A stretch of 57,672 nucleotides of DNA from an uncultured Balneola sp. (GTDB taxonomy: Bacteria > Bacteroidota > Rhodothermia > Balneolales > Balneolaceae), in NCBI GenBank assembly GCA_913058495.1, contig CAJXQC010000020.1:1-57672 (forward strand). The letters run 5' to 3'. Shown one piece after another: positions 1-57,672 of the stretch. Position 1 is the first letter of the stretch, and every line of letters begins with the position of its first letter. The translations under genes were made by a program, and so were the position numbers. The notes beneath the pieces were generated by a model. That model had not been told where the DNA came from. It ran no database searches and was given only the letters and a program-made list of their open reading frames with translations.

Positions 1-180
1 CGAACGGGACAAAAGATCAAGCCGAAGTATTTAAGACGGGTTCACTGATCCTGCGTTGAATAATCCTAAAGGTCTTCGTTCATTCTAAGAAAGTTATTAC
101 ACTCTTCACCGGAAAGGATTATTCCTGCTTCGCAGACGCATTCGGATCACGTTCTCATCTCCGTCTTAAATCCTAAGGGC
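1..180. repeat. 149-bp element with terminal inverted repeats, left-end copy
   Basis: This is one of two copies of a non-coding element; the other lies inverted at the right end of the window. The inner element spans 26-174 and begins with AGTATTTAAGACGG (26-39), which returns inverted with one mismatch at 161-174. The first bases are one half of the palindrome TCCCGTTCGAACGGGA seen whole at the other end, so the window starts inside that palindrome. By hand alignment the two copies differ at about 14 of about 180 positions. The reading frames are broken, so I do not call a gene. It resembles a MITE or dispersed intergenic repeat. Bases 181-248 hold nothing I recognise. Confidence 0.8.
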
Positions 181-248
181 GAGTTTTTCAGGAACGATCG
201 CTTCTAAACTGTCACCAAATTACTTGATATTCACAGAAATGACAATCA

Positions 249-884
249 CTATTCTTCCAAAAACTCCTTATACAGCTCTACAAATTCGCTTAGCATCATA
301 GCCGTTGCTCCCCAAAGAGGCACTTTATGCACATCCCAAAGAGGAATGCTGTAGTCCAGATCGCGTAGCTTCCAATCCTCAACTTTTGAAAACTCTCCAT
401 TAACCAATTTTGAAATTGGTACTGAGAAGATCTCATCGACCTCATTCGGGTTTGCGCAAAATTCCTGTTCTTTTTTTATGAAACCAACTACAGGAGTAAC
501 CATATTTTCTGAATGATTTATAAAAAGAGGAGTTAAACGACCAACTGCTTCTACGTTCTCCGGTTTTATACCCGTTTCTTCATGCGCTTCACGTAAAGCG
601 GTTTCCTCTATACTTTCATCTCCCTCCTTTCCTCCGCCAGGAAAACTTATTTGACCTCCGTGCTTTATCCCGGCTGTCCTTAGAGTAAACATAATTTCGG
701 GTTCTTCCGTCCATGTTATTACAGGAACTAAAACGCTGCTGTTTCTGAAATTATCGGAAGATGGTTTGTAGGTCATATCATTTTTACGCTCAATCTTTGG
801 AGCCGGACGCATCAAATTCTGTGCATTTTTTCCCGGAAGTGATCCTCTCAGTCTTTGTTCTATAAAGTTCTTGAAATTTTTCAT
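249..884 (-). CDS. NUDIX hydrolase, probable CoA pyrophosphatase (NudL/YeaB type)
   Basis: A 211-residue cytoplasmic protein predicted to split CoA or a related nucleotide diphosphate into phosphopantetheine and 3',5'-ADP. A complete Nudix box spans residues 84-106 (G84, E90, R98-E99, E102-E103, G105), the Mg2+-binding and catalytic element of the family. Just upstream, residues 65-84 (MFTLRTAGIKHGGQISFPGG) match the CoA-recognition motif that marks the NudL/UPF0035 group among Nudix enzymes. Length fits the family (about 190-210). It starts with ATG and has no signal peptide. It is transcribed divergently from the subtilase gene and has no operon partner in view. The substrate call rests on the motif alone. 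Confidence 0.85.
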   Translation of the reverse strand: MKNFKNFIEQRLRGSLPGKNAQNLMRPAPKIERKNDMTYKPSSDNFRNSSVLVPVITWTEEPEIMFTLRTAGIKHGGQISFPGGGKEGDESIEETALREAHEETGIKPENVEAVGRLTPLFINHSENMVTPVVGFIKKEQEFCANPNEVDEIFSVPISKLVNGEFSKVEDWKLRDLDYSIPLWDVHKVPLWGATAMMLSEFVELYKEFLEE

Positions 885-974
885 GTATAAAAATGTAACA
901 ATTTGTTCATTAAACTGTCTTTTATTTAAAGCTACAAATGCTAACTATCTGTTTCCCTTATAATTATAATGATA

Positions 975-982
975 TATTTTTG
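975..982 (+). promoter_or_regulatory. possible promoter -7 box (TAnnTTTG) for the subtilase
   Basis: TATTTTTG in the 207-bp divergent spacer matches the Bacteroidota sigma-70 -7 consensus TAnnTTTG. No convincing -33 TTG lies at the right distance, and the implied leader of about 100 bases is long. The rest of the spacer (885-1091) is AT-rich with no other structure seen. Confidence 0.3.
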
Positions 983-1091
983 CCTTTCCACTTTTTTTAA
1001 AGTACAATGAAAGCTGTGTTAATTTGTGTAAATAAATTAGGGCATTTCACAACTTGACGGTTGTAACAATTATTAACTTAACTACAATAGA

Positions 1092-2300
1092 ATGAAGAAA
1101 TATTTATTACGAGGACTAGTATTAAGCGTGTTAGCAATAGTTGCTATTATTGGTTGTTCCGATAGTACTTCCATTGCTCCAGAAACTGAAGAAAACATAA
1201 CAGAACCTTCTCCAATTCAAGGGCAATATATTGTCGTATTAAAAGGGTCAGGAAAGAACAAGCTTGTTCCTGGACAAATAAGCCAAATTGAGACAGTAAG
1301 AAATGAAATCATAGATAGAAATAGAATATCTAGTGAATTAATCAAAAATAAATTTAACCACGCATTACCTGCATTTGTAGCAGAACTAAGTGATGAGCAG
1401 CTTGAAAAGCTAAAAAAAGACAAGAATGTATCTTACATCGAGCAGGATAGAATTGTATCCTTTGCTCCTCCATGTGGAACGCCTAATGGTGGACCTTGTG
1501 ATGGCGACGGAGGAGGTGGATCTGACTCACAGGAAACCCCTTATGGCATTACTCGCGTCAATGGCGGTGTAAGTTATACAGGTAGCGGAGTTGCATGGAT
1601 CATTGATACGGGAATCGATTTAGATCATCCTGACCTGAATGTAGATGCCAGCCGAGGGTTTAATGCTTTTACAAAAGGCAAAGACGGCAAATCTCTTGAT
1701 GATGGAAATGGACATGGATCTCACGTAGCCGGAACAGTAGCTGCAATAGATAACACAGAAGGAGTTATTGGAGTTGCGGCCGGTGCTACAGTAATCCCTG
1801 TAAAAGTTTTAGACAGCCGTGGCAGTGGTTCTTATTCAGGAGTTATTGCAGGGGTTGATCACGTAGGAGCTAATGGGTCTTCCGGTGATGTTGCGAATAT
1901 GAGTCTTGGAGGTCCCGTTTCACAGGCATTGGATGATGCAGTCAAAAATGCTGCTCAATCATCAGGTGTTAAATTCGTACTAGCCGCAGGAAATGAAAGT
2001 GATGACGCTAACAATCACTCTCCTGCTCGTGCAAATGGAAATAACATTTATACTATTTCAGCAATGAATAGCAACGACTCGTGGGCTTCTTTTTCAAACT
2101 ACGGTAACCCTCCTGTTGACTATGCCGCACCCGGTGTATCAATAAGATCTACCTGGAAAAATGGAAGTTATAATACTATAAGCGGAACTTCTATGGCTGC
2201 ACCACACGCCGCTGGTATTTTGTTACTTGGAAATGCCAGTACAGATGGAAATGTACTCGGCGATCCTGATGGAAATGCAGATCCGATCATTGTTCATTAA
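1092..2300 (+). CDS. S8 family serine peptidase (subtilisin/proteinase K-like), lipoprotein with I9 propeptide
   Basis: A 402-residue exported protease. Residues 1-22 form a lipoprotein signal ending at a lipobox-like IIGC (Cys22), so it is probably tethered to a membrane after export. Residues about 44-124 are an inhibitor I9 propeptide (QYIVVLKG... to YIEQDR), which chaperones folding and is normally removed. A Gly/Asp-rich linker (about 129-146) leads to the peptidase domain with the full triad: Asp172 in IIDTGID, His208 in NGHGSHVAG, Ser367 in GTSMAAP, plus oxyanion Asn301 in LAAGN. Length is typical for proteinase K-like enzymes with no C-terminal sorting domain. It is monocistronic, followed by a strong terminator. 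The substrate is unknown; general extracellular proteolysis is likely. Confidence 0.93.
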   Translation: MKKYLLRGLVLSVLAIVAIIGCSDSTSIAPETEENITEPSPIQGQYIVVLKGSGKNKLVPGQISQIETVRNEIIDRNRISSELIKNKFNHALPAFVAELSDEQLEKLKKDKNVSYIEQDRIVSFAPPCGTPNGGPCDGDGGGGSDSQETPYGITRVNGGVSYTGSGVAWIIDTGIDLDHPDLNVDASRGFNAFTKGKDGKSLDDGNGHGSHVAGTVAAIDNTEGVIGVAAGATVIPVKVLDSRGSGSYSGVIAGVDHVGANGSSGDVANMSLGGPVSQALDDAVKNAAQSSGVKFVLAAGNESDDANNHSPARANGNNIYTISAMNSNDSWASFSNYGNPPVDYAAPGVSIRSTWKNGSYNTISGTSMAAPHAAGILLLGNASTDGNVLGDPDGNADPIIVH

Positions 2301-2319
2301 TTAACAACTGCAAAACTTT

Positions 2320-2351
2320 AAAAGCACCTTTCAAACGAAAGGTGCTTTTTT
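2320..2351 (+). terminator. Rho-independent terminator after the subtilase
   Basis: A 13-bp perfect stem (AAAAGCACCTTTC / GAAAGGTGCTTTT) with a 4-base loop, followed by a T-rich tract, 20 bases after the stop codon. Confidence 0.9.
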
Positions 2352-2462
2352 ATTTATAAAAGAATTTCAACAACTAAATGCTCTTGCATTAACGGTTTTT
2401 AAAGAACGGTAACTGTCCGTACTTTCCATCTCTTGAAAATTGAACGTTCTCTAAAACAGCAC

Positions 2463-3458
2463 ATGACAAAAAAATATGATGTATATGGTATTGGCAATGC
2501 ACTTGTTGATATCGATTTTGAAGTAAGCAGAGATTTCATCACTGACCATGAAATCAAAAAAGGCTTAATGACTTTAGTTGATGAAGAAACGCAAGCCCGT
2601 CTCATCAGAGCTATCAATCCTGAACAATCAAACAGGAAATCAGGTGGTTCGGCAGCTAACACGGTCATGGCTGTTTCACAGTTCGGAGGTAAAGCATTTT
2701 ATTCATGTAAAGTTGCTGATGATGAATTCGGCAATTTTTATTTAGAAGATCTGGCTAACGCAGGTATCACAACCAATCTGGATGGTATGAAAAGAGAAGA
2801 GGGAATCACAGGGAAATGTCTTGTTATGATTACCGATGACGCCGACAGAACCATGAATACTTTTCTGGGAATCACAACTTCGCTCTCAACTGACGAAGTA
2901 AGCGAAGACGCTATAAAAGAATCGGAATACATTTACTTGGAAGGCTATTTGGTGGCTTCACCAACAGCATTTGAAGCCATGAAGCTCACCAAACAATTAG
3001 CCGAAAAACATGGTGTAAAAACCTCTATCACCTTATCTGATCCGTCAATTGTGGAAGGATTTAAAGGATTGTTTCATGAGGTTATTGGAAATTCTGTAGA
3101 CCTCCTTTTTTGTAATGAAGAAGAAGCTCTCAAATTCACAGACAGTTCTAATATCAATGTTGCCAGAGAAGAACTGAAGAAAATCGCAAAGCGTTTTGTG
3201 ATCACCCAAGGAAAGAACGGTGCTATGATCTTTGACGGTGATACTTTTATTGATATCGAACCTTATGAAGTAAATGCCGCTGATACTAACGGGGCTGGTG
3301 ATATGTTTGCAGGTGCTTTTTTATACGGGATCACCAATGGACACACTTATGCAGGATCAGGTAAATTAGCTAGTTTAGCTTCTTCCAAAATCGTATCTCA
3401 ATACGGACCAAGATTAGATATGAAAGCAATCAAAGAAATTCAAAATCATACATTATGA
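2463..3458 (+). CDS. PfkB family carbohydrate kinase, probable adenosine kinase
   Basis: A ribokinase-fold kinase of 331 residues. The N-terminal YDVYGIGNALVDIDFEV segment is typical of bacterial adenosine kinase-like PfkB proteins. GGSAANT lies near residue 61, and the PfkB signature DTNGAGD ends at Asp280, the catalytic base, with the anion-hole glycines before it. I start at ATG 2463; an in-frame TTG at 2433 would add ten residues but homologues begin at MTKKYDVYG. The stop overlaps the start of the SemiSWEET gene (ATGA), and rdgB follows with another overlap, so the three are translationally linked. Purine salvage beside a nucleotide-pool cleaner makes sense. The sugar or nucleoside specificity is inferred. 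Confidence 0.85.
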   Translation: MTKKYDVYGIGNALVDIDFEVSRDFITDHEIKKGLMTLVDEETQARLIRAINPEQSNRKSGGSAANTVMAVSQFGGKAFYSCKVADDEFGNFYLEDLANAGITTNLDGMKREEGITGKCLVMITDDADRTMNTFLGITTSLSTDEVSEDAIKESEYIYLEGYLVASPTAFEAMKLTKQLAEKHGVKTSITLSDPSIVEGFKGLFHEVIGNSVDLLFCNEEEALKFTDSSNINVAREELKKIAKRFVITQGKNGAMIFDGDTFIDIEPYEVNAADTNGAGDMFAGAFLYGITNGHTYAGSGKLASLASSKIVSQYGPRLDMKAIKEIQNHTL

Positions 3459-3727
3459 GCGGAATTGAACTATTAGGTTGGGCAGGATTTGCCATTTTGA
3501 TCGGGGCGTGGATACCACAAACCTGGCAAACAATCAAAATGGGTAAAACGGATATCAGTCTCGCTTTTATACTGATGTATGTATCCTCAAGTTTACTGCT
3601 TACCGTTTACTCGATCCTGACGGAAGATCTTATATTTACCGTTCTGAATGCGATGTTGACCGTAGGAAGTGCTATCAATCTTTACTACAAGCTAAACCCC
3701 CGAAAGGAAGAGCTCTTGGATGGATAA
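3455..3727 (+). CDS. SemiSWEET / PQ-loop family transporter
   Basis: A 90-residue integral membrane protein with three hydrophobic segments (about 7-20, 36-54, 61-79). The PQ motif sits in WIPQTWQT (about residues 19-26), as in SemiSWEET half-transporters, which work as dimers moving small sugars across the inner membrane. Length matches the family (85-100). It overlaps the kinase by four bases and rdgB by eight, so expression is tightly coupled. The substrate is not shown by the sequence; the kinase neighbour suggests a nucleoside or sugar. Confidence 0.82.
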   Translation: MSGIELLGWAGFAILIGAWIPQTWQTIKMGKTDISLAFILMYVSSSLLLTVYSILTEDLIFTVLNAMLTVGSAINLYYKLNPRKEELLDG

Positions 3728-4295
3728 ACTGATTCTTGCTTCAAGAAATAAGAATAAGATCGAAGAGATGAAGCAATTAGTTGCTCATCTGGGAATTGAT
3801 GTATTTTCTGCTCTCGACTTCCCCGATCTTGAAGAAGTAGAAGAAGATAAACCAACGCTTGAAGAAAATGCACTCAAAAAAGCACGTTATGTAAATCAAC
3901 AAACCGGAATTCCCGCTCTTTCTGACGACACGGGATTAGAGGTAGAAGCATTAGACGGAGCTCCCGGAGTTTTTTCTGCAAGATATGCCGGAGAAAATGC
4001 CACTTATCAAGACAATGTACTAAAGTTATTAGGAGCCTTAAATGGAAAGGAAAACAGGGCTGCACAATTCAGAACTGTTGTCGCTTTAGTTGATGGAGAG
4101 AAAGAGTGGACTTTTGAAGGAGTCTGTAAAGGGAAAATCATCAACGAACAAATTGGTAAAAAAGGTTTCGGCTATGACCCGATTTTCATGCCTGATGATT
4201 TTGCTGAGACATTTGCTCAAATGGATCCCAATATCAAAAACCTAATAAGTCATCGTGGAAAAGCCGTTCAGAAATTTGTTGAGTTTTTGGAATGA
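3720..4295 (+). CDS. rdgB: XTP/dITP diphosphatase (RdgB/HAM1 family)
   Basis: A 191-residue enzyme that hydrolyses dITP, ITP and XTP to monophosphates so that deaminated purines are kept out of DNA and RNA. It opens with LILASRNKNKIEEM, the phosphate-binding start of the family, and has SDDTGLEVEALDGAPGVFSA (Asp69/Asp70 region, metal and base activation), then GYDPIF and the C-terminal SHRGKA. Length is normal (E. coli RdgB is 197). The start codon lies inside the end of the SemiSWEET gene. Last gene of a three-gene operon. Confidence 0.95.
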   Translation: MDKLILASRNKNKIEEMKQLVAHLGIDVFSALDFPDLEEVEEDKPTLEENALKKARYVNQQTGIPALSDDTGLEVEALDGAPGVFSARYAGENATYQDNVLKLLGALNGKENRAAQFRTVVALVDGEKEWTFEGVCKGKIINEQIGKKGFGYDPIFMPDDFAETFAQMDPNIKNLISHRGKAVQKFVEFLE

Positions 4296-4378
4296 AAGGA
4301 CCATTATTTAAAAGAAGTGCTATTCTCTCAATATCTGGATAAGTTCCATATTCAATATTAACATTTACAATCTCAAAC

Positions 4379-5482
4379 GTGATTTCACAAAAAGACCAAG
4401 ACCTCGCAACACTTATTCTTGAACACAGCACTCAACTTCAGAAAGGTGAGAATGTAATGGTTCAACTCATAGGCTTAAATGGAATTGATTTATTAAGAGC
4501 TTTGGTAGAACAGATCCGTGATAAAGGTTCGCATCCTTTTGTACAGATCGAGGATACAGAAACGCAGCGTTTGTTAGTTGAGAAAGGCGATACCGACTTT
4601 TGGCAGAATCAGGCTTCTGTGGATCAACTTCCGCTAATGAAGCAGATGGATGTGTTTATTGGAATTCGTGCTTCTGAGAACATCTATGAGAACTCTCAGG
4701 CAAGTAAAGAAGCAAATAAAGCGTATTCAGAAAACTTCCTGAAGCCTGTTCATTTTGATGAAAGAGTGAACAACACCAAATGGTGTATCATGCGCTATCC
4801 GTCTCCGGCTTTTGCGATGAATGCAAAACTCCCGACCCGTGAGTTCACCAAATTCTATTATGATGCTTGTTTAGTTGATTATGCGAAGCTGAAATCAGCT
4901 ATGGAGCCTTTGGAAAAAAGATTACGTGCTACTGATGAAATTCATTTGAAAGGTGAAGGAACAGATATCAAGTTTTCGGTAAAAGGACAGAATTGGGTTC
5001 CTTGCTTTGGTGCTCACAACATTCCTGATGGAGAGATCTTCACTTCACCAATCCTTGATTCTGTAAATGGTCACATTACCTATGCTCCATCGGTATATCA
5101 GGGAAAACCTTTTGAGTTTGTGAAGCTGGTTGTAGAAAACGGTGTAGTTGTGGATTTTGATTCATCCAATAATGATGCATTGAAAGATATTTTAGATACC
5201 GATGAAGGTGCTCGTCGATTTGGGGAATTCAGCTTTGGAACCAATCCTGTGATCGAAAAGCCCATGTACGATATTCTTTTTGATGAAAAGATCTATGGTT
5301 CCAATCATCTTACACTTGGTAAAGATTATGAGATCGCACCAAACGGAAATTCGAGTAATATTCACTGGGATTTGGTTTGTATCGGTGCAGATGTATTCCT
5401 GGATGGAGAACTCATTCGCAAAGGGCGTGAGTTTGTAGTGGATGATTTGAAAAGGTTGAATCCGAAAGAGTTATTGAAGTAA
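4379..5482 (+). CDS. M29 family aminopeptidase (AmpS/PepS type)
   Basis: A 367-residue cytoplasmic metallo-aminopeptidase that removes N-terminal residues from peptides. The two-metal ligand set of family M29 is visible: Glu219 in IPDGEIF, Glu283 in RFGEFSFG, His310 in YGSNHLTLG, then His329 and Asp331 in NIHWD; Tyr317 is in the right place for the active-site tyrosine. The start is GTG (4379); no ATG lies upstream in frame nearby, and the homologous N-terminus supports it. No signal peptide. It stands alone, 83 bases after rdgB, with no clear terminator between them. Confidence 0.9.
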   Translation: MISQKDQDLATLILEHSTQLQKGENVMVQLIGLNGIDLLRALVEQIRDKGSHPFVQIEDTETQRLLVEKGDTDFWQNQASVDQLPLMKQMDVFIGIRASENIYENSQASKEANKAYSENFLKPVHFDERVNNTKWCIMRYPSPAFAMNAKLPTREFTKFYYDACLVDYAKLKSAMEPLEKRLRATDEIHLKGEGTDIKFSVKGQNWVPCFGAHNIPDGEIFTSPILDSVNGHITYAPSVYQGKPFEFVKLVVENGVVVDFDSSNNDALKDILDTDEGARRFGEFSFGTNPVIEKPMYDILFDEKIYGSNHLTLGKDYEIAPNGNSSNIHWDLVCIGADVFLDGELIRKGREFVVDDLKRLNPKELLK

Positions 5483-5531
5483 TTTAAAATCCCACTTAAA
5501 ATGTATTTCAGGTTTGGTAGTACATTAACTA

Positions 5532-5566
5532 AGCTTCCCCTCCCCCGGAGGGGATTGAGAGGTGGG
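5532..5566. repeat. C/G-rich 'CTCCCC' repeat, half copy in reverse orientation
   Basis: The reverse complement of this block closely matches the left half of the repeats around the DUF559 gene at 55831 and 56308 (shared core TCCCCTCCGG...GGAGGGGAAGCT). It contains the palindrome-like CCCCTCCCCCGGAGGGG. It lies immediately upstream of a gene start, like the full copies. Confidence 0.7.
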
Positions 5567-5591
5567 TTTTTACGAATTAGTATTTAAATCC

Positions 5592-6011
5592 ATGAAAAAA
5601 ACCATCCTCATATATGGTCTTTCATTAGCAGTACTTGTGTTCTTGTTAGAATATTTCGAATATCGGTATTTTGTGCATGAGCTGTCTACCGAAGTTTTCG
5701 TTTTTCTGATTGCACTTATCTTTACCGGACTTGGATTGTGGGTTGGAAAAAAACTGACCAATCAAACTAAAATTGAATCTCCTCCTTTTGAGCAAAACGA
5801 AAAAGCCATCCGGTATTTAAAGATCAGTGAGCGGGAATTGGAGGTTCTGGAATTGGTTGCTCAGGGATTATCTAATAAGCAGATTTCCGATAAACTCTTT
5901 GTCTCTGTGAACACAACCAAAACCCATCTGTCTCATCTCTACGAAAAACTGGATGTAAAGCGCAGAACCCAAGCAGTAGAAAAAGCGAAGTCGCTGAAGC
6001 TTATTGAGTGA
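5592..6011 (+). CDS. membrane-anchored LuxR-type transcriptional regulator
   Basis: I start at ATG 5592 (139 residues, MKKTILIYG). An upstream in-frame GTG at 5562 falls inside the repeat and gives residues unlike the family. Two hydrophobic segments (about 3-21 and 34-53) are followed by a linker and a GerE/LuxR helix-turn-helix: ISERELEVLELVAQGLSNKQ and NTTKTHLSHLYEKLDV, the standard DNA-recognition pattern. There is no receiver domain, so it is not a classical response regulator; it may sense the membrane or pair with an unseen partner. The genes after it (DUF4199, DUF1801, two VOC) could be its targets or just co-inherited. Confidence 0.85.
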   Translation: MKKTILIYGLSLAVLVFLLEYFEYRYFVHELSTEVFVFLIALIFTGLGLWVGKKLTNQTKIESPPFEQNEKAIRYLKISERELEVLELVAQGLSNKQISDKLFVSVNTTKTHLSHLYEKLDVKRRTQAVEKAKSLKLIE

Positions 6012-6105
6012 TTTTAAGTTTCGGTGATTCCGAACTCGTTTCGGAATCTTTGTGAGGTTTCTAATCTTGTCTTTGCAGAGATAATAATCATAGCCACCCC
6101 ATAAG

Positions 6106-6126
6106 ATCCTGAAACAAGTTCAGGAT
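6106..6126. repeat. short hairpin of the ATCCTGAA/TTCAGGAT type
   Basis: An 8-bp perfect inverted repeat with a 5-base loop, in the 231-bp spacer before the DUF4199 gene and followed by ATGACA. Similar hairpins are common between genes in Bacteroidota. The rest of the spacer (6012-6242) shows no gene. Confidence 0.5.
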
Positions 6127-6242
6127 GACAATAATTTACTCACCCATTCCTACGATTTTTTCAAAATCATACTTTCGGGTGATTCCTGATTTATGTTAAT
6201 TGCTTACTCTTTTGGTGTACATTAACATCAACTAATCACATT

Positions 6243-6794
6243 ATGAAAAAAATCATTCTTGTTTATGGTTCCATCACCGGAGCAGTCATCATTCTTAGCA
6301 TGACTCTGGGAATCTATGTAGCCAAATATGGAGGCAACGCTTTCTTTTCTTCCGAAGCCCTTGGCTACTCCATCATGCTTATCGGTTTTTCGATGATCTT
6401 TGTCGCGACCAAGAAATACAGAGACGAAGATCTGGGTGGCATTATAAAATTCGGTACCGCTTTAAAGATAGGTCTGGGAATTTCATTGATGGCAGGTATC
6501 GTGTATGTCATTGTTTGGGAAATCAATCTTTATCTGACTGATTATGAGTTCATTAGTGAATACACCAATTCTATTATTAACAGTACCAGAGAGTCAGGAG
6601 CTTCGGCTGAAGAGCTGGAAGCTACTATTGAACAAATGGAAGAAATGAAACAGAAATACGATAATCCTTGGTACAGGCTTCCTCTCACATTTACTGAAAT
6701 TTTTCCAGTGGGATTACTTTTATCCTTGATAAGTGCGGCACTTTTCAGAAATCAAAATTTCCTCTCTTCCCAAAAAGAAGAAACAACAGCTTAA
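6243..6794 (+). CDS. DUF4199 domain membrane protein
   Basis: A 183-residue integral membrane protein with four hydrophobic stretches (about 3-24, 38-55, 72-91, 147-167) and a charged Glu/Met-rich loop near residues 119-139. The pattern and sequence fit DUF4199, a family found almost only in Bacteroidota and relatives, of unknown function. It is 12 bases upstream of the DUF1801 gene and probably co-transcribed with it. Its N-terminus (MKKIILVYGS) echoes that of the LuxR protein upstream (MKKTILIYGL), but I see no further similarity. Confidence 0.75.
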   Translation: MKKIILVYGSITGAVIILSMTLGIYVAKYGGNAFFSSEALGYSIMLIGFSMIFVATKKYRDEDLGGIIKFGTALKIGLGISLMAGIVYVIVWEINLYLTDYEFISEYTNSIINSTRESGASAEELEATIEQMEEMKQKYDNPWYRLPLTFTEIFPVGLLLSLISAALFRNQNFLSSQKEETTA

Positions 6795-6806
6795 AAATAT
6801 TTTATC

Positions 6807-7262
6807 ATGCAAAGCAACGCATCCACACCAAACGAATACATCGCAGAGCTTCCCGAAGAACGAGTTTCAGCAATGAAAAAACTCAGAAAAACAATAAATG
6901 ATAATCTTCCTGAAGGCTTTAAGGAAACCATGAGTTACGGAATGATCGGTTATGTAGTTCCACATTCCATTTATCCCGACGGTTATCATTGTTCACCTGA
7001 ATTACCACTTCCATTTTTAAGTATTGCTTCGCAAAAGAACTTTGTCGGGCTATATCATATGGGTATTTATTCCGATGAAAAACTACTGAATTGGTTTACT
7101 TCAGAATATCCCAATCATGTAAAAACGAAACTTGATATGGGAAAGAGCTGTATCCGTTTCAAAAAACCGGATCAAATACCTTTTGAATTAATTGGAGAGT
7201 TGGTTCAAAAGATGTCGGTTCAGGACTGGATCGATAAATATGAATCTGCTATAAAAAAATAA
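6807..7262 (+). CDS. DUF1801 domain protein
   Basis: A 151-residue soluble protein beginning with a helical segment and then the DUF1801 pattern: YIAELPEERVSAMKKLR, ETMSYGMIGY, FLSIASQKNFVGLYHMGIY, and a C-terminal CIRFKKPDQIPFELIGELV. The fold is shared with frataxin-like/YdhG proteins; the biochemical role is unknown. It lies between DUF4199 and two VOC genes with gaps of 12 and 17 bases, so it belongs to one transcription unit. No catalytic residues can be assigned. Confidence 0.8.
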   Translation: MQSNASTPNEYIAELPEERVSAMKKLRKTINDNLPEGFKETMSYGMIGYVVPHSIYPDGYHCSPELPLPFLSIASQKNFVGLYHMGIYSDEKLLNWFTSEYPNHVKTKLDMGKSCIRFKKPDQIPFELIGELVQKMSVQDWIDKYESAIKK

Positions 7263-7279
7263 CCTATTTCAATTCTATT

Positions 7280-7648
7280 ATGAGTACAGAATCAGTAAAC
7301 CCAAACAACCACTCTCTTTCTCTTGCAGTGAAAGACATTCATGCCTCAAAAGTGTTTTACGAAAAGCTCGGATTTACTCCTGTTGAGGGAACCGGACCGA
7401 TCGAACATAATTGGATCATTATGGAAAACGGACATTCTAAAATTGGTCTGTTTCAGGGAATGTTTGATGAAAATATTATCACCTTTAACCCAACGGATGC
7501 TCGATCTGAGTACAAGAAACTTAAAAGTGATGACCAAGTTAAATTTCTAATGGAATCGGAATCTATCAAAGAAGAAAAAGGACCGTGTCATTTTTGTATT
7601 GAAGATCCGGATGGAAACCAGATATTGTTTGATCAGCATAATGACTAA
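7280..7648 (+). CDS. VOC (glyoxalase/bleomycin resistance) family protein
   Basis: A 122-residue protein with one pair of beta-alpha-beta-beta-beta modules of the vicinal oxygen chelate fold: NNHSLSLAVKDIHASKVFYE at the N-terminus and CHFCIEDPDGNQILFDQH at the C-terminus, with a Glu/His pattern compatible with metal binding. The family includes glyoxalases, antibiotic-binding proteins and dioxygenases, so the reaction cannot be named. It forms a run with DUF1801 and a second VOC gene. A heptamer tandem repeat starts right after its stop codon. Confidence 0.82.
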   Translation: MSTESVNPNNHSLSLAVKDIHASKVFYEKLGFTPVEGTGPIEHNWIIMENGHSKIGLFQGMFDENIITFNPTDARSEYKKLKSDDQVKFLMESESIKEEKGPCHFCIEDPDGNQILFDQHND

Positions 7649-7687
7649 CCAACATCCAACATCCAACATCCAACATCCAACATCCAA
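7649..7687. repeat. tandem heptamer (CCAACAT)x5 plus CCAA
   Basis: Five exact copies of a 7-bp unit start at the base after the VOC stop codon. It has the same period as the degenerate heptad arrays in other gaps of this window. The units are too short and have no spacers, so it is not CRISPR. Confidence 0.97.
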
Positions 7688-7712
7688 AAATGAATATTTA
7701 ACTTAGGCTTAT

Positions 7713-8141
7713 ATGAAAAAAAGAGTGACAGGTATTGGTGGAGTGTTCTTAAAGGCAGAAGATCCGAAAGCAACGAATGAATGGTATGATAAGCATCTTG
7801 GTATCAAATCGGGACAATGGGGTGGAACGTTCATTTGGCGACACGCTGAAGACAAAGAAAAAATGGGCTACACCGCCTGGAGTATTTTCAAAAATGATAC
7901 TACCTACACTAATCCGAGTAAGAAAGATGCAATGATCAACTACCGGGTGGATGATCTGGAAACACTTCTCAAAATTCTAAAAGAAGAAGGAGTGGAAATA
8001 GTAGGAGAAATGCAGGTCGAAGAATATGGAAAGTTCGGCTGGGTCATGGATCCGAATGGGTACAAGATCGAACTCTGGGAACCCTTCGACGGACCGTATG
8101 AAGAAATGCTGAATGAAGATGATGTGAATAGGATGAGCTGA
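7713..8141 (+). CDS. VOC family protein (glyoxalase-like)
   Basis: A 142-residue protein with the two-module VOC fold: VTGIGGVFLKAEDPKATNEW at the N-terminus and FGWVMDPNGYKIELWEP near the C-terminus, where the Glu of IELWEP is the usual last metal ligand. It is more like glyoxalase I-type enzymes than the preceding VOC protein and is not a recent duplicate of it. It ends a run of small genes and converges with the M14 peptidase. The substrate is unknown. Confidence 0.83.
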   Translation: MKKRVTGIGGVFLKAEDPKATNEWYDKHLGIKSGQWGGTFIWRHAEDKEKMGYTAWSIFKNDTTYTNPSKKDAMINYRVDDLETLLKILKEEGVEIVGEMQVEEYGKFGWVMDPNGYKIELWEPFDGPYEEMLNEDDVNRMS

Positions 8142-8150
8142 GATAGATTT

Positions 8151-8213
8151 AAGAAGCAAGACATAAGATGTAAGAATCGTCTTCCCTCTTACATCTTATG
8201 TCTTATATCTCAC
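8151..8213. repeat. inverted pair of 7-bp-period arrays between convergent genes
   Basis: Left array: AAGAAGC, AAGACAT, AAGATGT, AAGAATC (8151-8178). Right array: CTCTTAC, ATCTTAT, GTCTTAT, ATCTCAC (8186-8213). An 18-bp perfect inverted repeat lies at 8158-8175 / 8187-8204. It could form a hairpin ending both convergent transcripts, but lacks a T-run. Confidence 0.85.
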
Positions 8214-8221
8214 TACTATTT

Positions 8222-9832
8222 TCAAAAATATTTAAACACAGGATAGATCACTTTCTTCTCGTTTACTCCATTCTTCTCGAAATACTCATCAAAGAAATTC
8301 CACGTAACCAGTCCATCATCGGATTGTGGCTCCAGCATATAAAAGATCAGATTGGTGAGAGGCTGAGCCATATCCACTAAAAAATCTCCTTCATTGGCCA
8401 TTTTAGTAGATTCTTTAAATTCGCCTTCAACTCTCGCCATATTGTGACCTTCAAACTGTCGCTGCGACTTTTCGAATTTTGAGATCTCAAAAACTTCTCC
8501 TTCGTATTCTTTTTGATTTTCGATCTCTGAGACGATCACCCCCTGCTTTTTCAAATGATCTGCAATTGCTTTCATTTCTTTTGGGATGATATACCCTCTT
8601 GGAATCGTACTTTCTACTGTTGCTTCAAACTTGCTGTAATTCTGCACATCAGGAACTTCAATGATCTCCCCTGACCTGATGTAGCTTGTATCACCTTCAG
8701 TTGTTACATATGGAATGTAGTTATAAGTTCGGAGCGTAAAAGTATCTTCAAGAGGAACCATTTGGAATCGAACGCCCTTCTTTTTCTTACCTGCATTATC
8801 CAGAATATTTTGAATAGCAGACTTAGTTGCATTTTCATTGATCTGAGCTATTCGCTTTCCATTCTCATTGGTGTACTCTAGAATTTCCGTCACAAAAGCT
8901 TTGGTTGAGTTCATTCTTTGGTACAATCGCTCATGAGCAAATGCTTCACTTAGAATCCCGATCTTATTTCGTAATCCCATTTGATTGACCAAATATCTCG
9001 GATGATGATTGTACGTGTATAAAGCTTTTGGTGGCCATCCTTGTCTCAAGCTGTAACCACCGTATGGACCCAAATATACGCCATACTCTTCTTTAACCTT
9101 TTGTATAACCTCAGGTAGCATCTCGTTCCAGGTAAGCTCATACGGAGCTTTTTCTCCTGCAGAGTGATAACTCGGAGCCCAAGTCAACGAATATCCATGC
9201 CATGTACCATTGGTAGTATGAAGGTCCACGAATATTTCGGGATCCCATTTCAAAATTACATTCTGGATCATGGCGTTGGTTTCCAGTGCTTCCATTTTCA
9301 TTCCGTCTCTGTTCAGATCCCAACCCTGACTGTTTGCACGAATTCCTGTTTTCTGCGGACTTCCTTCCTGTGATCTTCGCACCTGCACATCCATCTTGTC
9401 GTTGGAATCTGTATTGTAGATTGGGGCAAAAATAATGATCTGATTTTTTAGTAAATGCTTTTTATCACCAAGAAGAATTTCTCTCATCAGGATCTGAAGA
9501 ATTTCTTTTCCTTCCACTTCTCCTGAATGGATATTTCCCTGTATGTACATTACCGGCTTTCCCGATTGCTCCGCTTCTTCAGGAGAACTCACTTTGGGAT
9601 CGGCCATCACAATCACCGGGATATCCTTTCCTTCTAGACTTTCCCCCATGTATTCCAGATGCATCAGATCTGTTTTAGGCTGAAGTGCTTTGATGAAGTT
9701 CATCACATCCGTATAGGTAGATGTTTCCTGATAATTGGTTTTCTCAGGAGTTGTTATCAATTCAGCGGGCCATTGAGCATACACAGAAGTTGATAAGATT
9801 GATAAGAGAGTAAATAGTAAAAGCTTTTTCAT
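8222..9832 (-). CDS. secreted M14 family zinc carboxypeptidase
   Basis: A 536-residue exported peptidase. Residues 1-19 are a signal peptide ending at VYA-Q. The zinc site is clear: His102 and Glu105 in HSGEVEGKE, His205 in VDLHTTNG; Asn174-Arg175 in DLNRDG supply substrate carboxylate contacts, and Glu296 in ILSEAFAH is in the place of the catalytic glutamate. The first about 330 residues are the catalytic domain; the remaining 200 form an extra, mostly beta C-terminal region seen in larger Bacteroidota M14 proteins. It probably trims peptides in the periplasm or outside. Monocistronic, converging with the VOC gene. Confidence 0.9.
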   Translation of the reverse strand: MKKLLLFTLLSILSTSVYAQWPAELITTPEKTNYQETSTYTDVMNFIKALQPKTDLMHLEYMGESLEGKDIPVIVMADPKVSSPEEAEQSGKPVMYIQGNIHSGEVEGKEILQILMREILLGDKKHLLKNQIIIFAPIYNTDSNDKMDVQVRRSQEGSPQKTGIRANSQGWDLNRDGMKMEALETNAMIQNVILKWDPEIFVDLHTTNGTWHGYSLTWAPSYHSAGEKAPYELTWNEMLPEVIQKVKEEYGVYLGPYGGYSLRQGWPPKALYTYNHHPRYLVNQMGLRNKIGILSEAFAHERLYQRMNSTKAFVTEILEYTNENGKRIAQINENATKSAIQNILDNAGKKKKGVRFQMVPLEDTFTLRTYNYIPYVTTEGDTSYIRSGEIIEVPDVQNYSKFEATVESTIPRGYIIPKEMKAIADHLKKQGVIVSEIENQKEYEGEVFEISKFEKSQRQFEGHNMARVEGEFKESTKMANEGDFLVDMAQPLTNLIFYMLEPQSDDGLVTWNFFDEYFEKNGVNEKKVIYPVFKYF

Positions 9833-10207
9833 AACAAGTTTTTTTGTGCGGTTGATAATACCAAATTGAATTGACTTCTCATTAGTGCATTTCGAATTTT
9901 TACTTCCATTTAGAAATTTATCTGATCTATTTAAACACTCTAATTTACGAGCGATAGCGAAGTAATCCCCCCGATTGATTCCCTCCTTTCAAAAAGAGAT
10001 GAATTTCTAAATATATTCGCAGCTTAATCAACGAGTCCTTTTCCTTGGTTAAGGAGAAGACAGAGGAGGTCAAAATATTACAATTTAAACCGACAAGGAG
10101 ACTGCTTCGTCACTTGCGTTCCTCGCAGATGGATATACATCAGCAGATGAAACCATCATGAAAATTATCCGTGCTATTATAGTCACTGTTATTTAAATGG
10201 GGAGATC
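9833..10207. other. 375-bp gap: no gene; repeat remnants
   Basis: No convincing reading frame. The middle (9968-10075) carries a decayed copy of the C/G-rich repeat. The remainder is AT-rich and must hold the promoters of both flanking divergent genes, but I could not place them. Confidence 0.6.
9968..10075. repeat. degenerate copy of the DUF559-flanking repeat
   Basis: It contains GATTGATTCCCTCC, AGATGAA and AATCAACGAGTCCTTTTCC followed by a purine-rich GGAGAAGACAGAGGAGGTC, in the same order as copies A (55831) and B (56308). No nuclease gene is attached. Confidence 0.65.
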
Positions 10208-10495
10208 ATGAAAAACTCAAAAGCCTTCTTTTTTGCCGGATCAGTTCTGCTGTTCTTTTGGATCATCGGTGGATTTAGCCCTTACATAGGTTGGGAAGCC
10301 AGACTCTTTAAGATACTGTTAACAGCTATTCTTGGTTTTGTAGCCTGGAAACTCAAAAATTCTGAAAATCCGAAATACAAAAAAAGCGCTTTAATTATCG
10401 TCTTGTTACTGGCAACTGCTACTGCTTACGCTGAGCCGTATGTAAGTCATGCCGTGTTCGGTCATCACCACCATCATTTCTTTTGTGGGAAGTAA
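10208..10495 (+). CDS. small membrane protein with histidine-rich tail
   Basis: A 95-residue protein of unknown function. Hydrophobic segments at about 8-25, 32-47 and 61-74 suggest three membrane helices. The last 20 residues contain seven histidines, five in a row, and a cysteine (VFGHHHHHFFCGK), suggesting metal binding near the membrane surface. The last segment, ending in TAYAEP, also resembles a signal-peptidase site, so the tail may face the periplasm. ATG is preceded by GGGGAGATC, a good ribosome binding site. No operon partner. Confidence 0.65.
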   Translation: MKNSKAFFFAGSVLLFFWIIGGFSPYIGWEARLFKILLTAILGFVAWKLKNSENPKYKKSALIIVLLLATATAYAEPYVSHAVFGHHHHHFFCGK

Positions 10496-10576
10496 TTGAT
10501 TAAACAGAATTATAGATTTTGGAATAATTTCAAGCCATGAGGGGGATGAAAGTCCAAACAGTTCTTTGGGCTTTCC

Positions 10577-10668
10577 GAGGGGTGTTGATGAAGCTTACTT
10601 GCTTGTAAACTTCACCAACACCCTCTGCTTTTTCGGCAAGCCGAAAACCGAACCTCCCTCGAGGGAGG
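10577..10668. repeat. cluster of three hairpins/palindromes
   Basis: An imperfect 16-17-bp stem (10577-10593 with 10610-10625), a TTCGGC/GCCGAA hairpin at 10632-10645, and the perfect 16-bp palindrome CCTCCCTCGAGGGAGG at 10653-10668. It lies between convergent genes, so it may end transcription from both sides. No long T-run is present. Confidence 0.6.
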
Positions 10669-10689
10669 ATTTACTTGACCCAGAAAGTG

Positions 10690-11199
10690 CTAGTTAACTT
10701 TTATGCCATCAAAAAATTCTCTAGTCAAAAAGTCTTTGCGGAAATCAATTATTAGTTCTTTGATTTCAATTTTTTCATAGCTGATTCCTTCCACCCATTT
10801 TAAAGACTCTAAACTGTCAATTGTTGAGTACCATTTATATGGAGAGCCAATGACCATGCCGCCATTATCAAATTCTGTATAAAAAGCTTTAATTTTGCCT
10901 TCAATTTCTCTCAAACGTATTGTTGTATCATCATAACCAATTATAATATCACCTCTATCTTCTTCTTGTAATATTCCAGGGTGAACTAAACATTCGTTTT
11001 CTCTGCCAATCGAATACTGATCAAAGCCCTCTCTTACAAATAATTCATAGCAAAGATCATATTCTTCGAATCCTAATAGTATTGGTTCAATCGTAAACCA
11101 ACTATCCGGGACTCTCTCGAACTGTGCATTATTCTTTGAACAAGACGTTAAAACTACTAATAATGAGATATTTAGAAATGTACTTATTAGTAGTCTCAT
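10690..11199 (-). CDS. hypothetical lipoprotein
   Basis: A 169-residue protein I do not recognise. It has a lipoprotein signal with lipobox LTSC (Cys20), so it is probably anchored in a membrane of the envelope. The mature part is acidic and contains paired cysteines in YDLCYELF and ENECLVHPG, possibly a disulfide. It lies just downstream of purA on the same strand, separated only by a heptad array (11200-11222), so it may be read through from purA. No functional link to purine synthesis is apparent. Confidence 0.65.
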   Translation of the reverse strand: MRLLISTFLNISLLVVLTSCSKNNAQFERVPDSWFTIEPILLGFEEYDLCYELFVREGFDQYSIGRENECLVHPGILQEEDRGDIIIGYDDTTIRLREIEGKIKAFYTEFDNGGMVIGSPYKWYSTIDSLESLKWVEGISYEKIEIKELIIDFRKDFLTREFFDGIKVN

Positions 11200-11222
11200 G
11201 TCTTAAATCTTACGTCTTAAAC
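11200..11222. repeat. 7-bp-period array filling the purA/lipoprotein gap
   Basis: GTCTTAA, ATCTTAC, GTCTTAA (11200-11220) occupy nearly the whole space between the lipoprotein start codon and the purA stop codon. Same motif family as the arrays at 8151 and 25300. Confidence 0.75.
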
Positions 11223-12515
<1,293 letters not shown>

Positions 12516-12527
12516 CTATTAACAATA

Positions 12528-12557
12528 AAAAAGGGGTGTAGTTATCTACACCCCTTT
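12528..12557 (-). terminator. terminator after the secD-secF-STAS operon
   Basis: A 12-bp stem (AAAGGGGTGTAG / CTACACCCCTTT) with a 4-base loop; on the minus strand it is followed by a run of T. It lies 25 bases past the STAS gene and 28 bases before purA, so it insulates the two. Confidence 0.9.
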
Positions 12558-12581
12558 CAGGTTCTATTTAGAAAACACTTT

Positions 12582-12926
12582 TCAACCTTCGTTGAATGAT
12601 TCGGCTGCTTCTTCTACTGATTTGTAGTGCTTGAAAACTGTGATCAATTTTGTAACGATCAACAAACTCTCAATCTTATCAGTAGCATTAGCGATCCTAA
12701 GATCACCGCCGGCTTTGCGCATAGTTGTAAGCGCGCCGATCAACATTCCAAGTCCGGATGAATTCATGAACTTTACTTTCCCCAGATCAACTACAATGTT
12801 GGTTTTTCCGGCATCAATTAGCTCATGAAGTTTTTCGTTCAGGCTAACCGCATCGGGTCCACCCATTACGTTACCTTTAAATTCGATAACCACGCTACTG
12901 TAGCGTTCTGATGTATTAAAGCTCAT
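12582..12926 (-). CDS. STAS domain protein, anti-sigma factor antagonist type
   Basis: A 114-residue single STAS domain. The phosphorylation loop reads VKFMNSSGLGMLIGAL, with Ser57 in the place of the regulatory serine; Asn55 replaces the usual Asp before it. Such proteins bind a partner-switch kinase/anti-sigma factor and are switched off by phosphorylation. No kinase or phosphatase partner is in the window. It follows secF by 21 bases on the same strand and shares its terminator, so it is likely expressed with the Sec accessory genes. The reason for the pairing is not clear. Confidence 0.88.
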   Translation of the reverse strand: MSFNTSERYSSVVIEFKGNVMGGPDAVSLNEKLHELIDAGKTNIVVDLGKVKFMNSSGLGMLIGALTTMRKAGGDLRIANATDKIESLLIVTKLITVFKHYKSVEEAAESFNEG

Positions 12927-12947
12927 AATCCTATTTTTTAAAACTTA

Positions 12948-13856
12948 TTATTTATTGGTTTTGGAGTCTAATTCTACTACCAAAGAGCTGGCAACAAATA
13001 AAGAACTATACGTACCAAGTACAATACCAATTAACAGTGCAAAAGAAAAACCTTTTAACACTTCGCCGCCAAAAATAAACAGCACAGCAACCACAAACAA
13101 GGTGGTAACCGAAGTGATAATAGTTCTACTTAGCGTATCATTCAAGCTTTTATTTACCATTGGAATAAATTCCATGCCTTTATGCACGATACTGTTCTCA
13201 CGAATACGGTCAAAAACTACCACCGTATCGTTCAAAGAATAACCTACAATAGTTAAGAATGCTGCAATAATATTCTGATCGATCAGCAAGCTGAAGTTCA
13301 CCACATCACTTAACAATGTGAATGCACCAAGCGTTATGATCACATCATGGAATAATGCTGCAACCGCTCCGGCCGAGAATGTCCACTTACGGAATCTGAT
13401 CAGAATGTACACAAAGATTATTATCATAGAGTAGATCACTGCTTGTAAACCACCTGATTTAAGATCCTCTGCAATTCTTGGTCCTACACTGTCAGTTTTT
13501 TCCGTTATTGCGTCGTTATCAGGGTAAAGCTGAGACATGGTAGAGCGAACTACGGTCTCTATCTCTTCGATTGTGTTTGTGTTATCTGTTCTGATCAACA
13601 CTTCAGATTCAGAACCGAAAAGCTTCACTTCCGGAGTAGAACCCAACGGATCAGTTAAACTTGATCTGATCTCAGTTACATCTACAGCACTTTCAAACTT
13701 CAAGACTATTTCTTTACCGCCTTTAAAGTCAATTCCGTACTGTAATCCTTTCGTTACAATAGCCCCGATGGAAATCGCAAGCAATATCCCGGAGATCACG
13801 TAAGCTATCTTTCGTTTACTAACGAAGTCAAAATTTGGTGTTTCAAACCATCTCAT
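12948..13856 (-). CDS. secF: protein translocase subunit SecF
   Basis: A 302-residue inner membrane protein, partner of SecD in the SecDF complex that uses the proton gradient to help pull preproteins across after SecYEG. It has one N-terminal helix, a periplasmic domain with YGIDFKGGKEIVLKF, and a C-terminal five-helix bundle with YSLNDTVVVFDRIREN, the SecF signature. Length fits. It is 38 bases downstream of secD on the same strand, the usual order. Confidence 0.96.
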   Translation of the reverse strand: MRWFETPNFDFVSKRKIAYVISGILLAISIGAIVTKGLQYGIDFKGGKEIVLKFESAVDVTEIRSSLTDPLGSTPEVKLFGSESEVLIRTDNTNTIEEIETVVRSTMSQLYPDNDAITEKTDSVGPRIAEDLKSGGLQAVIYSMIIIFVYILIRFRKWTFSAGAVAALFHDVIITLGAFTLLSDVVNFSLLIDQNIIAAFLTIVGYSLNDTVVVFDRIRENSIVHKGMEFIPMVNKSLNDTLSRTIITSVTTLFVVAVLFIFGGEVLKGFSFALLIGIVLGTYSSLFVASSLVVELDSKTNK

Positions 13857-13894
13857 AATTATATCCTTTTTACTCTTTTAAATTTCTTTGTTGA

Positions 13895-15712
13895 TTAACC
13901 GAAGTTTACTGCGTCTGATTTAGCGCGAGTCAAATAGTCTACCACTACACGTGTGATAATAATTGCACTAAATAATGAACAACAGATACCTGCAAGCAGT
14001 GTTACAGCGAATCCTTTGATCGGACCAACTCCGAAACTCAAAAGAACCAAGGCTACAAAACCCGTAGTTATGTTGGCATCAAAAATTGCGCTCATCGCGT
14101 TTGAGTAACCTGCTGAAATTGCAGCTTTGATGGTTTTTCCTGTGCGTTGCTCTTCACGAATACGATCAAAGATCAGCACGTTTGCATCTACCGCCATACC
14201 AATGGTCAGAACGATACCTGCCATTCCCGGAAGTGTTAACGTGGCTTTGAAGCCGGCTAAAATCCCCAAGATGAATACGATATTCAGCAATAATGCCAAA
14301 TCAGCAACTGCACCACCTGTTCGATAATACACGATCATAAAAATTGCCACGATCGACAAACCAATTAATACAGAGTTTAAACTCGCATCAATAGAAGCCT
14401 GACCAAGTGAAGCACCGACAGTACGCTCTTCAACAATCTCCAAAGGAGCAGGAAGTGCACCTGAAAGCAGAATGTTAACTAAGTCATCCGCTTCGCCTAC
14501 ATTTTCAACGCCGGTAATGGATGAACGACCGTTACTTATCTTCGAAATCACATTTGGATAGGTATATATAAAGCCGTCCAGTACAATTGCCACAGGTTTA
14601 CCAATATTGGCTCCTGTAATTCTTGCCCAGTCTCTGGCTCCTTCCGCATTCATTGTCATTGAAACTTCCGGAACGTTGGTCGCCGGGTCAAACTGTACGC
14701 TTGCTTCTTCAATAACATCTCCTGTCATTTCAATATCTGTTTTTACTCCATAAAGAGAAAAAACTTCTGCTCCACCCTGTGTGTATGGCTGTGTATTTGC
14801 ACTCCACATAATGGTAGTATTTCTTGGAAGCATACGATCTACTTCAGGGTCGTTTAGTAATGCATTTACTTCTGCGGTGTCTTGTTCTTCAGCATATCCG
14901 AGAACATATGGACTTCCCTGGCTTGGAATAAGAACTTCCAGCAAAGCATTTGGCTGAATAGTATCCAAAGAATCTCCCTCATCACCGGCAGCTTTCTGAT
15001 CGAAATAATCATACACCTGATTGATGAAAGAGCTGAAGTCGTTTGCATTGGCTGCCAATCTGAATTCCAGACGAGCGGTTCCCTTCAGAAGGTTACGAAC
15101 TCGCTCTTTATCATCCACACCCGGAAGCTCAACTACGATTCTATCTGTTCCCTGCTTTACGATAGATGGCTCAGTTACACCAAATCTATCCACACGTGTA
15201 CGGATAATTTCAATAGCTCTATCGAGTGCTTCTGTTCTTTGTGCTTTAAGAAATGTTACGATCTCATCGTTAGATGAACGTCGGGTTATTTCCGCAGCGT
15301 CGTTTCTGAAATAACGGCTTAAGCGAGCACCTTCGTTCTCTGTGGAGAAAGCAGCTGCCATTTCATCGATAAAATCTGAGTCATTGGCCAAGGCTGTTGT
15401 TCTGGCATCCGCTACGATTTGTTCAAGAGCATCGTCTTTATTTTCGCCGGCCAATTCAAGTATTAGCTGAGGTGTTCCTACTTCAAGCATAACGTACATT
15501 CCACCTTGCAGATCAAGACCAAGGTTTAATGTTCGTTCTTTAATGCTTGCTAATTTTTCTCTGTTCTCATCTACATATTGAGCACTGTCAGATGGAGAAA
15601 GTTCACTTATTTGTTTCTGTTCCAGATTATACTGGAGGGTTGGAAATAGGTACCATAAAGTCAAAGCCAAAAAGGCGAATATGAGACCGATTTTAAATCC
15701 GTTTCCTTGCAT
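13895..15712 (-). CDS. secD: protein translocase subunit SecD
   Basis: A 605-residue inner membrane protein. After the first helix (about 7-24) comes a large periplasmic head (P1) starting with LNLGLDLQGGMYVMLEVG and containing DRFGVTEPSIV and VVELPGVDD. The C-terminal half has five helices with GMAVDANVLIFDRIREE, including the conserved membrane Asp of the proton path. Length is typical (E. coli 615). First gene of secD-secF-STAS; its upstream gap is filled by heptad arrays (15713-15775 and 15836-15856). Confidence 0.96.
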   Translation of the reverse strand: MQGNGFKIGLIFAFLALTLWYLFPTLQYNLEQKQISELSPSDSAQYVDENREKLASIKERTLNLGLDLQGGMYVMLEVGTPQLILELAGENKDDALEQIVADARTTALANDSDFIDEMAAAFSTENEGARLSRYFRNDAAEITRRSSNDEIVTFLKAQRTEALDRAIEIIRTRVDRFGVTEPSIVKQGTDRIVVELPGVDDKERVRNLLKGTARLEFRLAANANDFSSFINQVYDYFDQKAAGDEGDSLDTIQPNALLEVLIPSQGSPYVLGYAEEQDTAEVNALLNDPEVDRMLPRNTTIMWSANTQPYTQGGAEVFSLYGVKTDIEMTGDVIEEASVQFDPATNVPEVSMTMNAEGARDWARITGANIGKPVAIVLDGFIYTYPNVISKISNGRSSITGVENVGEADDLVNILLSGALPAPLEIVEERTVGASLGQASIDASLNSVLIGLSIVAIFMIVYYRTGGAVADLALLLNIVFILGILAGFKATLTLPGMAGIVLTIGMAVDANVLIFDRIREEQRTGKTIKAAISAGYSNAMSAIFDANITTGFVALVLLSFGVGPIKGFAVTLLAGICCSLFSAIIITRVVVDYLTRAKSDAVNFG

Positions 15713-15775
15713 AAGATTAGATTTTAGATTGTTTGTAATTAGATATTAGATTTAAGACATAAGAATTGAGATAAA
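15713..15775. repeat. 7-bp-period array upstream of secD
   Basis: AGATATT, AGATTTA, AGACATA, AGAATTG, AGATAAA in strict 7-bp register at 15741-15775, preceded by looser TTAG repeats at 7-bp spacing from 15713. No inverted partner was found nearby. Confidence 0.7.
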
Positions 15776-15835
15776 TCATCTACTCATAGTCTAAATAGAA
15801 CTCAAAATTTGAACTCTGTAATTTGTTTTTTTGAA

Positions 15836-15856
15836 TGTTGGAATTGGGTATTGGAT
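15836..15856. repeat. short TTGGAT-type heptad array
   Basis: TGTTGGA, ATTGGGT, ATTGGAT at a 7-bp period, resembling the reverse complement of the CCAACAT tandem at 7649. Confidence 0.5.
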
Positions 15857-15872
15857 ATTTACCCGAAGGGTA

Positions 15873-16418
15873 CTAAGGTGCGTTTATCGCTACCCCTGAT
15901 TCAAATGGGATCGAAGATGTGTTTTGTGAAAATATATTCCATCCGGCTTCAATGTTAACCAGATTGTTCATACAGGATTCTGAAACAGAATTTGAAGTCT
16001 TTTTCAGAGAGGCGACTTCTTTTTGAGAAACAGCATTTGGTTTAACGTTCTCAACTACAACCGCTTTGCCCATACCATTGGAAGAACTCTGATAAGCATT
16101 CCACTCATCAATGATCACTTCTAAAACATTCGAATCATCTGATTTACCAAATGGCAGTTCAAAATCTTCACTGTTTTTTGATACGATCTCTGAAGCTTTC
16201 CTTATTACTGAATCCAGTTCGTCTGCGTCATCAGCTAAATTTGAAATAAGCTTTCTGATCTCGGCATTCTCTTCCGATTTTACTTTGGCATCTAACCAGG
16301 AAGTAAATTCTGAATGAGTTTTACTTTCCTGAATAGGAGCAACAAAATGAAGCGCAAATCCAAGTAGTATTACTACCAGACTGTATGTTTTAGTGATATG
16401 TGTTCTGAAAATTTTCAC
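15873..16418 (-). CDS. hypothetical exported protein
   Basis: A 181-residue protein I do not recognise. The N-terminus (about 12-28, YSLVVILLGFALHFVAP) is one hydrophobic helix, either a signal peptide or an anchor. The rest is hydrophilic, predicted helical and rich in Ser, Glu and Asp, with acidic stretches such as ADDADELD. A single late cysteine (ESCMNNL) is present. It lies between uvrA upstream and secD downstream on the same strand with gaps of 44 and 160 bases, so it could be in uvrA's transcript. No role can be assigned. Confidence 0.6.
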   Translation of the reverse strand: MKIFRTHITKTYSLVVILLGFALHFVAPIQESKTHSEFTSWLDAKVKSEENAEIRKLISNLADDADELDSVIRKASEIVSKNSEDFELPFGKSDDSNVLEVIIDEWNAYQSSSNGMGKAVVVENVKPNAVSQKEVASLKKTSNSVSESCMNNLVNIEAGWNIFSQNTSSIPFESGVAINAP

Positions 16419-16462
16419 AGTGTTTAATATAGCTAAGAATCAGACTTTATATCAATAAAGAT

Positions 16463-19306
16463 TTAAGCTTCAACATGCTTAATACTCAACCTCTCAAATT
16501 CTTGCTTCAAAAACCGTCCGGTATGTGATTTTTCAACTTTAGCTATTTTATCCGGAGTTCCTTCCGCGATAATTTCTCCACCGCTTTTCCCGCCTTCAGG
16601 ACCAAGATCAATGATCCAATCTGCGGCTTTTATAAGATCAAGATTATGCTCGATCACCATTACAGTATTTCCTTTATCAACCAGTTTTTGAATTACATCA
16701 ACCAACATTCTTACATCCTGAAAGTGTAATCCTGTAGTTGGCTCATCCATCACATAAAGTGTATCTCCGGTACCAATCTTGGAAAGTTCTCTGGCTAACT
16801 TGATTCGCTGTGCTTCTCCACCGGAAAGTGTAGTACTTGATTGACCGAGTGTTAAATAACCCAATCCCACTGAAGTGAGCGTTTTCAGAATTCTGCTGAT
16901 CGCCGGTTGTGCATCAAAAAATTCAGCCGACTCAGAAATTGGCATCTTCAACACATCAGAAATACTTTTTCCTTTATAGAAGATCTCCAGCGTTTCCCGG
17001 TTATAGCGCTTTCCATTACATGTTTCACAAGTCACATATACGTCGGGAAGGAAATTCATTTCGATTTTACGAACTCCATCTCCCTGACAAGTTTCACATC
17101 TTCCGCCTTTCACATTAAATGAAAATCTTCCCTGATCGTATCCCCTGATCTTAGATTCGGGAAGTTCGGCGTACAATCTTCTGATATGATCGAACACTTT
17201 GGTATATGTTCCCGGATTTGATCTTGGAGTTCTGCCGATCGGACTTTGATCTATAGAAATGATCTTGTCAATGTTATCCAAGCCATCCACCGTATCATAA
17301 GGAAGGGGAACACTTTTGGATTTATAGAAATGATTGGAAAGAATCGGAACAAGCGTTTGATTGATCAATGAACTCTTTCCACTTCCACTTACTCCGGTTA
17401 CCGAAATAAATTTCCCAAGAGGCACCTTCAAATCAACATTCTGCAGATTGTGTCCCCGGGCATTTTTAATGGTGATCTTTTTCTTATTTCCTTTTCGATA
17501 CTTTTCCGGAATATCGATGATCTCTTCATCACGAAGAAACTTCGCCGTCATTGAATCTTTAGCCAATTCATCCGGCGTTCCTGCTGAAACAATATGCCCA
17601 CCATTAACTCCAGCTCCCGGTCCCATATCAACTACAAAGTCTGCATGTTCAATCGTTTCACGATCATGTTCCACAACTAAAACACTGTTTCCAAGATCAC
17701 GGAGCATTTCCAAAGATTTGATCAGCTTGATATTATCTCTCTGGTGTAAACCAATACTCGGCTCATCCAAAATATAGAGAACACCTACAAGCTGCGTTCC
17801 AATCTGTGTTGCCAACCGGATACGTTGTGCTTCACCACCACTCAACGTTTGTGCTTCCCTATCCAGATTCAGATAATCCAATCCCACATTGAGCAGAAAA
17901 TCCAGTCGGTCTCTGATCTCTTTCAATACCTGACTTCCAATTAACTGCTGACGCTCGCTAAGTTTGATTCCATAAAGCGTATCACGTATTCCGTCAATAT
18001 CCATTTGTACCAGATCGTGAATATTATATCCATCGATCTTGTAGGAAAGAGCTTCCTGGTTTAATCGTCCGCCCCCACATTTTGGACAGGTGACCTTACT
18101 CATGTATGCTTTAGCTTTGTCTCTTTGTTTTGGAGACTTGCTGTTTTCATACTGATCAATGATCATCTTTCGCAACCCTTCAAACTTATGCTTATAGGTT
18201 ACATTGCTGTCTTTGAATTCATAGCTGACTGAATATTTATGGTCTCCACCCCCATTCATCAACAAGTCAAGATCTTCTTTGGAGTACTTTTTGAAAGGTG
18301 TTTCGAAATCTTTGTTGATGCTTTCCAGAACAGCTTTCAATTGTTTGAACACAAACACATCTCTGGGCGCTCCTAAATATCTGAGGCCACCATCTTCAAT
18401 CGACTGCTCGTTATTCGGAACCAAAAGCTCCCAACTAACATCATAAGTACTTCCTAAACCATCACAAGTTTGACAAGCGCCATACGGTGAATTGAATGAA
18501 AAAAGATTTGGGGCAGGATCCTCATATGCGATTCCACTTTCTGCATCGAACAGCTTCTGAGAAAATAACCGATCTTCAAACTCATCTCCCTTTTTTGTAG
18601 CAAGAATTACATTTCCGTCAGCCATTTCCAGAGCCAATCGAATGCTCTCCGAAATTCTCTTTTCACTTTTAGGGCTGATCACAAACCGATCGACAACCAC
18701 TTCTATATTGTGAGTTTTGTATCGATCCAGCTTGAGGCCTTCCTCCAACTCAACCAACTCGCCATCAACACGTGCAGTTAAAAACCCTTGCTTGATCGTC
18801 TGCTCAAACAACTCTCTGTAATGACCTTTTCGTCCACGTACCACAGGAGCTAAACAATAAACCTTGCTTCCTTCAGGCATATCCATCACTGATGCTACAA
18901 CCTGATCGGCAGATTGCTTTTCCATCTTATTTCCGGAAACATAAGAATATGGAATTCCAACTCGGGCGTAAAGCAATCGGAGAAAGTCGTAGATCTCTGT
19001 AACCGTACCTACTGTTGAGCGTGGATTTCGATTGGTGGTTTTCTGGTCGATGGAAATTACCGGAGAAAGTCCGTCTATAAAATCTACTTCCGGACGCTCC
19101 ATCATTCCTAAAAACTGGCGGGCGTAAGCAGAAAGTGATTCCAGAAATCTGCGCTGACCTTCAGCATAAATAGTGTCAAAGGCCAGGGAAGATTTTCCTG
19201 AGCCCGACAAACCCGTAATCACCACAAACTGATCCCGGGGAATGTCTATATCAAAATTTTTAAGATTGTGCTCGCGCGCGCCTCTGACTATAATATTCTG
19301 CTGCAA
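16463..19306 (-). CDS. uvrA: excinuclease ABC subunit A
   Basis: A 947-residue DNA damage-recognition ATPase of nucleotide excision repair. Two ABC ATPase modules are present: the first Walker A is GLSGSGKSS from residue 32, the second is GVSGSGKSSL in the C-terminal half. Both ABC signatures (LSGGEAQRIRLA and LSGGEAQRIKLA) and zinc-binding CxxC pairs are present: CQTCDG, CPKCGG, CETCQG and CETCNG. Length matches E. coli UvrA (940). Starts with ATG. uvrB and uvrC are not in the window. Confidence 0.98.
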   Translation of the reverse strand: MQQNIIVRGAREHNLKNFDIDIPRDQFVVITGLSGSGKSSLAFDTIYAEGQRRFLESLSAYARQFLGMMERPEVDFIDGLSPVISIDQKTTNRNPRSTVGTVTEIYDFLRLLYARVGIPYSYVSGNKMEKQSADQVVASVMDMPEGSKVYCLAPVVRGRKGHYRELFEQTIKQGFLTARVDGELVELEEGLKLDRYKTHNIEVVVDRFVISPKSEKRISESIRLALEMADGNVILATKKGDEFEDRLFSQKLFDAESGIAYEDPAPNLFSFNSPYGACQTCDGLGSTYDVSWELLVPNNEQSIEDGGLRYLGAPRDVFVFKQLKAVLESINKDFETPFKKYSKEDLDLLMNGGGDHKYSVSYEFKDSNVTYKHKFEGLRKMIIDQYENSKSPKQRDKAKAYMSKVTCPKCGGGRLNQEALSYKIDGYNIHDLVQMDIDGIRDTLYGIKLSERQQLIGSQVLKEIRDRLDFLLNVGLDYLNLDREAQTLSGGEAQRIRLATQIGTQLVGVLYILDEPSIGLHQRDNIKLIKSLEMLRDLGNSVLVVEHDRETIEHADFVVDMGPGAGVNGGHIVSAGTPDELAKDSMTAKFLRDEEIIDIPEKYRKGNKKKITIKNARGHNLQNVDLKVPLGKFISVTGVSGSGKSSLINQTLVPILSNHFYKSKSVPLPYDTVDGLDNIDKIISIDQSPIGRTPRSNPGTYTKVFDHIRRLYAELPESKIRGYDQGRFSFNVKGGRCETCQGDGVRKIEMNFLPDVYVTCETCNGKRYNRETLEIFYKGKSISDVLKMPISESAEFFDAQPAISRILKTLTSVGLGYLTLGQSSTTLSGGEAQRIKLARELSKIGTGDTLYVMDEPTTGLHFQDVRMLVDVIQKLVDKGNTVMVIEHNLDLIKAADWIIDLGPEGGKSGGEIIAEGTPDKIAKVEKSHTGRFLKQEFERLSIKHVEA

Positions 19307-19387
19307 TGAACTCTACTTTTTAGGGTTTAAGCCAACTTGAAGTATACGAAACAGATTGCAGAGAACCTTCATTCAATTTTGAGAAGG

Positions 19388-20686
19388 TTAGTTTACACTT
19401 TCGAATTTCTGTCCCAAAGTTCTGTATTCACGCACAAACATTCTGTTTGGTACAAACCCTTCTTCATCTTCTGAATATTCAGGTTTTATCCTCTTCAAAT
19501 TATACATTGGGACAGTGCCCATATTTTTGACTTCAATATTTCCTCGGTTTTCACAGACAAAATATTCTTTCACTTCATTATAGGTGCTTTCAGAAATATT
19601 GATGTAATCCTGATCTGCACTTTGTTCCATACGCGAGGCAAGATTAACTGCATCTCCCCAAATATCGTATGCGAAACGCTTTTTACCAATTACCCCCACT
19701 ACAGCTGATCCTGTGTGAATTCCAATTCTTAAAGGAAATACCGGAATGGACTCATCTTTCTTGGCATGGAATTGACTCATGAATTTTTTCATTTTCAATG
19801 CCGTTAGCACAGTATCAATAGCATGAGTATTGTTAACTTCAGGAAGACCGCCAACAGCCATATAACTGTCGCCAATGGTTTTGATCTTTATGAGATTATT
19901 CTCTTCTGCTAACTCATCGTATTTATCAAAATAAAAAGAGAGGCTTTGGATCAATTCTTCAGGGCTTAAGGTTGGAACAACTTTACTGAATCCATCAAAA
20001 TCAGTAAACATGATAGTAACATTTTTAAAACGCTCTGGGGTAACTGTTCCGTAAGCCAATAAACTTTCAGCTATTTTATCCGGAAAAATATTTTGTAAGA
20101 GGTCAAGGTGCTCATTTTTAGACAGCTCTAATTCCTGATTTATTGCCTTTAGCTTTTGTTTTATCGTTTCAAGTTCCACATTCTGGGCAAGCGTATTTTT
20201 GTACGTAGAAACCAATAAATTAATTAAGTGTTCTACATCCGCTTTTATTTCATATTCTTTGCCTTCTACTTCAACTTTAACATGTTCCCTTTCACTGATC
20301 TTTGAGGGCGGCTGTTTTAACAGATCATCAACTTTTTTAAACAGTGTGTAATCATCATATGGCTTCGTAAGGTAGTTATCTGCTCCTGCCGAGATGCCTT
20401 TCATCAAAGAATCTGTTGTCACTAGCGAAGTAACCAGAATTACAGGGATATGGTTATACCTTTCATTTTCCTTTATACCTGTACATAATTGATAGCCATT
20501 CTTAACCGGCATCTCAACATCTGTAATAACCAGATCCGGACTCTCTTTCTCTACAAGCTCAAATGCATCTTCACCGTTTTGTGCTGTCAGCACTTCAAAG
20601 CCTCTGTGAATAAGCTTGTGTTTTATTAATGTAACCAGTGCAGGATGATCATCTACAACAAGTATTCTATATTTTGTTTCTATCAT
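19388..20686 (-). CDS. response regulator fused to class III adenylate cyclase
   Basis: A 432-residue soluble signalling protein. Residues 7-122 are a receiver domain with acidic pair Asp12/Asp13, phospho-acceptor Asp56 and Lys108. A helical linker (about 150-200) with the LLQNIFPDKIAESLLAYG motif leads to a class III cyclase domain (220-385). Metal ligands are Asp229 and Asp273; substrate residues Lys269 and Asp341 are those of adenylate rather than guanylate cyclases; Asn348 and Arg352 complete the site. So phosphorylation by an unseen histidine kinase probably controls cAMP synthesis. No kinase gene is adjacent. Confidence 0.92.
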   Translation of the reverse strand: MIETKYRILVVDDHPALVTLIKHKLIHRGFEVLTAQNGEDAFELVEKESPDLVITDVEMPVKNGYQLCTGIKENERYNHIPVILVTSLVTTDSLMKGISAGADNYLTKPYDDYTLFKKVDDLLKQPPSKISEREHVKVEVEGKEYEIKADVEHLINLLVSTYKNTLAQNVELETIKQKLKAINQELELSKNEHLDLLQNIFPDKIAESLLAYGTVTPERFKNVTIMFTDFDGFSKVVPTLSPEELIQSLSFYFDKYDELAEENNLIKIKTIGDSYMAVGGLPEVNNTHAIDTVLTALKMKKFMSQFHAKKDESIPVFPLRIGIHTGSAVVGVIGKKRFAYDIWGDAVNLASRMEQSADQDYINISESTYNEVKEYFVCENRGNIEVKNMGTVPMYNLKRIKPEYSEDEEGFVPNRMFVREYRTLGQKFESVN

Positions 20687-20787
20687 TAGGTAACAACCCT
20701 TATTGAACTAATTTTTTAGAATATATAGATATTTTTTTTTCGTTTGCGTTAGGGATTATTTAGAAAGCATTAGCTTAAAATTTCTTA

Positions 20788-20795
20788 TACCTTTG
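20788..20795 (+). promoter_or_regulatory. promoter -7 box (TAnnTTTG) for DAHP synthase
   Basis: TACCTTTG matches the Bacteroidota -7 consensus. Transcription would start around 20802, leaving ATG 20814 as the only usable start. This argues against the longer reading from TTG 20793 or ATG 20796, which would begin inside the promoter. No clear -33 box. Confidence 0.45.
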
Positions 20796-20813
20796 ATGTA
20801 TAATAATTATTTC

Positions 20814-22172
20814 ATGGAAAAGACAATCAAAAACACTTGGTCTCCAACCTCCTGGAAGGAGAAAACAGTAAAACAATTACCAACCTACAGCAATTCTGAG
20901 CTTCTGGAAGAGAATTATTCTCAACTAAAAGGACTTCCACCATTGGTCACATCCTGGGAGATCGAAGCACTTAAAGCCAAACTTGCAGAAGTATCTGCAG
21001 GAAAAAGCTTTTTACTTCAGGGTGGCGACTGTGCTGAAAGTTTCGATCTGGTAACTTCGCCTAAGATCGTAAATATGCTGAAGGTAATGCTGCAAATGAG
21101 CTTCATCCTGATCCATGAAATGGGTGTTCCGGTTCACCGGGTTGGAAGAATAGCCGGACAGTATGCTAAACCAAGATCAAATGATTTTGAGAATGTAAAC
21201 GGAAAAGAAATTCACAGCTACCGTGGTGACCTTATCAATCGTTTTGAAGCTACTGAAGAAGCTCGCATGCCGGATTCTAACCGATTGATAGAAGGATATC
21301 ATAAAGCAGGTTTAACTCTCAATTTTCTACGCGCTCTCGCTGATGAGGGCTTTGCTGATCTGCGTCATCCCGAACAATGGGAAATGGATTTCATGCTCAA
21401 TAATGAGTATTACAAAGAATATGAAGCCATGGTTGATTCCATTACCAAAGCCGTGCGTTTTATGGAGTCTATTTCACCAACCAGAGTGAATAATCTTCAA
21501 AAAGCTGATTTTTATACTTCTCATGAAGCTCTGAATTTGTATTACGATGCGGCTCAAACCCGACAAGTACCTCGTAAAACCGGATTTTTTAATCTTAGTG
21601 CCCACATGGTTTGGTTAGGAAATCGTACTCGTGATCTGGATGGAGCACATGTGGAATATTTCCGTGGAATTCAGAATCCGATTGGCGTAAAAGTTGGACC
21701 TCCTTTCACTGTTGACGAAACATTACGATTGATCGAGACTTTAAATCCTACTCATGAAGCCGGGAAAATCGTGCTCATTGGGCGTTTTGGAAAGGACAAA
21801 ATTGAAGATCAATTGCCCCCTTTGATCAGAGCTATCCGAAAAGAAGGATTTCCTGTAGTATGGAGTTCAGATCCTATGCATGGAAATACGTTCTCAACAG
21901 AAGATGCTGTCAAAACAAGAAACTTTGATCATATACTGGAAGAGATCAAATCTTCGTTTGCGATCCATCGTGCCGAAGGCAGTTACTTAGGTGGCGTTCA
22001 CCTCGAAATGACCGGCGACAATGTCACTGAATGCGTGGGTGGAGCTGAAGGGTTGAACGAATCGGGCTTAGGTCATAATTACGAAACGTTCTGTGATCCA
22101 AGACTGAATTATCAGCAAAGCTTAGAATTAGCATTTCTGATTGCCAAAGAGTGGAAACAAAGCTATTTGTAG
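20814..22172 (+). CDS. class II 3-deoxy-7-phosphoheptulonate (DAHP) synthase
   Basis: A 452-residue enzyme condensing phosphoenolpyruvate and erythrose 4-phosphate, the first step of the shikimate pathway. It is of the plant/actinobacterial class II type: WSPTSWKEK near the start, LLQGGDCAESFD (metal-binding Cys), RVGRIAGQYAKPRSN (substrate loop), then VVWSSDPMHGNT and GGVHLEMTGDNVTEC toward the C-terminus. Length fits (440-470). No chorismate mutase fusion is seen. I use ATG 20814 because a promoter-like box covers the upstream alternatives. It converges with the helicase gene across a palindromic repeat. Confidence 0.95.
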   Translation: MEKTIKNTWSPTSWKEKTVKQLPTYSNSELLEENYSQLKGLPPLVTSWEIEALKAKLAEVSAGKSFLLQGGDCAESFDLVTSPKIVNMLKVMLQMSFILIHEMGVPVHRVGRIAGQYAKPRSNDFENVNGKEIHSYRGDLINRFEATEEARMPDSNRLIEGYHKAGLTLNFLRALADEGFADLRHPEQWEMDFMLNNEYYKEYEAMVDSITKAVRFMESISPTRVNNLQKADFYTSHEALNLYYDAAQTRQVPRKTGFFNLSAHMVWLGNRTRDLDGAHVEYFRGIQNPIGVKVGPPFTVDETLRLIETLNPTHEAGKIVLIGRFGKDKIEDQLPPLIRAIRKEGFPVVWSSDPMHGNTFSTEDAVKTRNFDHILEEIKSSFAIHRAEGSYLGGVHLEMTGDNVTECVGGAEGLNESGLGHNYETFCDPRLNYQQSLELAFLIAKEWKQSYL

Positions 22173-22173
22173 A

Positions 22174-22321
22174 ATTAAAGATGAAAAATTGAGAATTTCC
22201 TTTTGTCATATCGAGCAGAGCGAGATATCTAAAAATTGCTAACAACAAGATACTTAGATTTCTCATATTCATTCGAAATGACAGAGAACCATTTTCATCT
22301 TTAATCTTACATTTTTAATTC
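22174..22321. repeat. composite palindrome: 80-bp element nested in an inverted heptad pair (copy 1)
   Basis: The outer arms ATTAAAGATGAAAA (22174-22187) and TTTTCATCTTTAAT (22292-22305) are perfect inverted repeats with 7-bp periodicity (right array TTCATCT, TTAATCT, TACATTT, TTAATTC, 22294-22321, ending at the helicase stop codon). Between them lies an 80-bp element (22204-22283) starting TGTCATATCGA and ending TCGAAATGACA. The gap separates convergent genes. Confidence 0.85.
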
Positions 22322-24241
22322 CTAAAGCGATATCTCCTTGACCGAACCAAGCAGTTTGCCCAGAAATTTATTTCCGTACACTCTTTCTACGTGTTGAAGA
22401 TCGGCGATGATCACCAGCAATTCTTTACTTCTGGAAAAAGCCACATTCAGTAATCTTGGAACGCTCAATCCGTTTTTGGTTTCGTCAAAAGGACGAACAG
22501 AATAATGACGTAAAGCTCCGTTCTGAAGTTCACCGCTCATTACGGTATCAAAAATAATTACCTCTTTTTCTCTCCCTTGGAATGTGTGAATGGTTCCAAC
22601 TTCCACATAACGATAACCTTCCTCTCTCAAATGATTACGAACGGTATATACACTACTTCGGAATGGAACGATCACACCGATGCTGTCATCTGCATATTTC
22701 AGAGAAAGTTTTTTAACGCTTTGCTCGATGAGCTTTAAATGAACTTCATTGGAAGGATTAAAACTTCTCCCGCCTTTTTCCTGCTCGATATAGGGACCGT
22801 ACTTTGAGGAATCTACCAGGGCCACCGAATTTTTGTTGGTACCCCGTTCCAGAATTTTTTCTCCGGATTTCAGTCTTCCATCATAAAAGACCGAACTGAT
22901 CACTCCGGCCAGATCGGATCTTAAACGATATTGAGTATCAAAGAAACAAGTAAAATCAGGATTTTCATCATGCCACAGGAACAGGTCTTCCGTGGTTTCG
23001 GCGCCGGAAACAAAAGTGAAAATATCTTGCTCTAAAAAAGCTCTGGACTCCGGATCATTAGTAATTGCGATTGGCGGAAGCTGCATCGGGTCACCGGCGA
23101 TAACCAGATGTTCCTTACTCTTCGCTGCCATCAATAATAAATAAGGAACGCCTGCCATGGAAGCTTCATCAACTACTACGGCATCATAACTGAGATTCCA
23201 GAAAAGCTCTGAAGTACACACTTTCGCCATTGTTGTGGCAACTAATTGCTTTTTCTTCAGCTCATAACGCTCATTCAAGTTCAGCAGTTTATCGATCTTT
23301 TCTTCCATTGCATCAATACCGCCTTCACGATCTACTTTCTCGCCGAGAAGCTGGCATTCCAAGTCCATTTTTTGAGGAACCTCTTCATCTTCCAACATCA
23401 TTTTGTCGATCTGAGCCTGAAGCTTTTTGTAATTCTCTAATGATGTACTCAACTGCACGGCGTCTGCTTTTCTTCCGTCCAGTTTTATCTTTACCTGATT
23501 TTCGAATAAGATGCTTTCCAACCGATCATCCTGAAGAGCCGCTTCTCCAAATCTGGTTGTTTGCTGAAGATCGAACATCGGCTCGATCTCATACAATGCT
23601 TCGATCACATTCATCAAACCCACATCTACTGCTCTGTTAGTGTTGGAAACAAAAAGAACACGCTTTCCTTCTCTTAAAAGATTGGCGACTATAAATCCAA
23701 GTGTTGCTGTTTTACCCGTTCCCGGAGGTCCCCAAACATACAGCACATTATTTTTTACTGCCTTTTCGATAGCTTCAGTTTGAGAATCATTTCTGAGTTC
23801 ATCCACTTTTACTGAATAACCTGAACTGTTTTCCTTGAAATGCTTCGCAGGCTCTAATAGTGATTTCAGCTGGTCGACTTTCTTATATTTATCTTCCAGT
23901 GTATATAAATGCTCTTCCATTTTCTTGAGCACAAAATCATTTTCCCACTCCAAATAAACTTCATCGATCGTTGGGCCAAAATCTTCGGGGAAATCCAGCC
24001 ATACTTTCCCTTCTTTAAAATCTATCTCATGAACTTCCAGTTCTTTACTACGAAGCTTGGCTCTGATCTCTTCCGCAAATCGTAATCCCTGATTCGTGGT
24101 TTCAAAAACATAGATATGACTCTCGGATTGCTTTTGTAGCACACCATTGGTCAACACATCATTGGATGGCGTCTCCCGTACCGCTTCAATCTCTTTCTCA
24201 ATAGCCGAAATGGCTTTTTTTATAGTCTTTTTGATATTCAA
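22322..24241 (-). CDS. superfamily 1B DNA/RNA helicase, Upf1/IGHMBP2-like
   Basis: A 639-residue ATP-driven helicase. Motifs in order: GPPGTGKTAT from residue 171 (Walker A, Lys177), VVVDEASMA (Walker B/DEAS), IAGDPMQLPPI (motif III), TQYRLR (motif IV), VGTIHTFQGREKEVIIFDT (motif V) and LNVAFSRSKELLVII (motif VI). This arrangement is that of Upf1/Dna2-like 5'-3' helicases; a helical insert (about 250-330) follows the first motifs. The start appears to be TTG: stop codons lie immediately upstream in frame and no early ATG exists. Flanked on both sides by the same 80-bp palindromic element. The substrate is unknown. Confidence 0.9.
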   Translation of the reverse strand: MNIKKTIKKAISAIEKEIEAVRETPSNDVLTNGVLQKQSESHIYVFETTNQGLRFAEEIRAKLRSKELEVHEIDFKEGKVWLDFPEDFGPTIDEVYLEWENDFVLKKMEEHLYTLEDKYKKVDQLKSLLEPAKHFKENSSGYSVKVDELRNDSQTEAIEKAVKNNVLYVWGPPGTGKTATLGFIVANLLREGKRVLFVSNTNRAVDVGLMNVIEALYEIEPMFDLQQTTRFGEAALQDDRLESILFENQVKIKLDGRKADAVQLSTSLENYKKLQAQIDKMMLEDEEVPQKMDLECQLLGEKVDREGGIDAMEEKIDKLLNLNERYELKKKQLVATTMAKVCTSELFWNLSYDAVVVDEASMAGVPYLLLMAAKSKEHLVIAGDPMQLPPIAITNDPESRAFLEQDIFTFVSGAETTEDLFLWHDENPDFTCFFDTQYRLRSDLAGVISSVFYDGRLKSGEKILERGTNKNSVALVDSSKYGPYIEQEKGGRSFNPSNEVHLKLIEQSVKKLSLKYADDSIGVIVPFRSSVYTVRNHLREEGYRYVEVGTIHTFQGREKEVIIFDTVMSGELQNGALRHYSVRPFDETKNGLSVPRLLNVAFSRSKELLVIIADLQHVERVYGNKFLGKLLGSVKEISL

Positions 24242-24246
24242 TTATC

Positions 24247-24400
24247 AATGATTCAATGAAGAACTAAGAATGGACATCTCTGTCATTTCGAACGGAGAGA
24301 GAAATCTAAAAATCTCTTCGAAGTATAAATTTAGATTTCTCGTATTCACTCGAAATGACAAAATATATTGCTCATTCTTAATTCTAAAATTCTTAATTGT
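24247..24400. repeat. composite palindrome: 80-bp element nested in an inverted heptad pair (copy 2)
   Basis: An 80-bp element (24281-24360) begins TGTCATTTCGA and ends with its exact reverse complement TCGAAATGACA; inside it, AGAAATCTAAA pairs with TTTAGATTTCT. Outer arms GAACTAAGAATG / CATTCTTAATTC (one mismatch) belong to heptad arrays; the right one reads CATTCTT, AATTCTA, AAATTCT, TAATTGT (24373-24400) and stops three bases before the GntR stop codon. Confidence 0.85.
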
Positions 24401-24403
24401 CTT

Positions 24404-25297
24404 TTACTGATCCCAAAGCTCCGAGCGAATCATTTCTGCACTCCGATCTGAAAGCTTATAATTTAACTGGATCCTGCTTTTCTCCGGCACTTTCTGCTCA
24501 ACCAGCTTCGCACTTTCCTGAGTGTATAAGATAAGATCTGTCTCCCTAACAAAAAGCGGTAATGATCGCCCATAAATACTTCCTGCTACAAACGACCCTT
24601 CAAACGGGATCATCAATTTCAATTCATTGATGATCTTTGCAATACTTTCGTCATCAGAAGTAACCAAACCGATGGTTTGAATCGCAGCAAGTTCTGTAAT
24701 TTTATACAATGTTTCCGGATCAAACATATGCACGATGGGAATGATCATCATGGTTTCGCTCAGGCTTCTGAACTTATTCATGAATTTAATAGGCACAAAC
24801 AGCGCATCATAAGAAGCTGCTTTTTCAATTTCGGTAATATCCAGAACCTTACTTTTTACTCCAACCTGTTTCTTGATCGCACTGGAAAGCATTGAAGCCA
24901 TTTCTTTGTTATCACCAACGGTAGCGCACGACTGAATTCGTTCCGGCCATTCCATAAAATCCAGTTGTTCCTGAAACAGTAGTTCTATTTCGGAATCATC
25001 AAGTCCATACCCAACCAGTTCTTCGATCAATGCCTGAACTTTTCCACCACCAATTTCTAGACGTTCAGCTTTATCCAGCATGGAAGTCTGTTTAGTAACT
25101 GTGAAGCCTCTTCCCTGCTCCCCTTTTATCAATCCTTCTTCTTCCAGAATATGATATGCTTTGCGAACGGTATGAAAACTTGCTTCCAGCTGTTGCCCCA
25201 ATTCCCGGGTAGACGGCAACACTTCCCCAACCTGAAATTGCTTGGTGGAGATCATCAACCGAATTCGATCAGCGATATGTTTAGCGGAGGTTTTCAT
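24404..25297 (-). CDS. GntR family transcriptional regulator with atypical effector domain
   Basis: A 297-residue regulator. Residues 1-70 are a GntR winged helix-turn-helix (IADRIRLMISTKQFQVGEVL, LPSTRELGQQL, FHTVRKAYHILEEEGLI, GRGFTV). The remaining 220 residues are neither an aminotransferase (MocR) nor an obvious FadR/HutC domain; the pattern of hydrophobic strands (DALFVPIKF, MMIIPIVHM, TIGLVTSD) suggests a periplasmic-binding-protein-like alpha/beta fold, an inference. Targets are unknown; the helicase gene lies downstream on the same strand. mutS upstream is separated by an inverted heptad array. Confidence 0.8.
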   Translation of the reverse strand: MKTSAKHIADRIRLMISTKQFQVGEVLPSTRELGQQLEASFHTVRKAYHILEEEGLIKGEQGRGFTVTKQTSMLDKAERLEIGGGKVQALIEELVGYGLDDSEIELLFQEQLDFMEWPERIQSCATVGDNKEMASMLSSAIKKQVGVKSKVLDITEIEKAASYDALFVPIKFMNKFRSLSETMMIIPIVHMFDPETLYKITELAAIQTIGLVTSDDESIAKIINELKLMIPFEGSFVAGSIYGRSLPLFVRETDLILYTQESAKLVEQKVPEKSRIQLNYKLSDRSAEMIRSELWDQ

Positions 25298-25299
25298 AA

Positions 25300-25386
25300 T
25301 TAGATTTGAGACTTAAGACATAAGATTTAAGATGCTTTTTTTGTCAATGCAAATCAGTCTTATGTCTTAAATCTTTCATCTTAAGT
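25300..25386. repeat. inverted 7-bp-period arrays filling the gntR/mutS gap
   Basis: Left: TTAGATT, TGAGACT, TAAGACA, TAAGATT, TAAGATG (25300-25334). Right: CAGTCTT, ATGTCTT, AAATCTT, TCATCTT (25355-25382) then AAGT up to the mutS stop codon at 25387. Perfect 13-bp arms at 25313-25325 / 25358-25370. The clearest example of this repeat type; it occupies nearly the whole gap. Confidence 0.9.
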
Positions 25387-28056
25387 CTATTTGTCTACAA
25401 TTTTCTTCAATTCTGTGATCATCATCAGAGCTTCGATCGGTGTCATTCGGTTTGGATCGCTGGCTTCCAGTTTATTAAGCACCGTTTCCAATCTCGGGTC
25501 CACATGAGTGGCAAATAAGTTCATCTGATCGATCTCGTCCTGCTTTTCAATTTTGTCTGATAAGTTTTTTGCGGCATCTTTTTGTGCGGATGCCTTCCCT
25601 TCCAGAGAACCATTTTTATTGGTGATGTCCAGACTGTGACTTTCCAGGTTCTTTAAAATATCTTTTGCCCGATCGATCACGATCTGCGGTAGTCCGGCCA
25701 TATTAGCCACCTGAATTCCATAGCTGTGATCTGCCCCGCCACGAACCAATTTCCTCAAAAAGATCACTTTTCCGTCATGCTCCTTTACCTGAACATTGAA
25801 ATTCTTGGTGCGATCATACATTTGCTCCAACTCATTCAACTCGTGATAATGAGTAGCGAATAGTGTTTTTGCGGCAACCGGAGCATGATTATGCAAATAT
25901 TCTGCTAATGACCATGCAATACTCAATCCATCAAATGTGCTGGTTCCGCGACCAACTTCATCCAACAGAATGAGTGATCTTGGTGTGGCGTTATTCAGAA
26001 TGTTTGCCGCTTCATTCATCTCAACCAAAAATGTACTTTCTCCGGCTGCTAAATTATCCGAAGCGCCGACTCTAGTAAATATCTTATCAACCATTCCGAT
26101 GGTAGCAGATTCAGCCGGTACAAAACTCCCGACCTGAGCAAGCAAAACGATCAATCCCGTTTGGCGAAGAATAATACTCTTACCCGCCATATTCGGTCCC
26201 GTAATGATCATGATCTGTTGATCAGAATTATTCAACTCGATGTCATTTGGAATAAAAGGTTCGCCCATCGGCAGGGTTTCTTCCACAACAGGATGTCGCC
26301 CTTTTTTGATAGAGATCTCTTCAGAATCTCTTACTTCAGGTTTAGCATAATTATTTTTGAAAGCTACTTCAGCAAAACACTGAATACAATCCAGTTCAGC
26401 AAGCGCAAAAGCTATTTGCTGAATATCATCTGCAAACTCAGAAACATATAATCGTACTTCTTCAAAAAGCTCATATTCGAGTGTCTTACTACGTTCCTCA
26501 GCTGATAAGATCTTCTCTTCAATTTCTTTAAGCTCCGGAGTGATATAACGCTCGGCATTAACCAATGTCTGCTTTCTGATAAAATGCTCAGGCACTTTAT
26601 CTTTATGAGCATTCGTCACTTCAATATAATAGCCGAACACTTTATTGTAACCGATCTTCAGCGAAGCAATTCCTGATTCTTTAGCCAGCTTATCTTTGAT
26701 CTGGGCTATGTATTTCTTTCCATTCTTTGCAATATCCCGAAGTTCGTCTAGCTCTTCGTTATAACCATCACGAATCATATTTCCGTCACGAATGCTCGCC
26801 GGAGGTTCTTCAGCTAGTGTCTTAGTGATGTGCTCCTGAAGATCGATCAACAATTTCAATCTTCCGGAAATATCTTTCAGCAGCGGATCATCAAAACCTG
26901 CAAACTGACTTTTGATAACCGGAATCTGCGCCAGTGAAAGTTTCAGCTGAACGATATCTCGTGCATTGGTTCTTCCAACACAAATTCTGGAAATCAGTCG
27001 CTCTAGATCTCCAACTTGTTCTAATTCTTCCCGAAGTTGAGATCTCACATCATGTTTGGAAAAGAAAATCTGAACAGAATCCAGACGCTGTTGAATGGGC
27101 TTTAATCTTTTAAGAGGACGCATGATCCATCTTCGAAGAAGTCGCCCGCCCATGGCAGTGCACGTCTTGTCCATGATAGAGATCAACGTCCCTTCTACAT
27201 TTCCATCCTGAATACTAGCCGTAAGTTCTAAATTTCTTTTTGTAGCAGGATCAAGAGACATGTACTCATTACTCTCATACGCGTATAATCTTCGCAGATG
27301 TCTCAAATATGCTTTTTGAGTTTCCTGCATATAATGCATTAGTGAACCTGCAGCAACATGTGCTGTTTTCAGTTCCTCAACTCCAAATCCCTTTAACGAA
27401 TGAACTTCAAAATGCTCTGTTAAGATCTTATATCCGTAATCACCTTCATACACCCAATCCTCTATATAAGTGATATTGAACTTCAGGAAAGCATCTTCCA
27501 GCTTATTCTTCAATTTTGAAGAAACCAGTACTTCTGAAGGCTGAATAGCTGCCAATAAACTATCCAGTTGCCTTTCGCTTACTTCGCTTAATCCAAATTC
27601 CCCGGTTGAGATATCCGAAAATGCTACACCGACTCTGTCTTTTGTCCAGTGAAGTGATACGATATAGTTATTTCGTTTGTGTTCCAGTAGTTTTTCGGAA
27701 AGTGTTACCCCCGGAGTGGTTATTTCCGTCACTTCACGGGTTACGATCTTTCGGCCTGCTTTCTTTGCTTCATCAGGACTTTCAGTCTGATCACAAACGG
27801 CAACTTTATATCCTTTCTTTACCAGCTTGGGCAGATAACTATCTAATGAATGAAAAGGAAAACCCGCTAAGGGAGTTTGATCTCCACCATTATTTCTTTT
27901 CGTCAGTGTGATCCCCAATTCTTTACTCACTAAAACAGCATCATCTGAAAAAGTCTCATAAAAATCCCCAACTCTGAATAGTAAAATAGTACCCGGATGT
28001 TCATCCTTGATCTCGAAGTACTGTTTCATTAAAGGGGTTTGCTTCTTTGCTGCCAT
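25387..28056 (-). CDS. mutS: DNA mismatch repair protein MutS
   Basis: An 889-residue mismatch sensor. Domain I carries the mismatch-reading GDFYE motif in LLFRVGDFYETF (about residues 24-35). The ATPase domain has GPNMAGKSIILRQTGL (Walker A), LILLDEVGRGTSTFDGLS (Walker B and signature) and TLFATHYHEL. The C-terminal part includes the helix-turn-helix dimer region and a Lys/Asp-rich insert near 800-830. Length is normal for MutS1 (E. coli 853). MutL is not in the window. It starts with ATG and is divergent from the YihY gene. Confidence 0.98.
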   Translation of the reverse strand: MAAKKQTPLMKQYFEIKDEHPGTILLFRVGDFYETFSDDAVLVSKELGITLTKRNNGGDQTPLAGFPFHSLDSYLPKLVKKGYKVAVCDQTESPDEAKKAGRKIVTREVTEITTPGVTLSEKLLEHKRNNYIVSLHWTKDRVGVAFSDISTGEFGLSEVSERQLDSLLAAIQPSEVLVSSKLKNKLEDAFLKFNITYIEDWVYEGDYGYKILTEHFEVHSLKGFGVEELKTAHVAAGSLMHYMQETQKAYLRHLRRLYAYESNEYMSLDPATKRNLELTASIQDGNVEGTLISIMDKTCTAMGGRLLRRWIMRPLKRLKPIQQRLDSVQIFFSKHDVRSQLREELEQVGDLERLISRICVGRTNARDIVQLKLSLAQIPVIKSQFAGFDDPLLKDISGRLKLLIDLQEHITKTLAEEPPASIRDGNMIRDGYNEELDELRDIAKNGKKYIAQIKDKLAKESGIASLKIGYNKVFGYYIEVTNAHKDKVPEHFIRKQTLVNAERYITPELKEIEEKILSAEERSKTLEYELFEEVRLYVSEFADDIQQIAFALAELDCIQCFAEVAFKNNYAKPEVRDSEEISIKKGRHPVVEETLPMGEPFIPNDIELNNSDQQIMIITGPNMAGKSIILRQTGLIVLLAQVGSFVPAESATIGMVDKIFTRVGASDNLAAGESTFLVEMNEAANILNNATPRSLILLDEVGRGTSTFDGLSIAWSLAEYLHNHAPVAAKTLFATHYHELNELEQMYDRTKNFNVQVKEHDGKVIFLRKLVRGGADHSYGIQVANMAGLPQIVIDRAKDILKNLESHSLDITNKNGSLEGKASAQKDAAKNLSDKIEKQDEIDQMNLFATHVDPRLETVLNKLEASDPNRMTPIEALMMITELKKIVDK

Positions 28057-28185
28057 TTTTTGCTTAAACTTCTTTTATACTAACAATCCGTAAAATTCCG
28101 GCTTTAAACATACCAATGAATTGACTTAAAAACTATGCTACATTATTGCTTTGAATTAGAAGACTAACACGTATATTTTATGATT

Positions 28186-28201
28186 CAAAGGTACACCTTT
28201 G
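28186..28201. promoter_or_regulatory. 16-bp palindrome upstream of the YihY-glycosylase pair
   Basis: CAAAGGTACACCTTTG has 7-bp perfect arms around AC, 19 bases before the start codon. It may be an operator; no matching site was seen elsewhere in the window. Confidence 0.3.
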
Positions 28202-28220
28202 ACAAACGAACCTGGTAAGC

Positions 28221-29129
28221 TTGGATAACTTCAAAGATTTCTGGAACAGATTAGTAAAGATAGTAGGTAAGAAAGATCTTTTTTTCAGTGCCTCAGCTAT
28301 CACCTTCAATCTTTTTATCTGCTCTATTCCGTTTGTTTTGATCATGATTTCAATAGTAGGTTATGTGCTAAATTATGATGAAGCACTGGATCTTATCATT
28401 CAGTACGGTAGTGAGTTTTTACCAACTTTCTCCTACGAAGCTGAAACCTCAGATGTAATTCAGGGTTCGCAAACTATTGAAAATGTATTAAACCCATTAG
28501 TAAGTGCCCGTCAGGTTTTTGGGATTGTTGGTACCATAATACTGCTGTTTTTTACACAGGGATTAATGCACGCTGTTAAACATGTTTTGTTTGATATATT
28601 TGAGATCGAAGAACGTAAACATCCTTTAATGCAGGTGGTTTACAATTTTTTCTGGTTTGGAATTTTTGGTGCCCTCATTTTTTTTCTCACTTTGATTATA
28701 TCATTTGTTTCATTCATCAACCTCAGCCAATTTGAGGTTCCCTTTACCGAAATAGTTATTGAGCTCCCCTGGATTTACGACTTTCTAAACTTTCTAGTCC
28801 CTATACTTTTTACTTTTATAGTTATCTATATCGTATTTAGATATCTCAGTGAGCGAAGAATAGACAGAAATATTTCTTTGATCGGAGCATTGGCTTATAC
28901 AATGTTATTCGAAATCGCCCGATTTATAATCAGTGGTTACTTAGAATATGCATTCAGTTCGTATCGTTATTTTTATCAGGGATACGCTATTGCTGTTGTA
29001 ATCGGGATCTGGATTTTTTACAGCGCTTTTCTTTTCGTTCTTTCAGCTACTATAGCAAAAGCCTTTTACGATACCTATAAAAGTCATAAACCAACGGTTA
29101 CCGATAACCCTTACGCTGATTTGGATTGA
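28221..29129 (+). CDS. YihY/BrkB family integral membrane protein
   Basis: A 302-residue inner membrane protein with about six helices (e.g. 20-47, 95-115, 139-167, 186-209, 219-240, 250-280). The YihY pattern is clear: the N-terminal FFSASAITFNLFICSIPFVL, the central GALAYTMLFEIARF and the late FYQGYAIAVVIGIWIFYSAF. Once called ribonuclease BN in error; the true function of the family is unknown, with transport proposed. The start is TTG with no good ribosome site, so it is uncertain. Its stop overlaps the glycosylase start, so the two are co-translated. Confidence 0.85.
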   Translation: MDNFKDFWNRLVKIVGKKDLFFSASAITFNLFICSIPFVLIMISIVGYVLNYDEALDLIIQYGSEFLPTFSYEAETSDVIQGSQTIENVLNPLVSARQVFGIVGTIILLFFTQGLMHAVKHVLFDIFEIEERKHPLMQVVYNFFWFGIFGALIFFLTLIISFVSFINLSQFEVPFTEIVIELPWIYDFLNFLVPILFTFIVIYIVFRYLSERRIDRNISLIGALAYTMLFEIARFIISGYLEYAFSSYRYFYQGYAIAVVIGIWIFYSAFLFVLSATIAKAFYDTYKSHKPTVTDNPYADLD

Positions 29130-29737
29130 TGTCAGGTTCTAAACTAGACCAAAGTTTTTATTCAGGAAACGATCCCGTCCCAATAGCTAAAGCCCTTTTA
29201 GGAAAAGTACTCTGTACAAATTTTGATAGAATTCTTACTTCAGGAATGATCGTTGAAACTGAGGCATATAACGGACGAACTGATAAAGCCTGCCACTCTC
29301 ATATTCATGGAAAAACAGAACGAACGAAAATCATGTTTGGAGAACCCGGTATTGCTTATGTGTATCTCTGCTATGGAATTCATCATCTTTTTAACGTCGT
29401 AACAAACACCCAAGGAAATGCTGACGCCATTCTGATAAGAGGGTTAGAACCCATAGATGGAGTTGATACTATTCTAAAACGACGCGGTAAGTCAAAACTG
29501 GAACGCTCAGTAGGTGGCGGCCCCGGAATTGTATCTCAGGCATTGGGGATAACAACCCAAAACTACGGAGAAGACCTTCAAGGCGATCTTATCTGGATTG
29601 AAGACAGAAGAATCTCAGTCAAACCATCCCAAATTATTTCAAGCCCAAGAGTTGGAGTTGATTACGCCGGAGAGGATGCGAAACTACCTTGGAGGTTTAG
29701 AATTAAGGCAAACAAATTTACTAGTCCTGCTAAGTGA
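29129..29737 (+). CDS. DNA-3-methyladenine glycosylase (AAG/MPG family)
   Basis: A 202-residue base-excision enzyme that removes alkylated and deaminated purines. Family marks: GMIVETEAYNGRTDKACHSH (Glu in VETEAY activates the water), RTKIMFGEPGIAYVYLCYGI (the intercalating tyrosine region), LIRGLEPIDG and GGGPGIVSQALGI. Length matches bacterial members. ATG 29129 overlaps the stop of the YihY gene (TGATG). It ends about 100 bases before the convergent efflux operon. Adds to the repair genes in the window (uvrA, mutS, rdgB). Confidence 0.95.
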   Translation: MSGSKLDQSFYSGNDPVPIAKALLGKVLCTNFDRILTSGMIVETEAYNGRTDKACHSHIHGKTERTKIMFGEPGIAYVYLCYGIHHLFNVVTNTQGNADAILIRGLEPIDGVDTILKRRGKSKLERSVGGGPGIVSQALGITTQNYGEDLQGDLIWIEDRRISVKPSQIISSPRVGVDYAGEDAKLPWRFRIKANKFTSPAK

Positions 29738-29833
29738 TCCTTTAATTTTGGATTCTCGTTCAAGATATATGAATTATGAAGTTGGAAAATTAGCTATCCA
29801 ACTTCATTGTAATTCAAATGGATCCCTTAACAA

Positions 29834-32800
29834 CTAATATTTTATTCTAAACAGTAAGCTGTATAAAACGGGAATAAAGAATAAGGTGATTACCGTTGCA
29901 AAGAGCAATCCGAAAATAATACTCACCGCCATTGGTTCCCACATAATTCCACCACCAAACCATAAAGGTAAAAGCCCAAACGTTGTTGTTGCTGTTGTGA
30001 GCAGAATAGGTCTGAAGCGGTGTAGCGCCGCATTCACAACCGCTTCCGAATGTGATTGATTCACATTTAGGTTTTCAATATTAATTCGGTCAATCAAAAC
30101 AATTGCGTTATTGATGACAATCCCTGCTAGTGAAATAATCCCTAAGAACGCAAAGAAACTGAAATAGGATTGAGCCACAATTAGCCCGAATACTACTCCA
30201 ATAATACCTAATGGTACTGTGCTTAAAACAAGTGCTGTTTTTCGAATAGAATTAAATTGTAGGATGAGTAACAGCAGTATGATAAAGCCTGAAAGTGGCA
30301 GTTTATCAGAAACAGCTTTCATCCCTTCGGAACTGCTTTGAGCTTCACCCCCTAATTCATAGGAATAACTGCTTTCCCAGTTTTTAGAATTTTCTTCTAG
30401 CCATGGATTTAATACCTCTGTGATTTCTGTAGCTGTATAATCTGCTTCGAGAAAAGCTGTAACACTAATGGTTCGGCTTAAGTCCTTTCGTTTGATTTTT
30501 GCAAACTGCCAATCTGATCTGATTTTTGCGACCTGAGCTAATGGAACTTGTTTTCCACTACTTTGGGAAAAAATAGTTAATGTCTGAAGAGAGTTAATGG
30601 TTTGATCCTGATTAACTTCGTCTCTCATAACAATTGGAATGCTATTATCCTCTTCTCTGAATTCTCCCACATTAAATCCTGAAAGCACCGTTCGCAAAGA
30701 AATTGCTATATCCTGATTGGTTAGACCTACTTCTCTTGCCCTTACAGGATCAATATCTACTACCAGTTTGATAATTTTTGGTCCCCAGTCATCACTTACG
30801 TTTTTAGCTCCTTTAATATTTATGAGCTTTTCTTTTACCTGTTCAGCAAGACCTGTTAAATACTCTGCTTCCGGACCGGAAATACGAACTTCAACAGGAA
30901 CCCCACCTCCACCTCCGCCAAGTTTTTTTACTTTCACTTCCGCATTTGGAAGATTATTAAATGCAAACTCATCAAGCTGAGCAATTACGTACTCGTTATC
31001 TGCTCCGGAGCTGGTATTAAGAAGCATGTGCGCATAGCCGGAGTTTGCTTCTCCGGGCTGGTAACCCAGATCGTAAGATGACGGACCTTTTCCTATAAAT
31101 GACGACCAACCTGTAATCCCTTTTTCTCGTTCTTCATCTACCAATAATTCTTGCTGAATATATTCTTCAATGATAGCAACTGTTTCGGTGGTGCGTTCGA
31201 TCTTAGTTCCTAACGGAAGATTCAGATCAAGAGTCACTAAATTACGTTCGCTGTCCGGAAAAAAGATGAAGGGAATATTTCCGAATGAGAAAATAGCAGT
31301 GAAGAATAAGCCCACAATGATGACTAAGAATAACAATCGCCTTTTTAGAACTACCATTAACCAACCTTTGTAATGAGTTCTGAATCTGTCAAAAATGGAT
31401 GTTTTTTCAGAACCGGCTTTTACTTTTTTGATCTTGATAACAGCAACTGCTAACAAAGGAATAAGTGTTAGTGACAACAACCATGATGATAAAAGAGCTA
31501 TTGTTATTACAGAAAACAACGGCCCTACAATTTCACCCATAATAGATTCTGCCAAAAAGAAAGCTAAGAAAGCCGCCGAGGTTGTTAGTGATGAAATCAA
31601 GAGTGGAACCATTAGTTCAGAACTTGATTGAACAGCAGAATCAACTGCAGAATTACCTTCTTCCATTTTTACCATGATGGACTCAGCCATAACTATGGCG
31701 TTATCAACCAACATGCCTAAAGCCATAATAAGCGCCGCCAATGAAACCTGATTGAGCCCGATGGTAAAAAAGTCCATCAAGAATAGAGTAAGTATAATCG
31801 CCATTGGAATCAGGCTGGCTACTACAAATCCTGTTCTGAATCCCAAAAACAGAAACATTACAACAAGTACTATCCCGACACTCTGAAGCAAGTTAGAAAC
31901 AAAATCTTTTACCGATTTATCTACCTCATAATCCTGAGATGAAATACGATTTAAAGTTAATCCAACGGGTAGTTCTTTGTTCAGCTCTATTACTCTGGCG
32001 TTTACTTTCTCACCCAGCTCAATAATGTTTGCTCCTTCTTTAAGAGCAATAGAAATCGAAATTCCTCTTTCACCATCAATTTTTACAAGCTGATCTACAG
32101 GCGAAACATAGTCTTTTCTAATAGTTGTGATATTTCCCAATGCTACAGTTTCTCCTCCACCGACAGGCACAAGCATATTTCTGAGATCATTAAGTGTCTC
32201 AAAATTTCCTGTGGGTTCCAGAATCACACGCTTGTCATTCAAGCTTACGTCTCCACCGGGGAATATAATATTGGTTGTAGCTATTATATTTTGAAGCTGA
32301 CCGGAACTCAGGTTATATCTTGCCAATTCCGTATTATCAAACTCCACATATACTCGCTCTTCCTGTAACCCTGCTACTTCAATTTGGGAAGCGCCTTCCA
32401 ATCGAATAAGTTCATCTTTTATGAAATCGGAATAATCTTTGAGTTCTTTATAACTAAAGCCTTCGTTTTGTAAACCAAGAACAATTCCGAACACAACGCC
32501 GAGATTATCATCATTAACGGTTGGTCCGGTAATTCCATCAGGTAAAGTGGGAGTAAGCACGTCAATTTTTCTACGTAAGCGATCCCAGATCGGGCGGAGA
32601 TCAGCTTGTGGTATATCATCAGTTAAAGAAACGGTTACAACTGAAAGTCCTGTTCTTGACTCACTGGTTATGGTCTTTACTTCCGGAATTTCCTGAGCCA
32701 CTTTCTCAATTTTATCGGAAATCAAAGATTCTACTCGTTCAGGACCTGCACCTGGAAAAACAGTAACAATGGATGCCGCCCTGATTGTATATGGAGGCAT

Positions 32801-32908
32801 ACTGTCCCTTGAAAGCTTATTGTATGCCAGTGCACCCATTATAACTATAACGAGCAGTACCATATAAGCTACCCGATTATATTTGATTGAAGACGATGTT
32901 AAATTCAT
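29834..32908 (-). CDS. RND efflux transporter permease (AcrB/HAE family)
   Basis: A 1024-residue proton-driven inner membrane pump with the two-fold RND layout: one helix, large periplasmic porter domain, six helices, repeated. The first membrane half has GMLVDNAIVMAESIMVKMEE, where the Asp of the proton relay is kept and its usual neighbouring Asp is Asn; the second half has LAGIVINNAIVLIDRIN. A glycine-rich loop (KKLGGGGGGVPVEVRISG) sits in the second porter domain. With the adaptor and channel genes directly upstream it forms a complete tripartite exporter, substrates unknown. Confidence 0.93.
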   Translation of the reverse strand: MNLTSSSIKYNRVAYMVLLVIVIMGALAYNKLSRDSMPPYTIRAASIVTVFPGAGPERVESLISDKIEKVAQEIPEVKTITSESRTGLSVVTVSLTDDIPQADLRPIWDRLRRKIDVLTPTLPDGITGPTVNDDNLGVVFGIVLGLQNEGFSYKELKDYSDFIKDELIRLEGASQIEVAGLQEERVYVEFDNTELARYNLSSGQLQNIIATTNIIFPGGDVSLNDKRVILEPTGNFETLNDLRNMLVPVGGGETVALGNITTIRKDYVSPVDQLVKIDGERGISISIALKEGANIIELGEKVNARVIELNKELPVGLTLNRISSQDYEVDKSVKDFVSNLLQSVGIVLVVMFLFLGFRTGFVVASLIPMAIILTLFLMDFFTIGLNQVSLAALIMALGMLVDNAIVMAESIMVKMEEGNSAVDSAVQSSSELMVPLLISSLTTSAAFLAFFLAESIMGEIVGPLFSVITIALLSSWLLSLTLIPLLAVAVIKIKKVKAGSEKTSIFDRFRTHYKGWLMVVLKRRLLFLVIIVGLFFTAIFSFGNIPFIFFPDSERNLVTLDLNLPLGTKIERTTETVAIIEEYIQQELLVDEEREKGITGWSSFIGKGPSSYDLGYQPGEANSGYAHMLLNTSSGADNEYVIAQLDEFAFNNLPNAEVKVKKLGGGGGGVPVEVRISGPEAEYLTGLAEQVKEKLINIKGAKNVSDDWGPKIIKLVVDIDPVRAREVGLTNQDIAISLRTVLSGFNVGEFREEDNSIPIVMRDEVNQDQTINSLQTLTIFSQSSGKQVPLAQVAKIRSDWQFAKIKRKDLSRTISVTAFLEADYTATEITEVLNPWLEENSKNWESSYSYELGGEAQSSSEGMKAVSDKLPLSGFIILLLLILQFNSIRKTALVLSTVPLGIIGVVFGLIVAQSYFSFFAFLGIISLAGIVINNAIVLIDRINIENLNVNQSHSEAVVNAALHRFRPILLTTATTTFGLLPLWFGGGIMWEPMAVSIIFGLLFATVITLFFIPVLYSLLFRIKY

Positions 32909-32941
32909 TGGATTCTTTTTTTGGTTTGTAAAGTGATCGTC

Positions 32942-34036
32942 TTAGTTCAGCAGGGTAACTTTTCTTCCGTCAAACAGAGATGGGATTCCTGCAGTTGCAA
33001 CAAGATCGCCATCCTGTAATCCGTACCTGATCTCAAAGCCTTCAGCTGTTATTTCACCAATTCCAACTGCTGTTTTTACAGCTGTATAATTATTTTCTGT
33101 TTTTGTAAGCAGATAAACAAAATGACCCGTATTATCTTCCCCAACAGCCTCTATTGGAGCAATGAGTGTTTCTGCACTACTCTCGTTTTGGAAATTAAAA
33201 GTTACATCAGCAGTCATTCCCGGTCTTATTTGGCTGGATGCTTTGAGTACTGCAATCTTTACGGGATAAGTACTCGAATTATTAGCTGAAAACGGAACTT
33301 CAATCACGTTGCCTTCAAAAGTTTGACCTTGAAGTGTGGAGAAGGTAACAGAAACTCCCTGTCCTTCGACAACCCTACTGATAAACACTTCAGGGATAGC
33401 GACCTGAAGTTCAATATCATTCCCTGAATTTAGTGTAACGATAGGTGAACCGGCTTGAACAAGTTCGTTTTCTTCAATAGTCACATTTGAGATGATACCC
33501 GAAACCGGAGCCTTAACCGTAAAATAACTAAGTTGGCTCTGCTGAAGGTCGTAAGCTTTTTTTGATGACTCGAACTGAGATAACGCACTTGCAAACTGTG
33601 CTTTTGCTTGTTCATACTCAGCCAATGATGCACTTCCAACTTGGTAAAGCTCCCGCACTCTTGTTAAGTTTGATTCAGCATTATTGCGCTGTACACCAGC
33701 ATTATCAAACGAAGCTTTTGCTTGCTGAAGAGACAACTGTGCATCACTGTCATCAAGTTTGGCAATAACCATTCCTGACTGGATCCTGTCACCTGCTTTT
33801 ACATTAATTTGTTCAACCAATCCACTGGTTCTAAAGCTTAATTTAGCCTGGGCACTGGACTGCGCCATTCCAGAAAAAGTATAGGACTGCGAACCTCCGA
33901 GATAAGTAACCGATCCGTACTTTACCGGTTTAATTACTTCCTTTGTCTCAGTTTCTACATCTTTTCCGCAAGAAGAAAAGAGTACGACGGCAATTGTTAA
34001 AACAGCCATTGATAAAGTTTTGTGCATCTTGATCAT
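32942..34036 (-). CDS. RND efflux periplasmic adaptor (membrane fusion protein), lipoprotein
   Basis: A 364-residue adaptor linking the inner-membrane pump to the outer-membrane channel. A signal with lipobox FSSC (Cys23) anchors it. The lipoyl halves are SFRTSGLVEQINVKAGDRIQ and TVKAPVSGIISNVTIEENEL, separated by a short coiled-coil hairpin (about 95-165, Gln/Ala-rich); beta-barrel and membrane-proximal domains follow. I show the ATG giving MIKMHK; the ATG three codons later is as good. The gap to the channel gene is six bases. Confidence 0.92.
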   Translation of the reverse strand: MIKMHKTLSMAVLTIAVVLFSSCGKDVETETKEVIKPVKYGSVTYLGGSQSYTFSGMAQSSAQAKLSFRTSGLVEQINVKAGDRIQSGMVIAKLDDSDAQLSLQQAKASFDNAGVQRNNAESNLTRVRELYQVGSASLAEYEQAKAQFASALSQFESSKKAYDLQQSQLSYFTVKAPVSGIISNVTIEENELVQAGSPIVTLNSGNDIELQVAIPEVFISRVVEGQGVSVTFSTLQGQTFEGNVIEVPFSANNSSTYPVKIAVLKASSQIRPGMTADVTFNFQNESSAETLIAPIEAVGEDNTGHFVYLLTKTENNYTAVKTAVGIGEITAEGFEIRYGLQDGDLVATAGIPSLFDGRKVTLLN

Positions 34037-34042
34037 GAGATT

Positions 34043-36409
34043 TTATTGTTGAATAAAGTTTAAATAACGGTTAATAAAAGCCTGGTTTTCTTCATCAGTA
34101 GATAGAAGTGTATAGCGTCCTATGATGTTTTCGAGCCTGATAAAAGACAGTAAATAGTTGTAGACCGAGTTAGAATAATTGAGACTCGCTGAAAAAGCAG
34201 CATTTTGTGCATCAATTAATTGATTAATAGGAACAAGTCCTTTTTTGTAAGAATCCTGAACTATCTCAAAGTTTTTCTGAGCGTTATCAGACGAAACCTG
34301 ACTGTAATTTACATTTGTAGAAGCCGAAACAACGCTGATAAGTTGTGCCCGAATACCAAGCTCTAAGCTTTGATCTATATCCCTTTTTTGATAGTCAATT
34401 TGCTTCTTCTGAATCATGGTTCTCTCAACATCCAGCTTACGCTGACCGCCTGAGAAAATAGGGAGAGAAACATTAACCCCTATGTTCCATGTAATATCAT
34501 TTTGAGTAGGCGCACCAGGATTAGGAGTTACATCTGATCCCGCACCACCTGTCCATAACTTATCATCAACACCTGCTTGCAGAGCAACAGTAGGTGTAAA
34601 AAAGCGTCTTTTATTTAATAGTAATTGTCTGTCTAAAAGTGAGGAATTAGCATCAATTTGTTGAATGGATGGGTTTTGAGATTGTGCTTCAGCCACAAGA
34701 AAATTTGTAAATCTTTCCAACTGAGCCGGGGTTTGGATAAACTGACCAAGACTATTTTCAGTGTAGTTTTGGAAGGTTTCATCATCTAATGAAACTTCCT
34801 CAAGTTCGAACTCATTATCTAATTCAATATTTAGAATACGTCCCAATTGTAATTTGCTTTGAACAAACGCTGATTGAGCCTCAATAACTGACTGTGTAGC
34901 ATTAGCAACTTCGCTTTCCCATCGGTATAGATCGCTTCTATTACTTGCACCAATTGATACACGCACTTTTGCAAACTCAAGATTGGTTTTAGAACTCTCA
35001 AGGTTTTCCTGCTGTATTTGCAAACCTGTTTTTGCTTTAAGTACATTAAAGTAAGCTTCAAATGTATCTAGGATTACGTTTAAAGCTTGCTGATCGAGCG
35101 ATGCTTGTTGAGCTTTTGCTAAATACTTTTGAATTTGAATATTGGCTAATGCATCCTCTGAATAGATCAACTGTGAAAGAGAGCCCGATCCTGTTAGAGT
35201 TTGTTCGGCTTGTCCACCAAAGGAAGCTTTGGCTCTATCCTGATCTATTTGAAGCCCTGTTGCAGAAGCTTCAATTTGTGGTAAGAACTGAGATTTAGCA
35301 AAGGCAATATCATTTTCAGATAATTCGAGATCTTCTTCGCTGATTTGAATATTAAGGTTATTTCTGAACGCCAACGAAACTACCTCATTCAAAGTGTAAA
35401 TTGATCCTTTAGCTATGGATTCCTGTCCTACAATTTCTGCAGTAAAAAGAGTTTCAAACGTGGGTGAAAAATTAATGGCTTGTGCCGTAGCAATATTCAG
35501 AAATAATTTTTCTTTGAAATTTAGTGCAACCGCCAGATCAGCATACTCTTTACCTGCAATGGCGTCTTCCACCATCAAAGAAGCTTTACGCCTTAATTGA
35601 TCTATACCGTTATCATCTGATAAACTTGCTAAAATACCCAAATCCACATGCTCTCTAAGGCCTGAAAAAGATGGTATGTCAGCTTGTATTAAATTATCTG
35701 CCAGTTCTTTTATTTCTTTGGGTGACTTTTCGTAAGTTATTGCAATATAAACTGCATCTGTTTCAGAATTAAATCCGGAAACAGCGTCTTTCATCGAAGC
35801 TCCAACAGGTACAATTTCAAAGTTCGCGTCTAAAGATTGGGTAAGTTCATTCAGGTAACTGCTTTGAGAATAAATATCGGCGGTACGCGCATCCATCATT
35901 ATGGCGATCTGTTTAAAACCCACAAGATCCTGAAAAGTAGAAAGTTCCTTCTCCAATGAATTGGATGTAAGGATATAACTTAAATTATTAACTCCGGATG
36001 TTCCGCTTTCTGTATAAGGTATATTTTGAAGCTTTGGATCGAAAACACCAATCCCGAGAGTAGATACAGGATAAAAATTTGAACTAACCGCACCTTTTAA
36101 TGATGCCCCTCCTATAACCAATACCATATCTACTCTTTCTGAAAGTGATTGGTAGTGTGTTTTGGCAAGATTTGAATCGTATTCAGACGAAAGTATATCT
36201 GCATTATTAAAGGTAATTGTCGCTGAGTTCCCTACCGTTTGTATGATATCCTCTTTCAATTGAGTTACAAATGAAAAAGAGGCATTCTCAATTGAAAAAT
36301 CAGTAATAACTCCAATTTTTACCGATTTTTTTGTTGGCTGAGCAGAGAGCAGTCCAAATGTTGATACTGCTATAATCAAGAGTAGTATAAATCTTTTACC
36401 GGTTTTCAT
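34043..36409 (-). CDS. TolC-type outer membrane efflux protein fused to an N-terminal ABC substrate-binding domain
   Basis: A 788-residue exported protein, far longer than TolC proteins (about 430-500). Signal peptide 1-23 (LLSAQ). Residues about 29-327 look like the ABC_sub_bind family (PF04392): KIGVITDFS, VLVIGGASLKGAVS, QIAIMMDARTADIY, DAVYIAITYEKSP, and the family-typical end ALNFKEKLFLNIATAQAINF. From about 338 a normal OEP domain follows (YTLNEVVSLAFRNNLNIQIS; later GVNVSLPIFSGGQRKLDVER), with long coiled coils to the end. There is no stop or frame change between the parts, so it is a true fusion. First gene of the efflux operon; the binding domain would face the periplasm. Confidence 0.88.
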   Translation of the reverse strand: MKTGKRFILLLIIAVSTFGLLSAQPTKKSVKIGVITDFSIENASFSFVTQLKEDIIQTVGNSATITFNNADILSSEYDSNLAKTHYQSLSERVDMVLVIGGASLKGAVSSNFYPVSTLGIGVFDPKLQNIPYTESGTSGVNNLSYILTSNSLEKELSTFQDLVGFKQIAIMMDARTADIYSQSSYLNELTQSLDANFEIVPVGASMKDAVSGFNSETDAVYIAITYEKSPKEIKELADNLIQADIPSFSGLREHVDLGILASLSDDNGIDQLRRKASLMVEDAIAGKEYADLAVALNFKEKLFLNIATAQAINFSPTFETLFTAEIVGQESIAKGSIYTLNEVVSLAFRNNLNIQISEEDLELSENDIAFAKSQFLPQIEASATGLQIDQDRAKASFGGQAEQTLTGSGSLSQLIYSEDALANIQIQKYLAKAQQASLDQQALNVILDTFEAYFNVLKAKTGLQIQQENLESSKTNLEFAKVRVSIGASNRSDLYRWESEVANATQSVIEAQSAFVQSKLQLGRILNIELDNEFELEEVSLDDETFQNYTENSLGQFIQTPAQLERFTNFLVAEAQSQNPSIQQIDANSSLLDRQLLLNKRRFFTPTVALQAGVDDKLWTGGAGSDVTPNPGAPTQNDITWNIGVNVSLPIFSGGQRKLDVERTMIQKKQIDYQKRDIDQSLELGIRAQLISVVSASTNVNYSQVSSDNAQKNFEIVQDSYKKGLVPINQLIDAQNAAFSASLNYSNSVYNYLLSFIRLENIIGRYTLLSTDEENQAFINRYLNFIQQ

Positions 36410-36470
36410 TGTACTTTTTAATAGTTGACTACAGTTGTTTTGTATAATTTATTAAAACTATATCAAATAA

Positions 36471-36504
36471 TTCATTTTGTTTAGTAATTTATAAACAAAA
36501 TGAA
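36471..36504. promoter_or_regulatory. probable operator of the efflux operon
   Basis: TTCATTTTGTTTA (36471-36483) and TAAACAAAATGAA (36492-36504) are perfect 13-bp inverted repeats around an 8-base spacer, in the 139-bp divergent gap. Size and position suit a dimeric MarR/GbsR-type repressor controlling both directions. Confidence 0.65.
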
Positions 36505-36548
36505 TATCATACAATCGTCTTTTTATTATTTAATCTTAATCTTCTGCT

Positions 36549-37010
36549 ATGAGCACTCCACTAGAACAAACCGAAATTGACTTTATAGAGGAAATGACTT
36601 TAAAAATGGAAGAAACGGGACTTCCAAGAATTGCTTGTCAAATCTTAAGTTGGTTAATGATCTGCTCGCCTGTCCATCAATCTTTTTCAGATTTAATTGA
36701 GAATCTGGAAATCAGTAAAGCATCGGTAAGTAATATGACTCGCTTATTAATGCAAATGGGTTTAATAGAAAAGATAAGGATACATGGAGAGCGTCAAATT
36801 CACTTCCAAATTAAAAATCAGGCTTGGGTTGACTTGCTAGAAATTCAAACTCAGCAAGTCTTTGATTTGATGAAGATTTCTCAAAAAGGAATAGACCTTT
36901 TAGCTAATAAAGATGAGTTCAATACACTCAGACTGGAGGAAATGAATAAATTTTATTCTTTTTTAAGCGAAGAAATGCCTCAACTAATTGACCGCTATAA
37001 AAACAGTTAA
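36549..37010 (+). CDS. GbsR/MarR-type transcriptional regulator
   Basis: A 153-residue winged helix-turn-helix protein. The recognition region reads FSDLIENLEISKASVSNMTRLLMQMGLIEKIRI, followed by a wing (ERQIHFQIK); the Cys-containing RIACQILSWLMICSPVHQSF is typical of the GbsR group. The C-terminal helices probably form the dimer. It is transcribed away from the RND efflux operon with a near-ideal operator between them, so it very likely represses that operon and perhaps itself. Effector unknown. Confidence 0.87.
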   Translation: MSTPLEQTEIDFIEEMTLKMEETGLPRIACQILSWLMICSPVHQSFSDLIENLEISKASVSNMTRLLMQMGLIEKIRIHGERQIHFQIKNQAWVDLLEIQTQQVFDLMKISQKGIDLLANKDEFNTLRLEEMNKFYSFLSEEMPQLIDRYKNS

Positions 37011-37171
37011 ATACGCTAACATATAATCAAAGGTAATAACTCACTTCTCTATCAACTGTATAGCTACAACTAATTAACGTTTAGTTAAAAAATAGTTTAA
37101 CATTAAATGAATTATTTAAAAATCGTTTTGGTTTTAGAACTGAAACTAATATCAACCTAAATTTTAGAACA

Positions 37172-37759
37172 ATGAACAAGGCAATTAAACTTTTATCTTT
37201 AGTACTTTTTGGAGTAATGTCTGCTGCAGCAGTTAATTACATAGCTACTGAGTGGACAATCGACAAATCTCACAGTAACATTGACTTTGAAGTACGTCAC
37301 TTCTTTACACCTGTTAACGGAACTTTTCATGATTACAATGCAACCGTAAATTTTGATCCTGCTAACCTAGAAGAAAGCATGATCGATGTAGAAATCATGG
37401 TAAACAGTATTGATACAAGAAATGAAAGAAGAAACGGTCACTTGAAAACAGCCGATTTCTTTAATGCAGAAAAATATCCGAAAATCACTTTCAAAAGCTC
37501 CAAGATTGAATCTAAAGGAGACAATAAATTTGTAGCTCATGGTGATTTAACTATTAAAGATGTTACTAAAAAAATCGAAATGCCTTTCACTTTATTGGGC
37601 GTTATGGATCACCCAAGAGGCGGTAAAGTAGCCGGTATTACCTCTGAATTTGTGATCGACCGTAATGTTTTTGGTGTTGGAACCGGTGACTGGGTTTCAG
37701 ATGCAGTTGTTGGAAAGGAAGTAACAGCTACACTAAACCTTGAGCTGAACAGCAAGTAA
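37172..37759 (+). CDS. YceI family periplasmic lipid-binding protein
   Basis: A 195-residue exported protein with a signal peptide (about 1-20, VMSAAAV). The mature part is the YceI lipocalin-like barrel that binds polyisoprenoid or other amphiphiles: WTIDKSHSNIDFEVRHFFTP, VNSIDTRNERRNGHLKTADF, FNAEKYPKITFKSSKI, DLTIKDVTKKIEMPF, and the late SEFVIDRNVFGVG. Length is standard. Monocistronic, with a strong terminator 20 bases after the stop. Confidence 0.94.
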   Translation: MNKAIKLLSLVLFGVMSAAAVNYIATEWTIDKSHSNIDFEVRHFFTPVNGTFHDYNATVNFDPANLEESMIDVEIMVNSIDTRNERRNGHLKTADFFNAEKYPKITFKSSKIESKGDNKFVAHGDLTIKDVTKKIEMPFTLLGVMDHPRGGKVAGITSEFVIDRNVFGVGTGDWVSDAVVGKEVTATLNLELNSK

Positions 37760-37780
37760 ATAATTTTTTCAAAAGAATTG

Positions 37781-37815
37781 AAAGCATCGTTTCATTGAGA
37801 CGATGCTTTTTTTTA
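37781..37815 (+). terminator. Rho-independent terminator after yceI-like gene
   Basis: A 10-bp perfect stem (AAAGCATCGT / ACGATGCTTT) with a 9-base loop, followed by a run of T. Confidence 0.92.
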
Positions 37816-37843
37816 TTTTAGGGGATCACTCAAAAAAATTTAT

Positions 37844-38392
37844 ATGAATAAGCGATTACTTATAATTACCGGACTTTTACTTTTAGCTGCAATCTCAAGG
37901 ATGATTCCTCACCCGTACAATTTTGCGCCTATAGGAGCAATGTCATTATTCGGAGCAGCTTATTTTTCAAATAAAAGATTAGCTTTTATACTTCCTCTAC
38001 TGGCATTTTTCGTAAGTGATCTTTTGGTGAATAATATACTCTATGCTGATTATTACTCAAGCTTTGTATTGATCTCTCCGGGCTTCTACTGGACCTATGG
38101 TGCTATGATCGCAATTGTAGTTGCAGGTATTTTCATACTCAAAAAATTAAATTTCAAAAGAGTCGTTGGAGGTGCCTTATCTGCTTCTGTTCTGTTCTTT
38201 ATAATCTCAAATTTTGGAGTATGGATCAGTACTCCTACTTATGATCTGTCTCTCTCAGGCTTTATTGCTTGTTATGTTGCAGCTATTCCCTTTTTCCATA
38301 TGACGGTATTAGGAGATCTATTTTACTGCGGAGCTCTTTTTGGTCTCTTTGAATTTGCTAAATATAAAGTTCCTGAATTAAAAGCAGCATAG
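37844..38392 (+). CDS. DUF6580 family membrane protein
   Basis: A 182-residue integral membrane protein with about five or six helices. Family marks: RMIPHPYNFAPIGAMSLFGA near the N-terminus, LLAFFVSDLLVNN, and ISNFGVWISTPTYDLSLSG, AIPFFHMTVLGDLFYCG late. The fold resembles ECF transporter S components (substrate-capture subunits), but no ECF energising genes are here, so transport of a small molecule is only a guess. It stands alone between a terminator and the DUF4956 gene 67 bases downstream. Confidence 0.8.
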   Translation: MNKRLLIITGLLLLAAISRMIPHPYNFAPIGAMSLFGAAYFSNKRLAFILPLLAFFVSDLLVNNILYADYYSSFVLISPGFYWTYGAMIAIVVAGIFILKKLNFKRVVGGALSASVLFFIISNFGVWISTPTYDLSLSGFIACYVAAIPFFHMTVLGDLFYCGALFGLFEFAKYKVPELKAA

Positions 38393-38459
38393 TTTCTTAA
38401 AGTCAAAAAGAGTGTTATACTCTTTGAGTTAACTATAAGATCAGCATAACCTCTTTTAG

Positions 38460-39143
38460 ATGTTTGAACTGTTTCCGGATCAACCGGTTTATGACTATCC
38501 TACATTACTGAATGTAACATATTCTTTGATTTGGGCATTTGTGCTTTCATCAATCATTGCTATTACCCACAAAGTAACTTTTACCGGACATCAGTATCCT
38601 AAAAACTTCTTTCAGGCTTTGGCTTTAGGTTCAATCGTCTCTGCCATGGTAATGATGGCAATTGGTGATAGTTTAGCCCGTGGTCTTGGAGCATTTGGTG
38701 CTCTGGCTATTATTCGTTTCAGAACCAGAATTCAGGATGCCCGAAACATCTTATTTATATTTGCAGCTTTAAGTGTTGGTCTGGCTATTGGGATCTTTGG
38801 CTATACGATCGCATTTGCAGGTACCATTATCTACTGTACCATGGCATTGATCCTTCATTTTACCCCTTTCAGCACAAAAACCGGTATGCGCGGGCGTTTA
38901 ATTTTCAGGCTCAGTGATTCTGACCCTACAAAATTAGCAGAAGTTACCGGTGTAATCGGAAAGTACTGTGCAGATTTTCATGATGTTGAAGTTACTTCCA
39001 GAAATTCCGGACGGTTTGATTATGAATATGAAATCGAAATGAATCTGGACGCTGACAATACAGCTTTTTTGACCGACCTCCAGAAAATTGAATCTCTTAC
39101 AAGAGTTCGGGTTACATTCAAAAACATTCAGGAAGCTAATTAG
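38460..39143 (+). CDS. DUF4956 domain membrane protein
   Basis: A 227-residue inner membrane protein. About four helices (19-38, 49-68, 75-86, 95-130) precede a soluble tail (about 142-227). The central GAFGALAIIRFRTRIQDARN then ALSVGLAIGIFGY resembles in layout the MgtC/SapB membrane core, and the tail (RGRLIFRLSDSDPTKLAEVT onward) looks ACT-like, as in MgtC; this likeness is my inference. It begins a tight run: the HlyD-like gene follows after 8 bases and the TolC-like gene overlaps that one. The function of DUF4956 is unknown; elsewhere it occurs beside VTC-type polyphosphate polymerase-like and CotH proteins. Confidence 0.82.
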   Translation: MFELFPDQPVYDYPTLLNVTYSLIWAFVLSSIIAITHKVTFTGHQYPKNFFQALALGSIVSAMVMMAIGDSLARGLGAFGALAIIRFRTRIQDARNILFIFAALSVGLAIGIFGYTIAFAGTIIYCTMALILHFTPFSTKTGMRGRLIFRLSDSDPTKLAEVTGVIGKYCADFHDVEVTSRNSGRFDYEYEIEMNLDADNTAFLTDLQKIESLTRVRVTFKNIQEAN

Positions 39144-39151
39144 AGGTAATT

Positions 39152-40132
39152 ATGCGTAAAGTAAATTCCTTTTATGTTTTCATTTTCCTAGCATTTGCAA
39201 CGCTGATGACCGTCAATTCCTTTTACTTTAAAGGAAGCAGCTCTTTTCTTGGGGTAACCTATTCCAAAGCATATAAGATCAATGCGGAAAAATCCGGAAT
39301 TATAAAAAGCCTCTTTGTAGTGCCCGGTCAGGAAGTCCAAAAAGGTGACAAACTCATTGAAGTAGAAAGCCCGCAACTAAATCTGGATATCCAGAAGCTC
39401 AGTAAAGAAATTGAGCTTTTCAAATCAGAAAAAAGAGAGAAAAAAGCATTACTTGATTCAAAAATAAAGCTTTTAGAGTCTGAAAAATCTATCCTCAAAG
39501 GTGAAATTGAAAATGATATAAGGCTTATTCAAAACGAAATAGACCTTAACAATAAGCTTACTCGAACGATCTCAAAAGATGTATCTACCGATTCTTTAAC
39601 AGCTCTTAAGCTTCAGATCAAGTCTATCAGGGAAAAAGGAAACCTGGAACTTCAGGGATTAGATATCCGAATTCTGGATCTGAAACAGGAAGACGAATTC
39701 GATCAATCTCAAATTCAATCTAAAATAGAACTGGCAAATGAAGAGTTGGAATGGAAACTTCGTGAAGAAAGACGACTGAATAAGTTCGCTACTTTCTCCG
39801 GAGTGATTGAAAATGTATACGTAAAAGAAGGAGAAGAAGTAGAAGCTTTTACCTCCCTTGTTTCAATAAATCCTAAACATCCTACTTCAGTTGTTGGTTA
39901 CTTAGTTGGTAAAAAAGAAAGAGACAGAGAACTGGGTGAAATTGTTACCGTGAAATCTCTGGAACAACCTAACCTGCAAATTCAGGGAAAGATCATTGGG
40001 TTTGGCGCCGTTGTGGAACTTCCACAAATCATGGAAAAAGATAATTCCCTTACTACATTCGGGCTCGAGATCTTCATTGAAATTCCTGAGGATAATCCAC
40101 TCGTTGTGGGTGAGCAGATCATCGTTAAGTAA
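39152..40132 (+). CDS. HlyD-like periplasmic adaptor protein
   Basis: A 326-residue protein with one N-terminal helix (8-24), no lipobox, so anchored in the inner membrane. Split lipoyl halves, INAEKSGIIKSLFVVPGQEV (about 44-63) and FATFSGVIENVYVKEGEEVE (about 210-229), flank a long charged coiled-coil hairpin (about 70-205). A short beta-barrel follows. This is the plan of adaptors in tripartite exporters; the hairpin should reach an outer-membrane channel such as the one encoded next. The usual pump partner (ABC, MFS or RND) is missing; the only membrane partner is the DUF4956 protein. Confidence 0.8.
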   Translation: MRKVNSFYVFIFLAFATLMTVNSFYFKGSSSFLGVTYSKAYKINAEKSGIIKSLFVVPGQEVQKGDKLIEVESPQLNLDIQKLSKEIELFKSEKREKKALLDSKIKLLESEKSILKGEIENDIRLIQNEIDLNNKLTRTISKDVSTDSLTALKLQIKSIREKGNLELQGLDIRILDLKQEDEFDQSQIQSKIELANEELEWKLREERRLNKFATFSGVIENVYVKEGEEVEAFTSLVSINPKHPTSVVGYLVGKKERDRELGEIVTVKSLEQPNLQIQGKIIGFGAVVELPQIMEKDNSLTTFGLEIFIEIPEDNPLVVGEQIIVK

Positions 40133-41364
40133 TGGCAAAACGTATTACATTTTTCATTTTAGCTTTCCTTTTTTCAGGTTGGAATGCGGTCTTTGCCCAA
40201 ACTTCGGTCTCCGATTTTTTATTAACAGCTTTTGAAGATATTAATACTCAAGGGTACGACGCCTCCATTGATTTTATTTCTCCGCGAAATTACCGTCTGC
40301 CTGTTGTAGAAGATCTCGAATTCCGTTTCAGTAACGATGAATTTACTTTAGAAGATCAGCAGTATGCCTTAAGGTTCAGACCCGGTAATCCCTGGAAAAT
40401 ACGTCGCAATAATGCTCTTTTTAATGCTACCAAAAAGGAATTAACAATACGAAAGAAGATCCAGTATCAGGAAAACCTGGAGGCGCGATACGAACTTGCT
40501 GCTGAATATCTCCTTGATATTCAATTAATGGAAATTGAGGAACAGAAGTACTCATTAATTCAAAAGAGGGTCGACATTCTTAGCACAAATATGGAAAGTT
40601 CTCTTTTTACTGCTAAAGATTTCGTGGAAGCGAAACTAGATCAAGTGGATGCTATTACAAATCAGGAAGATCTTAATGTTTCTATTTCACAAACTAAAAG
40701 AGAGATTACTTCTTTACTTCAACAACCGGATATCGAATGGAGCCATGAGCAGTTGATTTCTGTAACTGCAATTGAAAACATTTCTGATGAAGTAGCTTTA
40801 AATTCTTTTTCTTCTTTAGAGTTGGATCTCATTTCTCAGCAAATTGAAGTAGCAAAAAGCGAAGTAAAATTAGAAAAAGCCGATTTTAATGTAGGCTATT
40901 TCCAAACTGAATATTATCCCGAAAAAAACCGGGACTCTGATTTCGGTATCGCGTTTGGTATAAGTATTCCGATCTTCAAATCTAACAAAAATCAGATAGC
41001 TGAGCGAAAGCTGGACGAGATTGAACTTCAAGGTGAGCTTGCCGCTGAACAATTTCAGGATTCAGTAAAAAGAATTACTGAATACGAATACCTGAAAAGC
41101 CTGATAACTCAGCATGAAATTCTCACTGATAGAATAAACGCATTGGATCTGATCACCCTTAAAAAAAATCTTAGTCAAATCGAGAATAATAATCCGCTTA
41201 CTATTCTAGAACTCGAAGAAGGAATACTAAAATTGAAGGAATTAGAGCTTAAATCGTACAGACGTGTGGTGGAACAATATATTGAGTTTTTGAATACGTT
41301 TAATGTGCTTACCCAACTTCCGCTTACAAATTATCTCTCCGAAAGCCTGGAAACATTCGAATGA
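40132..41364 (+). CDS. TolC-like outer membrane efflux protein (divergent)
   Basis: A 410-residue exported protein with a signal peptide (1-22, NAVFAQ). The body is long helices with the TolC-type strand segment SDFGIAFGISIPIFKSNKNQ (about 278-297) followed by a helix that parallels the 'SLPIFSGG' segment of classical members. The first strand region (SNDEFTLEDQQYALRFRPGN) is atypical, and the protein is shorter than standard TolC. The start overlaps the adaptor stop (TAATGG). Together with the adaptor and DUF4956 it forms an apparent three-part envelope assembly. Confidence 0.75.
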   Translation: MAKRITFFILAFLFSGWNAVFAQTSVSDFLLTAFEDINTQGYDASIDFISPRNYRLPVVEDLEFRFSNDEFTLEDQQYALRFRPGNPWKIRRNNALFNATKKELTIRKKIQYQENLEARYELAAEYLLDIQLMEIEEQKYSLIQKRVDILSTNMESSLFTAKDFVEAKLDQVDAITNQEDLNVSISQTKREITSLLQQPDIEWSHEQLISVTAIENISDEVALNSFSSLELDLISQQIEVAKSEVKLEKADFNVGYFQTEYYPEKNRDSDFGIAFGISIPIFKSNKNQIAERKLDEIELQGELAAEQFQDSVKRITEYEYLKSLITQHEILTDRINALDLITLKKNLSQIENNNPLTILELEEGILKLKELELKSYRRVVEQYIEFLNTFNVLTQLPLTNYLSESLETFE

Positions 41365-42080
41365 AAAATATACTTATTACAGGTGCTACTTCCGGAATTG
41401 GCCGGGAACTTGCACTACAACTAGCAGAAGCAGGTAACAAAGTTGGTTTGATGGGCAGAAGAACTGAAAAGCTTGAATCAATCCAAAAAGAGATTGGTGA
41501 GAATGCTTTCATTAGGACATTAGATGTCACCGATCTTGAAAAAGCTGAAAATGTTTATCGAGATCTTATTGATGAAATGGGCGGAATGGATATGATGATC
41601 CTGAATGCCGGAGTGGGAGTAGATAAAATTATGTCCCCATGGAAAGCAGACAAGCTTACTATTGAAGTTAACGTTCTCGCATTCTCACATGGGCTTCACT
41701 TTGCGTTTGATTTCTTCCGAAGACAAGGACATGGACACATAGTTGGAATGTCTTCCATTGCCTCACACTTGGCTTCGTATAAAGCTGCTGTCTATACAGC
41801 TTCAAAACATTTTGTGTCTAATTATATGACCGGGTTTCGTCAAAAAGCAAAACGCATACCCGCTGATATTACAGTAACTGATATAAAACCCGGGTTTGTA
41901 AAATCTGAAATGACCGAAAATGTGCCACGCATGTTTTGGGTATCCGAAACAGATAAAGCCGTTAAGCAAATGATCAAAGGACTCGATAAAAAGAGGAATA
42001 TTGTTTACATCACAAAAAGATGGGTGCTTGTTGCATGGCTGGCGCGACTAACCCCTCAATTTGTTTGGGATCGCATCTAA
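41361..42080 (+). CDS. short-chain dehydrogenase/reductase (SDR)
   Basis: A 239-residue NAD(P)H-dependent oxidoreductase of the classical SDR type. Cofactor loop TGATSGIG (7-14), Arg33-Arg34 suggesting NADP(H), NAG at 82-84, catalytic Ser131/132 and the YTASK motif (Tyr145, Lys149). The C-terminus has a hydrophobic stretch. Its start overlaps the end of the TolC-like gene by four bases (ATGA), so it is co-translated with the DUF4956 set, possibly by chance. Substrate unknown. Confidence 0.9.
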   Translation: MKNILITGATSGIGRELALQLAEAGNKVGLMGRRTEKLESIQKEIGENAFIRTLDVTDLEKAENVYRDLIDEMGGMDMMILNAGVGVDKIMSPWKADKLTIEVNVLAFSHGLHFAFDFFRRQGHGHIVGMSSIASHLASYKAAVYTASKHFVSNYMTGFRQKAKRIPADITVTDIKPGFVKSEMTENVPRMFWVSETDKAVKQMIKGLDKKRNIVYITKRWVLVAWLARLTPQFVWDRI

Positions 42081-42140
42081 AGTTTTACTTATCAAAATGG
42101 AATTTTTGTTTAGATTCTGAGAAACTAACAATATTTCACT

Positions 42141-43289
42141 ATGCGTATTCTAATTTTTGCACTAGCTACACTATTAATCAGCTGTTCTTCAAAAGAATCT
42201 AAAGACCTGATCCCTGAAAAAAGTGGCCCTCCTTCCATTTCTTTAGGATATCTGGAAGCTCCTGCAGGATTTGCGATTTCTGTATTTGCTGAAGGTGTTA
42301 CTAATGCCCGACAAATGGCGATGAGCGACTCCGGCATACTCTATGTAGGATCGCGTCGCGAAGGTAAAGTGTACGCTGTTGTAGATAACAACAATGATTT
42401 TCAGGCTGACTCTGTCTATACGATCATTGAGGGATTACGCTTACCAAACGGAGTTGCATATAAAGACGGCTCTCTTTTTGTAGCAGAAGTCAGTAAGATC
42501 TGGCGCTTTGATAATATCGATCAAAATTATGCTGATTCTCCTGAACCGGTTTTAGTAACCGATGAACTGCCGACTGAAGGACATCATGGATGGAAATACA
42601 TCGCTTTTGGTCCGGATGAAAAGCTTTATGTCCCGATTGGTGCGCCATGTAATATTTGTAATCATGAAGAAGACAATCCGCTATTTGCTACTCTTACCAA
42701 AATGAATGCAGACGGTTCTGAGCATGAAATTGTCGCCAAAGGAATCCGAAATACAGTAGGATTTACATGGCATCCTGAAACAGGAAACATTTGGTTTACA
42801 GATAACGGCAGAGACTGGCTAGGAGATGACATCCCTCCTTGCGAGCTAAATGAAATTACAGGGGAAGATCAGCATTTTGGTTATCCCTATTTACACGGAA
42901 ATGATGTATGGGACCCGAAGTTTGGAGAAGATGGAAAACCTATGGCTGATCGTTTTAAAAAACCTGTTCAGGAACTAGGTGCGCATGTTGCTCCACTTGG
43001 TGTGATCTTTTATACCGGAAATATGTTTCCAACCAGTTATAAAAACAGAGCTCTTATTGCAGAGCATGGCAGCTGGAACCGCAGTTCAAAAGTTGGATAT
43101 CAAATTTCTCAGGTTATTTTTGATGATGAAGGAAACCCAACAGAGTATAAACCATTTATTACAGGTTGGTTGGCTGGAGAGGAAGATATAAAAGGTCGCC
43201 CCGTTTCCATTCTTCAGTTAGACGATGGGTCCTTACTAATCTCAGATGATGATTCCGGTAAAATATACAGAGTCACATATTCCATCTAG
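42141..43289 (+). CDS. PQQ-dependent sugar dehydrogenase-like (sorbosone dehydrogenase family) lipoprotein
   Basis: A 382-residue exported beta-propeller protein. The lipobox LISC (Cys15) follows a short signal. Blades carry ILYVGSRREGKVYAV, LPNGVAYKDGSLFVAEV, HHGWKYIAFGPDEKLYVPIG, CNICNHEED, NTVGFTWHPETGNIWFTDNG, and RALIAEHGSWNRS near the end, patterns of soluble aldose/sorbosone dehydrogenases that use PQQ. The quinone site His and Arg residues are plausible but I cannot confirm cofactor use; no pqq genes are in the window. It would oxidise a sugar in the periplasm. Monocistronic. Confidence 0.85.
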   Translation: MRILIFALATLLISCSSKESKDLIPEKSGPPSISLGYLEAPAGFAISVFAEGVTNARQMAMSDSGILYVGSRREGKVYAVVDNNNDFQADSVYTIIEGLRLPNGVAYKDGSLFVAEVSKIWRFDNIDQNYADSPEPVLVTDELPTEGHHGWKYIAFGPDEKLYVPIGAPCNICNHEEDNPLFATLTKMNADGSEHEIVAKGIRNTVGFTWHPETGNIWFTDNGRDWLGDDIPPCELNEITGEDQHFGYPYLHGNDVWDPKFGEDGKPMADRFKKPVQELGAHVAPLGVIFYTGNMFPTSYKNRALIAEHGSWNRSSKVGYQISQVIFDDEGNPTEYKPFITGWLAGEEDIKGRPVSILQLDDGSLLISDDDSGKIYRVTYSI

Positions 43290-43330
43290 ATTCTTTTTCA
43301 GAATATATCACAAAGAACGTTTTTAGTGCT

Positions 43331-43338
43331 TATCTTTG
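43331..43338 (+). promoter_or_regulatory. possible promoter -7 box (TAnnTTTG) for isocitrate dehydrogenase
   Basis: TATCTTTG, 39 bases before the ATG, matches the Bacteroidota -7 consensus. No clear -33 element. Confidence 0.4.
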
Positions 43339-43377
43339 TTGCTTAACAAAAGAACATTGAATATCTAAAATCTCTTC

Positions 43378-44379
43378 ATGAAGAACGTTGTACTTATTCC
43401 GGGTGACGGAATTGGCATTGAAATCACAGCTGCCGTAAAAACAATCTTAGAAACTGCAGGTGCTCCAATTAATTGGATCGAATGTGAAGCCGGATTAGGA
43501 GCATATCGTAAACTAGGTAATCCATTACCTGATGAAACTGTTGCTGCGATAGAAGAACACAGAATAGCTCTAAAAGGACCTCTTACAACTCCAGTTGGTA
43601 CAGGTTTCAGATCTATTAATGTGGCATTGAGACAAAAGTTCAACCTCTTCAGCAATATTCGTCCCGCTATTACCCTTCCAAATGTTGATACTCCATTCAA
43701 ATCAGTGGATATGGTGATATTCAGAGAAAACACACAGGGATTGTATATCGGTAAAGAGCATTGGATCGATGAAAACAAACACGCCGAAAGTATTGCTGTA
43801 GTAACAGAAGAAGCCAGTAGAAAAATTATTACTGCAGCTTTTGAATACGCACGTACTAAAGAAATGGAAAAGGTTACTCTTGTCCATAAAGCAAATATTT
43901 TGAAACTGACTACCGGTTTATTTTTAGAAGTTGGGAGAACCGTAGCCAAAGACTTTCCTGATATTGAATTTCAGGATTTGATCGTAGACAATATGGCCAT
44001 GCAAATGGTAATGAGACCTGAACAATTTGATGTTGTAGTTACCACAAACCTATTCGGAGATATTTTATCCGATCTAGCTTCTGGATTAGTTGGAGGACTT
44101 GGCGTAACAGGTTCAGCTAATATCGGAGACGACGCTGCCATGTTTGAAGCTGTTCACGGATCTGCGCCTGATATAGCAGGGCAAAATAAAGCTAACCCGA
44201 TTGCTTTACTTTTCTCATCGCTAATGATGCTGGAACATCTTGATGAGAAGCCCATTGCTGAAAATATCCGAAAAGCTATTTACAAAACTTTAGTAGAGAA
44301 AAAAGTTAAGTGCACTATGGATATTGGAGGTAAAGGAACTACAGATTCATTTACTGAAGCGGTTTGTAGCAACCTTTGA
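43378..44379 (+). CDS. isocitrate/isopropylmalate dehydrogenase family, probable NAD-dependent isocitrate dehydrogenase
   Basis: A 333-residue decarboxylating dehydrogenase. PGDGIGIEIT opens the fold; the substrate loop reads LFSNIRPAITLPNV, with FRENTQGLYIG as in IDH-type members; the metal Asp lies in NLFGDILSDLASGL; the NAD loop is GSAPDIAGQNKANP, whose Asp-Ile after GSAP indicates NAD rather than NADP. Length fits homomeric NAD-IDH/IPMDH (330-360). No leu genes are nearby, favouring isocitrate, but isopropylmalate or homoisocitrate cannot be excluded. It is followed by a bidirectional terminator. Confidence 0.88.
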   Translation: MKNVVLIPGDGIGIEITAAVKTILETAGAPINWIECEAGLGAYRKLGNPLPDETVAAIEEHRIALKGPLTTPVGTGFRSINVALRQKFNLFSNIRPAITLPNVDTPFKSVDMVIFRENTQGLYIGKEHWIDENKHAESIAVVTEEASRKIITAAFEYARTKEMEKVTLVHKANILKLTTGLFLEVGRTVAKDFPDIEFQDLIVDNMAMQMVMRPEQFDVVVTTNLFGDILSDLASGLVGGLGVTGSANIGDDAAMFEAVHGSAPDIAGQNKANPIALLFSSLMMLEHLDEKPIAENIRKAIYKTLVEKKVKCTMDIGGKGTTDSFTEAVCSNL

Positions 44380-44402
44380 GATTTTAAATAACTCTGGATC
44401 AC

Positions 44403-44432
44403 AAAAAGGCAGAAATTATTCTGCCTTTTTTA
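44403..44432. terminator. bidirectional terminator
   Basis: A 12-bp perfect stem (AAAAAGGCAGAA / TTCTGCCTTTTT) with a 4-base loop. The A-run and T-run make it work on both strands, between the convergent isocitrate dehydrogenase and holin-like genes. Confidence 0.92.
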
Positions 44433-44433
44433 T

Positions 44434-44760
44434 TTAAAATACTCTGAAAAGAATTCCGCTTACCAACGACATTACGATTCCAAAGATAAGTGCCCACCAA
44501 AAATTCTTGATCTTAAATCCATCAACTAATGCATCAACCAGCATAATCATCAATGTGTTTATGACAAGAGCGAACAACCCCAATGTTATCAATGTTACCG
44601 GAAGTGCGATTAGCTGAATAATAGGTGTAAGAAAGGTGTTTACAATGGCAAGCAGAGCAGCCACAACAATAGCGCTCCAAAAGTTTTTTATTTCAACGCC
44701 AGGTAGTATTTTTGATGTAGCAAAAACAGCTACGCTATTTAAAAGCCAAGCCCAAATCAT
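44434..44760 (-). CDS. phage holin family protein (four-helix membrane protein)
   Basis: A 108-residue inner membrane protein with four hydrophobic segments and the family pattern LLNSVAVFATSKILPGVEIK, NTFLTPIIQLIALPVTLITL and WWALIFGIVMSLVSGIL. The 'phage holin 4_2' name comes from a profile; chromosomal members are widespread and not linked to phage. No phage genes are around. Monocistronic, ending at the shared terminator. Confidence 0.85.
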   Translation of the reverse strand: MIWAWLLNSVAVFATSKILPGVEIKNFWSAIVVAALLAIVNTFLTPIIQLIALPVTLITLGLFALVINTLMIMLVDALVDGFKIKNFWWALIFGIVMSLVSGILFRVF

Positions 44761-44825
44761 AATGGTATAGTTTGGTTAAAATTCAATTTTGCTTACGCGA
44801 GTTTACTTATTTTGTTTAGAAATTC

Positions 44826-45278
44826 ATGAAAAAAATTATTTCCAGCTTTGAAGAACTAACAACTAATCAATTATATGACCTGACAAAGTTACGTCAGGAT
44901 GTGTTCATAATAGAGCAAAATTGTATATATCCAGATCTTGATGGATATGATAAAAAAGCTTCTCATTTTCTTATTTATGAAAAGGAAGAACTCGTAGCAT
45001 ATTCCAGAATTTTCCCACCTGATATTAAGTATGATGCAGAAACTTCCATTGGAAGAATTATAGTATCGAAAGAAAAAAGAGGAGGAAATTTAGGAGAAAC
45101 ACTAATTAAACAAAGTATCAACTACTGTACAAAAAACTTTCCGAATAGTAATATCAGGATCGAAGCACAGGCAAAGCTCAAGAATTACTACTCACATCTT
45201 GGATTTATTGAAGATAGTGATGTTTATTTGGTTGACGGGATCGACCATCTGCAAATGGTCTACAAAGCTAAGAACTAA
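44826..45278 (+). CDS. GNAT family N-acetyltransferase, ElaA type
   Basis: A 150-residue acetyl-CoA-dependent transferase. ElaA marks: FEELTTNQLYDLTKLRQDVF near the start, then EQNCIYPDLDGYDKKASH, and the acetyl-CoA loop RIIVSKEKRGGNLGETLI (R/Q-x-x-G-x-G/A type). The C-terminal YYSHLGF is typical of GNATs. Substrate unknown. Its end overlaps that of the convergent Hpt gene by 11 bases. Confidence 0.9.
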   Translation: MKKIISSFEELTTNQLYDLTKLRQDVFIIEQNCIYPDLDGYDKKASHFLIYEKEELVAYSRIFPPDIKYDAETSIGRIIVSKEKRGGNLGETLIKQSINYCTKNFPNSNIRIEAQAKLKNYYSHLGFIEDSDVYLVDGIDHLQMVYKAKN

Positions 45279-45621
45279 GCTCTTCTATCTTGCTTTCAAA
45301 ACTAACAAGTGCTGAGTTGAAATTTCGTTTTATTGAATCAACAAGTTCAGGTATACGTTCAAGTTGCTCTCTGTTTCTGGCTTTTGTTTCTACCTCTGCA
45401 ACCAGCAAATGAGTATCATCCATCCCCACATATTGAAAAGTAGGTTTTAGTTTATGCGCTTCTGCTCTGACAGCATCCCAATCTGCTTCCTTCACGCCTG
45501 ATTCTATATTGGATAATTGATCAGGAGTATCATTTATAAAAAGTTGAAGCATCTCTACAATCATCTCTGAACTTCCTCCTGTAACTTCTTCTAAATATGA
45601 CAAATCTAAGTCGCTATTCAT
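45268..45621 (-). CDS. Hpt domain histidine phosphotransfer protein
   Basis: A 117-residue four-helix phosphotransfer protein from ATG 45621 (a GTG just before adds one residue). The phospho-acceptor is His56 in RAEAHKLKPTFQYVG. It begins with a helix-breaking LDLSYLEEVTGGS and has the usual ELLQLF-like helix (EMLQLFINDTP). Hpt proteins carry phosphate between hybrid kinases and response regulators. No hybrid kinase is adjacent; the nearest signalling genes lie 3.4 kb away. Confidence 0.88.
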   Translation of the reverse strand: MNSDLDLSYLEEVTGGSSEMIVEMLQLFINDTPDQLSNIESGVKEADWDAVRAEAHKLKPTFQYVGMDDTHLLVAEVETKARNREQLERIPELVDSIKRNFNSALVSFESKIEELSS

Positions 45622-45681
45622 CACAAATAATTCAGAATTAAGTAGAGTTTAATAAGTCTTTTCAATTTTCAAACTTCTCAA

Positions 45682-45756
45682 TTAAGCGGTAAAAATTACG
45701 ATCCCAACCAGCACTAAAACTGTAATTTTGAAAATCAGAGCTTTCCAGTTTTTCAT
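45682..45756 (-). CDS. possible 24-residue membrane peptide
   Basis: A short reading frame (MKNWKALIFKITVLVLVGIV...) with Lys/Trp at the start and one hydrophobic helix, in the 245-bp gap between the Hpt and glmS genes. The sequence has the look of a real small membrane protein, but no strong ribosome binding site (AAAGAAA only) and its size make it uncertain. Nothing else is seen in the gap. Confidence 0.35.
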   Translation of the reverse strand: MKNWKALIFKITVLVLVGIVIFTA

Positions 45757-45866
45757 TTTCTTTATTTACTAACCATGAACATTCAAGGAATTGAAAGAAA
45801 CAAATTCCTGAATTAAAAACAAGTTATCCACATTATTTTTTTATTCAAAAATTTAACAACGGATAC

Positions 45867-47699
45867 TTATTCCACAGTTACACTTTTTGCCAGATTTCTG
45901 GGTTGATCGACATCGCAACCTCTGTTTACAGCTATATTATAAGATAAAATCTGTAGTGGAATAACTGTTAACAACGGTGATAATTCATCTTCTGTTTCTG
46001 GTACTGAAAAACTAAACTCTGATAAGTTTTCCACTTCTTCGTTGCCTTCTGTAACAATTGAGATAATTCTTCCTTTTCTGGCTCTGACTTCCTCTATATT
46101 GCTCACCATTTTATCATTGGTATGATTGGTTCCCGCTATTACAACAACAGGCATCATTTCATCTATTAAAGCAATTGGTCCGTGTTTCATTTCCGCTGCA
46201 GGATATCCTTCTGCATGAATGTAAGATATTTCCTTAAGCTTGAGCGCTCCTTCAAGAGCCACTGGAAATCCGAAAGATCTCCCTAGATATAAGAAATTGG
46301 GAGCGTAGGAAAACAAATTAGAAACCTCATCCAGCTCACTACTTTTCTCTAATATCTTTTCGATTTTAGAAGGAATTTTGCTCAATTCTTTAATCAATAG
46401 ACTAGCTTTTTCCTTTGAAATGGTACCTTTAACCTGGGCCAGTTTTATAGCCATCAAAGTAAGAACTGTTACCTGACCTGTAAATGCTTTAGTAGACGCC
46501 ACCCCAATTTCCGGACCTGCATGGATATATACTCCGGCGTCTGTTTCTCTGGCAATGGAAGAACCCACTACATTAACCACTCCAATTACAAGAGCACCAT
46601 TTTCTTTTGCTTGCCTTAATGCTGCTAAAGTATCAGCGGTTTCGCCACTTTGAGATATAACGATCATCACATCTCCCTCTCCAATCAACGACTCTTTATA
46701 ACGCAGCTCAGATGCATATTCAACCTCTACAGATACTTTAGCCAATGACTCAAATAAATATTCCCCTACAATTCCTGAGTGCCAACTTGTTCCACAAGCT
46801 GCAATTACCAATCGTTTAGCGTCTGCAATTTTCTCTAATACATCCTTAATACCACCAAGTGTAATAGTTCCGCTTTCAACATCCAGACGACCTCTTAAAC
46901 AATCTGAAATAGCCTTAGGCTGTTCAAAGATCTCTTTATGCATAAAAAATTCATATCCCCCCTTTTCAATCTCCTCCAAGCTAAGTGCTAATTCATGAAC
47001 TTCTTTAATTAAAGAATCATCATTCAAGGTGTGAACCTGATATCCATCTTTCTTGATCACTGCAATTTCACCATCATCAAGATAAACTACCTGATCTGTA
47101 TATTCCGCCACAGCCGATGCATCAGAAGCAATAAGCATTTCACCGTCTCCCACTCCTAATAACAACGGAGAACCTTTCCTTGCAACAATTAATTGATCTG
47201 GAAAATCAGCATGGATGATCGCAACACCATAAGTTCCTTCGATCTGAGCAAGTGCGATTTGCACCGCTTTTTTGAAGTCGCCCGGATTTTTGGAATAAAC
47301 ATCTTCAATCAGTTTTGCCAAAACTTCAGTATCGGTTTGAGAATAAAAAGTGTGTCCCTTCGATTCTAAAACTTTTTTAAGCGAATTATAATTTTCAATT
47401 ATTCCATTATGAACAAGTGCTAACTTCTCTGAACTACTTGTGTGCGGGTGAGAGTTGATATCATTGGGTTCTCCATGTGTAGCCCATCTGGTATGCCCAA
47501 TTCCTATTCTCGAATGGTCTTCATCTGAGAGGAGAGCTTCAAGTTTTGCAACCTTTCCTTTTCCTTTTTTTATGTCAAGCTTACCATTAAATAAAGCAAT
47601 CCCGGCAGAGTCATACCCTCTGTACTCCAACCTTTTAAGGCCTTTTATAATTACTTCGCTAGCCCTTTTATTCCCAATATATCCAACAATTCCACACAT
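45867..47699 (-). CDS. glmS: glutamine-fructose-6-phosphate aminotransferase (isomerising)
   Basis: A 610-residue enzyme making glucosamine 6-phosphate from fructose 6-phosphate and glutamine, the entry to amino-sugar and peptidoglycan synthesis. Cys2 (MCGIVGYIG) is the glutaminase nucleophile; YRGYDSAGIA and GIGHTRWATHGEPNDINSHP follow. Two SIS domains bind the sugar (VISQSGETADTLAAL), and the C-terminal tail ends with the family-typical KSVTVE. Length matches E. coli (609). It is divergent from the GlmU-like gene, so two steps of UDP-GlcNAc synthesis are adjacent. No glmS ribozyme is evident in the 86-bp gap. Confidence 0.98.
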   Translation of the reverse strand: MCGIVGYIGNKRASEVIIKGLKRLEYRGYDSAGIALFNGKLDIKKGKGKVAKLEALLSDEDHSRIGIGHTRWATHGEPNDINSHPHTSSSEKLALVHNGIIENYNSLKKVLESKGHTFYSQTDTEVLAKLIEDVYSKNPGDFKKAVQIALAQIEGTYGVAIIHADFPDQLIVARKGSPLLLGVGDGEMLIASDASAVAEYTDQVVYLDDGEIAVIKKDGYQVHTLNDDSLIKEVHELALSLEEIEKGGYEFFMHKEIFEQPKAISDCLRGRLDVESGTITLGGIKDVLEKIADAKRLVIAACGTSWHSGIVGEYLFESLAKVSVEVEYASELRYKESLIGEGDVMIVISQSGETADTLAALRQAKENGALVIGVVNVVGSSIARETDAGVYIHAGPEIGVASTKAFTGQVTVLTLMAIKLAQVKGTISKEKASLLIKELSKIPSKIEKILEKSSELDEVSNLFSYAPNFLYLGRSFGFPVALEGALKLKEISYIHAEGYPAAEMKHGPIALIDEMMPVVVIAGTNHTNDKMVSNIEEVRARKGRIISIVTEGNEEVENLSEFSFSVPETEDELSPLLTVIPLQILSYNIAVNRGCDVDQPRNLAKSVTVE

Positions 47700-47785
47700 A
47701 GTATTTTTTTTAGTGCTTTAACCCTATCATGTAAATATAGATATTAACTACTACATTATTTATATAAGTCTCTAATAATTTTACG

Positions 47786-48976
47786 ATGCAGATAATTTTT
47801 TTTGAAGATACTATTGCCCGAAGGTTTAAGCCTCTAACTTTAACAAGACCTCTTTGGGATCTCAGAGTTGGAATTTTGACTATTTTTGAAAAATGGAAAT
47901 ACTCTCTAAACCCTGATTCATTAGCCTGGGAAGCACAACCGTATCTTAAAAAATTATTCCCGTCCCCAAGCCCGGATAAAGACAAAGCATGTTTATACAT
48001 AAACTCCAGATTCCTTCCCTCTCAAAAGTTATTGGATCTATTGGCTAAGGCACAAATCAATGAAGCATTTTACTATAATGACGAACCGGTTTGTTTTATG
48101 TCTGATAAACCGCATACAGAATTAACTTATTCGATATTGGAATCAGCAAACAGAACTGAACTGGACTTTAAGCCGGTGTTTGTAGAATATCTTTGGGAAT
48201 TGCTGGAGTCGAATGGAAAACAAATAATGGAAGATATCAAGCTTCTTGATATTCCATCAATTAAAGGATCAGAGATTGCTAATGGCACTGTATTGGTTGA
48301 ACCAGATAATATCTTTATTGCAAAAGATGCAACTGTAGAACCGGGAGTAATCCTTATGGCGGACAAAGGTCCGGTTTTTATCGGACCAAATGCTGTAATT
48401 GAAGCAGGAGCTATTTTGAAAGGTCCGGTTGCAGTTTGTAATAATGCCACTGTAAAAATGAGAGCTCGTATATATGATTCTTCTACAATAGGCCCATTTA
48501 GCAAAGTTGGTGGTGAAGTCTCTTCAACAATTTTTCACTCCTATTCCAATAAAGCTCATGATGGGTTTGTTGGGAATTCTATTTTCGGACAGTGGTGTAA
48601 TTTGGGAGCTGATTCGAATACATCCAACTTAAAAAACAACTATGACTTTGTACGTATCCAGGATTGGGAAACGAAAGAATTTTATCGGGTAGGATTTCAG
48701 TTTTTTGGAACAGTAATGGGTGACCATTCTAAAACCTCTATCAATTCAATGCTATCTACGGGTACAACATGCGGGGTTTCGTCCAATATTTTTACTTCTG
48801 ATTTCCCCCCGAAATATATCCCTTCTTTCACGTGGCTTGATGGAGTTAAAAACCCTGAATTCAGATTTGATAAAGCTCTTGAAGTTATGAAAGCGATGAT
48901 GGCAAGAAGAAAAATTGAACTCAGCGATGAGTACGAGCACATGATGAGATACTTATTTAACGAAAGAAGTGCCTAA
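47786..48976 (+). CDS. GlmU-like sugar nucleotidyltransferase (Bacteroidota-type alternative GlmU)
   Basis: A 396-residue protein with an atypical N-terminal nucleotidyltransferase part (MQIIFFEDTIARRFKPLTLT, PLWDLRVGILTIFEKW) and a C-terminal left-handed beta-helix of hexapeptide repeats (about 165-330: VEPDNIFIAKDATVEPGVIL, VFIGPNAVIEAGAILKGPVA). This is the plan of the Bacteroidota family proposed to replace GlmU, with uridylyl- and acetyltransferase roles in UDP-GlcNAc synthesis. Being beside glmS strongly supports that. It lacks the classical GlmU LAAGxGTRM loop, as expected for this group. Confidence 0.88.
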   Translation: MQIIFFEDTIARRFKPLTLTRPLWDLRVGILTIFEKWKYSLNPDSLAWEAQPYLKKLFPSPSPDKDKACLYINSRFLPSQKLLDLLAKAQINEAFYYNDEPVCFMSDKPHTELTYSILESANRTELDFKPVFVEYLWELLESNGKQIMEDIKLLDIPSIKGSEIANGTVLVEPDNIFIAKDATVEPGVILMADKGPVFIGPNAVIEAGAILKGPVAVCNNATVKMRARIYDSSTIGPFSKVGGEVSSTIFHSYSNKAHDGFVGNSIFGQWCNLGADSNTSNLKNNYDFVRIQDWETKEFYRVGFQFFGTVMGDHSKTSINSMLSTGTTCGVSSNIFTSDFPPKYIPSFTWLDGVKNPEFRFDKALEVMKAMMARRKIELSDEYEHMMRYLFNERSA

Positions 48977-48989
48977 ATTCCACAATTGT

Positions 48990-50588
48990 TTATTTGGTAA
49001 GTGCGCTGCTCGACCCTTTTACATCTCTGTATTCAAAACCTATTATAACTGATTCTCGATTCCGACTGATCTCTATGGATGCTCCCAGTTGCTTTGCGAG
49101 CACATTAAATATCTCTGAAAAATTTTGATCATTCTCTTTTAATAGTAAATCAGCAACTCTGGCAAGTTCTTTATCTATTAAATTGATACGAATGTTCACA
49201 TCATCCTGGAAAATATTTACACGCAATTCTTCTGCTGGTTTATATTTCTTATCTCCTTTAAAACGGAAAATCTCAAAGATCATCTCGCTGAGTAACAGCG
49301 ACAATGGCACTGCCTGATTGATATTAAACTTAATCCCTTTATTGCTCGTGGTAATATTTACCTGAACATCCTGAATTCTTTCCTGAATAAAACTTACAAT
49401 TAGAACTTTTTTTACCGTTTCAGATACTGAGATATCACTAAAATTTCCTAACTCATATACCAGTTCGTGAATGATCGCAATAGATTTTATCCGAAGAATA
49501 TTCGCTGAAATAATCTCATCTCTATCCTTTATACCTAAATCCATTTGATCCAATTGCAAGAATCCGGAGATCAATGCAAGATTGTTTTTTACTCTGTGAT
49601 GTACCTCTCCAACAAGTAACTCCTTCTCATCTAGTAACCTATTCAGTTTTTTATTGGATTTTTTAAGTTTTTGTTCAGATTTATACTCACTGAAGGCATT
49701 ACTGATCAAACCGGAAATCGATTTTATGAGCTTGTCTTCTGATTTTGTCCAGGCTCTTTTCTTTCTGACTTCATCAAAACCGATAAATCCATAAAAGACT
49801 TCTCCAACGCTTATTGGATATACGATCAAAGATTTAATATTCTGAGGTTCCAGAACCTCTACCATATCAGCCGGCAAATCATGTATATCTTCCGCCACCA
49901 TTAATCCATCATTTACCAGCAAGGGTTTAAGTGAGGGCATATCATTCTTATAATCCAGATTTTGCAGATTCTCAATTTCAGGAGCTACACCGTCGGCACA
50001 CCATTCAAAAGTATTTCTGGTGTTGTTTCCGGAATTAAAATCCTCAAAAATGTATACCCTTGAAACATTTACCGTTTCTCCAAGCTTCTTTATTACCTGA
50101 TTTATTTTTTTCGTAAAAGAACCCAGCGAATTCAGTTTTACAGAAATCTCCGCTAAAGCCTCCTGAAACTTAAGGTTTTCTTCAAGCTCTGCGAGAGTAT
50201 TGGTAAGTTTCTTTTTATCCTTTTGTTCATTCAGGATACGTTTTATTGCAAATGGAAGACGTTTGAGATTATCTTTGGTTAGTACATCATTAGCCCGGTT
50301 TTTAAGCAATGCTATTTCCTCCTCACGGGTAATATCTCCAGACAGAATAACCACAGGTATTCCGGGAATTACTTTTTTTGCATGAATCAGATTTTCTGTT
50401 CCCGAAAAAGTTTTAAGATCATAATCAGAAATAATAAGATCAGGCACCCATTTACTTAACAGTACTTCGAAGTCAGGCTTTGTAGTTGCCAATTTCACTT
50501 CAAAATCCTGTTCCATCATATTCAATTCTCTGAGCATAAGCTCATAGTCAAATTGAGAATCTTCTATAATGAGTATCTTTTTTATCAT
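48990..50588 (-). CDS. response regulator - GAF - HisKA_2 protein with degenerate ATPase domain
   Basis: A 532-residue signalling protein. Receiver domain 3-120 with phospho-acceptor Asp55; coiled coil; GAF domain about 145-300; then a HisKA_2-type dimerisation helix with His331 in GEVHHRVKNNLALISGFLQL. The C-terminal domain should be a HATPase, but the N-box reads LLLSEMIFEIFRF, where Glu435 is kept and the Mg-binding Asn is Glu439, and no DxGxG motif follows (LIDKELARVADLL instead). So it probably cannot bind ATP and may act as a phosphotransfer or dimer-scaffold protein. Last gene of the signalling operon. Confidence 0.85.
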   Translation of the reverse strand: MIKKILIIEDSQFDYELMLRELNMMEQDFEVKLATTKPDFEVLLSKWVPDLIISDYDLKTFSGTENLIHAKKVIPGIPVVILSGDITREEEIALLKNRANDVLTKDNLKRLPFAIKRILNEQKDKKKLTNTLAELEENLKFQEALAEISVKLNSLGSFTKKINQVIKKLGETVNVSRVYIFEDFNSGNNTRNTFEWCADGVAPEIENLQNLDYKNDMPSLKPLLVNDGLMVAEDIHDLPADMVEVLEPQNIKSLIVYPISVGEVFYGFIGFDEVRKKRAWTKSEDKLIKSISGLISNAFSEYKSEQKLKKSNKKLNRLLDEKELLVGEVHHRVKNNLALISGFLQLDQMDLGIKDRDEIISANILRIKSIAIIHELVYELGNFSDISVSETVKKVLIVSFIQERIQDVQVNITTSNKGIKFNINQAVPLSLLLSEMIFEIFRFKGDKKYKPAEELRVNIFQDDVNIRINLIDKELARVADLLLKENDQNFSEIFNVLAKQLGASIEISRNRESVIIGFEYRDVKGSSSALTK

Positions 50589-50622
50589 TATCAGGTTTAA
50601 TCTTAATATTTAAAGCTTGCTA

Positions 50623-51063
50623 CTAAGGCAACTCATTCAGTATCAACCAATAATAACCTATTTCTTTTACGGCTTCCATAAATGAATTGAATTCTACAGG
50701 TTTAACGATATAGCTGTTTACACCAAGTTTATAACCATCTACCACGTCCCGTTCTTCTTTTGATGAGGTAAGCATTACGATGGGTATGTTCTGTGTATCT
50801 TTGTTTGATCTGACTGCTTTTAAAACTTCCAGACCGTCTACTTTAGGCATTTTAAGATCAAGCAAAATCACTCTTGGTTGGTTGTGAACACTTCTGCCTT
50901 CAAAATCTCCGGTGCCGAACAAAAATTCGAGAGCCTCTTCCCCATCTTTTAAGCGTGTTATTTTGTTGCTTATCTTATTTCTCTTGAGGGATCTTAGCGC
51001 CATTTCTGCATCATGATCATTATCCTCAACCAATAAAATTTCTACTGTTTTATTTACATCCAT
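50623..51063 (-). CDS. single-domain response regulator (Rcp1/CheY type)
   Basis: A 146-residue receiver domain alone. Acidic pair in LLVEDNDHDAEM, phospho-acceptor Asp in ILLDLKMPKVDG, Thr in VMLTSSKEE and Lys in YIVKPVEF. The spacing and the extended loop (FGTGDFEGRSVHNQPR) are those of Rcp1-like regulators that serve PAS/phytochrome-type kinases. It lies 25 bases after the multi-PAS kinase and before the REC-GAF-HisKA_2 protein, so it likely shuttles phosphate between them. Confidence 0.93.
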   Translation of the reverse strand: MDVNKTVEILLVEDNDHDAEMALRSLKRNKISNKITRLKDGEEALEFLFGTGDFEGRSVHNQPRVILLDLKMPKVDGLEVLKAVRSNKDTQNIPIVMLTSSKEERDVVDGYKLGVNSYIVKPVEFNSFMEAVKEIGYYWLILNELP

Positions 51064-51088
51064 TCTTCTCTATCTCTTTGATATTATG

Positions 51089-54000
51089 TTAACTATTTGG
51101 CATTGAAAAGAAAAATATTGAACCTTTTCCTTCTTCACTTTCTGCCCAAATTTTTCCTCCATGCTTATTGATAATACGTTTTACAATTGCCAGGCCAACT
51201 CCTGTTCCTTCAAATTCATTTTTTGAATGGAGCCTATTAAACACTCCAAATAATTTGTCATGATATTCCATCTTAAATCCTGTACCATTGTCTTTTACAA
51301 AATATGTAGTCTTATTTTCTACATTTTTATCACATCCTATATTTATAACTATTTTATCTTCTTTTGAAGAATATTTGAATGCGTTTGAAACCAAATTCAC
51401 TACCACTTGTTTGATTAACGCTATATCCCCCTGGGCATTAGGCAGATCATCAATTTTTAGATCTATTTGTTTGTCAGAATAAGAACCTGATTCTATCTCA
51501 CAAACATTCTCAAAAAGTTTAGTCATATCTATCTCTGACTTTTGGATTTTCTTCTTACCTAATCTGGAAAACTCAAGTATGTCATCAATCAGTTGTCCCA
51601 TGGTTACGGCACTTTCTTTAACCACGCCCATCAACCTTTTTCCTTCTTCATCCAATTGCTCAGCATAGTCTTCCATTAGAATATCAGAAAAACCATTTAT
51701 TGATCTCAGCGGAGCTCTGAGATCGTGTGAAATTGAATAACTGAAAGATTCTAGCTCCTTGTTCACCTGTTCCAGATTCTCAGCTTGCTTTCTTATTTGT
51801 TGTGTTCTTGCCTCAATTTCGTTTTCAAGCTCTTCGGTATATTCAACCTCTTTACTGATATCAGAAACATATAGAATCATACCTCCAATTTCCCCGTCAA
51901 CATTGTGCCAGGGAATCGCTGTCCAACTTATCCAGACTTCCGAGTTGTCGATCCTTGTAAACTGATCTTTTCCTTTAGATAACTCCTCTCCAGCTAACAC
52001 CCGCTTATGAATTGACAACCAATCTTTTCTTTTCTTAACCTGCGGAAGAACATCATAGTGAGATTTGCCGATGATACTTTGTCCTTCAATTCTGTTGTGC
52101 CCATACCATTTGTTACTGACAGTAATATACTTCATCTCCTTATCGAACATAGCAACCGCAGCAGGAGCCTGTTCCACAAAACTTCTCAGCTGAGATTCCT
52201 GTCGCTTAAGATTCTCAACCATTTCATTTCGATCAGTAATATCCATATTGATACCGATCATTTGAACGGGATTACCCTTTTCATCTCTTACAAGATCTCC
52301 CTTACCTGTTAAAATTATCTCTTTACCGTCTGGTCGGTTCCACCTAAACTGGATGTCCAATTTCTCTCCCGTCTCAACGGTTTTCTGAGTTTCTTGAACA
52401 ACATAATCAAGATCTTCAGGATGAACCATGGTTCCAAATTTTTCAAAGGTCGGTTCAAAATTATCGGGCACCCCAAATACTTTATAAGCCTGATCATTCC
52501 ATTCCAGCTCATTGGTTTTCAAATCCCATATCCAGATAGCGATTTGACCTGCTTCTACTGATAATTGAAGTTTCTCATAGGTCTCATCCAGCTCCAAGGT
52601 TTTTCTTTTCGTCTCATCAATATCCATAAACAAACCGCGCAGACCTGTCAACTGTCCATCTTCAAATACCGGATGCCCTATAGCTCTTACCCAAATCTCA
52701 TTGCCGGTTTTTGTTAACAGAATACATTCCTCATCCCAGGAACTTCTGTTCTCAATAGCATTATTAATTGCATTTTGAATTACGGGTCTGAAATCTTCCC
52801 TATAAAAATTTATTCCTTCCTCCACCTTGATTGGCGTTCCTGGTTCTACCTCATGTATTCTATACACTTCATCTGACCAGAAAGCTGTCATTGTACCGAG
52901 ATCAACTTCCCAGGAACCTATTTTGGCTGCGCTTTGAGTTTCTGACAATAGTTGAATAGCTCTTTGAATTTCTTCGGTTTTAGCCTCCAGCTGTTTTTCT
53001 TTTAACACTGATTCTGTTACATCTTGAGAAGTTCCTGCCATCCGATATGGAGTGCCTTCATCGTCATAAAAAACTTTTCCTCTTTCGTGTATATACCTGA
53101 CTTCTTGTCCTTCATTTATAATAATACGGTGTATAAAATCATGAGGCTTATTTTCGGCAATAGCTTTTTCTACATCTTTTTGAAAGGGCTCTTGGTCTTC
53201 TTCTGGAATAAGTGCGTTAAGTTGTTCAAAGGTTGGTGTAAAATCTTTAGTCTGTCCAAACACCTGATAGTTTTGATCTGACCATGTAATTACATCTTCC
53301 TTCATATCCCAGTTCCAGTTTCCGATCTTTGCTATCTCCTGAGCTTCTTCCAACCTTATTCTTGTTTCAGATATCGTATTGAATAGTTCTTTCTTTTCTT
53401 CTTCAATTGATATTCTGTTGTGTATATCAATAATTGACCCAACCATTCTTACAGGATTACCATCTGCATCAAAACTCGCTTGACCTACTGTTTCAAACCA
53501 TCGATACTCGCCGGATTTATTCTTCATTCTTATTTCCAGCTTATAAATGGCTCCACTTTTCAAGTGTTGTTCAACAGCACCCACAACCTTTTCTTTATCA
53601 TCCCGATGCAGCAAAATATTCAGAAATGTATTGTAGCTTGGCTCGATTTCTCCATCTTCATAACCAAGCAATTCATAAAATCTGGGCGACCACCATTCAC
53701 TGTTATCCTCTAAATACCAATCCCATAATCCCGCATTTATGGCTTTAAGTGAAAGATCAAATCGTTGAACATATTCGAACAAATCACCCTTGGATTCTGA
53801 CAATTCCTGAACTGATTTTTCAAGTTCTTCATTTTTATTTTGTATCCGAGCTATGAAAATTCTGAAGATCAGATAAATTTCACCTCCTATTATAAACAAC
53901 GAAAACAGTCCAAGTATTACTTCCAGTCTTATGAGCGTACGAACCGACTCGTTGGAAATAGCTTCAAATGTCTTCACTATTTCATCCATCTTTTCAAGAA

Positions 54001-54439
54001 ACTGCTCTTCATGATTCCGAATAACAGGAATAGCCGTAATTACTTCTTCTTTGCTGCTAAAATCACTAAGTGAGGTTCTTATTGCTTCATAATGAGGTTC
54101 TGTTTCAGATAAAAGAGTTTGAATCAGATCATCTTGACTTGCTTCAATACCTAGTTCCTGATTTCCGTTTTTTAAACCTTCATGGGTAACAGACCAAACT
54201 TCTACATCTTTTCTTAACGCTTCCAGCTGTATGTCCTTGTTCTCGGCCAGATAAACAGTTTTAGCGATTTTCTGGCTCAGCATTCGTTGTCGTCCCGCTA
54301 AATTAATTACTGTAGCATCATCCCGTTTTTCAACTAAGATTTTCTGAATCAGCAATTGATTGGAAACGATCAGTACTATAAGTGTAGAAACAGCTATTAT
54401 GCTGATACTTTTGACTGAAAGCCTATCTGTTATACTCAA
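51089..54439 (-). CDS. PilJ-type sensor, multi-PAS histidine kinase
   Basis: An 1116-residue membrane histidine kinase. Helices at about 11-31 and 172-195 enclose a periplasmic PilJ/NarX-like four-helix sensor with VINLAGRQRMLSQKIAK. Inside the cell come about five PAS domains (roughly 228-345, 358-485, 500-625, 630-755, 757-875); the second to fourth share an AxKIGxWxWD...W pattern and look like internal duplicates. HisKA has His905 in SISHDLRAPLRS; the HATPase is intact (Asn1019 in NLVSNAFKYS, DNGTGF, GTGVGLAI). Its start overlaps the NlpC/P60 stop by four bases. Confidence 0.94.
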   Translation of the reverse strand: MSITDRLSVKSISIIAVSTLIVLIVSNQLLIQKILVEKRDDATVINLAGRQRMLSQKIAKTVYLAENKDIQLEALRKDVEVWSVTHEGLKNGNQELGIEASQDDLIQTLLSETEPHYEAIRTSLSDFSSKEEVITAIPVIRNHEEQFLEKMDEIVKTFEAISNESVRTLIRLEVILGLFSLFIIGGEIYLIFRIFIARIQNKNEELEKSVQELSESKGDLFEYVQRFDLSLKAINAGLWDWYLEDNSEWWSPRFYELLGYEDGEIEPSYNTFLNILLHRDDKEKVVGAVEQHLKSGAIYKLEIRMKNKSGEYRWFETVGQASFDADGNPVRMVGSIIDIHNRISIEEEKKELFNTISETRIRLEEAQEIAKIGNWNWDMKEDVITWSDQNYQVFGQTKDFTPTFEQLNALIPEEDQEPFQKDVEKAIAENKPHDFIHRIIINEGQEVRYIHERGKVFYDDEGTPYRMAGTSQDVTESVLKEKQLEAKTEEIQRAIQLLSETQSAAKIGSWEVDLGTMTAFWSDEVYRIHEVEPGTPIKVEEGINFYREDFRPVIQNAINNAIENRSSWDEECILLTKTGNEIWVRAIGHPVFEDGQLTGLRGLFMDIDETKRKTLELDETYEKLQLSVEAGQIAIWIWDLKTNELEWNDQAYKVFGVPDNFEPTFEKFGTMVHPEDLDYVVQETQKTVETGEKLDIQFRWNRPDGKEIILTGKGDLVRDEKGNPVQMIGINMDITDRNEMVENLKRQESQLRSFVEQAPAAVAMFDKEMKYITVSNKWYGHNRIEGQSIIGKSHYDVLPQVKKRKDWLSIHKRVLAGEELSKGKDQFTRIDNSEVWISWTAIPWHNVDGEIGGMILYVSDISKEVEYTEELENEIEARTQQIRKQAENLEQVNKELESFSYSISHDLRAPLRSINGFSDILMEDYAEQLDEEGKRLMGVVKESAVTMGQLIDDILEFSRLGKKKIQKSEIDMTKLFENVCEIESGSYSDKQIDLKIDDLPNAQGDIALIKQVVVNLVSNAFKYSSKEDKIVINIGCDKNVENKTTYFVKDNGTGFKMEYHDKLFGVFNRLHSKNEFEGTGVGLAIVKRIINKHGGKIWAESEEGKGSIFFFSMPNS

Positions 54440-55002
54440 AGTACTCTCCTGGTTGTTAAATAGGTGTCATTCCAATATCTCTCCTGAAGTGCTGATATCA
54501 TCACACCCGAACTTGTTGATGCATGCATGAATTGCTGATCATTGATCATTACCCCGGCGTGCATTGTTTTTCTACCCGTCTTAAAAAACACTAAATCTCC
54601 TATACGGATATTATTTTTCTTAACCGACTTCCCCACTTTCATTTGATCGACAGTTACGCGTGGGAGCTTAACCTCAAAATAATCAGCAAATACAATTTGA
54701 AGGAAAGCCGAACAATCCACACCATCATATCCATTTCCACCCAACAGGTACGGCACACCTTTCCAATCTTTGAAAGCTTCATCTAACTTACTTCTGAGCT
54801 TCTTCTCATCTTTCGATAACGCAGTTGATTCCATAGCAGGAGCAGAAGAAGAAACAGAAATAGCGACTTCGGGCCTGACTGACTCTTCAATTTTTTCTAC
54901 TTCAGCTTTTTTAGCGCGTTCTTCCCACGGAATCGCACCTCGTTTAACCATGCCGCATGCAGCAAAAAGTACCCATATTAATAAAAGATGCTTAACTGAC
55001 AT
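54436..55002 (-). CDS. NlpC/P60 family cell-wall endopeptidase, lipoprotein
   Basis: A 188-residue lipoprotein (lipobox FAAC, Cys16). After a charged linker, the C-terminal half is an NlpC/P60 (C40) domain that cuts peptidoglycan stem peptides: catalytic Cys in GYDGVDCSAFLQIVF, His in MHAGVMINDQ, and the third His in FMHASTSSGV; LVFFKTGRKTMHAG is typical. It is the first gene of the signalling operon and overlaps the kinase start (ATGA), so the enzyme and kinase are made together. Related to Spr/MepS-like hydrolases. Confidence 0.92.
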   Translation of the reverse strand: MSVKHLLLIWVLFAACGMVKRGAIPWEERAKKAEVEKIEESVRPEVAISVSSSAPAMESTALSKDEKKLRSKLDEAFKDWKGVPYLLGGNGYDGVDCSAFLQIVFADYFEVKLPRVTVDQMKVGKSVKKNNIRIGDLVFFKTGRKTMHAGVMINDQQFMHASTSSGVMISALQERYWNDTYLTTRRVL

Positions 55003-55093
55003 TCGCCGTCTTTTGATGAAAAAGCTGATTATAAATCACTATCTTAATGTAGTACAAATGAACTAAAAATTTACCCTAAATTAAAGCAATTTA

Positions 55094-55813
55094 ATGTATT
55101 TACTGGTTAATATAGATCATGTTGCAACTTTAAGAAATGCAAGAGGAGAGGGATATCCAAGCCCTGTTGTAGCAGCTCAGATATGTGAGAAAGCCGGAGC
55201 CTCAGGTATCGTTTTTCATTTGCGTGGCGACAGAAGACATATAAGAGACGAAGATGTGGTTGCTTTAAAAGAATCCGTTTCTGGTAAACTGGACTTTGAA
55301 ATGGCCGCTTCTGATGAAATGCTTTCTATTCTGAAAGAAATAAATCCTCACCTTTGTACCTTAGTTCCGGAAGGAAGAGAAGAGCTTACTACCGAAGGCG
55401 GACTGAATATGAATGTAGTTTTTGATGATTTTAAAGAGCGTGTATTCCCTTCTATTCGGGAAACCGATATTGAAATCAGTCTATTTCTAGATCCCAATCC
55501 TAAAGACATCAATCTGGCTTTTGAATTAGGAACGGATGCCATCGAATTACATACCGGAAATTATGCGAACGCTCCTTCATCCGGAGAGGCTGACCACGAG
55601 CTGGAAAGATTAAAGAAAGCAGCTGAGCAAGCGCATGAACTCGGTATAAAAGTAAATGCAGGACATGGTTTAAATCAAAAAAATCTTCCGAAGTTCATAG
55701 CAACTGTACCCCACTTGAATGAAATCAGTATCGGTCATGCATTAATCAGTGATGCAATATTTGATGGATTGGAAACTACGGTTAAGAAATATTTGAGGAT
55801 TATTGAGAGATGA
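55094..55813 (+). CDS. pdxJ: pyridoxine 5'-phosphate synthase
   Basis: A 239-residue TIM-barrel enzyme that closes the pyridoxine ring from 1-deoxyxylulose 5-phosphate and aminoacetone phosphate in the DXP-dependent vitamin B6 route. VNIDHVATLRNARGEGYPSP, FHLRGDRRHIRDED (catalytic His region), LDFEMAASDEML (catalytic Glu), LVPEGREELTTEGGLN, and VNAGHGLN are the family marks. The position after HLR is Gly where E. coli has Glu48, probably tolerated. Length matches (E. coli 243). The DUF559 gene and repeat follow. Confidence 0.97.
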   Translation: MYLLVNIDHVATLRNARGEGYPSPVVAAQICEKAGASGIVFHLRGDRRHIRDEDVVALKESVSGKLDFEMAASDEMLSILKEINPHLCTLVPEGREELTTEGGLNMNVVFDDFKERVFPSIRETDIEISLFLDPNPKDINLAFELGTDAIELHTGNYANAPSSGEADHELERLKKAAEQAHELGIKVNAGHGLNQKNLPKFIATVPHLNEISIGHALISDAIFDGLETTVKKYLRIIER

Positions 55814-55830
55814 TCGATACCGGTTACATA

Positions 55831-55937
55831 CCCTCCCCTCAATCCCCTCCGGCGGAGATGAAGCTTTTTAACAAAAGTAGAAATTCAATCAACGAGTCTT
55901 CCTCTCTGCGGGAGAGGAAACAAAGGAGAGGGTCGTG
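55831..55937. repeat. C/G-rich repeat copy A, upstream of DUF559
   Basis: Left block CCCTCCCCTCAATCCCCTCC (from 55831) with GGCGGAGATGAAGCT, a 30-base variable middle, and right block AATCAACGAGTCTTCCTCT with a GCGGGAGAGGA hairpin arm, then AAAGGAGAGGG directly before the ATG. The repeat therefore supplies the Shine-Dalgarno site of the DUF559 gene. Confidence 0.85.
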
Positions 55938-56465
55938 ATGTCTCCTGAAAACTTCCCTACATACCGAAAAGATCTAGTTGAGAAAGCGAGAAAACTAAGA
56001 AAGAACTCCACACCGGGTGAGATTGAACTTTGGAAGCTTGTAAAAAATAAGCAAGTACTGGGTTATCAATTTAGAAGGCAACGACCCATCAAAAATTATA
56101 TAGTAGATTTTTATTGTAAGGAACTTCGATTGGCAATCGAAATAGATGGAAGTTCACATTACTATAAAGTCGAGTACGATCAAAAAAGACAAAAGAAATT
56201 GGAACAGTTGGGAATCACCTTTTTAAGATTTTCGGAAGAAGACACAAAAGAAAATCCTGACTATGTTGTGATGGAAATTGAGGAATGGATTAAGTCGCGT
56301 TCACTGACCCTCCCCTCAACCCCCTCCGGCGGAGGGGAAGCTCAGGATGTTCATTCCGAAGCAAATCAGAGTACAGCTGGAGGAAAACTCTCTGAGCCAA
56401 AACAAAATTTAATCAACGAGTCTTCCTCTCCACGGGAGAGGAGACAAAGAAAAGGATCACTATGA
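55938..56465 (+). CDS. DUF559 domain protein (Vsr/restriction endonuclease-like fold)
   Basis: A 175-residue protein from ATG 55938. Residues about 8-115 are DUF559: ARKLRKNSTPGEIELWKLVK, LGYQFRRQRPIKNYIVDFYC, LAIEIDGSSHYYKVEYDQKR, and ITFLRFSEEDTKENP. The D...ExD/Q-type residues (VDFYC, IEIDGSSH) fit the PD-(D/E)xK nuclease fold shared with Vsr. The last about 50 residues (TLPSTPSGGGEAQ to the end) are simply the translation of repeat copy B and are not a domain. The stop overlaps era's ATG. The function of DUF559 is unknown; the flanking repeats suggest a mobile or repeat-linked unit. Confidence 0.85.
   Translation: MSPENFPTYRKDLVEKARKLRKNSTPGEIELWKLVKNKQVLGYQFRRQRPIKNYIVDFYCKELRLAIEIDGSSHYYKVEYDQKRQKKLEQLGITFLRFSEEDTKENPDYVVMEIEEWIKSRSLTLPSTPSGGGEAQDVHSEANQSTAGGKLSEPKQNLINESSSPRERRQRKGSL
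56308..56461. repeat. C/G-rich repeat copy B, between DUF559 and era
   Basis: Same direction as copy A. Left block CCCTCCCCTCAACCCCCTCC with GGCGGAGGGGAAGCT, a longer unique middle, and right block AATCAACGAGTCTTCCTCT with CACGGGAGAGGAGACAAAG, ending one base before the era ATG. It encodes the DUF559 tail and carries the purine-rich site before era. Confidence 0.88.
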
Positions 56466-57349
56466 GTGATACAAATACCCCACACAAATCAGGATATGTA
56501 GCGATAGTTGGAAAACCCAACGCCGGTAAGTCGACGTTAATGAATCAGATTCTGGGTACAAAACTTTCCATCACTACTCATAAAGCTCAAACCACCCGAC
56601 ACCAAATTATCGGAATTCATTCCGAGGAAAATTCACAGATCATCTTTCTGGATACACCGGGGATCATCCATCCCAAGTACGAGCTTCAAAAAGCTATGAT
56701 GAGGTTTGTAGAAAAAGCTGAGAAAGAAGCCGATGTGATCCTTTTCATAGTGGAAGCAAAGGAAAACAATATGCCGGAATACGCCTTTGATTCATTGAAA
56801 CAGATGAAAAAACCGGTGGTTCTGGTAATTAATAAGATCGACGAATCTAACCAGGAACAGGTCAAGAAGTTAGCTAAAGACCTAAATGACTACTTCGATT
56901 TTAATGATACTGTTTATATCTCTGCGCTAAATGGCGAAGGCGTTCCCGGTTTGATGGAAAGTATTTCCAAACTTCTTTTACCCGGACCTCCTTTCTATCC
57001 AAAAGACGAATTGAGTGAACATCCTGTTCGATTCTTTGCTGCTGAATTGATCCGTGAACAGGTTTTCCTTCAGTATCATGAAGAATTACCTTATTCAGCA
57101 ACAGTTGATATAATCATCTATGAAGAACGGGAAGACTTGGATTACATCAACGCAGAAGTGATCGTAAACAGAAATTCTCAAAAAGGAATGATCATTGGTA
57201 AAGGCGGACGTGCAATTAAACAACTCGGTACCGCTGCACGGGAATCCATCGAAGAATTTGTAGGAAGAAAAGTATTCCTTGATCTCCACGTAAAAGTACG
57301 CGATAAATGGAGAGAGAATGAGAATATGGTCCGGAATTTCGGGTATTGA
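56462..57349 (+). CDS. era: GTPase Era
   Basis: A 295-residue GTPase that binds the 3' end of 16S rRNA and helps 30S assembly. G1 is GKPNAGKST from residue 17, G3 DTPGI, G4 NKID; the C-terminal KH domain has MIIGKGGRAIKQLGTAARES. Length matches E. coli Era (301). The ATG overlaps the DUF559 stop (ATGA) and follows the purine-rich end of repeat B, so its translation start has been remade by the repeat. Essential in most bacteria. Confidence 0.97.
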   Translation: MSDTNTPHKSGYVAIVGKPNAGKSTLMNQILGTKLSITTHKAQTTRHQIIGIHSEENSQIIFLDTPGIIHPKYELQKAMMRFVEKAEKEADVILFIVEAKENNMPEYAFDSLKQMKKPVVLVINKIDESNQEQVKKLAKDLNDYFDFNDTVYISALNGEGVPGLMESISKLLLPGPPFYPKDELSEHPVRFFAAELIREQVFLQYHEELPYSATVDIIIYEEREDLDYINAEVIVNRNSQKGMIIGKGGRAIKQLGTAARESIEEFVGRKVFLDLHVKVRDKWRENENMVRNFGY

Positions 57350-57480
57350 TTTAGAAAAACTAAAGAGTTTGGAAAAATTCCTTGACTAAAATTTAAATCC
57401 AGATTCCGGCCTTCGCTGCGGAACTGTAGATGTCAGCTAATTCGATGACAGTTTAGTTGTAATAATACTAGAAAAAATCG
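57350..57480. other. gap after era: no feature seen
   Basis: AT-rich sequence between the era stop and the right-end repeat. No hairpin followed by a T-run and no reading frame of note. Confidence 0.5.
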
Positions 57481-57666
57481 CCCTTAGTATTTAAGACGGA
57501 AAAGAGAGCGTGATCCGGATGCGTCTGCCAAGCAGGAATAATCCTTTCAGGTGAAGAGTGTATTAATTATCTCAGAATGAACGAAGGCCTTTAGGATTAT
57601 TCAGCGCAGGATCAGTAAACCCGTCTTAAATACTTCGGCTTGATCTTTTGTCCCGTTCGAACGGGA
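57481..57666. repeat. 149-bp element with terminal inverted repeats, right-end copy
   Basis: The inverted counterpart of the copy at 1-180. The element spans 57486-57634 with perfect 14-bp termini: AGTATTTAAGACGG (57486-57499) and CCGTCTTAAATACT (57621-57634). It is followed by GATCTTTTG and the 16-bp perfect palindrome TCCCGTTCGAACGGGA (57651-57666). Both copies have the same element length of 149 bases. Confidence 0.85.
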
Positions 57667-57672
57667 TATCAA

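Follow-up and report, generated by a model that had tools for sequence, protein, structure and literature searches.

The window analysed here, a stretch of 57,672 nucleotides from an uncultured Balneola sp., encodes a conserved triad made of a DUF4956 inner-membrane protein, a HlyD/EmrA-type adaptor and a TolC-fold channel, and we give about an even chance to the reading that this triad functions as a pump-less conduit descended from a synthase-driven, trans-envelope exporter of phosphate polymer. The computation supports the three components, their conservation, a dedicated channel, descent from systems linked to a VTC-domain polymerase, and the absence of VTC; the assembly, pore, cargo, driving force and gating of the triad are what we infer. 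Among the literature matches listed, there is no description of a DUF4956-HlyD-TolC system.

Arrangement and conservation of the triad

The features considered are the following, in coordinates of the window:
38460..39143, + strand: DUF4956 gene, 227 aa (PF16316, 8.2e-12)
38715..38723, + strand: R-F-R motif, codons 86-88 of DUF4956, at the end of TM3, invariant in alignment A5
38745..38747, + strand: Asn, codon 96 of DUF4956, acidic in non-canonical VTC-linked rows
39152..40132, + strand: HlyD/EmrA-type periplasmic adaptor gene, 326 aa (Pfam and family profile)
40132..41364, + strand: TolC-fold outer-membrane channel gene, 410 aa (AlphaFold2 model and fold matches)
41361..42080, + strand: SDR oxidoreductase gene (PF00106, 8.8e-40)

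Eight bases separate the DUF4956 and adaptor genes while the adaptor stop and the channel start share one base, so that the tight succession of the original prediction, an 8-base gap followed by an overlap, is exact in both coordinates and spacing. A first set of neighbourhoods comprised 81 of 95 DUF4956 places (80 and the window; 80 rows in the tree, L111 being left out for its short ORF), and a second was drawn from a scan of genome contigs that confirmed 567 loci, of which the best 80 were kept, with three loci common to both (L040=L112, L079=L156 and L085=L146). L142 has no selected DUF4956 gene and is absent from the four-gene, diderm/monoderm and residue-96 counts. Neighbour proteins were tallied for 86 of 141 proteins of VTC loci and for 27 of 34 of loci labelled VTC-less, the latter including L116, L137 and L139, with VTC near L139.

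The search of DUF4956 neighbourhoods for an adaptor and a TolC-type partner, which the original prediction had proposed, found the triad order on one strand and without VTC in 17 of 81 loci, the window included, all of one family. The same order recurs in loci of Cyclobacteriaceae, Saprospiraceae and Lewinella, which rules out a purely local arrangement. The start of the SDR gene overlaps the end of the channel gene by 4 bases and an SDR homologue occupies position +3 in 17/17 window-type loci; PF00106 occurs in 1 of the 27 neighbour proteins of loci labelled VTC-less, among which is the +3 gene of the window relative L112. The SDR oxidoreductase is at most an accessory to the triad. A promoter scan returned 10 sites, fewer than the 18.7 found in shuffles, and was not used.

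The three proteins

The first protein belongs to DUF4956 by Pfam (PF16316, 45.6 bits against a curated cut-off of 30.6). Its AlphaFold2 model (pLDDT 87.9) predicts five transmembrane helices (16-40, 48-68, 72-87, 94-111 and 115-134) and a beta-alpha-beta-beta-alpha-beta tail of ferredoxin/ACT-like type at the C-terminus, and structure comparison likens this tail to the folds of ACT, NikR and ribosomal S6; most of the matches by Foldseek and VIA concern the tail (residues 142-227 in the VIA rows), the membrane core being barely compared with solved folds. Pairwise hhalign of DUF4956 against an MgtC alignment of 10 rows (10 of 30 loci) gave a probability of 97.2 and an E-value of 3.5e-11 over 192 columns. 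Matches of PF02308 to four DUF4956 genes all fall below the cut-off (best 4.0e-5), and by Pfam the window protein is not a member of MgtC/SapB (E 0.1, 13.4 bits against a cut-off of 31.4). Profile comparison thus makes DUF4956 a remote homologue of MgtC rather than a member of its family and, together with the fold of the tail, bears out the resemblance to MgtC noted from the sequence at the outset. The window genome also encodes a separate MgtC gene.

The R-F-R motif is invariant in all 68 rows of A5, a structure alignment of 67 of 79 DUF4956 rows and the window, and the canonical DUF4956 rows displayed have R-Y-R in its place; the motif probably lies at the mouth of the protein on what would be the cytosolic side. 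Residue 96, an Asn in the window, is acidic in 99/99 non-canonical rows with VTC in the locus (97/97 without duplicates). Strong as it is in raw counts, this association loses significance once rows are paired by phylogeny (median p 0.5 over 4 independent pairs, with L112, L137, six near copies and six ambiguous loci excluded), and a corrected run dropping two duplicates, L146 and L156, gave the same result. A search of the genomes of L113, L114 and L132 shows no VTC, yet these loci retain Asp at this residue, and the independent events are too few to tie residue 96 to VTC.

The adaptor is a HlyD/membrane fusion protein by its split lipoyl domain, barrel domain and N-terminal anchor. Its matches to Biotin_lipoyl_2 (2.2e-10), HlyD_D23 (2.9e-9) and HlyD_3 (2.7e-7) are all above the Pfam cut-offs and its family profile matches EmrA at 2.4e-22 and also MacA, in agreement with the HlyD-like adaptor with split lipoyl halves that had been predicted; a long hairpin and an N-terminal transmembrane segment, the latter read from the sequence, complete the layout.

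The channel protein has no Pfam match, PF02321 included, while 5 of 20 members of alignment A6 match PF02321 at E-values up to 0.01 (best 6.7e-5). Despite this lack of a Pfam match, the TolC-like character first proposed for the third gene is recovered in the AlphaFold2 model (mean pLDDT 88.1), which in its top 25 rows matches TolC, OprM, VceC and CusC with Z of 19-23 over 345-380 residues, has a best Foldseek E-value of 8.2e-14 and displays what marks TolC-type outer membrane factors, namely long helices of an alpha-barrel and, in each protomer, four beta strands. With at most four candidates scored per genome, 18 of the 394 genomes hold strong matches to the channel, always next to DUF4956, and three weak partial matches lie away from it. 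Because all the strong matches adjoin DUF4956, the channel is apparently dedicated to the DUF4956 system.

Pfam detected no ABC, RND or MFS transporter among the seven proteins of 37172-43286, as expected from the original claim of a triad without a known pump; in the material examined the triad is conserved and a canonical pump does not always stand beside the adaptor and channel pair.

The link to VTC

DUF4956 is present in 56/56 VTC genomes, and VTC in 0/307 DUF4956-negative genomes. On the same strand and within 2.5 kb, the first set has VTC next to DUF4956 in 55 of its 81 loci, of which 38 also have HlyD and 17 do not, and the second in 58 of its 80, the best of 567 loci. The bacterial VTC profile matches the catalytic domain of yeast Vtc4 at 2e-19 and includes columns of Arg, Lys and Glu that vary little or not at all. 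The original pump-less reading stands as regards conservation, dedicated channel and likeness to MgtC, but had missed a soluble VTC-domain polymerase as the usual neighbour of DUF4956.

HlyD lies near DUF4956 across many phyla, and in 46 of 60 loci classed as diderm vs 0 of 19 classed as monoderm, the classes being assigned from organism names; some contigs (e.g., L154 and L188) end close to DUF4956, where the absence of HlyD is not certain. Six HlyD loci are VTC-less by their labels, and proximity places VTC beside four of them (L048, L059, L074 and L110). DUF4956, HlyD, TolC and VTC stand together in L115, L118, L121 and L126, with L076 and L127 added by hand; all four genes occur in loci of Delongbacteria, Fibrobacter, Desulfobacterium and spirochaetes, the gene run of L127 includes a Pho4 phosphate transporter, and three planctomycete loci (L133, L135 and L179) read VTC-DUF4956-HlyD-OEP.

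The window genome has no PF09359 match, which rules out a VTC gene elsewhere within an assembly 99.39% complete, and none of the 17 window-type genomes has one. Five of 15 named triad genomes encode VTC elsewhere, where it could act in trans; none was found for Algoriphagus mannitolivorans. The window genome also encodes one PPK1; this is weak evidence because the gene is frequent in general, 7 of 14 control genomes having it.

The DUF4956 tree unites a TolC-linked set of 29 rows (support 100/99) and, inside it, a VTC-less set of 22 rows (96/93); the window triad, itself without VTC, sits among four-gene loci. The HlyD tree unites the TolC-linked loci except L076 (25 rows, support 95). The VTC-less rows do not form one group in the HlyD and TolC trees (2 changes each), the TolC tree being poorly resolved. 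The triad without a pump seems to derive from VTC-linked systems by loss of the VTC polymerase.

Discussion

It is tempting to hypothesize that the ancestral machine had four parts and that its VTC-domain polymerase, cytosolic and docked on DUF4956, would have pushed the growing phosphate polymer out of the cell, much as yeast VTC feeds the vacuole. DUF4956, MgtC-like and presumably oligomeric, would form the inner-membrane passage, the HlyD adaptor would span the periplasm and the dedicated TolC-type protein would be the outer-membrane exit. In the lineage of the window the polymerase would have been lost and the conduit kept. With the polymerase gone, export has to be driven in some other way, and no driving force is visible; the inside-negative membrane potential may supply it, and the cytosolic ACT-like tail of DUF4956 may act as gate. 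The ancestry of the triad points to a conduit that passes an anion, be it a phosphate polymer or some other, and its present cargo would be a polyanionic phosphate compound made elsewhere; as the genome keeps PPK1, polyphosphate made by this enzyme is our leading guess, and the cargo may have changed after the loss of VTC. More tentatively, and rather doubting that every part will hold, we propose that in two-membrane bacteria VTC feeds an MgtC-like DUF4956 translocase and HlyD-TolC exports the phosphate polymer, and that a widespread branch of Bacteroidota/Balneolota, to which the window belongs, uses the duct polymerase-free for PPK1-made polyphosphate or another phosphate anion.

Alternatively, DUF4956 might be a sensor or gate, whose ACT-like tail and MgtC-like core would sense a cytosolic ligand or the state of the envelope and open or anchor HlyD-TolC for small solutes or ions. 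Homology to MgtC, the ACT, NikR and S6 likeness of the tail and the lack of any Pfam match to an energy-coupling domain in the triad proteins speak for this view, but the dedicated-looking TolC-fold duct and the VTC ancestry indicate an outward passage of material, and we regard it as unlikely, albeit the best of the alternatives. We find it harder still to believe that extracytoplasmic CotH-type kinases and their partners with lamin-tail domains receive a substrate or phosphoryl donor exported by the triad, a link drawn from neighbourhood. Of the neighbour proteins tallied, CotH accounts for 22 of the 86 at VTC loci and for 2 of the 27 at those labelled VTC-less, lamin-tail domains for 9 of 86 and 2 of 27; one CotH lies directly upstream of the Algoriphagus triad, the window genome has four CotH matches, and Gram-positive Pel loci are described as having CotH next to a polyphosphate polymerase and DUF4956 (PMC7112168), but the scan of seven proteins around the triad of the window shows no CotH. 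Least probable is an ordinary pump encoded elsewhere, served by the adaptor and channel with DUF4956 as an accessory: adaptors are described as pairing few channels with many transporters (PMC8277102) and a divergent RND operon lies at 29834-36409, but this operon has its own adaptor and channel, and of the 17 window-type loci 1 has the RND cluster of this operon close to the triad (the flanks of the other 16 compared by clustering rather than by pump family), so that a shared channel seems unlikely, and both the strong channel matches and the spread of HlyD across phyla tie the pair to DUF4956.

If the conduit reading is true, a conserved conduit with a dedicated channel and an MgtC-like inner-membrane partner would add a new class to the tripartite conduits, and DUF4956 and bacterial VTC proteins would gain a joint function open to testing. 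It would also hint at a way for bacteria to put polyphosphate outside their cells; the loci, which differ in whether the bacterium has an outer membrane and in whether VTC is present, would offer a natural experiment.

Comparison with known systems

The MgtC/SapB family shares with DUF4956 a membrane core and a small C-terminal domain; MgtC is not an established transporter and, unlike DUF4956 here, is not known to pair with HlyD or TolC. Tripartite pumps and type I secretion systems, like the triad, combine a HlyD/EmrA-type adaptor, a TolC-fold channel and an inner-membrane protein in one operon. Descriptions of tripartite conduits give them an ABC, RND or MFS transporter (PMC8277102), whereas the inner-membrane partner of the triad is DUF4956, without any of these. 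Accessory genes of Gram-positive Pel loci also place DUF4956 beside a polyphosphate polymerase gene; the description there mentions neither an adaptor nor a channel nor a function of DUF4956 (PMC7112168), and the window instead has no VTC. Another close parallel is the eukaryotic VTC complex (Vtc1/3/4), since a Vtc4-like polymerase domain also occurs in relatives of the triad beside a multi-TM partner with invariant arginines. Yeast VTC is described as coupling synthesis to translocation via a basic channel (PMC9911596), and synthesis-coupled translocation is the model in common. Unlike its eukaryotic counterpart, bacterial VTC stands alone as a soluble protein, some 250 aa long, whose membrane partner is the MgtC-like DUF4956, and the window system dispenses with VTC and adds a HlyD-TolC duct.

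Architecture and conservation of the triad

As originally predicted, the three genes lie in tight succession, with an 8-base gap followed by a 1-base overlap, in the following setting:

34043-36409 (-): 788-aa protein of the neighbouring RND operon
37844-38392 (+): DUF6580 membrane protein, encoded immediately before DUF4956
38460-41364: DUF4956, HlyD-type adaptor and TolC-like channel genes (the triad)

The window proteins match Pfam DUF4956 (8.2e-12) and Biotin_lipoyl_2 (2.2e-10, adaptor), and EmrA is the nearest solved chain to the adaptor's family profile (2.4e-22). The third protein had no Pfam match in the domain scan; its AlphaFold2 model (pLDDT 88.1) arranges helices and strands in the order seen in a TolC protomer and matches TolC, VceC, OprM and CusC with Z of 19-23 across 345-380 residues. 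The DUF4956 model has five potentially membrane-spanning helices and a ferredoxin/ACT-like tail, whose structural matches are ACT, NikR and ribosomal S6 folds; Lys and Arg close to where TM1, TM3 and TM5 end suggest that this tail is cytosolic. The proposed likeness of DUF4956 to MgtC was recovered by pairwise profile alignment (192 columns, probability 97.2, E 3.5e-11).

Of 394 genomes from the window's phylum, presumably Bacteroidota in GTDB terms, 87 contain PF16316. When 80 fetched DUF4956 neighbourhoods were compared together with the window, the triad was seen to recur: 17 of the 81 loci, window included, carry DUF4956-HlyD-TolC on one strand without a gene for VTC, a Vtc4-like polyphosphate polymerase-domain protein. 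All 17 belong to one family (f1), in which DUF4956 occurs in 25 sampled genomes, the other eight having VTC. These window-type loci also share DUF6580 (-1; a homologue in 17/17), YceI (-2) and an SDR gene (+3), so that conservation within the family is partly plain synteny; farther off, the triad stands in different surroundings in Cyclobacterium, Algoriphagus, Saprospiraceae and Lewinella. The channel subfamily is found at E <= 1e-8 in 18 of 394 genomes (the 17 and G012), and among the matches listed (four scored candidates per genome) the strong match adjoins DUF4956 in each, three weak, partial matches lying elsewhere.

Several particulars of these loci deserve mention. In two records a gene is broken into two ORFs, through either sequencing error or true damage: the TolC-like gene in that of Cyclobacterium (L113:9662-10883) and the HlyD gene in one from Saprospiraceae (L131:7405-8192). 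Three DUF4956 loci (L121:1479-3734, L127:1237-3237, L137:10643-12598) encode HlyD proteins of 650-750 aa with no Pfam match in their C-terminal few hundred residues. The DUF6580 domain (PF20221) appears in 1 of 27 neighbour proteins of loci labelled VTC-less. The 788-aa RND-operon protein combines a channel region, with two OEP stretches (best 340-527), and an N-terminal region that has no Pfam match and, by eye, resembles a periplasmic substrate-binding domain.

DUF4956 accompanies a Vtc4-like polymerase

In 53 loci, proteins of roughly 250 aa encoded close to DUF4956 form one cluster, and the first two members scanned are VTC-domain proteins. A search of the 394 genomes detected VTC in 56, every one of them with DUF4956, and in none of the 307 that lack DUF4956 (Fisher p 7e-46, kinship uncorrected). 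The converse fails: 31 DUF4956 genomes lack VTC, namely the 17 window-type genomes, in which, the window's included, it was not found, and 14 others. Among 15 named triad genomes (L112 included) VTC lies elsewhere in five, all Saprospiraceae, and was not found in ten, most genomes searched being metagenome bins and perhaps incomplete; the genomes of L116 and L137 hold it. The profile of bacterial VTC matches yeast Vtc4 (2e-19). Its Arg, Lys and Glu columns that are invariant or nearly so, in stretches aligning with the Vtc4 domain, are presumably the active-site residues of Vtc4. The relevant part of PMC9911596 names R264, R266 and E426 as mutated residues.

CotH accounts for 22 of 86 scanned neighbour proteins in VTC loci and 2 of 27 in loci labelled VTC-less, lamin-tail domains for 9 of 86 and 2 of 27; the Algoriphagus triad is immediately preceded by a CotH gene, and the Cyclobacterium triad has a lamin-tail gene upstream. 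A Pho4 phosphate transporter lies within the L127 gene run, a phosphate-porin-like gene adjoins DUF4956 in L082, and the window genome has one PPK1 and four CotH matches. It is worth adding that in the clostridial locus described in a section of PMC2879425 a VTC-domain gene occurs twice, with a membrane protein of 222-226 aa labelled tubulin/FtsZ after it in both cases, and that CotH comes after the second of these pairs. Judging from their length and position, these membrane proteins may be mislabelled DUF4956.

Residue 96 of DUF4956, at the start of TM4 near the invariant RFR motif, is Asn in the window. It is acidic in 99/99 non-canonical and 16/17 canonical rows with VTC in the locus, and non-acidic, mostly Asn, in 33/42 non-canonical rows without (97/97 and 32/41 for non-canonical rows after removal of duplicates). 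Among the nine exceptions are L113, L114 and L132, where the genome search shows no VTC, L116 and L082, with VTC elsewhere in the genome, and L154, cut by a contig end. Phylogenetic pairing, with only four independent comparisons, was not significant, and residue 96 as a candidate VTC docking site is a lead, no more. Two DUF4956 proteins (L067 in G017, L084 in G206) are short, at about 185 aa; they have no VTC, HlyD or TolC nearby and a non-acidic residue 96.

Ancestry and the outer-membrane link

HlyD stands near DUF4956 in 46 of 60 diderm against 0 of 19 monoderm loci (79 named-organism loci from the best 80 of 567, classed by us from organism names). VTC, HlyD and a window-type TolC occur together in four loci by automatic search (L115, L118, L121, L126); L127, whose third gene falls below the TolC profile and Pfam OEP, and L076, with a strong OEP match, were added by hand. 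Three Planctomycete loci (L133, L135, L179) show a second four-gene arrangement, VTC-DUF4956-HlyD followed by an OEP channel of 543-687 aa, which suggests repeated recruitment of outer-membrane channels.

In the tree built from DUF4956 (56 rows), a set of 29 (100/99) unites the TolC-linked loci with L116, where the contig stops just past DUF4956; nested within this set are 22 VTC-less triads (96/93). L081, HlyD-DUF4956-OEP without VTC, falls elsewhere. The HlyD tree also unites TolC-linked loci (25 rows, 95), L076 excepted, and the VTC-less rows are not a single group in the HlyD or TolC trees. Most simply, a four-gene ancestor would have lost VTC, and L081 would represent at least one more loss, independent of the first. 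This direction is taken from outside groups of the DUF4956 tree, which mostly carry VTC, the root not being inferred by a method.

A possible role and comparison with known systems

In yeast, according to the pertinent part of PMC9911596, VTC produces polyphosphate right at the entrance to a basic membrane channel, synthesis being coupled to translocation. By analogy, it is tempting to hypothesize that VTC-DUF4956 makes a phosphate polymer and pushes it through the inner membrane, from where HlyD-TolC would carry it out. With the polymerase presumably gone from the window lineage, we think the most likely present role of the triad is to release a phosphate polyanion produced outside the system, perhaps by PPK1; the membrane potential might power such release and the ACT-like tail might gate it, the pore, cargo, drive and gate all being inferred.

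Among the matches listed, the literature searched held no DUF4956-HlyD-TolC system. The Pel-locus account of PMC7112168, in the part concerned, counts DUF4956, along with CotH and a polyphosphate polymerase, among the accessory genes of Gram-positive loci and gives no function for DUF4956. The original prediction of a tripartite system with DUF4956 as inner-membrane partner may be set beside the abstract of PMC8277102, which gives the inner-membrane transporters of tripartite systems as ABC, RND and MFS: were the export model shown, DUF4956-HlyD-TolC would be a new class.
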